Assembly: GCA_003153435.1 (NCBI GenBank)
Contig: PLYR01000129.1
Coordinates: 1 to 45,837 of the forward strand
Direction: 5' to 3'
DNA length: 45,837 bases
Origin: Bacteroidota bacterium
Lineage (GTDB): Bacteria; Bacteroidota; Bacteroidia; Palsa-965
The position numbers and the translations under genes were made by a program. How positions within the stretch are numbered: position 1 is the stretch's first letter; every line of letters begins with the position of its first letter. Below are positions 1 to 45,837 of this stretch, in pieces. The notes under the pieces were generated by a model. That model was not told where the DNA came from, did not search any database, and was given only the letters and a program-made list of their open reading frames with translations.

Positions 1-75
1 GCTCCCCGGGCTGGGCTCGAACCAGCGACCCCATGATTAACAGTCATGTGCTCTAACCAGCTGAGCTACCAGGGA
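1..75 (-). tRNA. tRNA-Asn (GTT)
   Basis: On the minus strand the sequence folds into a standard cloverleaf. The acceptor arms at 69-75 and 3-9 pair over 7 bp with one G-U. The anticodon loop CTGTTAA gives anticodon GTT, closed by a five-base-pair stem. The T-arm loop is TTCGAGC. The discriminator is G at position 2. The window begins inside or right after the 3' end, so it cannot be seen whether CCA is encoded. Confidence 0.95.
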
Positions 76-193
76 AAATATCTTTGAAATGCTGGTTAAT
101 CTATCATTTCAACCCCTCCATTGGAATATCCTGAAAACCAGAATACCCTGAAAAAAGGAGTGCAATATTAGCATATTACACCTAAATATCCAA

Positions 194-201
194 TATATTT
201 G
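194..201 (+). promoter_or_regulatory. Bacteroidota -7 promoter element for the PfkB kinase gene
   Basis: TATATTTG matches the Bacteroidota -7 consensus TAnnTTTG and lies 26 bases before the kinase start codon. No clear -33 TTTG is visible upstream, so this is a moderate call. Confidence 0.5.
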
Positions 202-227
202 CGTCCTAATTAAAAAACATCCTGAAT

Positions 228-1154
228 ATGAGCCTTTTAGTAGTTGGAACTGTTGCTTTTGATGCCATTGAAACCCCTTTTGGCAAGACCGATAAGATTA
301 TTGGAGGTGCTGCTACCTATATTTCCCTCGCGGCCTCTTATTTCCTGAAAGAGAAGATTAATCTGATCTCTGTGGTAGGAGGGGATTTCCCTCAGTCGGC
401 TCTGGAGATGCTTAAGAATCATCATGTTAATATCGATGGTTTGCAGATATTGAAGGATAAAAAGACCTTTTTCTGGTCGGGTAAATACCATAATGATATG
501 AATACCCGTGATACTGTGGCCACTGAATTGAACGTCTTGGGAGAGTTTAACCCAGTGGTGCCTGGCTCTTACCAGGACTGTGACTTCCTCATGTTGGGTA
601 ACCTTATGCCTGCAGTACAACGTGCAGTGATTTCTCAGCTGGCTACCCGTCCACGTTTGATTGTACTCGATACCATGAACTTCTGGATGGATACGGCTAT
701 TGGGGAGTTGAAAGAAACCATTGCAGTAGTGGATGTACTCACCATTAATGATTCGGAAGCCCGTCAGCTTTCCGGAGAGTATTCTTTAGTTAAAGCTGCT
801 CAGAAGATCCTGAAGATGGGTCCTAAATACCTGATCATTAAAAAAGGAGAACATGGAGCCCTGCTGTTTAACAAAGAACAGGTGTTCTTCGCTCCTGCTC
901 TTCCATTAGAAGATGTATTCGATCCAACCGGAGCAGGCGATAGCTTCGCCGGTGGTTTCATCGGTTACCTGGCGGAGACAAAAGATATCTCTTTCGAAAA
1001 TATGAAAAGGGCTATCATCTTTGGTTCGGCTATGGCTTCGTTCACCGTTGAGAAATTCGGGGTGGAGAAACTGATTGGTCTTACTCATAAACAAGTTGAT
1101 GAACGCGTGCAGGAGTTTATTGACCTGGTTCAATTTGATATAGCGCTCGTTTAA
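228..1154 (+). CDS. PfkB/ribokinase-family sugar kinase
   Basis: A 308-residue cytosolic kinase of the PfkB (ribokinase) family, which moves the gamma-phosphate of ATP to a sugar or nucleoside hydroxyl. The sequence shows the N-terminal substrate-side glycine pair (IGGAATY, about residues 25-31). Near residue 235 is the C-terminal PfkB signature DPTGAGDSFAGGF, whose GAGD supplies the anion hole and catalytic Asp. Length is normal for the family. The ATG at 228 follows a TAnnTTTG element by 26 bases, and a strong terminator follows the gene, so it is probably monocistronic. The exact substrate cannot be told from sequence: the family covers ribose, fructose, adenosine and others. Confidence 0.93.
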   Translation: MSLLVVGTVAFDAIETPFGKTDKIIGGAATYISLAASYFLKEKINLISVVGGDFPQSALEMLKNHHVNIDGLQILKDKKTFFWSGKYHNDMNTRDTVATELNVLGEFNPVVPGSYQDCDFLMLGNLMPAVQRAVISQLATRPRLIVLDTMNFWMDTAIGELKETIAVVDVLTINDSEARQLSGEYSLVKAAQKILKMGPKYLIIKKGEHGALLFNKEQVFFAPALPLEDVFDPTGAGDSFAGGFIGYLAETKDISFENMKRAIIFGSAMASFTVEKFGVEKLIGLTHKQVDERVQEFIDLVQFDIALV

Positions 1155-1176
1155 ATGATTCAATTTAAAAATTGAT

Positions 1177-1207
1177 AAAAACCCTGATAATAAAGTCAGG
1201 GTTTTTT
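1177..1207 (+). terminator. Intrinsic terminator after the PfkB kinase
   Basis: AAAACCCTGA and TCAGGGTTTT form a perfect 10-bp stem with an 8-base loop and run into a T-tract. It lies 22 bases after the stop codon of the kinase. Confidence 0.9.
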
Positions 1208-1221
1208 CTTGTCAATTGATT

Positions 1222-1229
1222 TATCTTTG
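1222..1229 (+). promoter_or_regulatory. Bacteroidota -7 promoter element for the DJ-1/PfpI gene
   Basis: TATCTTTG is an exact TAnnTTTG match lying just after the preceding terminator and 29 bases before the ATG at 1259. No -33 element stands out. Confidence 0.6.
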
Positions 1230-1258
1230 CCGCTGCAACTCTTTAAAAAATCATTCCC

Positions 1259-1837
1259 ATGAAAAAAGCGGTCATCGTAGCCTTCGACAAATTTACCGAC
1301 ATTGATGTTTTCCTGGCATGGGACCTGCTCAACAGAGTAAGGCACAGAGATAAGGAATTTGTGGTGAAAATAGTGGGCAGCGCTCCTGTACATAAATCTG
1401 TTTGCGGAATTGACCTGACGATGCAAGGTGGACTGGAAGAATGTAAGGATGCCGATCTTGTGTTTTTCAGCTCAGGGCCCGGAGCAAGAATGGTGATCAA
1501 AGATGAAGCCTGGCTCGGGCAATTGAAGCTGAATCCTTCCAAACAGATCCTCTGCTCTATGTGCTCCGGAGCATTGATACTGGCTGCACTTGGGCATTTG
1601 AAAGGCCTGTCAGCAACCACCTACCCGACTGCATTCGAGGCACTCCGTAATTATGGGGTGGAGGTGCTGGAAGATAAACACCTGGTGACGCACGGAAATA
1701 TCGGAACAGCCGCCGGATGCTTGGCAGCTGTTGATTTAACGGGTTGGGCTATTGAAAAAATGTATTCTGCAAAAATCAGAGAAGATGTGATTGCTTCGGT
1801 ACTGCCTGTTGGACAAGGACAGGTCTGTATGTATTAG
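1259..1837 (+). CDS. DJ-1/PfpI family protein (class I glutamine amidotransferase-like fold)
   Basis: A 192-residue single-domain protein of the DJ-1/PfpI superfamily. The nucleophile elbow is visible at about residues 101-107 (CSMCSGAL), with the reactive Cys followed by Ser-Gly. The downstream LKGLSATTYPTAFE stretch is typical of the isonitrile hydratase and AraC-associated branch. Members act as small-molecule hydratases, glyoxalases or chaperone-like stress proteins; this one cannot be assigned a reaction. It sits alone between a terminator and an outer-membrane protein gene with its own TATCTTTG element. Length fits the family. Confidence 0.85.
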   Translation: MKKAVIVAFDKFTDIDVFLAWDLLNRVRHRDKEFVVKIVGSAPVHKSVCGIDLTMQGGLEECKDADLVFFSSGPGARMVIKDEAWLGQLKLNPSKQILCSMCSGALILAALGHLKGLSATTYPTAFEALRNYGVEVLEDKHLVTHGNIGTAAGCLAAVDLTGWAIEKMYSAKIREDVIASVLPVGQGQVCMY

Positions 1838-1918
1838 CGTTCTGACGATAATGGTGATTTAAGAAAACTTAACACTTTACGGGGCTCGTCGCTGCATTTA
1901 ATTCCTACTTTTATCGCG

Positions 1919-4279
1919 ATGATCCGACTTCTTGTTTTTTTCACCCTCCTCCTTTCATTGAGTTCAACTGTTTCTTTCGCCCAGCTCAAAGTGGAACTTA
2001 GTGGACAAGTAAAAGATGCACAGACCAAAGATCCTTTGGAATTCTGCTCCATTGGCTTGTTCAACATGAAAGACAGCCTGCTGGCAAATACCGCTACAGA
2101 CGGGAAGGGGTTTTTTACCCTTTCCGTGAACAGAGGTGCTTACAAACTCATTGTGCTGATTACCGGCTATAAGACTGATACGGTAATGGTCAGAATTATC
2201 GATAATAAATTCTTGGGAACCATCCGCATGGAAGCTTCTGACAAAATGCTGAAACAGGTAGAGATTAAAGGGACTACGAATGAGAAACAGATAGACCGGG
2301 AAGTGCAGCTTGTAACGACCAAAATGAGGGAAGGCGCTGCCAGCGCCAAAGATGTGTTGGATAAAGTGGATGGGGTGCAAGTTGATAAGTACACTAATGC
2401 AGTGAAGGTTGATAACAGTGATAAAGTCATCATTCTTGTTGATGGAGTAGAGAAAAATCAGGAGTATGTTAAAAACCTGGCACCTGACCGGCTCTGGAAA
2501 ATAGAAATCATCCGCGACCCGGGTGGACGTTATGCGCTTGAAGGTTACTCCGCAGTCATCAATATCATCCTCAAGAAAGATTACCAAGGCACCGATATCT
2601 TTCTGAGCGATCGTTTGATGATAGAGCCTGTTCCGGTAGCACCGGCTGATCTGATGGTGCAGAATAATTCTTCTGCTACGGTCAACTATACTTATAACCG
2701 GATCAATGTATATGGTAAATACAGCAGAGACCAAAATAATTTCAACCTTCCATGGGTCGATAGCAAACAGTATACCAACGGACTAGTCATCAACGAAACA
2801 GCTCCCTCCTCCTCTCCTGAGAATACGCATGTCAAACAAATTTTTAACAACTACACCCTGGGAGCCGATTTTTATATCAATCCCAAACACACCATCAGTT
2901 TTGAGAGTAATGTAGAAATGCAGGATCCTGCTACGAACACCAACAAAACGTTCAGTACTGTTTCTTTTCTTAAAAACGGGATTACAGAGGCCTCCTATTC
3001 AAGCAAGAACAGCGGAAGCACTAATATCCTCAATTCCTACCACAGCTTGTTTTATGTCGGGAAGCTCAATGAAAATAACAGCCTCAACTCCAGCTTCACT
3101 TATTCCAACTATACGAATACGTATACCAATTCCATTCTGGAGAACATCCCCTATCAAAGCCAAACCAATGGCACCGACAACAAGGTCAACTATAAATTTT
3201 ATCTGGAGTACACTCATGTTTTTAATCCTAAATCGAATCTGATGATTGGATATGGCAATACCATGGAACAACGAAACAATACTTACTCCCTCAATGACTC
3301 TCTCTCAAGCTTTAAGTATAGCGACTTCCGGAACAAATTATATGCTTACTACTCCTGGCAACCTAATAAAAAGTTTGGAATGAAGATCGGTGCTGCCGGA
3401 GAAAGCAGCTCTATCACCGCAAGTGGACAAAACAATACCTACCTGATTTTTGAGCCTTATGCAGATATCCGGTACAAAGCTTCCGATCAGTTGGATATTA
3501 AACTGAAGTACCGCGTAGAAAGCACTTACCCTAACATCGCTCAAACCAATCCTTTTACCTCTGTTATTGATCAGCAGAGCATCCGGATCGGAAATCCTTA
3601 TCTCCAACCGGAAGTGGTACAGAAGCTTTCTCTACCGGTTGTGGTTGCCGGGTTTTTGACCCTGGAGCCTTACTATCATTTTTCCGACAACTATATCGGA
3701 ACTACCGGAACTCTCCGGAAAGACAGCATCTTTCAATATACTTATAGCAATCTGGGGAGTTACCAGAAGTACGGTTTCGAAACTCATTTTACAGTTCCCT
3801 TAAGTCACAACTTTTATTTCAAGACCGATTTCGATCTGTTCAACAGCAGTGTTGCCTATTCGGGTCAAACCAATAATGTGAAAGACTGGCTCATGACTGG
3901 TCAGCTCATCTATGCCCATCCTAAAGTAGGAACTGTAGTGTTGCTGGAGTACCAACACAACCTCGTTAAAACAGTGAACGCACAGGGTTATGATATGGCA
4001 GGAAATGATTTCTGGATTTTTATTGTGAAGCAGGCCTTCTTCAAGAAACGCCTGGATGTCATGCTCCTCTATTTCACCCCTATAACATTAGGTGTTGATT
4101 TCCATCAGGGGAATTATATCAATACCACCAATTATACGGAAACAAAATATGGGGATATCAGCTTTCTGAAGAATATGATTATGCTGGAAGTAAGCTACCG
4201 ATTTAACAAAGGCAGGACGGCCAAAAAAATGGAAAAAGAAATTCAGAAAGAAGAGGAGAAAGGGAATAAGGTGTTTTAA
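1919..4279 (+). CDS. Outer-membrane beta-barrel protein with carboxypeptidase-regulatory and plug domains
   Basis: A 786-residue exported protein. A signal peptide ends near residue 21 (VSFAQ). It is followed by a carboxypeptidase-regulatory-like (CarboxypepD_reg) domain at about residues 28-105, a TonB-plug-like domain at about 125-225 (VIILVDGVEKN, IEIIRDPGGRYA) and then a long barrel rich in alternating aromatic and polar residues. This is the OMP_b-brl_3 type found widely in Bacteroidota, related to TonB-dependent receptors. No SusD-like partner is adjacent, so no polysaccharide role can be claimed. The charged C-terminal tail (KEIQKEEEKG) follows the last strand. Upstream, TACTTTTATC ending 2 bases before the ATG resembles a weak -7 element. 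Confidence 0.85.
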   Translation: MIRLLVFFTLLLSLSSTVSFAQLKVELSGQVKDAQTKDPLEFCSIGLFNMKDSLLANTATDGKGFFTLSVNRGAYKLIVLITGYKTDTVMVRIIDNKFLGTIRMEASDKMLKQVEIKGTTNEKQIDREVQLVTTKMREGAASAKDVLDKVDGVQVDKYTNAVKVDNSDKVIILVDGVEKNQEYVKNLAPDRLWKIEIIRDPGGRYALEGYSAVINIILKKDYQGTDIFLSDRLMIEPVPVAPADLMVQNNSSATVNYTYNRINVYGKYSRDQNNFNLPWVDSKQYTNGLVINETAPSSSPENTHVKQIFNNYTLGADFYINPKHTISFESNVEMQDPATNTNKTFSTVSFLKNGITEASYSSKNSGSTNILNSYHSLFYVGKLNENNSLNSSFTYSNYTNTYTNSILENIPYQSQTNGTDNKVNYKFYLEYTHVFNPKSNLMIGYGNTMEQRNNTYSLNDSLSSFKYSDFRNKLYAYYSWQPNKKFGMKIGAAGESSSITASGQNNTYLIFEPYADIRYKASDQLDIKLKYRVESTYPNIAQTNPFTSVIDQQSIRIGNPYLQPEVVQKLSLPVVVAGFLTLEPYYHFSDNYIGTTGTLRKDSIFQYTYSNLGSYQKYGFETHFTVPLSHNFYFKTDFDLFNSSVAYSGQTNNVKDWLMTGQLIYAHPKVGTVVLLEYQHNLVKTVNAQGYDMAGNDFWIFIVKQAFFKKRLDVMLLYFTPITLGVDFHQGNYINTTNYTETKYGDISFLKNMIMLEVSYRFNKGRTAKKMEKEIQKEEEKGNKVF

Positions 4280-4297
4280 GTTTTTAAAGCAAAAACA

Positions 4298-7200
4298 TTA
4301 CTCCCTGATAAGCATTAAGAACCCATTCATATCATAGACCTTACCATCATCTCCCTTGGCATGTAGGATGTAGAAATAAGTACCGCTAACCGCCTTTCCT
4401 CCTCCTGAAGTATAACCATCCCATCCCATTTCGGGAGCAGTAAGGTCTATCATTTCAACACCCCAGCGGTCGTAGATCTTAACATCGAACTGTATTATTC
4501 CCTGTGAACGAACGATGAAAGCATCATTCACTCCGTCATTGTTAGGAGAAAACACATTTGGAACAACCAGCCAGGAAGGAAGTTCTTTTATATCTATGAC
4601 TTCTTTGCTGATACTGACACAACCGGCACTGTCTGTAACCGTCAGGATCACGGTGTAGTTACCTCCGTTAAGATAGGTATGTGAGGCATTTTCAACAGTA
4701 CTGGTTCCTCCATCTCCGAAACTCCAGGACCAGGAAGTTGCATTAGCTGAGCTGGTATCCGTAAAATTTACCGGGAGTGGCATGGTTCCATTCAAAGCAC
4801 TGGCCGTAAATCCTGCAGTGACGGTATTTACATTGACGGTAAAATGTGCGCTGTCTGTTCCGCAGAAATTAGTAACACCAACAGCATAGTTTCCTGCACT
4901 GCCTGTGGTAATGGAAGAAGTCGTAGCACCAGTGTTCCATGCATAGGTTCCACCTCCGCTTGCATTCAGTGTTGCAAGTTGTCCGTTACAGATATTCGCA
5001 GAACCTGAAATTTTGGAACGAGGCAGAGAGTCTAAAGTGATGGTAACACGGGCTGAATCGGTTCCACAGCTATTGGTTGCATACACTATATAAGTGCCGC
5101 CAACAGAGGTTATCAGAGGATTGGCTGAAGACCCGTTATTCCATAGATAACTGGTTCCTCCACTCGCTTTCAGGGTATCCTTTCCTCCAAAACAAAATAC
5201 GGGAGCACTGGCTGTGAGTCCGGCTACCGGCTTAACACCCACATTCGTAACACTATCGCTCACCGTTAAGGTGCAACCTGCAGAATCGGTAATGGTACAG
5301 GTATAAAAATTCTGAGGAAGAGCATTGGCGGTAGGAGTCGTCTGGCCAGCAGCAGGGGCAGGTGACCAAGCATAGGTGTAAGTGCCGGTTCCTCCCGCCG
5401 GGGTTACCTGCAAACTACCATTACTCTGTTTACAGGTGGATGATGTAGGATTAAATGCCGAGGAAAGCGGTGCAGGCTGAACCACAGCAACCACTTGTGT
5501 CTGAGAACACCCGTTGACGTCATGAACGGTACAAGTATAGTTACCAGCGCAAAGGGCAGTAGCTGTTGGGGTGGTTGCTATGTTCGGCGACCAGGAATAC
5601 GTATAAGCACCTGTTCCTCCCGAAGGATTTGCAGTTGCTGTGCCACTGCAGGCTCCATTACATAATGCTTTGGTTGAGCTGGATGCAATAACCAGAGGGG
5701 TGGGTTGAGCGATCCCGAATATTTGCTGAGCTGGACAACCGTTTGCGTCTGTTACCGAACAAGTATAACTCCCCGCACACAAAGCCGTTGCGGTTGCAAG
5801 GGTGCTGATATTCGGAGACCAGGAATAAGTATAAGCTCCGGTTCCGCCGCTTGGTGATGCAGTGGCCGTTCCATCACAAACAGAATTACAGCTGGTTGCA
5901 GTATTGGAGGCGGTTATAGAAAGCACAGCCGGCTGTGTCAATGTCACCGTTTGCTGATTGAGACATCCATTTGCATCGGTCACATAACAGGTATAACCAA
6001 CACCAGCACAGAGTGCACTTCCCGTTGCCGTTGCACTTACATTGGGACTCCAGGAATAGGTAAGCGTTCCGACACCACCCGTTGCAGAAACGGTGGCCGT
6101 TCCTGTGCAGGCTCCATTACACGTTGGATTACCCGATGCAGCAAGTGATACGGTCGGAGCACCGCTGTTGCTCACAACCACACTCGAATTGGTAGAACAT
6201 CCGTTAGCATCTGTGACCACAACAGAATACGTACCTGAAGGAATAAGAGTAGCGGTGCTTGTGCCCTGACCTCCGCCTGGATTCGGTGACCACAGGTATG
6301 TATAAGTTGTTGTTCCTCCGCTTGCAACTACGGAAGCCTGTCCATTGGAAGCTCCGCAAGTTGAAGGATTTGAAGAAGTAGTAAGTGCGAGTACCGCCGG
6401 TTGTGTGATGGTTACCGGAACAATATTCTGACATCCGCTGGCATCTGTGACGGTACAAGTATAAGAACCTGCACAAAGTGATGTTGCAGTAGCCGTAGTG
6501 CTTGGATTACCAGACCAGGAATAAGTAAGCGTTCCGGTACCTCCGCTTGCATTAACTGTTGCAGTTCCGTTACAACCCGCATTGCATGATACATTGCCGG
6601 TGGCACCCAACGTGGAGGTTGGTCCTCCTGTATTTCCGACCACAGCAGTAGCTGTTCCTGTACAACCATGCGCATCTGTAACCGTTACCACATATGAATT
6701 CGCTGACATCGCTGAAGGGGAGGCAGTCCCCTGTCCTATTCCGGGTGCTGGCACCCAGTTATATGCATAACCCGCAGTTCCGCCGCTCACCGCTACAGAG
6801 GCAGATCCGTTGGCACCTCCACAAGTAGCTGAGGTGGCAGAGGGTACAAGCCCAAGTGGCGACGGCTGTGTAATGGTCACACTGGTAGTCGATTGACATC
6901 CAACAGCTGTTGTCACTGTCACATTATAAGTCCCGGCTGGCAAAGCACCTGTGGTGGGATTAGTGCCACCTCCTCCTGACCATGAATAAGTAAGTGGAGC
7001 AGTTCCCCCTGTAGGGGTAACGGTAGCCGTGCCCGTCCCTCCACTACAAGGAACATTGGATGGTGTTCCAGAAAGAGTTGCAGCAGATCCTACATTGACA
7101 ATGGCCGTTGCTTTACCTGTACAACCCGCGGTTGTGCCGGTAACCGTATAAGTAGTGCTCGCTCCCGGCGTTGCAGTAACGGATGAACCGGTAGTGGCAC

Positions 7201-8281
7201 TTAAACCGGCAGCGGGTGACCAGGCATAAGTAGTGGCACCTCCTGCATTCAGAGTTACTCCCGGACCTCCGTTACAAATAACAGAAGGGCTTGGGGATAC
7301 GGTGGTAGAAGGACCAGGTGTGACGGTCACCGGAACAGTTCCGGAATAGCTTGTGATACCACCGTCGCAATTCGTCACTTTCATGGTTGCAGTATACGTT
7401 CCACTTGAACCAGGGCAAACACTCACACTCGCTCCTGAGCCAATAACTGCTCCTACGGGATCAGTCCATGTAATGCTATAAGATGGGGCACCTGAAGGGG
7501 AAAATCTCCAGGCTTCGTTGACTGCAGACCATGCGGTAAAATTTCTGCCCGGAGGACTCACAGAAACAGTTCCTGTTCCATCCAGAAGGCCTATGATTCC
7601 ATCTCCTCCATTCCAGCCAGCACAGGAAAAACTATTGGCAATATATACGTCAATGTAGTTTGTATTCTCATACAGTACAAGCTGAATGGTGGAATTAGGT
7701 GTTCCATCACAATAACCAAGTCCCGCTCCATTCGCATATAATGGAACATTCACCCAGCTCATCACCAGAGCCCGGCAGGGGGCACTACCGAGTGTTTCAA
7801 TATAGGAATTACCTCCCAAGCCCTGGTCAATATCCCGAAAGGCGGCACAGATCGTGTTTGCAGGAAGATCGGTTGTATTGGGAAGTGCCGTTGTGAGCAT
7901 CCAGTTATCATACCCATTGGCCTGAGTCAGATCAAAAGTGAGCTGACCATTATCACCAAGCACAGCCTGATTGTAATAATTTCCGAAATAGCAAAAGTTA
8001 AACCCTAGGTTTACAACAGAACTCCATACATCATCTGCACCCACCAGAATAGAAGAGCCTGTACCCGGGTACGGAACATAAGGAATAGCACTAACTGTAT
8101 ATCCGGTTGTTTGGTTATTGGAAACAACACTCGCATTTAAGGTAGTACAGCTTCCATTACAAATGGAAACCGGACTGCCTGCGCTTATGGAAGGACATGC
8201 CGGAGCACCCTGACCAAAAATCCTGCATAGCGGAAGGAATATCAATAAAAAAAGTAGGGTAGTGTTTTTTCTCAAGAACAA
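4298..8281 (-). CDS. Secreted SprB-repeat protein with type B T9SS (gliding-type) C-terminal domain
   Basis: A 1327-residue surface protein. The order is: signal peptide (about 1-24, ending FGQG), an N-terminal beta-rich region to about 290, Ig-like segments, eight SprB-type repeats of about 75 residues between roughly 397 and 1013 (each with a conserved Cys, a GGTGxYTYxWSPN core and a CxxxVTDANGC end), two further Ig-like segments, a PKD domain near 1163-1235 (SWSFGDGG) and a gliding-motility-associated C-terminal domain from about 1235 (PNVFSPNNDGVNDAF, YDRWG). The last is the type B sorting signal for the type IX secretion system, so the protein should be exported and anchored or released at the surface as an adhesin. 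There is no in-frame ATG; the start is TTG at 8281, with a stop codon just upstream. No PorP/SprF partner is adjacent. Confidence 0.9.
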   Translation of the reverse strand: MFLRKNTTLLFLLIFLPLCRIFGQGAPACPSISAGSPVSICNGSCTTLNASVVSNNQTTGYTVSAIPYVPYPGTGSSILVGADDVWSSVVNLGFNFCYFGNYYNQAVLGDNGQLTFDLTQANGYDNWMLTTALPNTTDLPANTICAAFRDIDQGLGGNSYIETLGSAPCRALVMSWVNVPLYANGAGLGYCDGTPNSTIQLVLYENTNYIDVYIANSFSCAGWNGGDGIIGLLDGTGTVSVSPPGRNFTAWSAVNEAWRFSPSGAPSYSITWTDPVGAVIGSGASVSVCPGSSGTYTATMKVTNCDGGITSYSGTVPVTVTPGPSTTVSPSPSVICNGGPGVTLNAGGATTYAWSPAAGLSATTGSSVTATPGASTTYTVTGTTAGCTGKATAIVNVGSAATLSGTPSNVPCSGGTGTATVTPTGGTAPLTYSWSGGGGTNPTTGALPAGTYNVTVTTAVGCQSTTSVTITQPSPLGLVPSATSATCGGANGSASVAVSGGTAGYAYNWVPAPGIGQGTASPSAMSANSYVVTVTDAHGCTGTATAVVGNTGGPTSTLGATGNVSCNAGCNGTATVNASGGTGTLTYSWSGNPSTTATATSLCAGSYTCTVTDASGCQNIVPVTITQPAVLALTTSSNPSTCGASNGQASVVASGGTTTYTYLWSPNPGGGQGTSTATLIPSGTYSVVVTDANGCSTNSSVVVSNSGAPTVSLAASGNPTCNGACTGTATVSATGGVGTLTYSWSPNVSATATGSALCAGVGYTCYVTDANGCLNQQTVTLTQPAVLSITASNTATSCNSVCDGTATASPSGGTGAYTYSWSPNISTLATATALCAGSYTCSVTDANGCPAQQIFGIAQPTPLVIASSSTKALCNGACSGTATANPSGGTGAYTYSWSPNIATTPTATALCAGNYTCTVHDVNGCSQTQVVAVVQPAPLSSAFNPTSSTCKQSNGSLQVTPAGGTGTYTYAWSPAPAAGQTTPTANALPQNFYTCTITDSAGCTLTVSDSVTNVGVKPVAGLTASAPVFCFGGKDTLKASGGTSYLWNNGSSANPLITSVGGTYIVYATNSCGTDSARVTITLDSLPRSKISGSANICNGQLATLNASGGGTYAWNTGATTSSITTGSAGNYAVGVTNFCGTDSAHFTVNVNTVTAGFTASALNGTMPLPVNFTDTSSANATSWSWSFGDGGTSTVENASHTYLNGGNYTVILTVTDSAGCVSISKEVIDIKELPSWLVVPNVFSPNNDGVNDAFIVRSQGIIQFDVKIYDRWGVEMIDLTAPEMGWDGYTSGGGKAVSGTYFYILHAKGDDGKVYDMNGFLMLIRE

Positions 8282-8488
8282 GTTATAAAAATCCCATGTT
8301 TAAAAGTGGGATCAGGTCGAAAGGCTTATAATTTAACTACAGTATGCTAAGCTAAGGTAACTTAAATACTTTCAACTTCCAATTTTGGCGAAATTTTATT
8401 GCGGTTATTAATGGTTATGCGGAAGCATTTTACTTTTCTTCCTTTTACCTACTTTTATCCGCACCATTAACAGGAAACAAGATAGATC

Positions 8489-9733
8489 ATGGACAGACGT
8501 AAATTTATTCTTGCCTCCGGTGCTGTGGCCGGACTTACCGCTTTCGCCCCTGCACTATCATTGGTTAAAGCTGATGAGCTTGTTACCTCCTCCCCACTTC
8601 GGTCTGTAACTGATCATATTCGGCCCATCTCACCGGAAGAAAGGATGCAACGACAGGAATTGGCACGTAAACTCATGCAGGAAAACAACCTGGATGCTAT
8701 CCTCCTGGAAGGGGGAACCTCTATGAAATATTTTACCGGAGTATCCTGGGGACGAAGTGAGCGTTTGTTCGCCTTCATCCTGCCTCAGAAAGGGGATGGG
8801 TTTTATATCGCACCTAAATTCGAAGAAGGGCGGGCCAGGGAACAGATTGGACAAGCTCTGCTTTTTACCTGGAATGAAGATGAAAGTCCATACGATCTTA
8901 TCAAAGGAGTATTGAAAGACAAAGGGCTCCTCACCGCTGTTCTGGGGATAGAAGAGAGTACCCGGTATTTCGTCACAGAAAACATTCAGAAGGCCATAAG
9001 GACCCTTGGTATTCAAAGTGCCACACCGGTTACAGCCGGATGCAGGAGTGTCAAAAGTCCGCATGAAATTCAGATCATGGAAAGCGCTAATCAGATTTGC
9101 CTCGAGGTATTCAGATCTGCTTCCAAACAGCTAAAAACTGGAATAACAGAAGCTGAATTTGGAAAGATTATCTCTCAGGAATTCTCCAAATCGGGTGTGG
9201 AAGGTGGTGCATTGGTACTGTTCGGAGAAGCATCGGCCTATCCTCATGGACTCGTGAAAGAAAACAAACTTAAGGAAGGAGATATCGTTCTTATGGATGG
9301 AGGTTGTTTGGTTCAGGGTTATGAATCGGATATTACCCGGACGACCGTATTTGGTAAACCTACCGATAAAATGAAGAGTGTTTGGGACCTCGTAAGCAAG
9401 GCACAGACTGAAGGATTGAAAGCTGCAAGGCCAGGAGTAACAGCAGAAAGCGTGGATGCAGCGGCACGAAAATTTATAACAGACAAAGGATATGGACCTG
9501 GTTTCACTTTCTTTACGCACCGCCTCGGTCATGGCATCGGTATGGATGGACATGAATGGTTTTACCTTGTCGGCGGAAACAAAAGAATCCTTCAAACTGG
9601 CAATATGTTCAGCAATGAACCTGGTATCTATATCCCCGGTCAATTCGGCATTCGGATTGAAGATGAAATGCTGATCACCTCCGATGGCGCCAGGCTCCTT
9701 CTTCCAGCACAAGAAAGTCTTGAAATTATCTAA
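8489..9733 (+). CDS. Tat-exported M24 family metallopeptidase (Xaa-Pro aminopeptidase-like)
   Basis: A 414-residue peptidase with the creatinase/aminopeptidase P two-domain layout. The N-terminus carries a twin-arginine signal (DRRKFILASG, then a hydrophobic stretch to about residue 27), which predicts folded export to the periplasm. The pita-bread domain shows the five metal ligands: Asp in LMDGG, Asp in YESDITRT, His in HRLGHGIGMDGHE, Glu in SNEPGIYIPG and Glu in RIEDEML. It should remove N-terminal residues ahead of proline, or cut a similar imide bond. It stands alone, divergent from the SprB-repeat gene. Confidence 0.9.
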   Translation: MDRRKFILASGAVAGLTAFAPALSLVKADELVTSSPLRSVTDHIRPISPEERMQRQELARKLMQENNLDAILLEGGTSMKYFTGVSWGRSERLFAFILPQKGDGFYIAPKFEEGRAREQIGQALLFTWNEDESPYDLIKGVLKDKGLLTAVLGIEESTRYFVTENIQKAIRTLGIQSATPVTAGCRSVKSPHEIQIMESANQICLEVFRSASKQLKTGITEAEFGKIISQEFSKSGVEGGALVLFGEASAYPHGLVKENKLKEGDIVLMDGGCLVQGYESDITRTTVFGKPTDKMKSVWDLVSKAQTEGLKAARPGVTAESVDAAARKFITDKGYGPGFTFFTHRLGHGIGMDGHEWFYLVGGNKRILQTGNMFSNEPGIYIPGQFGIRIEDEMLITSDGARLLLPAQESLEII

Positions 9734-10140
9734 AACCGAATCTCATTCCTCCTCAGGGACAATTTATAGATTGGCCAATCTCCGACCCTGAGACCCTGAC
9801 CAATCTTATTTTCAACCTTAAAATAGTACGCTTTACAAACTGAAGCTGATCCTTTATATTCCTGGCTGTGCAATCACCACCCGGCACATAATAGGGAGCC
9901 ATTGACTTACAGGAACTATGTAGGATGATTTACAAGGCCTTTCAGGCATTATCAGGGTATACTACAAAAATTTATACTTCATCGCCTGAATTATCCTATT
10001 CAGCGAAGCTATAATTAGTTTGGTCAATCTTCCTAAGCAACCGAACGAAAAAATGTTCAACGAACTGATTTTCCAGACATTATGATCCTATGTTCAGGGT
10101 TAAAACAAAATTACATTTGAAATGAACAAATACAAAAGCC
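9734..10140. other. Intergenic stretch without a gene
   Basis: About 400 bases between the M24 peptidase and the TonB-C protein. I see no convincing ORF, tRNA or terminator here. Only the promoter element near its right end can be supported. Confidence 0.6.
10112..10119 (+). promoter_or_regulatory. Bacteroidota -7 promoter element for the TonB-C/TPR gene
   Basis: TACATTTG is an exact TAnnTTTG match 21 bases before the ATG at 10141. An out-of-frame ATG at 10122 is ignored because only the later start opens into a signal peptide. Confidence 0.65.
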
Positions 10141-10800
10141 ATGAAACGCAAACTTTTCTCAGCTATTCTTACTGGCCTTCTGGTTTCTACCGGGGTTTAT
10201 GCCCAGGCACCTTCAGAACCAACAGAAACACTTCCCCAATACAAAGATGGAGGTCATGCGCTTTATCAATTTATAAATGAAAACCTTCAATACCCTCAGA
10301 CCGCCCTCGATAAAAAGATACGTGGAACGGTATTGGTTAGAATCACTGTTGACAAAAACGGGAATATTAACGGAGAAAAAGTAGACCATAGTGTAAGCCC
10401 GGAACTTGATCAGGAAGCTCTGAGGGTAGTTGCAATGATGAAAGACAAATGGAACCCTGGTACCGTTAATGGAAAACCGGTGGAAACTGATTATAGCTTA
10501 TCCGTATCCTTTATTCCTCCGAATGAAAGAGACCAGACCGGTAAACCAAAATATGGAACTAACGACTATAACTTTGTCAGAGGAATGGCCTGCTCCAAAC
10601 AAAAGGATTATCTGAACGCACTTTTCTACTTCTCTGATGCTTTAGATAGCAATTCTTCGGATACCAATATCCTTTTCTACCGTTGTCTCTGTAAAATCCA
10701 GTTGGGTGACAAAATGGGAGCCTGTGATGATTACAAACGTATAAAGACCTTGCAGCACCCTAACGATCCTACGGTAACATCTAAGTACTGCAGTAATTAA
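10141..10800 (+). CDS. Periplasmic TonB C-terminal-domain protein with TPR-like tail
   Basis: A 219-residue exported protein. A signal peptide ends near residue 21 (VYAQ). A TonB C-terminal domain spans about 30-125 (YPQTALDKKIRGTVLVRITV and VVAMMKDKWNPGTVNGKPV are typical). A TPR-like helical tail follows from about 140 (NALFYFSDALDSNSSD, YRCLCKIQLGDKMGAC). Unlike true TonB it has no membrane anchor and no proline-rich spacer, so it may bind peptidoglycan or partner proteins rather than energise transport; that is inference. It is transcribed toward the TraB-like gene and ends 18 bases from that gene's stop codon. Confidence 0.8.
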   Translation: MKRKLFSAILTGLLVSTGVYAQAPSEPTETLPQYKDGGHALYQFINENLQYPQTALDKKIRGTVLVRITVDKNGNINGEKVDHSVSPELDQEALRVVAMMKDKWNPGTVNGKPVETDYSLSVSFIPPNERDQTGKPKYGTNDYNFVRGMACSKQKDYLNALFYFSDALDSNSSDTNILFYRCLCKIQLGDKMGACDDYKRIKTLQHPNDPTVTSKYCSN

Positions 10801-10818
10801 GTTTTTTCCGGAGGATAT

Positions 10819-13800
10819 TCAATAGTCATCATAATCCCTCAGCCAGGAATAGGCCTTTTCATCGAAATCTGAAAGGGAAGCTCTTTTTCTTCCTTCAATC
10901 CTCAGGTGGCGGGTCATATCTTCCAGCTCTTTCTTCATCTGTTTTTCGCTTTCAAAGGAGTAATTGTATTTTTCAACCTCTGGTTCGAAATTGATTTTGT
11001 CTTGTTCCAATGGCATAATTCCAGTATAACTCAACTTCCAGATCTTTTTATCCAAAGGCCTGGATTTAAACACGTATACAAATCCAGTTTTCTTAGCAGT
11101 AGAGGCCGACAACCTGTTGATCAGAACAAGGGTGTCTTTTTTGCTGTCATACCTCTTCCCATATAACATGGAAATGACCACGTCCTGCTGAGAATAGTGT
11201 TTGCTGTCAAATTTATCTAGCCCCTGTTGATCACTCAGTGTACGGAACAGCCAGAAACGAGTCTGTTCATCGGCTTCAAGAGTAGACCAGATGGTGTCTG
11301 GCACAGGAATCTTTTTTCTGAGTAAGGCACAGGCTTCTAAAACTTTCAACAGATCGGGCTTTCCCTGCATGGTTTTATCTATATATTTCCGAACCTCGGC
11401 ATCCCGGCTGTAGAATGAAGAAAGCAGGTTTACATATTCGTAAATCTTCATTTGATCAAGGCTCAGTAAACTTCTCGCATCTGCCGGTCCGGAAGTAGAA
11501 ACTATATCGTTGCTGCCATATGAATCGTTATCATTGTTTTCGTTTGAGGAGATGCTTCGTTTCAGATCGTATCGTGCATCATTGAGCAAATCTGATTTAT
11601 ACCGTTTGTAATCTTTGCTTTTCATCACACCCTTTTCCACACAATTGTTCAGGAGTGCATAGATTGGTATTCTGTAATCCGGGTACTTGGCATAAGTCAG
11701 TATTTCAGGGAAGAGTAACTTGCCCACTTGAAGTGTGTCTTCATAAGCATAAAAGATAGGATACAAATCAGCCGTTGTGTTTGTTACCGGGAGTTCAGCA
11801 TGCAACATTTTCAAAAAATAAGTAGTGGAGGTCTCTGATTTCTGATTTGATACCGCCTGGAGGATAGCCAATTCAATGTTTACAGAATCCGTGTACTGGT
11901 CATACATTTTTGAAAGGAAGGGAAGGATCTCTTTCGAATCGAGATTTCCCAGCACCTTAATGAGTGTTGTCTTGGTCTTCATCTCCAATCGCGCGAAACC
12001 AGGGTTTTCAATGGTCTTCATGAGAAGCGGGACATGCTTATCCTTCACATTTTTTTTGACGTAATCGATGGCATTTTCAGCCATTTTCCGTTTCAGTTCC
12101 TCAGGAGCATATATGGCATTGAAAAAATGCTCGCTCAGCTTATCAGCCAGGATATCCACCCCGATGCAGGTATCCTGAGGTGCAAAACTGTCATAGAAGG
12201 ATTGAACGAAAGAAGTCACAGCTTCGCTGGTGTCTATGTAAGTACGAAGAGTATAAAGGGTCCCGCATTTTTGAATCATTTTCACCAAATAACCGCGGGT
12301 GCTATTGGTATCGGTAACCAGGTATGTAATCTGTTTGAGTCCGTTAGATTCTTTTTTCTCTATACGGCTGGCGACCATACTTCTGTCTTTGCTCTGTTCC
12401 TCCACCATATCTTTCCAGAACGCATCCATGCTTGCTACCTGGTAATACATGCTGAATTTTCGAAACTCCACATAAATCTTTTCCCCGGTTTCGCTGGAAG
12501 TATAAATACGGGAGTTGTTGGAAGGCAGAAATGCCTTTTCTTCCTTCTTCTCTTTCTTTTCATCCCTTGAGGAATAATAAGAATCATACGAATTACGTAT
12601 GTAGGGCCTCACGAGGCCACCGAACGGGGAAGGATTCAGCTGGGTTTTTACACTAAAATGAAGGAGGGTATCCACAAAGGAATCAAAGTGCTTGATGTAC
12701 TTCGGTTGTGAAAACTGAATGGAGCTTAGGTAATGTTCAGCATAATCCTTATCTCTTGTTTTGACACTTACCATATAATAGTTTTGTGCTCTGATTATAA
12801 TTCTTGTGTAAACCGTTTCGTTGCTGTCGTTTGTAAACGTCGCATCGATAGCGGGATACTTATCGAATTTTTTCAAGCTGCGGTTGGTCAGACGGTATTT
12901 AATGAGGGAGGCAAAGGTTTCGGTCAGAAAATTGAGTTCAAAGGTATCTTCTTCAATATACCGGAGGTCACAAAGAGAAGCGGATAAGAATAGAAAATAA
13001 GCATTTTTCTCAGGCAGAGGGGCTGTAATAATTTGTTTCTGCACGGAATAGGCATTGTTACTCTGGTAAATATTGGATGCTGCTGGAATAGTAAGTGAAT
13101 AGTCGCAGGAAGGTGATATGTATTTTTTATCGGGTTCTGTCTTTGGGGTTTTAAAGGTTATGGAGCTGAAATATTGATCTGCTTCCGTACCTGTTTGTAC
13201 ATATTCACGGGTTCCACTCATCTTAAAGATGTAGATTTCTTCAGGAGTAACGAAGATCTGCTGGCGTTGTACATCGCCTCTCCGGGTTTTGTTAACTATA
13301 TCATAGCCTGGATAGCCATTCTTGCTTTTGATATTCTTACGGCTAAGTACTTTGCCAGGAATATTTTCGAAGATAAGGCTGTCGATACGGTTCATCATCG
13401 CTTTTGACGTTTCCCTCGTTATGCCTCCGAAATAGTTCAAACGTCTTATGTAATAATAAGACCCATTGGCCATGTCATTGAAAAGATAGGTTTTAGCTGC
13501 CCCAACATCACTTAACTCACTCAATGGCCCTGGTACACTTACCGTGAAGGCAGAATCAGCGGAATAGTTCTGTGAAAAAGTGACAGGACAACGCAAGTCC
13601 TCCAGTTTTTTTACCATTTTATTTCCAAATCCGTCTGTATAAGTTACTGGTCTGACACTATATCCTTTCCTACGCAAAAGCTCTATCACTCCATCCCTTC
13701 CAGCCAAATGTGCAGCACCCACACCAGTAAAAAGAGAGTTGTGTTTCATAATGGAATCCATCCTATCGGCCATTACCATATTTCGGTCGTTCAGCATGTG

Positions 13801-14529
13801 CTGGCGATAGCAGGGAGTAGTTTCGGTGAGGCTAAAGAGTGAATCGATCAGGTCCAGATCACCCATGCGATAGGCATATTCTGAAATTTCACTGTATGAC
13901 TTATCCCCCTGGAGTTCTTTAAGTTTAAGCCGAAGCTGCTCTTGCAACTCCTTGTCAGGTGCTTCCTCGCACATCTCCGCCTTTTTAACCATTTGCCTGG
14001 AACGCTTGAAATTCTCAAGTCCGATGGCTTTTTTGTTTAGCTTTTTCCCTGCCTGGTAAATATACAGATCGAGGTAGGTATCTTCTTCAAAATCACCCCG
14101 GGTATTGGAGCTCCGGTAAAGCATATTGTTTATGACATCGGGGGTCGATTTGAGGAAACGTTTAAGATCCTTTTCATCTGGGATGTTGAGCTTAAATGCC
14201 TTCCGATAAAAAGGTGAAGGGCGAGTATATGAATAGGTAAATTCGGTCAGATTTCGGGCCTCCTCATAATCGATGGATTCCTTCAGCCAGGTATCGTGGT
14301 CAAGTTCCAGTGCAACCATATCCACCTTTTGCAAAGCCACATAAAAGGTATCACTGAGGTTAAATGCTAATTTCTCACTTACATGGCGTGTTCCATAGAG
14401 GTAGCTGGGTTTGGTAAGTCCATTTCCTGTGATTTCCCATAGCAGGCTTGGATATTTTTTTATCCACTGCTGAGCCCTGAGCGGCGAAAAGAGGACAAAC
14501 AGAAAGCAAAAGCCAAGGCATCTTTTCAT
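10819..14529 (-). CDS. Large exported TraB/GumN-domain protein of unknown function
   Basis: A 1236-residue protein with a signal peptide (to about residue 19, LRAQ). Its N-terminal 300 residues match the TraB/PrgY/GumN (TIKI-like) family: two GxxH motifs are present, YGTRH near residue 45 and GVGAAHLAG near residue 268, with an RRKGYSVRPV strand after the second. Some family members are metal-dependent peptidases or pheromone-shutdown proteins. The remaining 900 residues contain repeated alpha/beta modules (SFVDTLLHFSV, SFYDSFAP) and a helical, HEAT-like stretch around 780-1050, which I cannot assign. Ordinary TraB/GumN proteins are about 300 residues, so this is a large extension. It may be cotranscribed with the two small genes upstream, though a 59-base gap separates them. 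Confidence 0.75.
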   Translation of the reverse strand: MKRCLGFCFLFVLFSPLRAQQWIKKYPSLLWEITGNGLTKPSYLYGTRHVSEKLAFNLSDTFYVALQKVDMVALELDHDTWLKESIDYEEARNLTEFTYSYTRPSPFYRKAFKLNIPDEKDLKRFLKSTPDVINNMLYRSSNTRGDFEEDTYLDLYIYQAGKKLNKKAIGLENFKRSRQMVKKAEMCEEAPDKELQEQLRLKLKELQGDKSYSEISEYAYRMGDLDLIDSLFSLTETTPCYRQHMLNDRNMVMADRMDSIMKHNSLFTGVGAAHLAGRDGVIELLRRKGYSVRPVTYTDGFGNKMVKKLEDLRCPVTFSQNYSADSAFTVSVPGPLSELSDVGAAKTYLFNDMANGSYYYIRRLNYFGGITRETSKAMMNRIDSLIFENIPGKVLSRKNIKSKNGYPGYDIVNKTRRGDVQRQQIFVTPEEIYIFKMSGTREYVQTGTEADQYFSSITFKTPKTEPDKKYISPSCDYSLTIPAASNIYQSNNAYSVQKQIITAPLPEKNAYFLFLSASLCDLRYIEEDTFELNFLTETFASLIKYRLTNRSLKKFDKYPAIDATFTNDSNETVYTRIIIRAQNYYMVSVKTRDKDYAEHYLSSIQFSQPKYIKHFDSFVDTLLHFSVKTQLNPSPFGGLVRPYIRNSYDSYYSSRDEKKEKKEEKAFLPSNNSRIYTSSETGEKIYVEFRKFSMYYQVASMDAFWKDMVEEQSKDRSMVASRIEKKESNGLKQITYLVTDTNSTRGYLVKMIQKCGTLYTLRTYIDTSEAVTSFVQSFYDSFAPQDTCIGVDILADKLSEHFFNAIYAPEELKRKMAENAIDYVKKNVKDKHVPLLMKTIENPGFARLEMKTKTTLIKVLGNLDSKEILPFLSKMYDQYTDSVNIELAILQAVSNQKSETSTTYFLKMLHAELPVTNTTADLYPIFYAYEDTLQVGKLLFPEILTYAKYPDYRIPIYALLNNCVEKGVMKSKDYKRYKSDLLNDARYDLKRSISSNENNDNDSYGSNDIVSTSGPADARSLLSLDQMKIYEYVNLLSSFYSRDAEVRKYIDKTMQGKPDLLKVLEACALLRKKIPVPDTIWSTLEADEQTRFWLFRTLSDQQGLDKFDSKHYSQQDVVISMLYGKRYDSKKDTLVLINRLSASTAKKTGFVYVFKSRPLDKKIWKLSYTGIMPLEQDKINFEPEVEKYNYSFESEKQMKKELEDMTRHLRIEGRKRASLSDFDEKAYSWLRDYDDY

Positions 14530-14588
14530 CCGGTAACCTTTATAAGTCTAACGATAAAAATTAGATTTAATTGGATGAGCGACCTCAT

Positions 14589-14870
14589 CTATTTCTTGGC
14601 TTTAAGAGACCCGTCGTAGAAGTCGAGTGGTTTCTTTTTGACCCAGGCCACAAATTTCCGGATATCTTCGTTTTCCAGGATTTTCTCTACACTGGTATAG
14701 GTACGGGCAATTTCCTTTTCATTAAAGAGGCTGTGGACTTTGTTATGACATACCTTATGCATCAGCACGGTGTTGGTTCCATTTCCTCCCTGTGAGAGCG
14801 GAACCAGGTAATGCCTGACCATAGGATCAGCTAGTGGCCGGCCGCATAAAGGACATGTCGTTTCTTCCAT
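14589..14870 (-). CDS. Small HNH-type endonuclease-like protein
   Basis: A 93-residue protein with an HNH/treble-clef layout: CPLCGRP near residue 6, then HYLVPLSQGGNGTN, then HKVCHNKVHSLF. This gives the two CxxC-like zinc knuckles, the catalytic His and the Asn and His of the motif. HNH proteins cut or nick DNA in restriction, repair and mobile elements; the short form here could also only bind DNA. It starts 7 bases after the stop codon of the 121-residue gene upstream, so the two form an operon. Confidence 0.8.
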   Translation of the reverse strand: MEETTCPLCGRPLADPMVRHYLVPLSQGGNGTNTVLMHKVCHNKVHSLFNEKEIARTYTSVEKILENEDIRKFVAWVKKKPLDFYDGSLKAKK

Positions 14871-14877
14871 TATTGAG

Positions 14878-15243
14878 TTAGTACCAGAGGAATTTTACGT
14901 TGCGGATTTTCATCTCTTTAGCCTTTGCTCTTGCCTCTTCTCCGCAGGACCTGGGTACTGCCACAATAAACTCCCGGAATGTCTTACGTGCATGGGCTGA
15001 AAATACGCTCCATGCGGCTCCTGCTTTATTAAGGCTGCCTGAATCTTCAACTGCAATGATATAGGAAGGAACCTGACTGGTAATGTCAGGGACGAAACTC
15101 TGTCCGGCTTCACCAGACGCAGTAATTTTTTCTGGAGTCTCAAATCCAGCTCCTGCAGCTCTTACCCCTCGGCACTTACGTTGTTTTAAGCGGTTTGCTA
15201 TCTCTATTATAACCGCATTGTGGTCTTTACTTTGATCAGACAT
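14878..15243 (-). CDS. Hypothetical protein, possibly nuclease-fold, paired with the HNH gene
   Basis: A 121-residue soluble protein that I do not recognise by family. It has an N-terminal helix (HNAVIIEIANRLKQRK), then FVPDI, a strand ending YIIAVEDSGS, and a C-terminal FIVAVPRSC...VKFLWY. The PD followed by a beta-strand ending in an acidic residue is reminiscent of PD-(D/E)XK nucleases, but the expected Lys of ExK is absent, so this is only a suggestion. A good promoter (TTG-N20-TACATTTG) lies ahead, and the HNH gene follows after 7 bases. Confidence 0.65.
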   Translation of the reverse strand: MSDQSKDHNAVIIEIANRLKQRKCRGVRAAGAGFETPEKITASGEAGQSFVPDITSQVPSYIIAVEDSGSLNKAGAAWSVFSAHARKTFREFIVAVPRSCGEEARAKAKEMKIRNVKFLWY

Positions 15244-15268
15244 AAAAGGGGGTTTGGGTTACACCAAT

Positions 15269-15299
15269 CAAATGTAACACAACCTACCATGTTACGCAA
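15269..15299 (-). promoter_or_regulatory. Bacteroidota promoter for the 121-residue/HNH gene pair
   Basis: Read on the minus strand, TTG (15299-15297) is separated by 20 bases from TACATTTG (15276-15269), which fits the -33/-7 pattern. The start codon is 25 bases downstream. Confidence 0.7.
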
Positions 15300-15331
15300 G
15301 CGAACATGCTAATTTCATTTAGTGATTTATA

Positions 15332-17806
15332 TCAGAAAAACCCACCGTCATCACTTTGCTGCTGGGCTGGTTTACGCTTAAAAATAGAGGCGTCGGCTTT
15401 TCCGAAGCGCATCATGACACTGAATTTCAAATACCGGGACTCACGGCGGGCCACCATATCTTGTATATATTGATCGGTAACCAGGTGAGAACCTTTGTTC
15501 TTGGTATCGAAAATATCGCTCAAGCTCAAGGTAAAAGTCAGGAATTTCTTGTAATCCTTACTCAAACCACAATCCGCAAAATAAACCTGGGTTGCAGTAC
15601 CCTGAGGAATAATTTTGGGTGACTCGTAGTTTCCGCTTAGCTGCAGATTGAGACTCCAGGGTAGATGGTAAAGCAATGTCAGCTTGCCGGTATAGTTAAA
15701 GCCCTGGTTGCTGAAACTGGTATTATTATAGGAAGCATCAATGGCGGTATAGAAGAGGTTCATATTCAATGTAGCTTCAAAGCCCTTGAAGAGTTCATAC
15801 TTAAAGGTATTATCCATACCTACCGTATTGCTTTGACTTCCGTTTACAGTGGTTGTTATAAGAATAGTAGCATCTGTCGGATCTGTATAACTGTACTGCG
15901 TAAGTGGATTCTGAGTATTCCGGTAAAAAATTGTGAAAAAAAGATTTCCTTTATCCAGGCGCTGATTGAAATTGATCTCTGCCAAAGTAATAAACTCAGG
16001 AGTCAGGGTTGGATTACCAACCTGATAATCATTTTTATCACTGAACATAATAAACGGCATCATCTGCCGGTAATTAGGTCGGTTGATTTTCCGGGAAATG
16101 TTAAACTGAAACTCTTGCCTGTCTCCACGTTTTTTACTGATGAAGAGACTGGGGAACAGCGCATTCATTAGGTTGTTTATGGATGAAGGATATTGATATT
16201 GATAGGATGTGTTTTTATCGGTGAGGATACCCTGGTAATAAGAATCTTCGAATCGAACTCCACCCATAAAGTCCAGCCCTTTCCACCTCTTTGTATAATT
16301 GATATAAGCGGCATTCACCCAATCGCGGATTTTATAATGAGCAGTAAGAAAGGTGTCTGCAACGTAGCTAGCCGTTGTATAATTATAATCCTGTACATCC
16401 AGACCTTGAACCGCAGGGCGATAAGCGGAACGAACCCCCAGTTCAAGCTTGGTGCTGTCGTTGATAGGGTTTACATAATCTGCCTGGAAAGTATAAATTT
16501 CACTTTGATTATGACCGAGATTATTCTGGTATGCCGGATTGTCTGGGAGAGGTGTGCCGTTGGCAAGTAAACTATTCGTTGTGAAGTTGCTCAGGCTTTT
16601 TGCAATGGTCGTGTTATAATCAACATCCGCAGTAAATTCTTTTCCTTTTTTAGGGAATGTCTTTTTGTATAACACCTTGGAGGTGTAATGCTGAAACTGA
16701 GTATGCATATCAGTAATTCGGGAGCCGTTGCTTAACACTGCCTCAGAACCATCCCGCACATCAAAATGCTGATGGTCGTTGGTAGTGAAGTCGCCTGCGA
16801 CTAAGTTTTCAGATGCAGTAATCGTATTCCGGTTGTTCAGGTAGTAATCCAGCGAAATCATTCCCATCTGAAAGGTGTTTCCAAAACGGGTGGAGTCATA
16901 GGCATTCAGGTAACCCGTGGGAGTTCCACCATTGGCAAGCAGGGTTCTGTTGCTGGATCCCAATACCGGATTTGAATAGGAGGTCGTATTATACATTAGT
17001 GATAAACCGAAAGGTTTTTGCTTGATATTTAAAGCTATCATTCCGTTATAATGGTTATTGGTGCCGATACCTCCTGTAATGATTCCATTATAACCGGGCT
17101 TTGAATTACTCTTCATAACAATATTGATAATACCTCCTGTTGTACTTGCTTCAAATTTAGCGGATGGGTTGGTGATCACCTCTACATGGTCAATTTGATC
17201 TGCCGGGATTTGATCGAGGGTAAGGGTTGTGGGTCTTCCGTCTATATAAATAGTTGCCGCATTCTGCCGGAGCTGAGCATTCCCGTTATCATCCAGGGTT
17301 ACCGAAGGAATATTCTTCATAACGTCCATAGCTGTTCCTCCCCTTGTAGTAATGTTCTGATCTACATTGAACACTTTCCGGTCTATATTCATTACGTTAG
17401 TGGCCTTTTCGCCTTCAATCTCAACGGTGTTAAGCACTTTTTCATCACTACCCAAAGCCAGGTCACCCAGATCCTGCTCAACAGTCTGGGGAGTAATCAC
17501 AATCGGTTTAATAAAATTCTGGTATCCAAGAAAGGAAACCTTGACGGTCCATTTTCCAAACGGGAGGCTTTCAATATTAAACTCTCCATTATCTTTTGTA
17601 AGGCATCCCCCTATTACACTATCTCCTTTTGCCACCACTACTGAGGCATAGGGAACTGATTCCTTGGTTTTGGCATCCACGATTTTTCCATATACCCTTC
17701 CAACAGCAGGCATTTTGAATTTGGAAGGGCCAGCTGATGGGTTTTGCTGAGCGTATATAGAATTTATACTGAAGAGAATGAGGATGGAGGAGATGAATGT
17801 CTTCAT
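15332..17806 (-). CDS. Outer-membrane beta-barrel protein (OMP_b-brl_3 family)
   Basis: An 824-residue outer-membrane protein. I start it at the ATG at 17806 rather than at the earlier in-frame codon at 17854, because this places a clean signal peptide (MKTFISSILILF...YAQ) at the N-terminus and sits just after a TACCTTTG element. Domains are a carboxypeptidase-regulatory-like domain (about 40-120, KIVDAKTKESVPYASVVV), a plug domain (about 135-235, IYIDGRPTTLTLDQIP, IEVITNPSAKFEA-like) and a barrel ending in the FKRKP tail usual for this family. The ligand is unknown and there is no SusD neighbour. It is convergent with nothing and divergent from the marR operon, so it could be part of an envelope-stress response, but that is a guess. 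Confidence 0.88.
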   Translation of the reverse strand: MKTFISSILILFSINSIYAQQNPSAGPSKFKMPAVGRVYGKIVDAKTKESVPYASVVVAKGDSVIGGCLTKDNGEFNIESLPFGKWTVKVSFLGYQNFIKPIVITPQTVEQDLGDLALGSDEKVLNTVEIEGEKATNVMNIDRKVFNVDQNITTRGGTAMDVMKNIPSVTLDDNGNAQLRQNAATIYIDGRPTTLTLDQIPADQIDHVEVITNPSAKFEASTTGGIINIVMKSNSKPGYNGIITGGIGTNNHYNGMIALNIKQKPFGLSLMYNTTSYSNPVLGSSNRTLLANGGTPTGYLNAYDSTRFGNTFQMGMISLDYYLNNRNTITASENLVAGDFTTNDHQHFDVRDGSEAVLSNGSRITDMHTQFQHYTSKVLYKKTFPKKGKEFTADVDYNTTIAKSLSNFTTNSLLANGTPLPDNPAYQNNLGHNQSEIYTFQADYVNPINDSTKLELGVRSAYRPAVQGLDVQDYNYTTASYVADTFLTAHYKIRDWVNAAYINYTKRWKGLDFMGGVRFEDSYYQGILTDKNTSYQYQYPSSINNLMNALFPSLFISKKRGDRQEFQFNISRKINRPNYRQMMPFIMFSDKNDYQVGNPTLTPEFITLAEINFNQRLDKGNLFFTIFYRNTQNPLTQYSYTDPTDATILITTTVNGSQSNTVGMDNTFKYELFKGFEATLNMNLFYTAIDASYNNTSFSNQGFNYTGKLTLLYHLPWSLNLQLSGNYESPKIIPQGTATQVYFADCGLSKDYKKFLTFTLSLSDIFDTKNKGSHLVTDQYIQDMVARRESRYLKFSVMMRFGKADASIFKRKPAQQQSDDGGFF

Positions 17807-17823
17807 TGAATAATAAATTTGAA

Positions 17824-17850
17824 CAAAGGTATATAAGACCCGATGAACAA
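17824..17850 (-). promoter_or_regulatory. Bacteroidota promoter for the OMP gene at 15332-17806
   Basis: On the minus strand TACCTTTG (17831-17824) lies 17 bases before the ATG, with a TTG 16 bases further upstream. The spacing is slightly short. Confidence 0.55.
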
Positions 17851-17999
17851 CCACTCCCTAAAATTGTTAAAGAGTCAAATCCAAGTTTTCTATCTGCGAA
17901 AGCATCTTTTTTAGCTACCCAATCTTTGCAACAACCTGTTTATCAATCAGCAATGAGAGTCACCAAAGGTTCTTAAAGATTGTTAATTGATAGTTTACA

Positions 18000-18031
18000 T
18001 TGCCTACTATCGGTAATTACAACTACATTTG
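18000..18031 (+). promoter_or_regulatory. Bacteroidota promoter for the marR-RND efflux operon
   Basis: TTG (18000-18002), 21 bases, then TACATTTG (18024-18031) matches the -33/-7 pattern. The ATG at 18046 follows after 14 bases, so the leader is very short. Confidence 0.65.
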
Positions 18032-18045
18032 TGTCCGAAATTAAA

Positions 18046-18546
18046 ATGAACGCAAAAACACGAAAATTATCACAAAGTCTTCCCCTGGGTCGGCGTTTTG
18101 GATTGCTGATGCGGTTATATTTCGGTGCGTTGACAAAAAAACTGGAGCAATTGGATATAGACCGCCACTTTTCCATTTTAATTCTCATTGAAGATTCAGA
18201 AGAAGGATTTTGTAACCAGCAATACCTTTCCAATACTCTAAATATTGACAAAACATCTATGGTAAGGATGATTGACTATCTGGTCGGCAAAGGATATATC
18301 AGGAGAGCCAGCAATCCTGAAGACCGGCGTGAGCATAGGATTCTTCTTACAGAAAAGGCGCACCGCATTCTTCCACGCATTCACAGGGCTATAAATGATT
18401 TAAATTCAAAAGCAACAAACGGCCTTAACACTTCACAGCTTAAACAATTTTATAAAGACCTTGATTTGCTTGCCGAAAATCTGGCTCATGAACCCCGGCA
18501 TACCATTATTATGAATCTTGAAAAAGCCAAATCGACACGGAAATGA
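18046..18546 (+). CDS. MarR-family transcriptional regulator
   Basis: A 166-residue winged-helix regulator. The HTH is visible at about residues 50-80 (QQYLSNTLNIDKTSMVRMI) and the wing with DRREHRILLTEKA near 100. The start is set at the ATG at 18046: an upstream TTG would add 22 residues that overlap the promoter. MarR proteins usually repress a neighbouring efflux system and release DNA on binding a small ligand. Here its stop codon overlaps the adaptor start by 4 bases (ATGA), so it is the first gene of the efflux operon and probably autoregulates it. Confidence 0.9.
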   Translation: MNAKTRKLSQSLPLGRRFGLLMRLYFGALTKKLEQLDIDRHFSILILIEDSEEGFCNQQYLSNTLNIDKTSMVRMIDYLVGKGYIRRASNPEDRREHRILLTEKAHRILPRIHRAINDLNSKATNGLNTSQLKQFYKDLDLLAENLAHEPRHTIIMNLEKAKSTRK

Positions 18547-19604
18547 ACAAAATAAAAACACCTCTTATTATCCTTCTGATTGTCGGGGCTCTGATTTTTG
18601 TAAAGGTTCGTTATCTCAACAATAGCCCGGCAGCACCACAGGTAGCTAACTCCGGGCAGGTACCCGCCGTCAATGTGACTATTACCATTGCGAAATCCTC
18701 TACATTCGATACCAAAATTACTTCAACCGGGACCACATTGAGTAATGAAGAAGTAGATCTGAAACCCGAAGCTTCCGGCAAAATCACTCAGATTATGTTT
18801 AAAGAAGGAGACCGGGTTTCGAAAGGCGAGTTGCTCTTGAAATTAAATGATGCCGATCTTACAGCCACCCTCAACAAACTTAAGCTGAATGAAAAACTTG
18901 CCGCTGAGAAAGAAGGACGACTGAAAAAATTACTGGAGATTAAAGGAGTGAGCCAGGAAGAGTATGACGCTGCACTTAATGCGCTTCAGGGAATAAATGC
19001 AGATATGGAGTTTACAACAGCACAAATAGCGAAAACGGAACTCCGGGCTCCTTTTGACGGGATCATCGGACTCAAGAGTGTAAGTGAAGGGAGCTATGTT
19101 TCACCAACCGTAAAGATCGCTTCCATGCAGCAAATAGATCCTATCAAAATAGATTTCTTTATTCCGGAAAAGTATTCATCCATTGTGCATAAAGGTCAAA
19201 AACTTACTTTTAAAATCCAGGGACAGAAAGAAATTTTTGAGGGGGAAATCTTCGCTATAGAACCTAAAATTGACCTTGCTACACGAACCCTTCAGATCCG
19301 GGGACTTAGTCCCAACAAGGCAGGAAAAGTCCTCCCCGGTTCCTTTGCACAGGTATCACTCACGCTAAACGAAGCACCCAACATCATACTGGTCCCAACA
19401 GAAGCCATTGTCCCCATTCTGAAGGGTCAGATCTTATATGTATGCAAAAATGGCAAAGCAACTGGAGTAAAGGTTGAGACAGGTGCGCGGACTGATGCAC
19501 AGATTGAAATTACAAGTGGGCTAAACCCTGGTGACTCTGTGGTTACGACAGGCATCATGAATCTGAAAGAAGGTTCTCCCGTTAAAATACTTGAATCAAA
19601 ATAA
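18543..19604 (+). CDS. RND efflux periplasmic adaptor subunit (HlyD/AcrA type)
   Basis: A 353-residue membrane-fusion protein with an N-terminal membrane anchor (about 7-22). Next come a lipoyl/barrel-sandwich half (LKPEASGKITQIMFKEGDRV), a short helical hairpin, the second lipoyl half (LRAPFDGIIGLKSVSEGSYV), a beta-barrel domain and a membrane-proximal domain. It links the inner-membrane pump to the TolC channel across the periplasm. Translationally coupled to marR by an ATGA overlap and 3 bases from the pump gene. Confidence 0.93.
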   Translation: MNKIKTPLIILLIVGALIFVKVRYLNNSPAAPQVANSGQVPAVNVTITIAKSSTFDTKITSTGTTLSNEEVDLKPEASGKITQIMFKEGDRVSKGELLLKLNDADLTATLNKLKLNEKLAAEKEGRLKKLLEIKGVSQEEYDAALNALQGINADMEFTTAQIAKTELRAPFDGIIGLKSVSEGSYVSPTVKIASMQQIDPIKIDFFIPEKYSSIVHKGQKLTFKIQGQKEIFEGEIFAIEPKIDLATRTLQIRGLSPNKAGKVLPGSFAQVSLTLNEAPNIILVPTEAIVPILKGQILYVCKNGKATGVKVETGARTDAQIEITSGLNPGDSVVTTGIMNLKEGSPVKILESK

Positions 19605-19607
19605 GAA

Positions 19608-22600
19608 ATGAGTTTATCCTCTATAAGCATAAAACGACCTGTTCTGGCAATTGTGATGTCGGTTGTGATTGTTCTGTTTGGTGTAATTGGTTACACCTAT
19701 CTGGGTGTGAGGGAATATCCTTCCATAGACCCGCCAATCATTACTGTACGTACAAACTACACCGGTGCGAATGCAGATGTAATTGAATCCCAGATTACTG
19801 AACCTCTTGAAAAATCAATCAATGGTACGGCAGGTATCCGATCCATCTCTTCCTCCAGTAATCTTGGATCCAGCGTAATCACCGTAGAGTTCAATATTGA
19901 ATCTGACCTGGAAGCTGCTGCGAATGATGTTCGGGATAAAGTCTCCCAAGCCATCCGCCAGCTTCCACTGGATATAGATGCCCTGCCAACCGTTACAAAA
20001 TCGGATGCCAACTCGGATGCTATTCTTGCTGTCACTATTCAGAGCAATTCTAAAAATATCCTCCAGATAAGCGATTATGCAGAAAACATTATTGCAGAAC
20101 GTCTTCAAACCATCCCGGGAGTAAGCAGTATCCAGGTATGGGGTCAAAAAAAGTATGCCATGCGAATCTGGATGGATCCAGCGAAACTGGCCGCCTATAA
20201 ATTAACACCTCTGGATGTGCGTCAGGCATTGGACAGAGAGAATGTAGAGCTACCCGGAGGTAAGATTGAAGGTAATAAAACAGAACTCACCGTAAGAACG
20301 ATTGGCAAATTTACCACCGAAGAAAGTTTTAATAACTTGATTATAAGCGAGAATCAGGATAAAACAATCAGGCTCAAAGATGTCGGTTATGCCGTGCTCG
20401 GCCCTGAAACAGAAGAAACTATTTTAAAGCAAAGCGGCACTCCAATGATTGGACTCGGTCTTGTCCCACAACCAGGTGCCAACTACATTGATATCGCAAA
20501 TGAATTTTACAAGCGTTACGCTATCATCAAAAAAGATCTGCCAAAAGATTTTCAGCTGGACATCGCGCTCGACAATACCAAGTTTGTTAAGAATTCAATA
20601 GAAGAGGTTAAAGAAACCCTCATAATAGCTATTGTACTTGTAATCCTGATCATTTATCTTTTTTTCCGCGACTGGCTCATTGCCTTCCGCCCACTTATAG
20701 ATATTCCTGTTTCCCTCATTGGTGCATTTTTTATCATGTACTTCATGGGCTACTCCGTGAATGTCTTAACTCTGCTGGCAATCGTACTAGCAACCGGGCT
20801 GGTTGTTGACGATGGAATTGTGGTTACGGAGGTAATTTACAAAAAAGTAGAAGGTGGAATGAAACCACTGGAAGCGGCTTATAAAGGATCGGAAGAAATT
20901 TTCTTTGCCGTAATCTCCACCTCTATTACGCTTGCCGCTGTATTTATGCCGGTTATTTTTCTAAAAGGTTTTGTGGGAAGATTGTTCCGGGAGTTCGGGG
21001 TGGTTATCGCTGGCGCGGTGTTGATCTCTGCCTTCGTTTCTCTTTCACTTACCCCTATGCTCAACGCAAAGCTCATCCGTAAGAATGAAAAGAAGAGCAA
21101 GTTTTATCTGCGTACTGAACCTTTCTTTGTGGCTATGGAGAACTCCTATCGCCGCGCTCTTGAAAACTTCATGAAGAGAAGGTGGTGGGCTTTTGTAATC
21201 GTTGGGGTTTCTGTAGTTATGATATATGGCATTGGGAAATATATTCCATCGGAACTTGCTCCCCTGGATGACAGAGGATGGCTAAGGGTTTCTGTTACTG
21301 CTCCAGAAGGAGCCTCCTATGAATATATGGACAACTTCATGGATAAACTGAGCAAATTCGTTATCGACTCCGTTCCGGAAAAGACGCAGGTACTCAGTGT
21401 TACAGCTCCTAACTTTTCAGGATCTGGTTCTGTCAATAGCGGGATGATGCGGATAGTACTCAAGGATGTTGACAAGCGGAAGAGAAGTCAACAGCAGATT
21501 TACGAACTCCTGGGTAAAAACACTAAAAAGTATCCGGAGGCTAAAACCTTCATAATTCAGGAACAAACCATCAGTGTAGGAGGAGGCGCCAAGAACTCGC
21601 TACCAGTACAATATGTTATCGAAGCTCCGAATTTCGAGAAACTCAAACAAGTTCTCCCAAAGTTTATGGAGCTGGCCTACAAGGAACCTACATTCGGCGG
21701 AATGGTAGATATTAACCTCAAATTTAACAAGCCTGAACTGGATGTTACGATTAACAGGGATAAGGCCAAAGACCTTGGGGTTTCTGTGAGTGATATTGCC
21801 CAGACTCTTCAGCTTTCTTATAGTGGCGACCGCTTCGCTTACTTCAACTTGAATGGGAAACAATATCAGGTTATCGGACAAATGGATCGCGCCAACAGGG
21901 ATGAGCCCTTGGACCTGAAGTCAATTTATGTTAGAAATGGTAATGGCGATCTTATCCAGTTAGACAATGTGGTCAATGTAAAAGAAGAAAGCAGCCCTCC
22001 TCAGCTTTATCATTACAACCGCTACATGTCAGCCACCGTATCTGCCGGACTCGCACCAGGAAAAACTATTGCAGATGGTATCAATGCCATGACCTCTATC
22101 GGTAAAAAAACCCTGGATCCTTCCTTTTCAACCGAACTTACCGGGTCTTCACGTGACTTTGCTGAAAGCTCATCCAATATAGCATTCGCGTTCCTTCTTG
22201 CTTTGGGACTGATATACCTTGTGCTGGCTGCCCAGTTCGAAAGTTTTATCGATCCGTTCATTATAATGCTCACCGTACCCCTGGCACTGGCCGGAGCTCT
22301 GCTCTCGCTTTGGTATCTGAACCAAACCTTAAACATATTCAGCCAGATTGGTATGATTATGCTTGTAGGCCTTGTTACTAAGAACGGAATCCTGATTGTG
22401 GAATTTGCAAACCAGCTCAAGGAGAAAGGCATGAGCATTCATGATGCCATCCGTGAAGCAGCTGCCTCCCGCCTGCGACCAATCCTGATGACCAGTATTG
22501 CAACTGCTCTCGGAGCACTCCCTATTGCACTTGCACTTGGTGCAGGTGCCAAAAGCAGGATGTCTATGGGTACTGTAGTTATTGGAGGACTAATGTTTTC

Positions 22601-22676
22601 TCTTATACTGACCCTCTTTGTTATTCCGGCTATTTATTCCTTTATCTCCAGAGAACACAAGAAAACCGATGAATAA
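19608..22676 (+). CDS. RND efflux pump, inner-membrane permease (AcrB/HAE1-type)
   Basis: A 1022-residue proton-driven resistance-nodulation-division pump. The first membrane helix (IKRPVLAIVMSVVIVLFGVI) and the following REYPSIDPP are typical. Paired halves of six helices surround two large periplasmic loops. LATGLVVDDGIVVTE around residue 400 holds the Asp pair of the proton relay (VVDD). VGLVTKNGILIVEFANQLKE near 920 is the conserved second-half motif. It exports drugs, detergents or other amphiphiles with its adaptor and channel. The exact substrate is not visible. Its last 8 bases overlap the start of the TolC gene. Confidence 0.95.
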   Translation: MSLSSISIKRPVLAIVMSVVIVLFGVIGYTYLGVREYPSIDPPIITVRTNYTGANADVIESQITEPLEKSINGTAGIRSISSSSNLGSSVITVEFNIESDLEAAANDVRDKVSQAIRQLPLDIDALPTVTKSDANSDAILAVTIQSNSKNILQISDYAENIIAERLQTIPGVSSIQVWGQKKYAMRIWMDPAKLAAYKLTPLDVRQALDRENVELPGGKIEGNKTELTVRTIGKFTTEESFNNLIISENQDKTIRLKDVGYAVLGPETEETILKQSGTPMIGLGLVPQPGANYIDIANEFYKRYAIIKKDLPKDFQLDIALDNTKFVKNSIEEVKETLIIAIVLVILIIYLFFRDWLIAFRPLIDIPVSLIGAFFIMYFMGYSVNVLTLLAIVLATGLVVDDGIVVTEVIYKKVEGGMKPLEAAYKGSEEIFFAVISTSITLAAVFMPVIFLKGFVGRLFREFGVVIAGAVLISAFVSLSLTPMLNAKLIRKNEKKSKFYLRTEPFFVAMENSYRRALENFMKRRWWAFVIVGVSVVMIYGIGKYIPSELAPLDDRGWLRVSVTAPEGASYEYMDNFMDKLSKFVIDSVPEKTQVLSVTAPNFSGSGSVNSGMMRIVLKDVDKRKRSQQQIYELLGKNTKKYPEAKTFIIQEQTISVGGGAKNSLPVQYVIEAPNFEKLKQVLPKFMELAYKEPTFGGMVDINLKFNKPELDVTINRDKAKDLGVSVSDIAQTLQLSYSGDRFAYFNLNGKQYQVIGQMDRANRDEPLDLKSIYVRNGNGDLIQLDNVVNVKEESSPPQLYHYNRYMSATVSAGLAPGKTIADGINAMTSIGKKTLDPSFSTELTGSSRDFAESSSNIAFAFLLALGLIYLVLAAQFESFIDPFIIMLTVPLALAGALLSLWYLNQTLNIFSQIGMIMLVGLVTKNGILIVEFANQLKEKGMSIHDAIREAAASRLRPILMTSIATALGALPIALALGAGAKSRMSMGTVVIGGLMFSLILTLFVIPAIYSFISREHKKTDE

Positions 22677-23982
22677 ATTAAGAACGCTATTTGTACTTCT
22701 TTTGTCCATACTCTGTTTCACTGCAGGTGCACAGGAAATGCTCTCCCTGCAACAAGCTCTGGAAATCGCATTAAAGAGTAATTATTACATCCAGATTTCG
22801 AAGAATCAGGATGCTATCGCGGCGAATGACAACAGTCTCGGAAATGCCGGCATGCTTCCTTCTGTTTCGTTGGGTGCAAATACGGGTGGTTCTGCATCTG
22901 TCAACTCCATACACCAGCAATATGCAAGTGGTCTTGAAGTCAACAAATCAGGTGTAAATTCCAATGTGATAAATGTAACTCCTCAGTTGAACTGGGTCCT
23001 TTTCGATGGCTTAAAAATGTTTGCCACCCACGACAAACTGAAAGAACTCCAGGATATGGGTGACCTGAACCTGAAAATCTCCATTGAGAACACAGTGTCC
23101 AAAATTATTGATGCATATTTCGATATTGCAAGACAGAAACAACTCCTCGGGGCATTGAATGAAGCGATCAGTATTTATGAAGAACGTCTTTCCATTGCTG
23201 ATGTAAAGAATAAAATTGGTAGCGGAACAGAGGCCGATGTGCTTCAGGCCAAGGTTGACCTAAATGAACAGAAATCAGCTCTGCTCCGTCAAAGGGTTTT
23301 GATTGAGAACGCGAAGACTGCGTTAAACCTTCTTCTTTCCCGTGATTCCTATACATCGTTTGAGATATCCGATTCCATACAAATAACCTACAACCCCAAA
23401 TTCGAAGAACTTAAATCGTCTGTATTGCAGCAAAATAACAGCTTATTGTTCGCACAGAAGAACATCAGGGTTGCCAATTTTGCCATAAAAGAAATAGAAG
23501 CTCAGAGACTTCCTATCGTGGCAGTAAGTGCAGGATATAATTATGCGCGAAGCGAGAATTCTGCGGGCTTCGTTCTGCTCAACCAAAGTTCGGGTTATAC
23601 TGCAGGAGTGGGCATTTCCTGGAATTTATTCAACGGCTTTAACGTTAATCGCATGGCTAAAGATGCTCAAATCAATTCATTAAATTCCGAATTGATGTTT
23701 AAAGACACCCGAAACCAAGTAGAAAGTGGATTGGTAACTGCTTATCACAACTTCCAGAATGCATTGGAAGTCCTCAAACTTGAAGAAGACAATATCATTC
23801 TTGCAAAGAAAAATGTAGAAATTAACCTCGAACGATTCCGACTAGGCTATGTTACCTCTCTTCAGCTTAAAGATGCGCAACAAAGCTTTTTAAATGCAGA
23901 GAGCAGGCTTGTAGCTGCCCGCTATGACGCAAAGGTGTCCGAAACGGAGCTAATGAGGCTCAACGGAGCCTTGGTCAAATGA
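22669..23982 (+). CDS. TolC-family outer-membrane efflux channel
   Basis: A 437-residue outer-membrane factor. I start it at the ATG at 22669, inside the last codons of the pump gene, since this gives a proper signal peptide (MNKLRTLFVLLLS...AGAQ). Two OEP repeats follow (LSLQQALEIALKSNYYIQIS and the matching second-half LRLGYVTSLQLKDAQQSFLN region), forming the coiled-coil tunnel and barrel. It completes the tripartite efflux complex and is the last gene of the operon. Confidence 0.92.
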   Translation: MNKLRTLFVLLLSILCFTAGAQEMLSLQQALEIALKSNYYIQISKNQDAIAANDNSLGNAGMLPSVSLGANTGGSASVNSIHQQYASGLEVNKSGVNSNVINVTPQLNWVLFDGLKMFATHDKLKELQDMGDLNLKISIENTVSKIIDAYFDIARQKQLLGALNEAISIYEERLSIADVKNKIGSGTEADVLQAKVDLNEQKSALLRQRVLIENAKTALNLLLSRDSYTSFEISDSIQITYNPKFEELKSSVLQQNNSLLFAQKNIRVANFAIKEIEAQRLPIVAVSAGYNYARSENSAGFVLLNQSSGYTAGVGISWNLFNGFNVNRMAKDAQINSLNSELMFKDTRNQVESGLVTAYHNFQNALEVLKLEEDNIILAKKNVEINLERFRLGYVTSLQLKDAQQSFLNAESRLVAARYDAKVSETELMRLNGALVK

Positions 23983-24274
23983 GGCTGAGCTTATCTTACT
24001 CATATTATTTACCTCCTTTTTATCCGTAAATCTGCTTCTAGTATTTCTTTTATATTAACTGTTGGTTACCAAAAGGCTTTCTGAATCCATTTCTTTTCAG
24101 TTCCGAAATCTTCTCCTAATCTTCAGAATCCTTATCCAGTAGGTCTTTCAAGAGCAGATCTCTCCAAATTGTTGGCCTTATTAACAGAACCCTGTTCAAG
24201 AGAATTCAGAATTTGACATGCTCATAACCTTGGTATAAACTGGGTAGATGATCTTTGTTAAAACAGAAGGAGAT
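23983..24274. other. Intergenic stretch between the efflux operon and the phosphoesterase gene
   Basis: Nearly 300 AT-rich bases without a recognisable ORF, RNA or strong terminator. A GATCTTTG at 24250-24257 is one base from TAnnTTTG and may be the -7 element of the following operon. Confidence 0.5.
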
Positions 24275-25102
24275 ATGAAGACCCTCTACAAAACACTCGT
24301 CATTTCTGATGTACACCTTGGAATCAAGGATTCAAAGGCTAAGGAGCTTGTCCGTTTCCTCAAAGAACACTCCTGCGAAACATTGATCCTCAATGGAGAC
24401 ATCATTGATGGATGGCAACTGAAGAAATCAGGCTCCTGGAAGAAAAAGCACACCAAGTTCTTCCGGGTCATCCTGAAGGCCATGGAAAAATATAAAATGA
24501 AGATTGTGTATCTCCGAGGGAATCATGACGACTTCCTGGAACAGATTATACCATTTGAAATCGGGAACTTCTCCATCGTCAATGACTACATCCATGAATC
24601 CAACGGCAAAAGATATTACGTCATTCATGGCGATGTGTTCGACACCATTACAACCCGCATGCCTTGGTTATCAAAACTGGGAGATGTAAGCTATACTTTT
24701 CTGCTCTGGATGAATCGGAACTATAACAGGTACCGGGAACGGCGCGGCCTTCCGTACTATTCACTTTCTCAGGTTATCAAGAATAAGGTGAAATCTGCTG
24801 TTTCCTATATCTCTGATTATGAAGAACAGCTTTCAGAAGTTGCGAAGCGAAAAAAATGCGAGGGTATTATCTGCGGGCACATCCATCAACCTGCAAATAA
24901 AATGATAGGTGAAATTCATTACCTCAACTCGGGTGATTGGGTGGAATCACTCACAGCCCTGGCCGAAACCCAGGAGGGAGAATGGAAAATAATCCAATAT
25001 AAGGATTGGCTTACAGAATCGGATAAAGTCAGGGCTAAGGAACCAATCAGGATGACTGAGCCGGAAGAATCTGTGAAAATCCTAATCCCTGCATTTAGAT
25101 GA
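24275..25102 (+). CDS. LpxH-like metallophosphoesterase (UDP-2,3-diacylglucosamine diphosphatase family)
   Basis: A 275-residue calcineurin-type phosphoesterase. The dimetal site is complete: SDVHLG (about 11-16), LNGDIIDGW (about 38-46), RGNHDD (about 83-88), VIHGDVFD (about 118-125) and GHIHQP (about 207-212). The family cleaves the pyrophosphate of UDP-diacylglucosamine in lipid A synthesis, but this Bacteroidota branch often sits beside glycosyltransferases and may act on another lipid pyrophosphate. The ATG at 24275 is favoured over 24248 because the protein then starts just ahead of the first metal motif. The purine run AAGGAG is only 2 bases from it, too close for a good ribosome site, so the start is uncertain. 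Confidence 0.82.
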   Translation: MKTLYKTLVISDVHLGIKDSKAKELVRFLKEHSCETLILNGDIIDGWQLKKSGSWKKKHTKFFRVILKAMEKYKMKIVYLRGNHDDFLEQIIPFEIGNFSIVNDYIHESNGKRYYVIHGDVFDTITTRMPWLSKLGDVSYTFLLWMNRNYNRYRERRGLPYYSLSQVIKNKVKSAVSYISDYEEQLSEVAKRKKCEGIICGHIHQPANKMIGEIHYLNSGDWVESLTALAETQEGEWKIIQYKDWLTESDKVRAKEPIRMTEPEESVKILIPAFR

Positions 25103-26220
25103 ACAATCGCAAAATTGTCTTAGTAGTTCAGGGAGAAGGCCGTGGGCATATGACTCAGGCCATTTCTATGGCTGAAATACTGGAAAGTGCAGGGTTTGAA
25201 ATCTGCTCTGTACTAGTGGGTTGCAGCTCCAAAAGAGAGATCCCCGACTTCTTTTATAAAAAAATGAAAGCTCCGGTCACAAAGTTTCTCAGCCCGAACT
25301 TCATTACTGACCGTAAAAACAAATCCATTCGGGTAGCCTCTTCTCTGTTCAAGAACCTTCTTATGCTTCCCGTATTTTCCAAAAGCATAAAACAAATCGA
25401 TGCGGTAATCAAAGAACACAATCCCGCTGCAATCATTAACTTTTATGATCCGTTGATAGGCCTATACTACTTCTTTAAAAGGCCCTCTGTCCCGCTCGTT
25501 TGTATCGCACACCAATACATGTTCCTTCATCCCTTGTTCAAATTTCCGGCTGGCCACAGGGTTGACCGTGCGGCAGTACGCGTCTTCTCCCAGCTCACGG
25601 CACTTCGTTCTACCCGAAAACTTGCCATTTCCTTTTACTCTATGGAAAACCATGATAAGGCTAAAATAACGGTGGTTCCTCCCCTCCTGCGGAAAGATGT
25701 ATTTGAACAACAGGAGCAGCATAAAGATTACTACCTTATTTATCTGTTGAATAACGGGTACAAAGATGAAATTGTGAAGTGGCACCAGCAGAACCAACAC
25801 ATTGTAGCACATTGTTTTTGTGATATGCCTGAAACATATGATACCCTGAAATACGGAGAAAATCTCTACTTCCACAAACTCAACGACAAGAAATTTCTTG
25901 AATTCATGGCCGGGAGTAAGGGCCTTGTGAGTACCGCAGGATTTGAATCAGTTTGTGAAGCAATGTATTTGGGGAAACCGGTTTTTATGGTCCCTGTGGA
26001 AGGACACTTCGAGCAATTCGTAAATGCCCGTGATGCACACAAAGCCGGGGCCGGCATCTTCGACAAAAGATTTGATATCAATAAATTTGTTGAATATGTG
26101 AGCACATGCAAGCCGAACTCCGATCTTTTCCGAAAGTGGCTCAATAATTCAACCGAAATGTTCCTCAAGGAAATTAACGGAGTAATCGGCAAACCTCATG
26201 CTGCTCCTGATGCTTTGTAA
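25099..26220 (+). CDS. Glycosyltransferase family protein (GT-B, UGT/MurG-like)
   Basis: A 373-residue GT-B-fold glycosyltransferase. The N-terminal acceptor-side motif VVQGEGRGHMTQAISMAEIL and the C-terminal donor-side stretch GLVSTAGFESVCEAMYLGKP (about 271-290) with VPVEGHFEQFVNA are typical of MurG/UGT-like enzymes. It would transfer a sugar from a nucleotide donor to a lipid or small acceptor at the cytosolic face of the membrane. Its ATG overlaps the phosphoesterase stop by 4 bases. With the lipid kinase downstream it suggests a membrane glycolipid pathway. Confidence 0.85.
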   Translation: MNNRKIVLVVQGEGRGHMTQAISMAEILESAGFEICSVLVGCSSKREIPDFFYKKMKAPVTKFLSPNFITDRKNKSIRVASSLFKNLLMLPVFSKSIKQIDAVIKEHNPAAIINFYDPLIGLYYFFKRPSVPLVCIAHQYMFLHPLFKFPAGHRVDRAAVRVFSQLTALRSTRKLAISFYSMENHDKAKITVVPPLLRKDVFEQQEQHKDYYLIYLLNNGYKDEIVKWHQQNQHIVAHCFCDMPETYDTLKYGENLYFHKLNDKKFLEFMAGSKGLVSTAGFESVCEAMYLGKPVFMVPVEGHFEQFVNARDAHKAGAGIFDKRFDINKFVEYVSTCKPNSDLFRKWLNNSTEMFLKEINGVIGKPHAAPDAL

Positions 26221-26246
26221 ACAAAGTAATCTTTAAACCCCGCTTT

Positions 26247-27143
26247 ATGCCTTTGCCAATCACAGAAAGAAAAAAAATCGCATACATCGTCAACCCAAAT
26301 GCCGGGGTAGCCAATCTAAAAGAAATTGTTTCACTGATCAAACTGCATTCTCCGGCAAGCATGGAGTATGAAATTATCTATTGGGAGTATCCGGAACAGG
26401 GTAACGAAATTACCACGAGGATCAAATCAGAAAATTTCACTATCGCAGTAGCCGTAGGTGGTGATGGTACCGTGAATGAAATATCCAAAGCCCTTATTGG
26501 AACCAATATTCCTCTTGCTATTATCCCCATTGGGTCTGGCAATGGCCTGGCCAGGCACCTGAAGATCCCTCTGAATATCAAAGATGCAATCCGCCTGATA
26601 GCTGGTGGCTCAGAGATTAGTATTGACAGTTGCTTTATCAACGACCGGGCTTTTTTCTGCACTTCCGGAATCGGTTTTGATGCACATATAGGAAAACTCT
26701 TCGCCGAAGCAACCCATCGTGGGTTTTCAACCTATGTCAAAATAACGCTCTCTCAGCTTTTCAGCTATCAGCCTTCTACTTATAGTCTAACAATCAATAA
26801 AGAGAAAATAATGCGTAAGGCCTTTTTGATCACCTTTGCGAATGCCTCTCAGTATGGAAATGATGCATTCATTGCTCCTCATGCTTCCGTTGGCGATGGC
26901 CTGATCGATATATGTATCCTTAAGCCATTTAAATTCTGGGATTTACCATTCATAATATGGAGGATGTTCCACCGGAAAATCGACAAGAGTCATTTTATGG
27001 AAACATTCAGGGCATCCGAAGTGGATGTTGAGCGGGAAGCAAAGGGTCCAACTCATTTTGATGGGGAACCCGGTGAAATGGGATCGAAACTCCGGATACG
27101 TATCCTTCCCGCCTCTCTCCGGGTCATTGCGCCGGCATTTTAA
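26247..27143 (+). CDS. Diacylglycerol kinase-like lipid kinase (DAGK/YegS family)
   Basis: A 298-residue lipid kinase. The DAGK catalytic domain shows VNPNAG (about 12-17), the nucleotide loop VGGDGTVNEI (about 71-80) and IPIGSGNGLARHL (about 97-109). The C-terminal half matches the YegS/DgkB fold (GDGLIDICILKPF). It phosphorylates diacylglycerol, a sphingoid base or a glycolipid using ATP; since many Bacteroidota make sphingolipids, a sphingosine-type substrate is possible but unproven. It follows the glycosyltransferase after 26 bases and ends 5 bases from the convergent homoserine dehydrogenase stop. Confidence 0.88.
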   Translation: MPLPITERKKIAYIVNPNAGVANLKEIVSLIKLHSPASMEYEIIYWEYPEQGNEITTRIKSENFTIAVAVGGDGTVNEISKALIGTNIPLAIIPIGSGNGLARHLKIPLNIKDAIRLIAGGSEISIDSCFINDRAFFCTSGIGFDAHIGKLFAEATHRGFSTYVKITLSQLFSYQPSTYSLTINKEKIMRKAFLITFANASQYGNDAFIAPHASVGDGLIDICILKPFKFWDLPFIIWRMFHRKIDKSHFMETFRASEVDVEREAKGPTHFDGEPGEMGSKLRIRILPASLRVIAPAF

Positions 27144-27148
27144 CTTTG

Positions 27149-28351
27149 TTATACGGCACAGACAAACAATTTACTCTCTTTATTCCCCTTCAAGCAGAAC
27201 AATGATTTCAGCGTGACGGTAGCTACAATATAATTAGTTCTGGCAGAGCGGTATTCTTCCTCAATATTTAATATTTCAAGTTGTTTCAGCTCTTCCTTTT
27301 CCCGGAATCGTATGTAGACCTTGAGTGAGAAGTTATTGTCCAGTTGCTCCCCATTCACACGTTTGTCTTTACCATTCAATAGTTTCCGGAGCTTCTTGTA
27401 TGCGTATTTGTAGTTGTAGGTAAGTGCAGAGATATCGGACAGGACGGCACTTCCGGTGGGATGGCTTCCAGCCCCTTTACCTACAAATGTTTGTTTACAG
27501 GAAAAGGCTCCTTCTACTTCAACTCCATTGTATTCATAAATTACATTGTACAGCTCATCTGTTTTTTCAACAAAATGAGGCATGACGTAAACCCGAAACT
27601 CATTGCCTGACTTATAGCCGGTTCCTAATAGTTTAATTCTCAAACCCTTTTCCCTCGCATATACAATATCATCAAAGGTAATATTCTGTATTCCAAGGTT
27701 TAGTACCTGCTCTGGTTTCAGGATGAGTCCGAACGAATGCACTGTGAGCAGAATGGTTTTATAAAGGGTATCAAACCCAGCTACGTCAAGCCAGGGATTG
27801 CTTTCTGCAAATCCGCTTGCCTGTGCATCTTTCAGGATCTCACTATAGTCCTTGCTCTCCAGCTCCATTCTGGAAAGAATATAATTACAGGTTCCGTTCA
27901 GGATACCCCGAAAACTGCTGAGTAATTCATTATCATAATATTCTTCCAGGTTTCGAATGATGGGTATACTTCCTCCGGCCGAACCTTCATAAAGGAGTGC
28001 TACATTATTCTGCTCCTGAAGCTCATAAAGCTTCTGAAAATTCTCCGCCAGCATTTTCTTATTTGCGGTAACTACATTCACCCCATTATTCATCGCTGTG
28101 CTTACAATACGGAATGCTTCCTCCGCATCATCAATCAGCTCTACAATAACATCGAGATCATCCCGTTTCAGAATATCTTCCTTCTTAAACGTGAAAAAAG
28201 AGGCATCTATTTTCCTCGGTTTAGAATGGTCTTTTACACCGATAGTCGTGATGTTCGCCTTGAGGCTCTGGCTGTGATTCAGCACGTCATAAAGTCCCTG
28301 GCCAACGCATCCAAATCCAAATAGTCCAATTGAAATTTCTTTTTCTGACAT
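27149..28351 (-). CDS. hom: Homoserine dehydrogenase
   Basis: A 400-residue NAD(P)-dependent enzyme that reduces aspartate semialdehyde to homoserine, the branch point to methionine and threonine. The Rossmann motif GLFGFGCVGQGL is at about residues 9-20. The catalytic-domain signature runs from EGSAGGSIPIIRNLEEY near 125 through FRGILNGTCNYILSRM (about 145-160) to GFAESNPWLDVAGFD (about 177-191). A C-terminal extension of about 75 residues after the catalytic domain is not a clear ACT domain. It is the last gene of the sulfur-assimilation cluster, 42 bases after the APS/PAPS reductase, which fits supplying the carbon skeleton for homocysteine and methionine. Confidence 0.9.
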   Translation of the reverse strand: MSEKEISIGLFGFGCVGQGLYDVLNHSQSLKANITTIGVKDHSKPRKIDASFFTFKKEDILKRDDLDVIVELIDDAEEAFRIVSTAMNNGVNVVTANKKMLAENFQKLYELQEQNNVALLYEGSAGGSIPIIRNLEEYYDNELLSSFRGILNGTCNYILSRMELESKDYSEILKDAQASGFAESNPWLDVAGFDTLYKTILLTVHSFGLILKPEQVLNLGIQNITFDDIVYAREKGLRIKLLGTGYKSGNEFRVYVMPHFVEKTDELYNVIYEYNGVEVEGAFSCKQTFVGKGAGSHPTGSAVLSDISALTYNYKYAYKKLRKLLNGKDKRVNGEQLDNNFSLKVYIRFREKEELKQLEILNIEEEYRSARTNYIVATVTLKSLFCLKGNKESKLFVCAV

Positions 28352-28393
28352 AATTTAATTCTCGTTAACTCCATTCATTTTCTACAGACCATC

Positions 28394-29044
28394 CTATTTC
28401 AAGTGAATACCGCATTCCGACTTGGACTTATTCACCCACCGGCCTTCTCTCGCCCTACCCTGTACTGTGCAATGTATGCAACCAACAGAATTGTATCCTT
28501 TGGATTTCAATGGGTGTTCGGGTAAATTTTGTTCGAGTATGAAGGTATTGATTTGTTCTTCTGTTTGGTCAATGATCGGATAAAATTTCAGGAGTCCATC
28601 CCCCTCCTGAAAGATTTTCAAATCTTTCCGATGCTTCGTTTGAGATCCCATCAATCCGGAAACCCAGACTTCATACCCATTCTTAATTTTTTCCAAGGGC
28701 TCTACCTTGTTCACGCTACAGCATAAATCTGGGTCTTTTTTCCAGGTTTGGTCAGTCCTTGTGAATTGATTTCTCTCCTTGTCTCCTTTCAGCTCAGTCA
28801 CATTCAGTTTGAGTAAACGAGTTAGTTCGGCTTTGTATTCGAGTGTTTCCGGAAAATGATAGGTTGTTTCCAGAAAATAGATTTGTTGATCCGGGTGAAT
28901 CTTTGAAAACTGGTAAAGAAGATAGGCGGCCGTAGTCCCGAAAGAAGAAGTGTAAAGAACTTTGTTAAAGTCATTATACAGCTCCCTGATCCGTTCTTCC
29001 GGACTAAGGGGATAATATTTTTCATTTAATGCGTCGACATTCAT
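28394..29044 (-). CDS. cysH: Adenylyl-sulfate (APS)/PAPS reductase
   Basis: A 216-residue reductase that turns activated sulfate into sulfite with thioredoxin. The nucleotide-binding PP-loop relative is at the start (YTSSFGTTAAYLLYQF, about 31-46). The C-terminus ends in ECGIH, which carries the catalytic Cys. A CC pair (DLCCSVNKVEPL, near 107) plus GCIHCT (near 190) give the four Cys ligands of a [4Fe-4S] cluster, which marks the APS-reducing branch rather than the cluster-free PAPS branch. Substrate choice is therefore probably APS. It lies 20 bases after the precorrin-2 dehydrogenase/TauE fusion gene and feeds the sulfite reductase of the same operon. Confidence 0.9.
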   Translation of the reverse strand: MNVDALNEKYYPLSPEERIRELYNDFNKVLYTSSFGTTAAYLLYQFSKIHPDQQIYFLETTYHFPETLEYKAELTRLLKLNVTELKGDKERNQFTRTDQTWKKDPDLCCSVNKVEPLEKIKNGYEVWVSGLMGSQTKHRKDLKIFQEGDGLLKFYPIIDQTEEQINTFILEQNLPEHPLKSKGYNSVGCIHCTVQGRAREGRWVNKSKSECGIHLK

Positions 29045-29064
29045 TTCAAGTGGTCCGGAATAAT

Positions 29065-30615
29065 TTACAGAAATGCCCGAATCAATGTTCTAAGGCTAAC
29101 AATAATCACCAGCGATCCAACGAGGATCAGTCCGGCTCTAATTGGGATTTTATTTGAAAAATAAATTGAAATCGGAGCTGCCACCATGCTGCCGATAATG
29201 AGACCAAATATGATCTGCCAATGTGAAAGTCCGATAATGGTTATAAAAGTAATCGTACTGATGATGGCAACAAAAAATTTGGCGAGGTGAGAGGAACCAA
29301 CTGCATACCGCAGATTCCTTCCGCCTGCAATTAGCGAGGTGGTCACTATCGGGCCCCATCCACCACCACCCACAGAGTCAAGAAAACCTCCTGCTGCTGC
29401 AACGGGCATAATGTGTTTTATTTTCTTCGCTTTGTGGCGACTTACCCTGATCGCACGTACAATAATCAGAATCCCTAAGACCAGAGTATAAACGGCTACA
29501 AGGGGTTTTACCAACTGAATGTATTGCTTACTTATGAATGACACAGCCACAGCTCCCAGCACGGCTCCTATTGCACCCGGGAAAAGCAGCTTACGAAATA
29601 GTCGCATGTTAATGTTTTTATAGCGCATGTAAATGAGTGAGGAGGAACCGGTCGTAAATATTTCAGAAGCATGCATGCTGGCACTTGCGACGGCAGGAGT
29701 AATTGCAGGAATTCCAAGGCTTAGCAGAAAAGTAGTTACACTTACGCCGTAAGCCATTCCAAGCGCCCCATCTACCATCTGTGCAATAAATCCTCCGGAA
29801 ATATAAAGTACAAGTTGAGGATCAATGCTATCTGACAATTTTGAAAACAGGCTCTTTATTGTATGTACCGGAACAAATATGGAAAGCAGGTATCCGGTTA
29901 TCACAATGCATATTACAGCAAGAGAATATAAAGACGCTACTAATATCCGTCTGGATGTTTTCCTGCTCGGCTCCTGCTCTTTGTCAACCATTACGGAAGT
30001 AATGGCATTGAGCTTCTTCACTTTCTTATCCAGATCTCCTTTTAAAGTACCCCTGATCCGGGAAAGGTTCTCCAGCACTTCCTGGGTTTCATCCGGTAAG
30101 GCATTATTCAGAAGCTCCTTTATTCGTTTTGCCATTGTTGGTGATTTACCATTCGTACTAATTGCTATTTTCAGATCCCCCTTTTGCACAATGGAGCCCA
30201 GGTAAAAATCACAGAGCCCCGGAGTATCCGCAACGTTCACCAGTAGATTTCGTTCATTGGCCTTAGCTTTAACAAGAGCACTGAGCTCCGGGTTACCAGT
30301 TGCCATAATAACGAGATCAGCACTGTCCAAATCCGTTTCCTCATATGCTCTGTGTTTGAATTCAACAGCGCCATATGCTTCTCCGTATTCGATGATTTCA
30401 GGACGGATTTTCGGTGCAACTAGCACAACCTGTGTTGCCGGGCTGTTCGCCAGCACTGCCTGAATTTTCTCATACCCGATCTTCCCTCCACCAATGATAA
30501 GAACACGCAGGTGCTCGAGTTTCAGGAAAATCGGAAATAAATTATTTCTATGCAAATCTGCCTGGTTCAAACGCTGTGCTCTCCCCTCTTTCGGTACTAT
30601 GTCCGTATGTATCAT
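29065..30615 (-). CDS. Fusion of precorrin-2 dehydrogenase (Met8/CysG-N) with a TauE/SafE permease
   Basis: A 516-residue two-part protein. Residues about 25-220 form the siroheme-synthase N-terminal domain: LRVLIIGGGKIGYEK is the NAD-binding loop, followed by NVADTPGLCDFYLGSI and ISTNGKSPTMAKRIKELL. It oxidises precorrin-2 to sirohydrochlorin and may also insert iron. From about 235 to 516 the protein is a TauE/SafE (TSUP) membrane transporter with about eight helices, including MVDGALGMAYGVSVTTFLLS and GGFLDSVGGGGWGPIVTT. TSUP proteins move sulfite, sulfonates or related anions. The fusion joins cofactor synthesis to a sulfur-anion transporter inside one sulfur-assimilation operon. No frameshift separates the halves. 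Confidence 0.88.
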   Translation of the reverse strand: MIHTDIVPKEGRAQRLNQADLHRNNLFPIFLKLEHLRVLIIGGGKIGYEKIQAVLANSPATQVVLVAPKIRPEIIEYGEAYGAVEFKHRAYEETDLDSADLVIMATGNPELSALVKAKANERNLLVNVADTPGLCDFYLGSIVQKGDLKIAISTNGKSPTMAKRIKELLNNALPDETQEVLENLSRIRGTLKGDLDKKVKKLNAITSVMVDKEQEPSRKTSRRILVASLYSLAVICIVITGYLLSIFVPVHTIKSLFSKLSDSIDPQLVLYISGGFIAQMVDGALGMAYGVSVTTFLLSLGIPAITPAVASASMHASEIFTTGSSSLIYMRYKNINMRLFRKLLFPGAIGAVLGAVAVSFISKQYIQLVKPLVAVYTLVLGILIIVRAIRVSRHKAKKIKHIMPVAAAGGFLDSVGGGGWGPIVTTSLIAGGRNLRYAVGSSHLAKFFVAIISTITFITIIGLSHWQIIFGLIIGSMVAAPISIYFSNKIPIRAGLILVGSLVIIVSLRTLIRAFL

Positions 30616-30645
30616 GCAGAAAGCGAGATTAGTGTAAATTTAGAG

Positions 30646-31416
30646 TTAATTCAGTAAGTATTTCCAATTGGCAAGACTTTGAGGGAAATCTTTATGGTTC
30701 TTCACAGTCTCCCCTATGATTATAACCGCTGGAGAGCCTATCCCTTCTTCCCTTGCTATTTCAAGAATCGTATCGATTGTACCGATCGCCATGTTTTCGG
30801 TTGGCAAGGATCCATTTTGAATAATGGCCACACCGGTGTCTTGTTTTTCCTGAGTCCGGTAAATCTCTACAATTTCAGCAAGCTTACTTAAGCCCATTAG
30901 AATAATCACCGTTGTCGTTGATTGAGCTGCCAGAGCGATGTCTGTTGATAATTTCCCGGAACTGGTGGTGCCTGTGATTACCCAAAAGCTTTCGCTGGTC
31001 CCCCGCAGGGTAACCGGAATTCCCTGAAGACCAGCAAGAGCAATAGATGAAGAAATTCCGGGAATGTATTCCGACTCGATATTGAAATTTTCGGCATACG
31101 AAATTTCTTCAAATCCCCTTCCAAACACAAAAGGGTCTCCGCCTTTAAGTCGTACAACGTTGCCGTAGGTAAAAGCGAAGTCAACGATAAGGGCATTGAT
31201 TTGATCTTGTGAATAAGCATGTTTGCCCTGACGTTTTCCGACAAATATTTTCTTCACGCCAACGGGCACATGTTTCAGAAGTTCTACATTGACCAGTGCG
31301 TCATATAGCACAATGTCAGCCGACAGAAGGGCCTCGAGCCCTTTTACGGTGATTAATCCCGGGTCACCCGGTCCGGCTCCGACAAGTGTAAGCTTAGGTT
31401 GTATCTGTGTGCTCAT
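30646..31416 (-). CDS. cobA: Uroporphyrinogen-III C-methyltransferase
   Basis: A 256-residue SAM-dependent methyltransferase that makes precorrin-2 from uroporphyrinogen III, the first committed step to siroheme. Motifs are LVGAGPGDPGLITVKG (about 11-26), VRLKGGDPFVFGRG (about 88-101) and YIPGISSSIALAG (about 117-129). Its start codon overlaps the stop of the sulfite reductase gene by 4 bases, so the two are translationally coupled, and it makes the cofactor precursor that the reductase needs. Confidence 0.95.
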   Translation of the reverse strand: MSTQIQPKLTLVGAGPGDPGLITVKGLEALLSADIVLYDALVNVELLKHVPVGVKKIFVGKRQGKHAYSQDQINALIVDFAFTYGNVVRLKGGDPFVFGRGFEEISYAENFNIESEYIPGISSSIALAGLQGIPVTLRGTSESFWVITGTTSSGKLSTDIALAAQSTTTVIILMGLSKLAEIVEIYRTQEKQDTGVAIIQNGSLPTENMAIGTIDTILEIAREEGIGSPAVIIIGETVKNHKDFPQSLANWKYLLN

Positions 31417-33533
31417 GTTGTTTGAGTTTTAATTTTGTTAATTGTTTCTTCCCTGTAGAGGCTCACCTTTTTCAGAAATAGGTTCAGTTGATCAAAGTAG
31501 ATTTGTGCAAACTCCGGAGAAGGCTCCCTCTTGTTGATGTGAAGAACCTGCTCCGCAAATGTACTTTCGAACGAAAACTCTCCTGTTTCCACAAAATGTT
31601 TATCGAAGTCATTGATGATTCCTATCTGCGTATTGCAATGCACCTGTTTCCCTAAGAGCAGTGCCTTTGCCGCGTTTACAAAAGCGGCGTAAGTATGGTA
31701 GATCGAATCACCTGCTTGCCCCAATTCAAGCGTTTCTCTCGCTTGAATCTGCTTTTCTTCTGCTTCGAAGATCAGTGTCGCCACCAGATCTATCATGACC
31801 CCAGCGCACTCTCCTACTCCGATTTCAGTTTTGAATTTTACTTCCTGGTCCCAATCAATCAAATCATCAGCAACAATTTTCGCCGGGTCCGCAAGGGGTT
31901 TCAAAAGTTGATAGAAGTAATCCTTTCCTTTTTCATCATAGTAAGAATTAAAGTATTGGCCTTCTTCTGCATTGGTATGATAGTCGTCCAGAATTGCTCT
32001 GAGAACATCCGGTCCTTTCTTGCTCGGGATTTTAATAACCTTATCACCAATTCTGCCTTCCCCATTTCCGAGTGTTCCGCCTCCAAGTAAGAGCTGAAGC
32101 GCAGGGACAACCTGCGCACCTGCTTTAAAAGAGCTACCATGAAAACCTATTTGGGCCAGTCCGTGCTGCGCGCAGGAGTTCATACATCCGCTGATTTTAA
32201 TTTTGATATCATTGTTGTAAATTAAGTCGGGGTATTCAAGTTGGATTACACGTTCAAGCTCTTTTGCAATTCCTGTGCTGCTGGATATTCCGAGGTTACA
32301 GGTGTCAGTACCCGGACACGCCGTAATATCGGCTACACTGTCAAATCCAGGAGCTGCGAGGCCCAGCTCATCCAATTCACGAAAGAGTGTGGGTAAGGCT
32401 TCTTTTTTGAGAAATTTGAGCAAGAAGCCCTGGTTGATTGTAATCCGCACATCATCTGCCGCATACTTATCTACAATCTCAGCCAGCTTCCTGGCTTTGC
32501 CGGAGTGAATATTCCCCAGGAGTACGCGGATATAGACTCCGTAGTACCCTTTTTGTTTTTGTTCAAAAACATTGCTTTTCAGCCAGGCCTGGTAACGTGG
32601 GTTCTCGCTCACCTTAAACGTAGTAAAAACTTTATCGCTGCCGTTAAGTCTGGGGTTGGCTGTATTCCGGTCGATCTTGTATTCGGTCTGATACACCGCT
32701 TTGCTTTCTTCAGCTGCCAAGCGGAGTAACTCTCCCAAACCAATTTTATTCAACAGGTATTTAATCCTGGCTTTATGACGGCTTGTCCGTTCTCCATAGC
32801 GGTCGAATACACGGATCACAGATTCAGTGAAAGGAATAATCTTTTCTTCTTCCAGAAATTCAAAAGCTGTCTGAGCCAGAAACGGTTGAGCTCCTAACCC
32901 ACCTCCAATAAGAACTTTAAAACCACGGACCACTTCTCCGTTACGGATCTGAATTTTTGGAATAAAACCCAGATCATGCATGTAGGTGAAAGCGCTATCG
33001 CGGTCGCTGGATGAAAAAGCCACCTTAAACTTCCGCCCAAGTTCCTGACCAAATGGTTTACGAAGGAAATAGCTGAATACTGCATGTGCATAGGGGCTCA
33101 CATCAAATACTTCTTCAGGATCTATACCTGCAGTCGGGGAAGCCGTGACATTCCTCACGGTGTTTCCGCAAGCCTCCCTAATCGTAATCTGATCTTCTTC
33201 CAGTCTTGACCAAAGTTCAGGAGTACGCTCCAGGCTCACATAATGAATCTGAATATCCTGGCGGGTGGTGAGGTGAAGGTTTCCGTTAGAATATTCATCT
33301 GAAATATCTGCAATACGGACAAGCTGACGGGTGGTGATTTTCCCAAATGGAAGTTTGATCCGCACCATCTGCACCCCTTGCTGACGTTGTCCATACACGC
33401 CACGCGCAAGCCGAAGGGAACGGAATTTCTCTTCATTCAGGGTTCCATCCTGGAAAGATTTTATTTTTTGTTCCAGCTCCAGGATGTCTTTTTCTACCAG
33501 TGGGTTTTCCAGTTCGGTTCGGAAACTTTGCAT
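31413..33533 (-). CDS. Siroheme sulfite/nitrite reductase with C-terminal HEPN-like domain
   Basis: A 706-residue assimilatory reductase. Two ferredoxin-like half-domains and siroheme-binding domains occupy about residues 40-530. The [4Fe-4S]/siroheme ligands are visible as ACPGTDTCNLG (about 405-415) and GCMNSCAQHG (about 448-457). It reduces sulfite to sulfide (or nitrite to ammonia) by six electrons. The gene neighbours (siroheme enzymes and an APS reductase) favour sulfite. After the catalytic part a helical region of about 140 residues (ARETLELGQAGDSIYHTYAA, AKALLLGKQVHCNTQ) resembles a HEPN domain, which ordinary sulfite reductases of about 560 residues lack. It starts 52 bases after the tRNA-Cys 3' end. 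Confidence 0.88.
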   Translation of the reverse strand: MQSFRTELENPLVEKDILELEQKIKSFQDGTLNEEKFRSLRLARGVYGQRQQGVQMVRIKLPFGKITTRQLVRIADISDEYSNGNLHLTTRQDIQIHYVSLERTPELWSRLEEDQITIREACGNTVRNVTASPTAGIDPEEVFDVSPYAHAVFSYFLRKPFGQELGRKFKVAFSSSDRDSAFTYMHDLGFIPKIQIRNGEVVRGFKVLIGGGLGAQPFLAQTAFEFLEEEKIIPFTESVIRVFDRYGERTSRHKARIKYLLNKIGLGELLRLAAEESKAVYQTEYKIDRNTANPRLNGSDKVFTTFKVSENPRYQAWLKSNVFEQKQKGYYGVYIRVLLGNIHSGKARKLAEIVDKYAADDVRITINQGFLLKFLKKEALPTLFRELDELGLAAPGFDSVADITACPGTDTCNLGISSSTGIAKELERVIQLEYPDLIYNNDIKIKISGCMNSCAQHGLAQIGFHGSSFKAGAQVVPALQLLLGGGTLGNGEGRIGDKVIKIPSKKGPDVLRAILDDYHTNAEEGQYFNSYYDEKGKDYFYQLLKPLADPAKIVADDLIDWDQEVKFKTEIGVGECAGVMIDLVATLIFEAEEKQIQARETLELGQAGDSIYHTYAAFVNAAKALLLGKQVHCNTQIGIINDFDKHFVETGEFSFESTFAEQVLHINKREPSPEFAQIYFDQLNLFLKKVSLYREETINKIKTQTT

Positions 33534-33585
33534 GACAAATGTTTTTTATCGGATTTAATGAACTCGTTTTTACTTTTCAATTCAG

Positions 33586-33656
33586 AGGTTCCGGACGGAG
33601 TTGAACCGCCGTGAAAGGTTTTGCAGACCAGTGCCTAACCGCTCGGCCACGGAACC
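33586..33656 (-). tRNA. tRNA-Cys (GCA), with a weak anticodon stem, inside the sulfur operon
   Basis: The minus strand folds into a 71-base cloverleaf. The 7-bp acceptor stem is perfect. There is a 3-bp D stem, an anticodon loop CTGCAAA (anticodon GCA) and a T arm with loop TTCAACT and one G-U in its stem. The anticodon stem has only three good pairs (GGT/ACC); the two outer positions are C-T and T-T mismatches. The discriminator is T and CCA is not encoded (CT follows). It lies 9 bases after the peroxiredoxin stop codon and 52 bases before the sulfite reductase start, on the same strand, so it is probably part of one transcript. Confidence 0.85.
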
Positions 33657-33665
33657 ATATTCGGT

Positions 33666-34301
33666 TTACAAGTCTGGCTGAGGGGTTGTTCTCAGGTAAG
33701 GCTTGATTACAGTGTGTCCTTTCGGGAATTTGGCCGGGATATCTTCCGTTTTGATAGCCGGAGCCACCACTACATCTTCTCCCCGTTTCCAGTTCGCCGG
33801 TGTGGCCACACTGTATTTGGCGGTGAGCTGCAGGGAATCGATTACTCTCAGCAATTCGTCAAAATTCCTTCCGGTAGATGCCGGGTACGTGATTGTGAGT
33901 TTAATTTTCTTATCCGGATCAATGACAAAAACAGACCGTACGGTAAACTTGTCGGATGCATTCGGGTGCACCATGTCATACAGATTGGCCACTTTGAAGA
34001 TGGGATCTGCGATGATGGGAAAATTCACCTGAGTATGCTGGGTCTCGTTGATGTCTTTGATCCAGTCGTTATGCGACTGAAGCGGATCAACACTTAGGGC
34101 AATGACTTTAACATTGCGTTTGTCGAATTCAGCTTTCAGCTTAGCCACTGCACCCAGCTCTGTGGTGCATACGGGAGTAAAGTCGGCCGGGTGGGAGAAA
34201 AGCACACCCCAGCTCTTTCCGAGCCATTGATGAAACGAAATATCTCCTTGAGTAGATTCAGCTTTGAAGTCAGGTGCGGTATCGCCTAGTTTAAGTGACA
34301 T
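33666..34301 (-). CDS. Peroxiredoxin (1-Cys, Prx6-type)
   Basis: A 211-residue thiol peroxidase. The peroxidatic Cys is in HPADFTPVCTTELG (about 37-50). The long C-terminal arm after residue 150 (YPASTGRNFDELLRVIDSLQ, PKGHTVIKPYLRTTPQPD) is typical of the Prx6 group, which reduces hydrogen and lipid peroxides with one active-site Cys. The reading frame stays open 52 codons upstream, but the ATG at 34301 gives the family N-terminus (MSLKLGDTAPDF), and the upstream part overlaps a terminator and a leader ORF in another frame. It is the first protein gene behind the tandem attenuator, and the tRNA-Cys gene follows 9 bases after it. Confidence 0.93.
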   Translation of the reverse strand: MSLKLGDTAPDFKAESTQGDISFHQWLGKSWGVLFSHPADFTPVCTTELGAVAKLKAEFDKRNVKVIALSVDPLQSHNDWIKDINETQHTQVNFPIIADPIFKVANLYDMVHPNASDKFTVRSVFVIDPDKKIKLTITYPASTGRNFDELLRVIDSLQLTAKYSVATPANWKRGEDVVVAPAIKTEDIPAKFPKGHTVIKPYLRTTPQPDL

Positions 34302-34350
34302 GGTTGTTGGTTTTAGGTTTGTATTATGGTTTGTTTGAGTTGGATTGTAT

Positions 34351-34390
34351 AAAAAAAGCCCTTCTCGCATTTGAGCGGAAGGGCTTTTTT
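34351..34390 (-). terminator. Attenuator 2: intrinsic terminator between leader peptide 2 and the peroxiredoxin gene
   Basis: On the minus strand the GCCCTTC and GAAGGGC arms, flanked by A and T runs, form a strong stem with an inner CGC/GCG pair and one bulged base. It ends in at least seven T. The A and T runs make it usable on both strands. It stands about 50 bases ahead of the peroxiredoxin start, after a Cys-rich short ORF. Confidence 0.88.
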
Positions 34391-34430
34391 GTTTTGCTGA
34401 GAATCTCAGGAACAGGAAAAGATCTTCCGC
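34375..34430 (-). promoter_or_regulatory. Attenuator 2: candidate antiterminator pairing
   Basis: GCGGAAG (34430-34424, within codons 26-28 of leader peptide 2) is perfectly complementary over 7 bp to CTTCCGC (34381-34375), which is the upstream arm of terminator 2. The two pairings exclude each other. A ribosome held at the Cys codons 34456-34448 would leave the first arm free; one that reaches the leader stop codon would cover it. Seen by eye only, without energy calculation. Confidence 0.65.
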
Positions 34431-34507
34431 ATCTGCGGCATCGTCATACAGCAACACATCCAGCAGTGTCCGGTAGCATTCAAATGATGTTTGATTATTG
34501 CGTTCAT
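34406..34507 (-). CDS. Cys/Met-rich leader peptide 2 (33 residues)
   Basis: A short ORF from ATG 34507 to TGA 34406. Its middle carries a Cys/Met cluster, HCWMCCCMTMPQM, with three consecutive Cys codons, and it ends FSCS. It has no transport or enzyme features. It lies between terminator 1 and terminator 2, in the layout expected of a transcription-attenuation leader: a translated run of regulatory codons, then a switchable hairpin. A stable function for the peptide itself is not suggested. Confidence 0.75.
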   Translation of the reverse strand: MNAIIKHHLNATGHCWMCCCMTMPQMRKIFSCS

Positions 34508-34524
34508 GTTCCTGGTTTGTACTT

Positions 34525-34557
34525 AAAAAAAAGGGGCTTCTCCTTGCGGAAAAGCCC
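34525..34557 (-). terminator. Attenuator 1: intrinsic terminator after leader peptide 1
   Basis: On the minus strand a 10-bp stem (GGGCTTTTCC with GGAGAAGCCC, one G-U) is capped by a GCAA tetraloop and followed by C and eight T. It lies 40 bases after the leader 1 stop codon. Confidence 0.9.
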
Positions 34558-34591
34558 TGATGTATATGGTGTGTTGAACAGCGCTCTTCCG
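34547..34591 (-). promoter_or_regulatory. Attenuator 1: candidate antiterminator pairing
   Basis: CGGAAGAGC (34591-34583), starting 5 bases after the leader 1 stop codon, pairs with GCTTTTCCG (34555-34547), the upstream arm of terminator 1, over 9 bp with one G-U. Formation of this pair would open the terminator. A ribosome at the stop codon would cover the first arm, whereas one stalled at the TGC-TGT pair would not. This is the classic logic of amino-acid attenuators. Confidence 0.7.
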
Positions 34592-34596
34592 GTAAA

Positions 34597-34671
34597 TCAA
34601 ATGCACATCATACAGCAGGTATTGCTGTTGATGTTGTTTGAAATTTGGAAGAACTTGTTGTTCATTTTCAT
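34597..34671 (-). CDS. Cys/Met-rich leader peptide 1 (24 residues)
   Basis: A short ORF from ATG 34671 (or the in-frame ATG at 34665) to TGA 34597. The N-terminal part is Asn-rich, and the last residues are TCCMMCI, so Cys and Met codons are concentrated right before the stop. A strong Bacteroidota promoter lies 13 bases upstream and a terminator/antiterminator pair lies downstream. This is the layout of an attenuation leader peptide. The same Cys/Met enrichment in leader 2 argues against chance. Confidence 0.8.
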   Translation of the reverse strand: MKMNNKFFQISNNINSNTCCMMCI

Positions 34672-34684
34672 TTGTATCGTGAGA

Positions 34685-34717
34685 CAAAGATATTATTATT
34701 TTTTATTAAAACGCAAA
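34685..34717 (-). promoter_or_regulatory. Bacteroidota promoter of the leader-prx-sulfur operon
   Basis: On the minus strand TTTG (34717-34714), 21 bases, then TATCTTTG (34692-34685) is a near-ideal -33/-7 pair. The leader 1 ATG follows 13 bases later, so transcription should begin only a few bases ahead of it. Confidence 0.85.
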
Positions 34718-34787
34718 TTTATTTTCATAAATCTCTTAAATGGGACTTTTAAATGTAGGTGGAACTGCGGCGGCCGGGCATCCCGGC

Positions 34788-35195
34788 TTAGAATGAGCGA
34801 TGTTCTTTGACCCAGGTCGTAATATATTCGACGATGATCCCGGTATCGGTTCCGGGAGGGAATAATTGGCCTACGCCCAGGGCGTAAAGCTTTTGCATGT
34901 CCGGGTCAGGGATAATTCCTCCTCCGGTAAGCAATACATCATTCAATCCTTTTTCTTTCATCAGGGCAATGATCTTAGGAAACACGGTCATGTGCGCGCC
35001 GGAGAGGATGCTGATGCCTATACAATCCACATCTTCCTGCAAAGCGGCGTTCACAACCATTTCTGCAGTCTGCCGCAAGCCGGTATAGATAACCTCCATA
35101 CCTGCATCGCGAAGAAAGGAAGCAATGACCTTGGCTCCACGGTCGTGACCGTCTAATCCGACTTTTGCAACTAATACCCTGATAGGCCTCTTCAT
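34788..35195 (-). CDS. Cobalamin B12-binding domain protein (methylmalonyl-CoA mutase C-terminal subunit type)
   Basis: A 135-residue stand-alone B12-binding domain. The lower-ligand motif DGHDRG (about 15-20), ISILSGAHM (about 61-69) and [12 protein letters not shown] (about 88-99) match the C-terminal domain of methylmalonyl-CoA mutase. It would pair with a separate catalytic subunit to interconvert methylmalonyl-CoA and succinyl-CoA; no such subunit gene is in this window. A GC-rich hairpin (34773-34787) begins directly after the stop codon but lacks a T-tract. Confidence 0.9.
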
Positions 35196-35315
35196 GGGAT
35201 GGGATTTAATCTCACAAAAATAAAATTAATTCCCAAGAAGGGGACATCGGGTTGACGAACACGGGATTGTTAATAACATAAGGTTTAATTAAAGCGGGCT
35301 TTGAAGTGCTCTATT

Positions 35316-35323
35316 TACCTTTG
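35316..35323 (+). promoter_or_regulatory. Bacteroidota -7 promoter element for the 92-residue protein gene
   Basis: TACCTTTG matches TAnnTTTG exactly and is 10 bases before the ATG at 35334. No well-spaced -33 motif was found. Confidence 0.6.
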
Positions 35324-35333
35324 TTTCATTCCC

Positions 35334-35612
35334 ATGAATAAAGAAACCGAAAAATTACTGAAAAAGTACGCGAAAGCGACTATTGGCGGAACGGTCAGCA
35401 TTAATGACCTGGCTGAACGTGAATTCAGCGGTAAATCACTGAACAAGAGTGAAAAAGCAGCTTTGGGCAATTTTGAGAGATACCGGCTTGCCAAACTCAA
35501 TGAAGTACACGACGACATGGCTTTCCATGAGCTCTATCGTCAGCTCCAGGTCCTGGCGAACCTGGCAGATTATAAGGAATTCTTAAAAGATGAGTATATT
35601 CAGCCCGATTGA
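35334..35612 (+). CDS. Small hypothetical helical protein (92 residues)
   Basis: A conserved-looking small soluble protein that I cannot assign. It is mostly helical and charged (NKETEKLLKKYAKATIGG, LNKSEKAALGNFERYRLAKL, YRQLQVLANLADYKEFLKD). The upstream in-frame start at 35301 is rejected since it overlaps the -7 element. The ATG at 35334 has the promoter just before it, and a strong terminator follows, so it is an independent unit. Confidence 0.75.
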   Translation: MNKETEKLLKKYAKATIGGTVSINDLAEREFSGKSLNKSEKAALGNFERYRLAKLNEVHDDMAFHELYRQLQVLANLADYKEFLKDEYIQPD

Positions 35613-35637
35613 GCGAATCTGAATTTCAGCCTTTTGA

Positions 35638-35665
35638 TTAACCCGTCCATTTGACGGGTTTTTTG
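35638..35665 (+). terminator. Intrinsic terminator after the 92-residue protein gene
   Basis: AACCCGTC and GACGGGTT form a perfect 8-bp stem with a 5-base loop followed by a T-tract, 27 bases after the stop codon. Confidence 0.9.
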
Positions 35666-35713
35666 TTGCAGTGAACTTTGGTGTGCTTTTCATGTTGATT
35701 AGGTGTTTAAAGA

Positions 35714-36373
35714 TCAATTACGGATTAGTTTTCCGGAGGTGGTAAGCACATCATTCCGGTAGAGCTGAACAATATAAATCCCCTTGCTTATTCCTGCCAG
35801 ATTGATGTTTGATTGTTGAGAAACAACTGCTTCAGATAAGATTTCCTGACCTTGCATATTCATAAGTACGAAATGGCAGTCAGACACCGGCTCTTTCCCC
35901 AAATCGAGCATCAGATTATCCTGTGCTGGATTAGGGTAAAGCCTCATAGCTTGTTCTTCGGGAGTGATTGTGGGTATTCCTGCAAAGGAGCAGGTATTGT
36001 AGGTTTTTTTGCAGATCACATTGGAGCCGGTGAGGCTTAGGCTACAACAATAACGAGCCGGAACCCGGAATGAAGTATCACGTGCCGGAAAATTTATAGT
36101 TCCGGTCTTACCCCTTAAAATAACCACACAGCCACAGGTCACGTAGGTAGCCACGGTATCTCCGGCAGGATTCATAATTGCAAAGAAGGTCGGTCCCCAG
36201 GTTTGAGTGGTATCGTGATTGGTAACCATCACAGAAATCAGCTGCGCGTTTGTCTTGCAGGTGAATATACTATCCACAGTCAGATTATCACATGAGTATG
36301 GAGCGATTGTCTGAGCGTTCCAAGCTACCGGAAAAGCAGTGATAAACAATAATATGAGTAGTTTATTCATCAC
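35714..36373 (-). CDS. Secreted protein with type A T9SS sorting domain
   Basis: A 219-residue exported protein with a signal peptide (to about residue 20, WNAQ). A Cys-containing beta-rich middle follows (CDNLTVDSIFTC, CGCVVILRG, YCCSLSLTG, NTCSF). A type A Por-secretion C-terminal domain starts near 145 (MRLYPNPAQDNLMLDL, ISKGIYIVQLYRND, SGKLIRN). It should cross the outer membrane by the type IX system. The function of the middle is not recognisable. It ends the two-gene unit with the papain-like protease 5 bases upstream. Confidence 0.85.
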   Translation of the reverse strand: MMNKLLILLFITAFPVAWNAQTIAPYSCDNLTVDSIFTCKTNAQLISVMVTNHDTTQTWGPTFFAIMNPAGDTVATYVTCGCVVILRGKTGTINFPARDTSFRVPARYCCSLSLTGSNVICKKTYNTCSFAGIPTITPEEQAMRLYPNPAQDNLMLDLGKEPVSDCHFVLMNMQGQEILSEAVVSQQSNINLAGISKGIYIVQLYRNDVLTTSGKLIRN

Positions 36374-36378
36374 TGATC

Positions 36379-38697
36379 TTAGTAAACAATTACTTTTCCA
36401 GTCTTCACATTTTTGGAACCGGTATTCGAGATCTTGTAGAAATAAACTCCTTTGTCTTTTCCACTCAGATCGACAACGCTGGCATTGTTAGCGGTAAGTG
36501 ACTGGAAAACCAATTTACCAACCATATCATAAATCTCTACCATATTTTCACCTTCAAGACCACCCACTGTAAATACTCCTGTGTTCGGGTTTGGGTAAAT
36601 TTTGATAGTTGCGTTAGGCTCGGTGACGTTTTGTATTCCAGTAGCCGTATTGATAGTTCCGGTCACAGCAACTCTTGGGCTCATGCAACCCGGAGCAGCC
36701 ACTACCCAGTCGTAGAAGTAGTAGTAGTAATTCTGAGGAGTGGAGGAAGCATCAGAACCGGTAATCGAAACCAGGTTATTGACGGTATAAGGATAACTAA
36801 CACCGGCGCTATTCCGGTAAAGATCATTCGTTGCGCTTGCGGTAGAAAGTTTGATTGCATAATTATTCTTGGCTGGCAGAGTGATATTCAGAGGCACCAC
36901 GTTTGTTCCTACTGTTGCATTAAAGGCCGCAGAAAGGGCTACTGAATTACCTGCACTATCCAAAATTTCGATCTGGCGACTTCCGGCAGTACCTGCATAA
37001 ATAGTAACAGACTGAAGGATCATTGGACTCAGCACATTAAAGTATAACCTTCTGTCATTGTTTGCTGTGTAATATCCGCCTGCTGCACCTGTTCCTGCAT
37101 TGGTAGGCAGACCTGTATGCTGAGCCGCAGGTGCTGTTGCGTTATCAACATAGTATGTAGTGGTTACATTGAGGTTTGGAGCGTAGGAGGTGCCGGTATT
37201 GACGAGGTTACCTCCGCTTGCAGCATCATACCAGTTTAAGGTATTGGTGCCGGAAGCTGAAAGATTAACCACACCAGGTCCTACCCGTGTTGCACCAGTA
37301 GTGCTTGGACTTGAAAGCAAAGTAACGTTGATCATATTATTATTGGTCACCCCGTTGTTTCCAAAAGCATTAGTAGCCGTAAGTGTTACAGAGAATGCTC
37401 CGGATGTTGTATAAGTATGGGTTGGATTCTGAAGTGCGGAAGTTGTTCCATCTCCAAAATTCCAGAGCCAGGAGGTAGGTTGATTACCCGACTGATCTGT
37501 AAATTGTACCGGTGCACCACAAGTATTATTTAAATCAGAAATAAAACTGGCGGTAGGAGGAAGATTATGATTAATGATTCCTTTATATACAAGGTATTCT
37601 GCACTTGCACCCACTCCGGAGGTTCCGTATGCAATGCGCATGTATCCGTTTTCACCCCAGCTTGAACCCCAGGAGTTCCGGAGGAACCAGCATCCTTGTG
37701 CATCATCCCAGCCACAAAGTACAATGGCATGGTCAATAGAGGTCCCGTCAGAAGAAGAGAATACTCCGCTGGAGTAGTTTTGGAAATTATTGCCTGCATC
37801 GATACCAGCCCATACAGGTCCATAATTGTAAATGGCCTGTTTGATTTGTGCATCGGTTGGATTCGATCCATTCACCTGAGCATGGCTGGTGATTTTTTCA
37901 TGATAAGTATAAGAAGAACCACAAGTTCCGTTAGCGGCAGTATAACCCAGGTCTGCTGCGTAAACACAACCATAAGTCTGAAACATATCATCAGGGCACC
38001 ATCCTCCGCTACATCCGCTGCAAGCTGCATCACAGTTAATGAGCCATTGCTCCGAAAGATTCCGGACATTGCTATCCCAGTAGTTAATCATAGATTCGAA
38101 AGAGCCATTGGCTGCAAATGACCAGCAACTGCCACACTGCCCCTGATCTTTTACAGGAGTCATAATTCCATTAATTCCAGCCACTGTTGGTGCGGTCTGC
38201 CAGTTGAAGCTTGTAGGAAGGGTTGTTAAAGTAGAAGGAGTAGTATTGTTTGTTCTTGCAGAAGAAACGGAGTTGCCCGCAACCGGTACACCGGTATAAG
38301 GACCTGCAGTAATCACTGTTATCGTATAGCTGTCGGTAGCGGAGGCATCTCCCATCCATGGACGCTTATATAGGAATTCCATGACGGAGGTACCTGATGC
38401 AGTTGGGGTATAGTGAAAAGTTTGGGTGCCGGTTCCTCCAGGAGCAGCAGTTACATTATCCGGCGTAAATTCCCAGGATCCGGCTTGAGCCAGTTTGCTG
38501 GTTGATTTGGCGGTACTCTTAAGGTACCATCCGTATCCAGTAGAAGGATGAGCCGGTAATTGGAGTTCCAGGGCCTGGTCTTGAGCAACCTGAACCGTTT
38601 GATGTGCATTATTAGGTGTCAGACGAACATCTTTCTGACTGTACATGCCCATGTATGTGAAGAGGCAAAGTACGCTGAGGGTAAGTTTTCTTTTCAT
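36379..38697 (-). CDS. Secreted papain-family (C1A) protease with N-terminal chagasin-like inhibitor domain, PKD and T9SS type A domain
   Basis: A 772-residue secreted protease. After a signal peptide (to about residue 20) comes a chagasin-type (I42) domain at about 22-130, with HPSTGYGW near 51, GGTGTQTF near 87 and RPW near 112, the three loops known to block papain-like sites. The C1A domain spans about 175-375: oxyanion Gln and catalytic Cys in QGQCGSCWSF, His in DHAIVLCGW, Asn in RNSWGSSWGENGY. No ordinary I29 propeptide is seen. Next are a PKD domain (WLWNFGDGT, about 385-460), an Ig-like region and a type A sorting domain (IYPNPNTGVFTV, KGVYFYKIS). It would be exported by T9SS and digest proteins outside the cell. 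Confidence 0.92.
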   Translation of the reverse strand: MKRKLTLSVLCLFTYMGMYSQKDVRLTPNNAHQTVQVAQDQALELQLPAHPSTGYGWYLKSTAKSTSKLAQAGSWEFTPDNVTAAPGGTGTQTFHYTPTASGTSVMEFLYKRPWMGDASATDSYTITVITAGPYTGVPVAGNSVSSARTNNTTPSTLTTLPTSFNWQTAPTVAGINGIMTPVKDQGQCGSCWSFAANGSFESMINYWDSNVRNLSEQWLINCDAACSGCSGGWCPDDMFQTYGCVYAADLGYTAANGTCGSSYTYHEKITSHAQVNGSNPTDAQIKQAIYNYGPVWAGIDAGNNFQNYSSGVFSSSDGTSIDHAIVLCGWDDAQGCWFLRNSWGSSWGENGYMRIAYGTSGVGASAEYLVYKGIINHNLPPTASFISDLNNTCGAPVQFTDQSGNQPTSWLWNFGDGTTSALQNPTHTYTTSGAFSVTLTATNAFGNNGVTNNNMINVTLLSSPSTTGATRVGPGVVNLSASGTNTLNWYDAASGGNLVNTGTSYAPNLNVTTTYYVDNATAPAAQHTGLPTNAGTGAAGGYYTANNDRRLYFNVLSPMILQSVTIYAGTAGSRQIEILDSAGNSVALSAAFNATVGTNVVPLNITLPAKNNYAIKLSTASATNDLYRNSAGVSYPYTVNNLVSITGSDASSTPQNYYYYFYDWVVAAPGCMSPRVAVTGTINTATGIQNVTEPNATIKIYPNPNTGVFTVGGLEGENMVEIYDMVGKLVFQSLTANNASVVDLSGKDKGVYFYKISNTGSKNVKTGKVIVY

Positions 38698-39300
38698 TAG
38701 ACGTGTGTGTTATAATGTTAGTGTGTGTGGACTAAACAATATCGCTTGCAAAGAAAAAAACGTGTAGGTAATGTTTTATATGATAAGAGAAAGAACGCAG
38801 TCCTGGTTAAAGAATTCCCTTGGTAAAGAGGGAGAAAATGGCAGTGTAATACGTGTGATTCTATCTTGAAATTTCGCAGTGCTCATTCCTCCTCGGAGGA
38901 TTCGCTTTTCGAATGCTTAAAGTAAATGTAAACTATTAAAACTTAAAAAGCAAATTTTTTATGGACCAAATTACAAGTGACAAAAAACGTGTGAACTTTT
39001 TTCTGCGTTTTCAAATTTTCACTTTTCAATGCTTTCTGCGTTTTTTCGGGGCTTAACGATGACACCTGCAAACAACTCTGATTCAGCGTCTTACTATGTG
39101 TATTTGCTAAGGCTTCGCTTGCTTCTTTTCGAAAAAAATAATTCAGAAAACCGAAATGACGATTTTGTTCAATCTGATTTATTCAATGATAAGGGAAGGA
39201 AAATGGTATTATTCCATAATTTTTTTCTAAAGAAAAAGGAATGATTTTTTTGAAGCATGCGCTGTATGCTGCATGTAACACAGGTTTGAGAGCCTTATCA
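38698..39300. other. Long AT-rich intergenic stretch
   Basis: About 600 bases between the protease start and the aldehyde dehydrogenase stop. It probably holds the protease promoter, but I see no exact TAnnTTTG. The open frames here (39029-39244 and onward) are low-complexity and have no support. No RNA, repeat or clear terminator was recognised. Confidence 0.5.
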
Positions 39301-40743
39301 CTACAATTTAATACAAACATTTTTGGGTTCAGTAAAAAAGTCAAATGCTTCAAACCCTCCTTCTCTTCCTACTCCCGATCCTTTCACTCCTCCAAAAGGT
39401 GTCCGGAGGTCACGAAGAAGCCAGCAATTGATCCATACAATTCCTGTATGAAGCTTTCCTGCCAGACGATGAGCACGGGTCAGGTTTTCAGTCCACAGAA
39501 TGGAAGCCAATCCATAAGTACTGGCATTGGCCATCATCAGGGCTTCGGCTTCGGTATCGAAAGGCATGATGGTCACTACCGGTCCGAATATTTCTTCCTG
39601 GTTCGTTCTGCAGTTATAAGGTAATCCTTCAATCACCGTAGGGGCAATAAAATAGCCTCCTTTGTTTTCTCCATCGAGATAAACCCGGTTTCCTCCGCAA
39701 AGCACTTTTCCGCCTTCACTTTTTGCGAGCTCAATACAAGCCAGAATTTTCTCCATATGCTGTTCGGAAACCACTGCACCCATCTTTGTTTTATCATCAG
39801 CCGGGTTACCGACACTCATCTTCGAAGCTTTAGCTACAAAATCAGTTTTGAATTTTTCATAAATACTCCTTTCCACCATTATACGCGAACCGCAGAGGCA
39901 GATCTGACCCTGGTTTGCAAAGGAAGAGTTCATAGTGGTGCGGAGCATGTTTTCATAATTGCAATCGGCAAATATGAGATTCGGATTTTTCCCGCCCAGC
40001 TCGAGCGACAATTTCTTAAACATAGGAGCTGCCACACGGGCTATCTCTGCTCCGGTTTTTGTTCCACCAGTAAAAGAGATGAGGGGTATTTCGGGATGAG
40101 CCGTAATGGCACTTCCGACTTTATGTCCATAGCCATGCACTATATTCAGTACTCCTTTGGGCAAACCCGCTTCTATACAAAGCTCGGAAAGCAGGAAGGC
40201 GGTCATGGGTGTTATTTCAGAGGGTTTGGCTACCACACAGTTTCCGGCAGCCAGAGCAGGTGCTATTTTCCAGGAAAATAAATACAAAGGAAGGTTCCAG
40301 GGGGAGATACACCCTGCCACACCTACCGGATTTCTCAGGGTATAGTTGATGGCTTCCTCTTCCATGGCATGAGCTTCCGAAGCAAAATGAAGGATTCCGG
40401 TTGCATAAAAATGGAAGTTGGCAGCAGCACGCGGGATATCGACTGTCCTTGCCAGAGAAACCGGTTTCCCATTGTCTTTCGATTCGGCTTTTGCCAGACG
40501 TTCCAGGCTTTTATCAATCAGAGAGGAGATTCTTAGTAAAACAGCGGCCCGCTGATCCTTGGGTGTTACTGACCACGAGGGGAACGCAGCTTTTGCTGCT
40601 TCGACCGCAAGTTGTACATCACGCTCGTCGGAATCGGGGAGTAAAGAATAAACCTTTCCGGTGGAAGGGTCATAATTATCAATATATTGTTTGCCTATTG
40701 GCTCGGTTAATTCTCCGTTGATGTAGTTCTGAAGCTTTTGCAT
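39301..40743 (-). CDS. Aldehyde dehydrogenase family protein
   Basis: A 480-residue NAD(P)-dependent aldehyde dehydrogenase. The cofactor and catalytic motifs are complete: SPWNLPLYLFSWKIAPALAA (about 147-166), KPSEITPMTA, SFTGGTKTG, the general base in LELGGKNPN (about 250-258) and the nucleophile Cys in NQGQICLCGSRI (about 280-291). The overall sequence is close to 2-hydroxymuconic or betaine-aldehyde dehydrogenase types, so the substrate is open. The ATG at 40743 is preferred over the TTG at 40749. It stands alone. Confidence 0.92.
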   Translation of the reverse strand: MQKLQNYINGELTEPIGKQYIDNYDPSTGKVYSLLPDSDERDVQLAVEAAKAAFPSWSVTPKDQRAAVLLRISSLIDKSLERLAKAESKDNGKPVSLARTVDIPRAAANFHFYATGILHFASEAHAMEEEAINYTLRNPVGVAGCISPWNLPLYLFSWKIAPALAAGNCVVAKPSEITPMTAFLLSELCIEAGLPKGVLNIVHGYGHKVGSAITAHPEIPLISFTGGTKTGAEIARVAAPMFKKLSLELGGKNPNLIFADCNYENMLRTTMNSSFANQGQICLCGSRIMVERSIYEKFKTDFVAKASKMSVGNPADDKTKMGAVVSEQHMEKILACIELAKSEGGKVLCGGNRVYLDGENKGGYFIAPTVIEGLPYNCRTNQEEIFGPVVTIMPFDTEAEALMMANASTYGLASILWTENLTRAHRLAGKLHTGIVWINCWLLRDLRTPFGGVKGSGVGREGGFEAFDFFTEPKNVCIKL

Positions 40744-40820
40744 GAGCAAAATTACGGTATTTCCAGGGGATTTCTAAAGTGGCTTAGTCACAATATCGAA
40801 TATCCCGCTAACGGACAACA

Positions 40821-40853
40821 AAAAAGCCATTGAACAATGAAGTTTAATGGCCT
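40821..40853 (-). terminator. Intrinsic terminator after the GNAT/49-residue gene pair
   Basis: On the minus strand GCCATT and AATGGC form a stem around a 14-base loop followed by six T. It is 22 bases downstream of the small gene's stop codon. Confidence 0.7.
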
Positions 40854-40874
40854 TGATTAACCAATAGATTCTTT

Positions 40875-41024
40875 TTAAGCTGCTTTGCGATGCTTTGCTT
40901 TTTTTAATTTATTCTTTTGTCTAACCTGTTCAATAAATTCGCCAAGTTCCTTTGCTTCTTTTTTAGTCAGTTTTCCATGTTGAACATACAGGTCAACTTC
41001 CCTGGACTCTGGTTTCAGTTTCAT
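40875..41024 (-). CDS. 49-residue basic protein partnered with the GNAT-like gene
   Basis: A small ORF (ATG 41024 to TAA 40875). The N-terminal half carries ESREVDLYVQHGKLTKKEAK, probably a helix pair, and the C-terminus is strongly basic (KNKLKKAKHRKAA). The gene begins 4 bases after the stop codon of the GNAT-like gene and is followed by a terminator, so the two form a closed two-gene unit. I do not know a named family; small partners of this shape are common behind this type of GNAT gene in Bacteroidota as far as I recall. An antitoxin or stabilising role is possible. Confidence 0.75.
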   Translation of the reverse strand: MKLKPESREVDLYVQHGKLTKKEAKELGEFIEQVRQKNKLKKAKHRKAA

Positions 41025-41028
41025 ATCA

Positions 41029-41544
41029 TTAGTTGTTAAAATATTGATTAATCAGTTTGTTCGCAGCTTCTTCACCAATATACATCCTTTGTCCAAGTGC
41101 AATTTCAGCTCCAAGTGTCTTGTTATAATATAGTTTGAGTGTTGTCTTGGCTTCAAAAGCAACGAAACCTCCAAACCCTAAGTCCTTTGACTTCTTACAG
41201 GCAAACGCAAACATATTACCTCCAACGCCTTCATATAGTTTGTTTTTACCACGATTAAACTTCGCATTTTCAACCAAATTCACGAACACGTATTTCTCTT
41301 CCTGTTTAATTATTAGTGATACGAGTCCCTGAATGATTTTGACATTGTCCTTTATCGTCATTTTATACACTTCACATTTTCTATCGGACAAATCAATGTT
41401 CCAATCGAAAAGCCAATCCTTTTTCTTAATCTCCTTTTTGGATACCTTGTGAAATTCAGTGTCGAAAACATCCCCCGAAAGGGCATTTACTATTGAGTTT
41501 GAAAGTCGGTCAATTTCAATGTCGACTTCTGTTTTTCTGGCCAT
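41029..41544 (-). CDS. GNAT-like acetyltransferase fold protein
   Basis: A 171-residue protein. The second half resembles the GNAT acetyl-CoA-binding core: FVNLVENAKFNRGK, then GVGGNMFAFACKKSKDLGFG, a strand FVAFEAKT and KLYYNKTLGAE, the usual end of the fold. GNAT proteins acetylate small molecules, proteins or, in toxins, aminoacyl-tRNA. The frame is open to 41727, but I start at the ATG at 41544: a TACCTTTA element lies 18 bases ahead, and the family-like N-terminus (KTEVDIEIDRLSNSIVNALS) begins there. The ATG at 41586 is an alternative. The 49-residue gene follows after 4 bases. Confidence 0.72.
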   Translation of the reverse strand: MARKTEVDIEIDRLSNSIVNALSGDVFDTEFHKVSKKEIKKKDWLFDWNIDLSDRKCEVYKMTIKDNVKIIQGLVSLIIKQEEKYVFVNLVENAKFNRGKNKLYEGVGGNMFAFACKKSKDLGFGGFVAFEAKTTLKLYYNKTLGAEIALGQRMYIGEEAANKLINQYFNN

Positions 41545-41713
41545 ATTTCTATCTTTAAAGGTACGAATAATATCGGTTATTTTCATGCAAATATTATTAT
41601 AAGCCCCCTGGAAAACGGGACCGTTGAAAATTAGGCCGAAAGGCTTGACTTTAATACTATAACCTGGGTTACTTGACTTCAACAAGTCTCTTTTCGGGAT
41701 GAAATTCCAGATT

Positions 41714-41817
41714 TTGCTCTGATTCATTTCTGCAAACCCCGTAAATCAGTTAAAGTGAGCGGATGTCCTAAAAAAACCTACCTTGCTCGGCAGGTTTTGT
41801 TTCAGAAAAACCTGAAA
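41714..41817 (+). repeat. Direct repeat copy 1 (left of the acyltransferase)
   Basis: The core 41741-41817 matches 43145-43221 at 70 of 77 positions without gaps. A further 17-base match (TTGCTCTGATTCATTTC) lies just upstream of each core. Inside is a terminator-like inverted repeat (AAACCTACC with GGCAGGTTT, one mismatch in this copy). It lies between the divergent GNAT-like and acyltransferase genes. Confidence 0.9.
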
Positions 41818-41855
41818 TAGAGACAGCCTTTTCTAAACATTCAGCACAACCTGGT

Positions 41856-42938
41856 TTGAAAAAATTAAATTACATTGACAGTTTAAGAGGTCTCGCAATT
41901 TTGGGTGTCGTTGCAACTCATACTGGTCAGCATGTTTCCGGTATGCCTGCCTGGTTAAAGTTCTTTACGGATTATGGAGCATATGGTGTTACATTGTTTT
42001 TTATGGCCTCTGCTTACACGTTATGTTTATCTTCCAGCAGGCGGGCTTCTGAGCATAATTCCACTCTCAAATATTTCGTAAGAAGGTTTTTTCGAATCGC
42101 TCCTCTTTATTATTTGGGAATCGCATTTTATTTCCTATTCTCTATTTTGTTAAATGAATATCACACTGGCACTTACTTTCCAGATTCACAATACACCCTT
42201 TTGAATATTGCAACAAATGTTTTTTTTGTTCACGGTTTTTACAGACCCGCTTACAATTACATTGTTCCCGGCGGATGGTCTATCGGAACGGAAATGGCAT
42301 TTTACTGTGTTTTTCCGATGCTTTCCTATTTCTATGTAAAGATTATTAAGACGAATCTTCAAATCCTGCTGGTGCCGCTTTTTTCTGCAATTATATGTGC
42401 GTTGTTTTGGAGGAGCCTGCCACATATTTTCACCTCAGTCAAACACGATTTTGTTTTTTATTCTTACAATCTTTTTAATCAGCTTCCCGTTTTTCTGACC
42501 GGGATGTCGCTTTTCTATTTCACCGCTAAGTTCCGCTTTAGCCGATTTCATTCCATCGCTGCACTGGTTTTGTTTATTGTCCTTACGTTGATACTGGTGT
42601 TCCGCCCTGTCCCGGATATGACATTTAATACCTTATGTGTCTCCTTGTCTTTTGTTCTGTTGTTCCATCTATTTAAGAATCTTGATTTTTTAAATTTTAA
42701 ACTGCTCCAGAAAATTGGTCAGCTATCTTATTCTATTTATGTTTTTCATTGGATATTTGCCGTTACTCTTACACAGAAAATTGATCACTTGTTGGAAGGC
42801 AATGTTAATGGGATTTTTATTTTTCTGCTCCAATTTGTCATCAATGTCGGATTATCGATACTTGTTGCGCTTGTTACTGAACGGTATATCGAAGAGAAAG
42901 GAATTGGTTTGGGCAGAAAATTGATACAAAGAATATAA
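41856..42938 (+). CDS. Acyltransferase family 3 membrane protein (OafA/YrhL-like)
   Basis: A 360-residue integral membrane acyltransferase with about ten hydrophobic helices. The conserved start YIDSLRGLAILGVVATH holds the family RGLA and the catalytic His. FVRRFFRIAPLYYLGI and GGWSIGTEMAFYCVFP are also typical. Such enzymes move acetyl or other acyl groups onto surface sugars, O-antigen, peptidoglycan or antibiotics. The conserved N-terminus demands the TTG at 41856 as start; the next ATG is 29 codons in and would remove the catalytic region. The gene lies between the two copies of the direct repeat and reads like an inserted cassette. Confidence 0.9.
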   Translation: MKKLNYIDSLRGLAILGVVATHTGQHVSGMPAWLKFFTDYGAYGVTLFFMASAYTLCLSSSRRASEHNSTLKYFVRRFFRIAPLYYLGIAFYFLFSILLNEYHTGTYFPDSQYTLLNIATNVFFVHGFYRPAYNYIVPGGWSIGTEMAFYCVFPMLSYFYVKIIKTNLQILLVPLFSAIICALFWRSLPHIFTSVKHDFVFYSYNLFNQLPVFLTGMSLFYFTAKFRFSRFHSIAALVLFIVLTLILVFRPVPDMTFNTLCVSLSFVLLFHLFKNLDFLNFKLLQKIGQLSYSIYVFHWIFAVTLTQKIDHLLEGNVNGIFIFLLQFVINVGLSILVALVTERYIEEKGIGLGRKLIQRI

Positions 42939-43107
42939 AAGGAAGGGGATTCGTTAAATGAAAGGATGTTGGAGCCGAAGAATAAGTGAAGCAGATCGCC
43001 TCGTTTATCAAGTTACCAAGGAATCTATTATTGTTATCGCCTGCAAGTTTCATTATTGAATCAAAGATTTCGGTGGCTATTAGTAAGCCAAGACGCAATA
43101 CAAATAG

Positions 43108-43221
43108 TTGCTTTGATTCATTTCATCAAATTCTGTAACTCTCTGTAAATCAGTTAAAGTAAGAGGATGTCCTAACAAAACCTACCTTGTACGGTAGGTT
43201 TTGTTTCAGAAAAACCGGAAA
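43108..43221 (+). repeat. Direct repeat copy 2 (right of the acyltransferase)
   Basis: Core 43145-43221, 70/77 identical to copy 1, with the same TTGCTTTGATTCATTTC box upstream but ten extra bases between box and core. The internal hairpin is perfect here: AAAACCTACC and GGTAGGTTTT around TTGTAC, followed by GTTT. It runs straight toward the tRNA-Ser fragment. Confidence 0.9.
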
Positions 43222-43241
43222 AGGAGAGTAAGTGCCTCGTA

Positions 43242-43263
43242 GGTTCGAATCCCTCTCTCTCCG
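43242..43263 (+). pseudogene. 3' fragment of a tRNA-Ser gene (probable attachment-site scar)
   Basis: GGTTCGAATCCC followed by the CT-rich 3' acceptor strand and G matches the T loop, T-stem 3' side, acceptor 3' strand and discriminator of Bacteroidota tRNA-Ser. The matching T-stem 5' side, anticodon arm and D arm are missing: the upstream bases do not pair. A strong terminator follows at once, as after a real tRNA gene. This is the usual look of the duplicated 3' tRNA end left by an integrase. Confidence 0.7.
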
Positions 43264-43269
43264 CTACAT

Positions 43270-43306
43270 GGGATGGGCTTGCAAATTTGCAAGCCCATCC
43301 CTTTTT
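43270..43306 (+). terminator. Perfect 32-bp palindromic terminator after the tRNA-Ser fragment
   Basis: GGGATGGGCTTGCAAA is followed directly by its exact reverse complement and then TTTTT. It is 6 bases past the tRNA fragment and is probably the original tRNA-Ser terminator. Confidence 0.92.
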
Positions 43307-43327
43307 GTTAGCCCCTAAAACCTTTGC

Positions 43328-43510
43328 CAGTTCAGCGACGATGCAGATGGACATGTAAAGAGTTACTTTAAAATTCTGGAGAATAATAGCATGAGTTGGA
43401 TGAATGATGATCCAAGTGAGAATAGAAATTATGGCTTCATTGGATTTTCATGTCCACAGGAAATATTTATTGATTTTTGGATTACCAATGCAGAATATGA
43501 GAAATCGTAA
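43328..43510 (+). pseudogene. C-terminal remnant of an unknown protein
   Basis: A 60-codon open stretch ending at TAA 43508-43510, with natural-looking protein composition (HVKSYFKILENN, NYGFIGFSCPQEIFIDFWIT). An in-frame stop lies at 43316 and there is no good start; the only internal ATG (43391) would give 39 residues. It looks like the tail of a gene cut off near the tRNA-Ser scar. The family is not recognised. Confidence 0.4.
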
Positions 43511-43620
43511 AAGATGCTTTATCGTAACCTATTAGAAACCAACCCAATATTCAATAAGTCCTCCCGATAAAGGTTCGAATTTTTTATCAAGTGGCCCGCG
43601 AGAAGACCCCTGGTTTTTTC

Positions 43621-43657
43621 AAGGTCCCTTTAAACTCAATGTTTAAAGGGACTTTAA
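43621..43657. terminator. Bidirectional terminator between the remnant and the transposase gene
   Basis: GGTCCCTTTAAAC and GTTTAAAGGGACT pair over about 13 bases around a TCAAT loop. T-rich sequence follows on the plus side, and it lies 28 bases after the transposase stop codon read on the minus strand. Confidence 0.75.
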
Positions 43658-43684
43658 TTTTTATGACCTCCAAAGTTTTCATCT

Positions 43685-44785
43685 TTACCCCAGATAATTC
43701 CTAAGGGCATCTGTACTTTCAAATTTCCGGTTTTTCAGATACCTTCCTTTAATAGTTCTGTGAACAGCTTCTACAGGAGAATTTGAAAAACGGATGTCTT
43801 TCAGTGCCCGGATTTTAGTGATCTTATGTCCGGATAATTTTTCAATAAACTCATCAATCTGCTTGTTGTGGTTTTCACGTCCTCCATCAGCAACCAGGTA
43901 GCTGTGTTTTTGATCGGGATGGATCATAATCACCTGTAGTGCATTTGCCAGAGCTTCTTTGACCAACATAAAACTTAGCGATTCGGCAACCGCAAAGCCA
44001 AGAATCATTTTTGAATAATTATCCATGACGAATGTAATGCAAATGGACTTTCCGTCGATGATGGGGTAATAAGTCGTATCCACATGCAGGTATTCATTTG
44101 GACAAGAGGCCTGCAAACCAATTGTTTTCCTGTCCTTACCGATGAGCTTTCTGGAAACACCCAGAATGCGTGCGTATTTATACCAGGTGTAAAGGCTTGC
44201 AATGACTTTCTTTTCGCGTAAACACAATCCTGCAATCGACACAATTGGCCAGTGGTCGTATTCCGGTGATTGCATCATTTTACGAATGATTTCTATTTCC
44301 CTTATCTGAAGCTGGTGAGGGTGACGCTTTACACACAAGGAAGTGTAAGAATCAAAACAATCAAACCGGGTGGAAAGCACCCATTGCTGATAGAGCGTTC
44401 GTGAAATACCAATCAGCTTCAGTGTACGGTCGATCCCAATATGCTCCTTCATGTAATGGATGGCTCTCAAAATCCTGATTTGCATGGTTCGTTCCTTGCC
44501 GGCATTTCTCAGAATGGGTTTAATCAATTCAGCGAGGATAATCCAGGATTTAGCAAAACCAAGCATGGCCTTCTTTACCCGATGATAATTCGAAGAAAGC
44601 TCGGCCTTATCAAAAGCCTCATCGAAAAAGTACCGGAACTCATGTCCCGTGTATTGGCTGTAATCCGTTTTTCTCCAGTTTGAAATGGTTGTGTAGGGAA
44701 TCTGTTTTCGGAAGCTTTCTGGCAACAGGTATTCCCGTCCAACGGCATAGAGAAAAACGACGGAGGTGTCATATTTTCTTTTCAT
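43685..44785 (-). CDS. DDE (rve) transposase, probably C-terminally short
   Basis: A 366-residue integrase-core transposase. A helical N-terminal region and HTH-like segment (DRTLKLIGISRTLYQQWV) come before the catalytic core. The DDE residues are seen in LHVDTTYYPI (about 235), LVADGGREN (about 297) and SNSPVEAVHR (about 332). Related transposases continue past this with a YN-RPH segment, but here a stop codon follows ALRNYLG, so the last part may be lost. No terminal inverted repeats or target duplication could be found by eye, so only the gene is called. It lies between the tRNA-Ser scar and dinB. Confidence 0.82.
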   Translation of the reverse strand: MKRKYDTSVVFLYAVGREYLLPESFRKQIPYTTISNWRKTDYSQYTGHEFRYFFDEAFDKAELSSNYHRVKKAMLGFAKSWIILAELIKPILRNAGKERTMQIRILRAIHYMKEHIGIDRTLKLIGISRTLYQQWVLSTRFDCFDSYTSLCVKRHPHQLQIREIEIIRKMMQSPEYDHWPIVSIAGLCLREKKVIASLYTWYKYARILGVSRKLIGKDRKTIGLQASCPNEYLHVDTTYYPIIDGKSICITFVMDNYSKMILGFAVAESLSFMLVKEALANALQVIMIHPDQKHSYLVADGGRENHNKQIDEFIEKLSGHKITKIRALKDIRFSNSPVEAVHRTIKGRYLKNRKFESTDALRNYLG

Positions 44786-44929
44786 GTTTTTTATCTGGAA
44801 GTTCTGACAAAATAGTTGACCCTGCAGCCTTCAATAGCCTAAAAAGAGTCAGGCCAGGCCATTTATTTGTTCTAAATATCGTATATTATGAAATCAGATT
44901 TGTCACAAAACCAGACAACTGATTAAGCA

Positions 44930-45837
44930 ATGGCCACTCAACCCAACCCGAATAGTCATATTGTACACTTTGACCTGGATACCTTCTTTGTATCGGTGTC
45001 GCGGCTGCAGAACAGTGCTTTAATAGGTAAACCTGTTTTGATCGGAGGCACAGGCGACCGGGGCGTTGTTGCCTCCTGCTCCTATGAAGCCCGGGCTTTT
45101 GGTATTCATTCGGCTATGCCTATGAAACTGGCCAGAAGGCTTTGTCCCGAAGCATTGGTGGTGAGAGGCGATTATGAAGACTATAGCTATTACTCCAATA
45201 CCATTACCGACATTATTAAGGAGAGTGTACCGGTCTATGAAAAAACCTCTATCGATGAGTTTTATATAGACCTCACCGGCATGGACCGTTTTTATGGATG
45301 TTACAGCTTCGCTTCCGAGCTGAGGAAAAAGATTACCAAAGAAACAGGACTTCCGATTTCCTTCGGCATGTCCATGAATAAAACGGTATCGAAGGTAGCT
45401 ACCGGAGAAGCCAAACCGAACGGACAGATGAAAATAGATTTCGGCACGGAAAAGAATTTCCTGGCTCCGCTGTCGGTCCGCAAGATTCCTATGATTGGTG
45501 AGAAAACAGCAGAGCTGCTTCGTACCATGGGTGTTGAAAAAGTAAAGACCTTGCAGGAAATGCCCGTAGAGCTGCTGGAACATGTGCTTGGCGATAACGG
45601 GAGGATGATCTGGAAAAAAGCAAACGGCATCGACCACTCCCCGGTGGAACCTTATTCCGAACGTAAATCCATTTCCTGCGAAGAAACATTCGGTCAGGAT
45701 ACGATTGATGTAAACCAACTCAAGGCCGTGCTTATTGCTATGACGGAAAAACTAACCTTCCAGCTTCGCAAAGAACAAAAACTCAGTGCCTGTGTAACCG
45801 TTAAAATACGGTATTCCAATTTCGATACGCATACCGT
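44930..45837 (+). CDS. dinB: DNA polymerase IV (Y-family), 3' end outside the window
   Basis: The first 302 codons of a Y-family translesion polymerase; the gene runs off the right edge. The catalytic Asp is in HFDLDTFFVSV (about 13-23), the Asp-Glu pair in SIDEFYIDLTG (about 106-116), with SYEARAFGIHSAMPM and the helix-hairpin-helix region IPMIGEKTAELLRTMGV present. It copies damaged DNA with low fidelity. The ATG at 44930 precedes the family start by a few residues. No LexA-type box was recognised upstream. Confidence 0.95.
   Translation, partial: MATQPNPNSHIVHFDLDTFFVSVSRLQNSALIGKPVLIGGTGDRGVVASCSYEARAFGIHSAMPMKLARRLCPEALVVRGDYEDYSYYSNTITDIIKESVPVYEKTSIDEFYIDLTGMDRFYGCYSFASELRKKITKETGLPISFGMSMNKTVSKVATGEAKPNGQMKIDFGTEKNFLAPLSVRKIPMIGEKTAELLRTMGVEKVKTLQEMPVELLEHVLGDNGRMIWKKANGIDHSPVEPYSERKSISCEETFGQDTIDVNQLKAVLIAMTEKLTFQLRKEQKLSACVTVKIRYSNFDTHT

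Follow-up and report, generated by a model that had tools for sequence, protein, structure and literature searches.

The 45,837-nucleotide stretch of DNA analyzed here (the window) is contig PLYR01000129.1 of assembly GCA_003153435.1, which comes from a soil bacterium of the Palsa-965 lineage of Bacteroidota. On its minus strand, to which all window coordinates below refer, it carries an operon that begins with a Prx6-like peroxiredoxin with a 1-Cys Prx C-terminal domain (33666 to 34301), followed by tRNA-Cys with the GCA anticodon (33585 to 33656), an assimilatory sulfite reductase-like nitrite/sulfite reductase hemoprotein (31413 to 33533), uroporphyrinogen-III C-methyltransferase (30646 to 31416), a fusion of the N-terminal domain of siroheme synthase (precorrin-2 dehydrogenase) with a TauE/SafE sulfite exporter (29065 to 30615), phosphoadenylyl-sulfate reductase CysH (28394 to 29044), and, as the last gene, homoserine dehydrogenase (27149 to 28351). 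Relatives have ORFs of similar length at the position of the siroheme synthase/TauE fusion. These genes represent sulfate/sulfite reduction and the methionine branch. The first-pass annotation, made from the sequence alone, had placed a sulfur operon behind two transcriptional gates; its sulfite reductase-like, siroheme, and CysH genes could all be identified, and the operon additionally includes the tRNA-Cys gene.

The gap between this operon and the upstream gene for a B12-binding domain (35195-34788) holds two short leader ORFs. From 34717 to approximately 34350, the leader region consists of a promoter, ORF1, terminator 1, ORF2, and terminator 2, so that the tandem leaders and terminators of the first-pass annotation are real and lie on the minus strand where it had put them. 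The single promoter is of the Bacteroidota type (34685 to 34717), with TTTG at 34717-34714 and, after a 21-nt spacer, TATCTTTG at 34692-34685, which agrees with the earlier reading of TTTG-N21-TATCTTTG.

ORF1 (34597 to 34671; MNNKFFQISNNINSNTCCMMCI) encodes a peptide that ends in NTCCMMCI, with Cys codons at 34617, 34614, and 34605. The 24-residue ORF ending in TCCMMCI that had been described earlier was confirmed, except that alignment with two congeneric genomes makes the second ATG, at 34665, the probable conserved start, which gives 22 residues in all three species; their C-terminal ends share the pattern CCMMC(I/V/C). Directly 3' of the ORF1 stop codon lies the predicted antiterminator arm of gate 1 (CCGGAAGAGC; 34583 to 34592), of which 34591-34583 is complementary to 34555-34547 in the upstream arm of terminator 1. 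This pair had been correctly located, but the arm belongs just outside ORF1 and not to its coding part. Terminator 1 with its T run spans 34525 to 34557; its hairpin (34557-34534, -17.3 kcal/mol) has a GCAA loop, as noted at first, although this cap is not conserved, other loops being found in the related loci L046 and L047. A further element, segment 1 (GUUCUUCC; 34647 to 34654), includes Phe codons of ORF1 and can pair with the gate 1 arm. Its complementarity to the arm has a z score of -5.8 in the window and is below -3 in 6 of 15 upstream-type (type-1) leaders, being absent in others; for gate 1, the corresponding early 1:2 hairpin is clearly seen in the window and several relatives and is lacking in other relatives. 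By analogy with trp, such pairing would favor termination when the leader is not translated.

ORF2 (34406 to 34507; MNAIIKHHLNATGHCWMCCCMTMPQMRKIFSCS) was confirmed as the predicted 33-residue Cys- and Met-rich ORF. It has Cys codons at 34465, 34456, 34453, and 34450 and another at 34414, and its peptide ends in GHCWMCCCMTMPQMRKIFSCS before the stop codon. ORF2 is matched by the covariance model R1 with an E value of 4.5e-11, and most genomes of the family contain one strong match each. The predicted gate 2 arm, GCGGAAG (34424 to 34430), is located within ORF2 and pairs with 34381-34375, exactly as the coordinates of the initial proposal had it. Terminator 2, including its T run, occupies 34350 to 34389, and its hairpin (approximately 34389-34353) has an energy of -22.6 kcal/mol; the expected second terminator ahead of the peroxiredoxin is thus in place, ending ~48 nt from the peroxiredoxin start. 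Its stem is paired in 98% of cases across 21 leaders. The picture of two similar switches was accordingly retained in a refined form, with the arm after the stop codon in gate 1 and inside the ORF in gate 2. In six relatives (L055, L056, L058, L070, L071, and L149), an extra conserved Cys codon is found 3' of the arm, 2 to 3 codons before the leader 2 stop.

This arrangement of leaders and terminators is far beyond chance. The folding energy of the leader region has a z score of -7.0 relative to shuffled sequences, and both leaders and both terminators were recovered in the two congeners, 5' of the same peroxiredoxin. In a set of 165 loci, comprising the regions upstream of sulfite reductase relatives from the class and from named genomes, a strict detector found a Cys-rich small ORF followed by an intrinsic terminator in 53 sense regions, as compared with 2 of 165 antisense and 0 of 330 shuffled regions. 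These three lines of evidence exclude a chance origin. The class-wide set alone yielded 40 of 85 loci in the sense orientation versus 1 of 85 in the antisense orientation, from 16 of 26 families, and the named carriers include Pedobacter, Mucilaginibacter, Chitinophaga, and Parapedobacter. When the excess of sense over antisense hits was calculated for each of the 20 amino acids, it was strongest for Cys (29 versus 1), followed by Leu (25 versus 1) and Met (22 versus 0); the Leu excess can be attributed to shifted frames of the same TGY repeats. Runs of Leu, Ala, and Val in the other reading frames of these repeats were considered and rejected, as only 3 of 38 and 2 of 38 tandem leaders had closed ORFs with an ATG start in those frames, versus 38 of 38 in the Cys frame, where an ATG start and closure before the terminator were required by the detector and the tight spacing between stop codon and terminator was not selected for.

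In 73 leaders, the stretch 3' of the Cys codons was compared with the upstream arm of the terminator and proved complementary to it, with a mean z of -1.9 and a Stouffer score of -16 relative to dinucleotide shuffles. Since the raw energy gap between the Cys-stalled and the stop-bound state is partly an effect of length, the folding of the RNA left free by a Cys-stalled ribosome was likewise compared with shuffles, giving a Stouffer z of -20.8 over 70 leaders; both sums count related leaders separately and therefore overstate the independent evidence. The antiterminator was weak (p > 0.1 in the duplex test) in 34 of the 73 leaders, some of which are probably false positives of a relaxed detector. 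The covariation search that had been proposed along with the switches was carried out and showed conservation of the Cys/Met codons and of both terminators, as well as covariation of the antiterminator arms with the terminator arms. In an alignment of 21 downstream-type leaders, 82.5% of the cells of the antiterminator helix are paired; sliding the helix by 1 to 3 columns lowers this to 34 to 54%. Compensatory changes altered 7 cells on both sides, versus 0 of 500 shuffles. One antiterminator pair shows a recurrent change from A-U to G-C with a matching change in the terminator stem. In the upstream-type leaders, which were misaligned by MAFFT and had to be read one by one with hand-picked segments, the helix formed in 16 of the 16 tested.

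These data also bear on whether the Cys-rich peptides could have a function of their own as small proteins (metal- or redox-binding ones, for instance), with the hairpins merely ending their own short transcripts. Cys-rich peptides can bind metals, and the first gene of the operon encodes a peroxiredoxin, but residues outside the Cys/Met cluster vary widely, the arms covary with the terminators, and the position of the arm is constrained relative to both the Cys codons and the stop codon. In addition, leader 2 of one congener (G009) changes its reading frame after CCCM and yet retains GATGCGGAA, the RNA stretch pairing with the terminator, which points to selection on the RNA pairing. A peptide function of this kind is therefore very unlikely.

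Ribosome-mediated transcription attenuation, in contrast, fits the spacing of the elements. The front edge of a bacterial ribosome lies ~15 nt beyond the first base of the P site. With this footprint assumed, placing any Cys codon of ORF1 in the A site leaves 34592-34583 free, whereas a ribosome at the stop codon covers 6 bases of this segment. The gate 1 antiterminator hairpin correspondingly has -17.9 kcal/mol with the ribosome at Cys and the arm free, as opposed to -7.2 kcal/mol with the ribosome at the stop codon; in gate 2, the values are -22.3 kcal/mol with the ribosome at Cys, -7.4 kcal/mol with the arm masked, and -1.4 kcal/mol with the ribosome at the stop codon, by which point it would already have passed over the arm. 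Across the leaders, a median of 9.5 to 10 nt separates the final Cys codon of the cluster from the start of the arm, close to where the front edge of a stalled ribosome would be. Stalling in gate 1 does not cover segment 1, which could thus remain a competitor for the arm. Some relatives have a gate 2 arm that starts 37 to 43 nt before the end of the stop codon and is no longer covered by a stop-bound ribosome; closing of this gate would therefore have to occur during the passage of the ribosome. Minimum-energy folds of the complete leader always favor the terminators, which suggests that the switch depends on cotranscriptional timing, as in trp.

The locus very probably represents two ribosome-mediated transcription attenuators of the trp/his type, arranged in series on one transcript. 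It combines clustered codons for the product of the pathway, intrinsic terminators, and antiterminators that exclude them, and the geometry and energies agree that the position of the ribosome, at a Cys codon or at the stop, would decide whether the arm is free. The original trp/his-type reading is thus supported by the codon clusters, the terminators, the covarying antiterminators, and the fitting ribosome geometry. When charged tRNA-Cys, and probably also tRNA-Met, is scarce, a ribosome would wait at the Cys/Met cluster of leader 1 with its front edge just short of the arm; the arm could then pair with the upstream arm of terminator 1 and let RNA polymerase pass. When Cys is plentiful, the ribosome would reach the ORF1 stop codon and cover the arm, allowing terminator 1 to form. 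Leader 2 would repeat the decision, its arm inside ORF2 becoming hidden while the ribosome translates across it. All genes from the peroxiredoxin and tRNA-Cys to homoserine dehydrogenase would thus be transcribed only by polymerases that had passed the two terminators in turn. From the features described above, we infer the stalling and read-through, which amino acids are sensed, how steep a response two gates confer, and how exactly the arm is masked in gate 2.

Two other modes of control were weighed against attenuation at intrinsic terminators. Control through translation or Rho has been proposed for actinobacterial cys operons, whose poly-Cys leaders lack terminators (PMC1262725). In the window and its relatives, however, both leaders are followed by strong intrinsic terminators with T runs, and terminator 2 ends ~48 nt before the peroxiredoxin start, so that this mode is highly improbable here. 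The probability of a metabolite riboswitch or a T-box is smaller still: both kinds of element regulate sulfur genes of other phyla, but little sequence is conserved outside the Cys codons and the terminator stems, and a search of Rfam at gathering thresholds found only tRNA in the window and no match in eight related loci. SAM riboswitches and T-boxes were rejected for want of a match to an Rfam family.

Two leaders in series were found in 19 loci, which represent at least seven families. By eye, L048 also shows a leader 1 in the upstream position, which would make it the 20th tandem locus; L084 and L086 look like false tandem calls in the class-wide scan. The promoter motif TAnnTTTG is present 108 to 143 nt 5' of terminator 1 in 19 of 19 tandem loci, the same arrangement as in the window, and in 0 of 19 between terminator 1 and leader 2. 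With a promoter motif ahead of gate 1 and none between the gates, the two gates most likely share a transcript. The upstream member of most pairs is the one with the longer distance from stop codon to terminator and has its arm beside the stop; in the downstream member, this distance is short and the arm lies inside the ORF. The switch thus recurs across Bacteroidota, often paired behind one promoter.

As for the signal, the leader codons together with the operon content clearly point to Cys. Around the Cys clusters, Met makes up 38.7% of the residues other than Cys, versus 4.9% in the N-terminal portions of these ORFs (p = 7e-47). This enrichment suggests that the two sulfur amino acids share one sensor, and joint sensing of Cys and Met is likely. 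Alternatively, each gate could have its own signal, with Cys dominating at one and Met, or a general slowing of translation, at the other. This reading would draw on the same Met enrichment, on the presence of homoserine dehydrogenase in the operon, on the related leaders before metY-like genes (see below), and on the precedent of Salmonella mgtCBR, where two leaders respond to ATP and proline (PMC3641672). It appears unlikely, as both leaders of the window carry Cys as well as Met codons and neither is Met-only or Cys-only.

As in the trp and his attenuators of enteric bacteria, pathway-product codons in the leader ORF are combined with a mutually exclusive antiterminator and intrinsic terminator, the stop codon of gate 1 is placed so that a finishing ribosome would mask the arm, and a 1:2, 2:3, and 3:4 logic of segments may apply in the family of the window. 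The differences are the Cys and Met codons, the lack of homology, the two serial gates, the Bacteroidota promoter, and a gate 2 whose arm lies inside the ORF. The polycysteine leaders found ahead of cys operons in Actinobacteria are reportedly the subject of Canestrari et al. (2020). Those leaders resemble the present ones in having runs of Cys codons near the stop, 5' of cys genes, but they belong to another phylum, are single, and have no conserved terminators, so that they may act through Rho or translation (PMC1262725), whereas here there are two strong intrinsic terminators. In Rhodobacterales, uORFC-8-2 before cysS has two adjacent Cys codons followed by a terminator stem and U run, with predicted ribosome-mediated attenuation (PMC8632094). 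This is the same order of elements, but in an alphaproteobacterial single gate with no Met codons reported and ahead of a tRNA synthetase gene; judging by the operon content, the leaders of the window are not upstream of cysS. The mgtCBR mRNA also has two serial leader ORFs, with two signals in place of the same Cys/Met code; according to its authors, a single attenuator is normally used (PMC3641672).

Within Bacteroidota, leader-peptide attenuation has been inferred 5' of amino acid operons of Flavobacterium psychrophilum (PMC9723704), and Bacteroid-trp RNA (PMC2864571) provides a comparison case; the portions of these two papers that were consulted contained no Cys/Met or tandem case. The earlier remark that no published description was known for this phylum can thus stand for Cys/Met leaders of sulfur operons and not for leader-peptide attenuation in general. 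The open-access literature searched contained no Bacteroidota Cys/Met leaders on sulfur operons and no two serial leaders with the same code. Cys attenuators are thus known elsewhere, and their tandem, intrinsic-terminator Cys/Met form in Bacteroidota appears to be undescribed.

The tRNA-Cys gene is part of the gated operon in four genomes of the family, those of the window, G009, G011, and G002. The genome of the window has a second tRNA-Cys elsewhere (G000:C10:15609-15679), identical to the operon copy in 54 of 72 positions. In G002, where no sulfite reductase was detected at the search threshold used, the leader, tRNA-Cys, peroxiredoxin, and homoserine dehydrogenase are kept, and the leader stands before tRNA-Cys; in G004, it is directly 5' of homoserine dehydrogenase. 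We give roughly even chances to the broader view that sulfur amino acid attenuation is phylum-wide, with two nonidentical gates of the same code forming a multiplicative AND switch that in some genomes also controls the tRNA-Cys gene. If so, in those genomes the switch would control the very molecule whose charging it senses. The predicted switch provides a clear, testable candidate for the control of sulfur assimilation in Bacteroidota from permafrost-peat MAGs to Pedobacter, Mucilaginibacter, and Chitinophaga, and its paired form is a natural example of same-code attenuators in series, conserved in at least seven families, in which the gain from the second gate (a steeper response or lower leak) could be tested by gate removal.

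In other families of the phylum, covariance-model matches place similar leaders before metY-like or sulfurtransferase genes. A Cys/Met leader and terminator precede O-acetylhomoserine sulfhydrylase-like (metY-like) genes, identified by eye, in L245, L248, and L250, and a thiosulfate sulfurtransferase-like gene in L246 and L247 of family f88 of the same phylum; in L246, this gene forms a pair with a sulfite reductase-like gene behind the leader. The leaders before metY-like genes suggest a wider Cys/Met attenuation regulon in Bacteroidota. In some loci without a Cys leader (L095, L187, and L205), AT-rich palindromes of the TATAG type are seen by eye just 5' of sulfite reductase, possibly a repressor site that stands in for attenuation. 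Elsewhere in the window, the product of positions 36379-38697 is a large secreted protein that carries a papain-like protease motif and has a sorting tail for type IX secretion.
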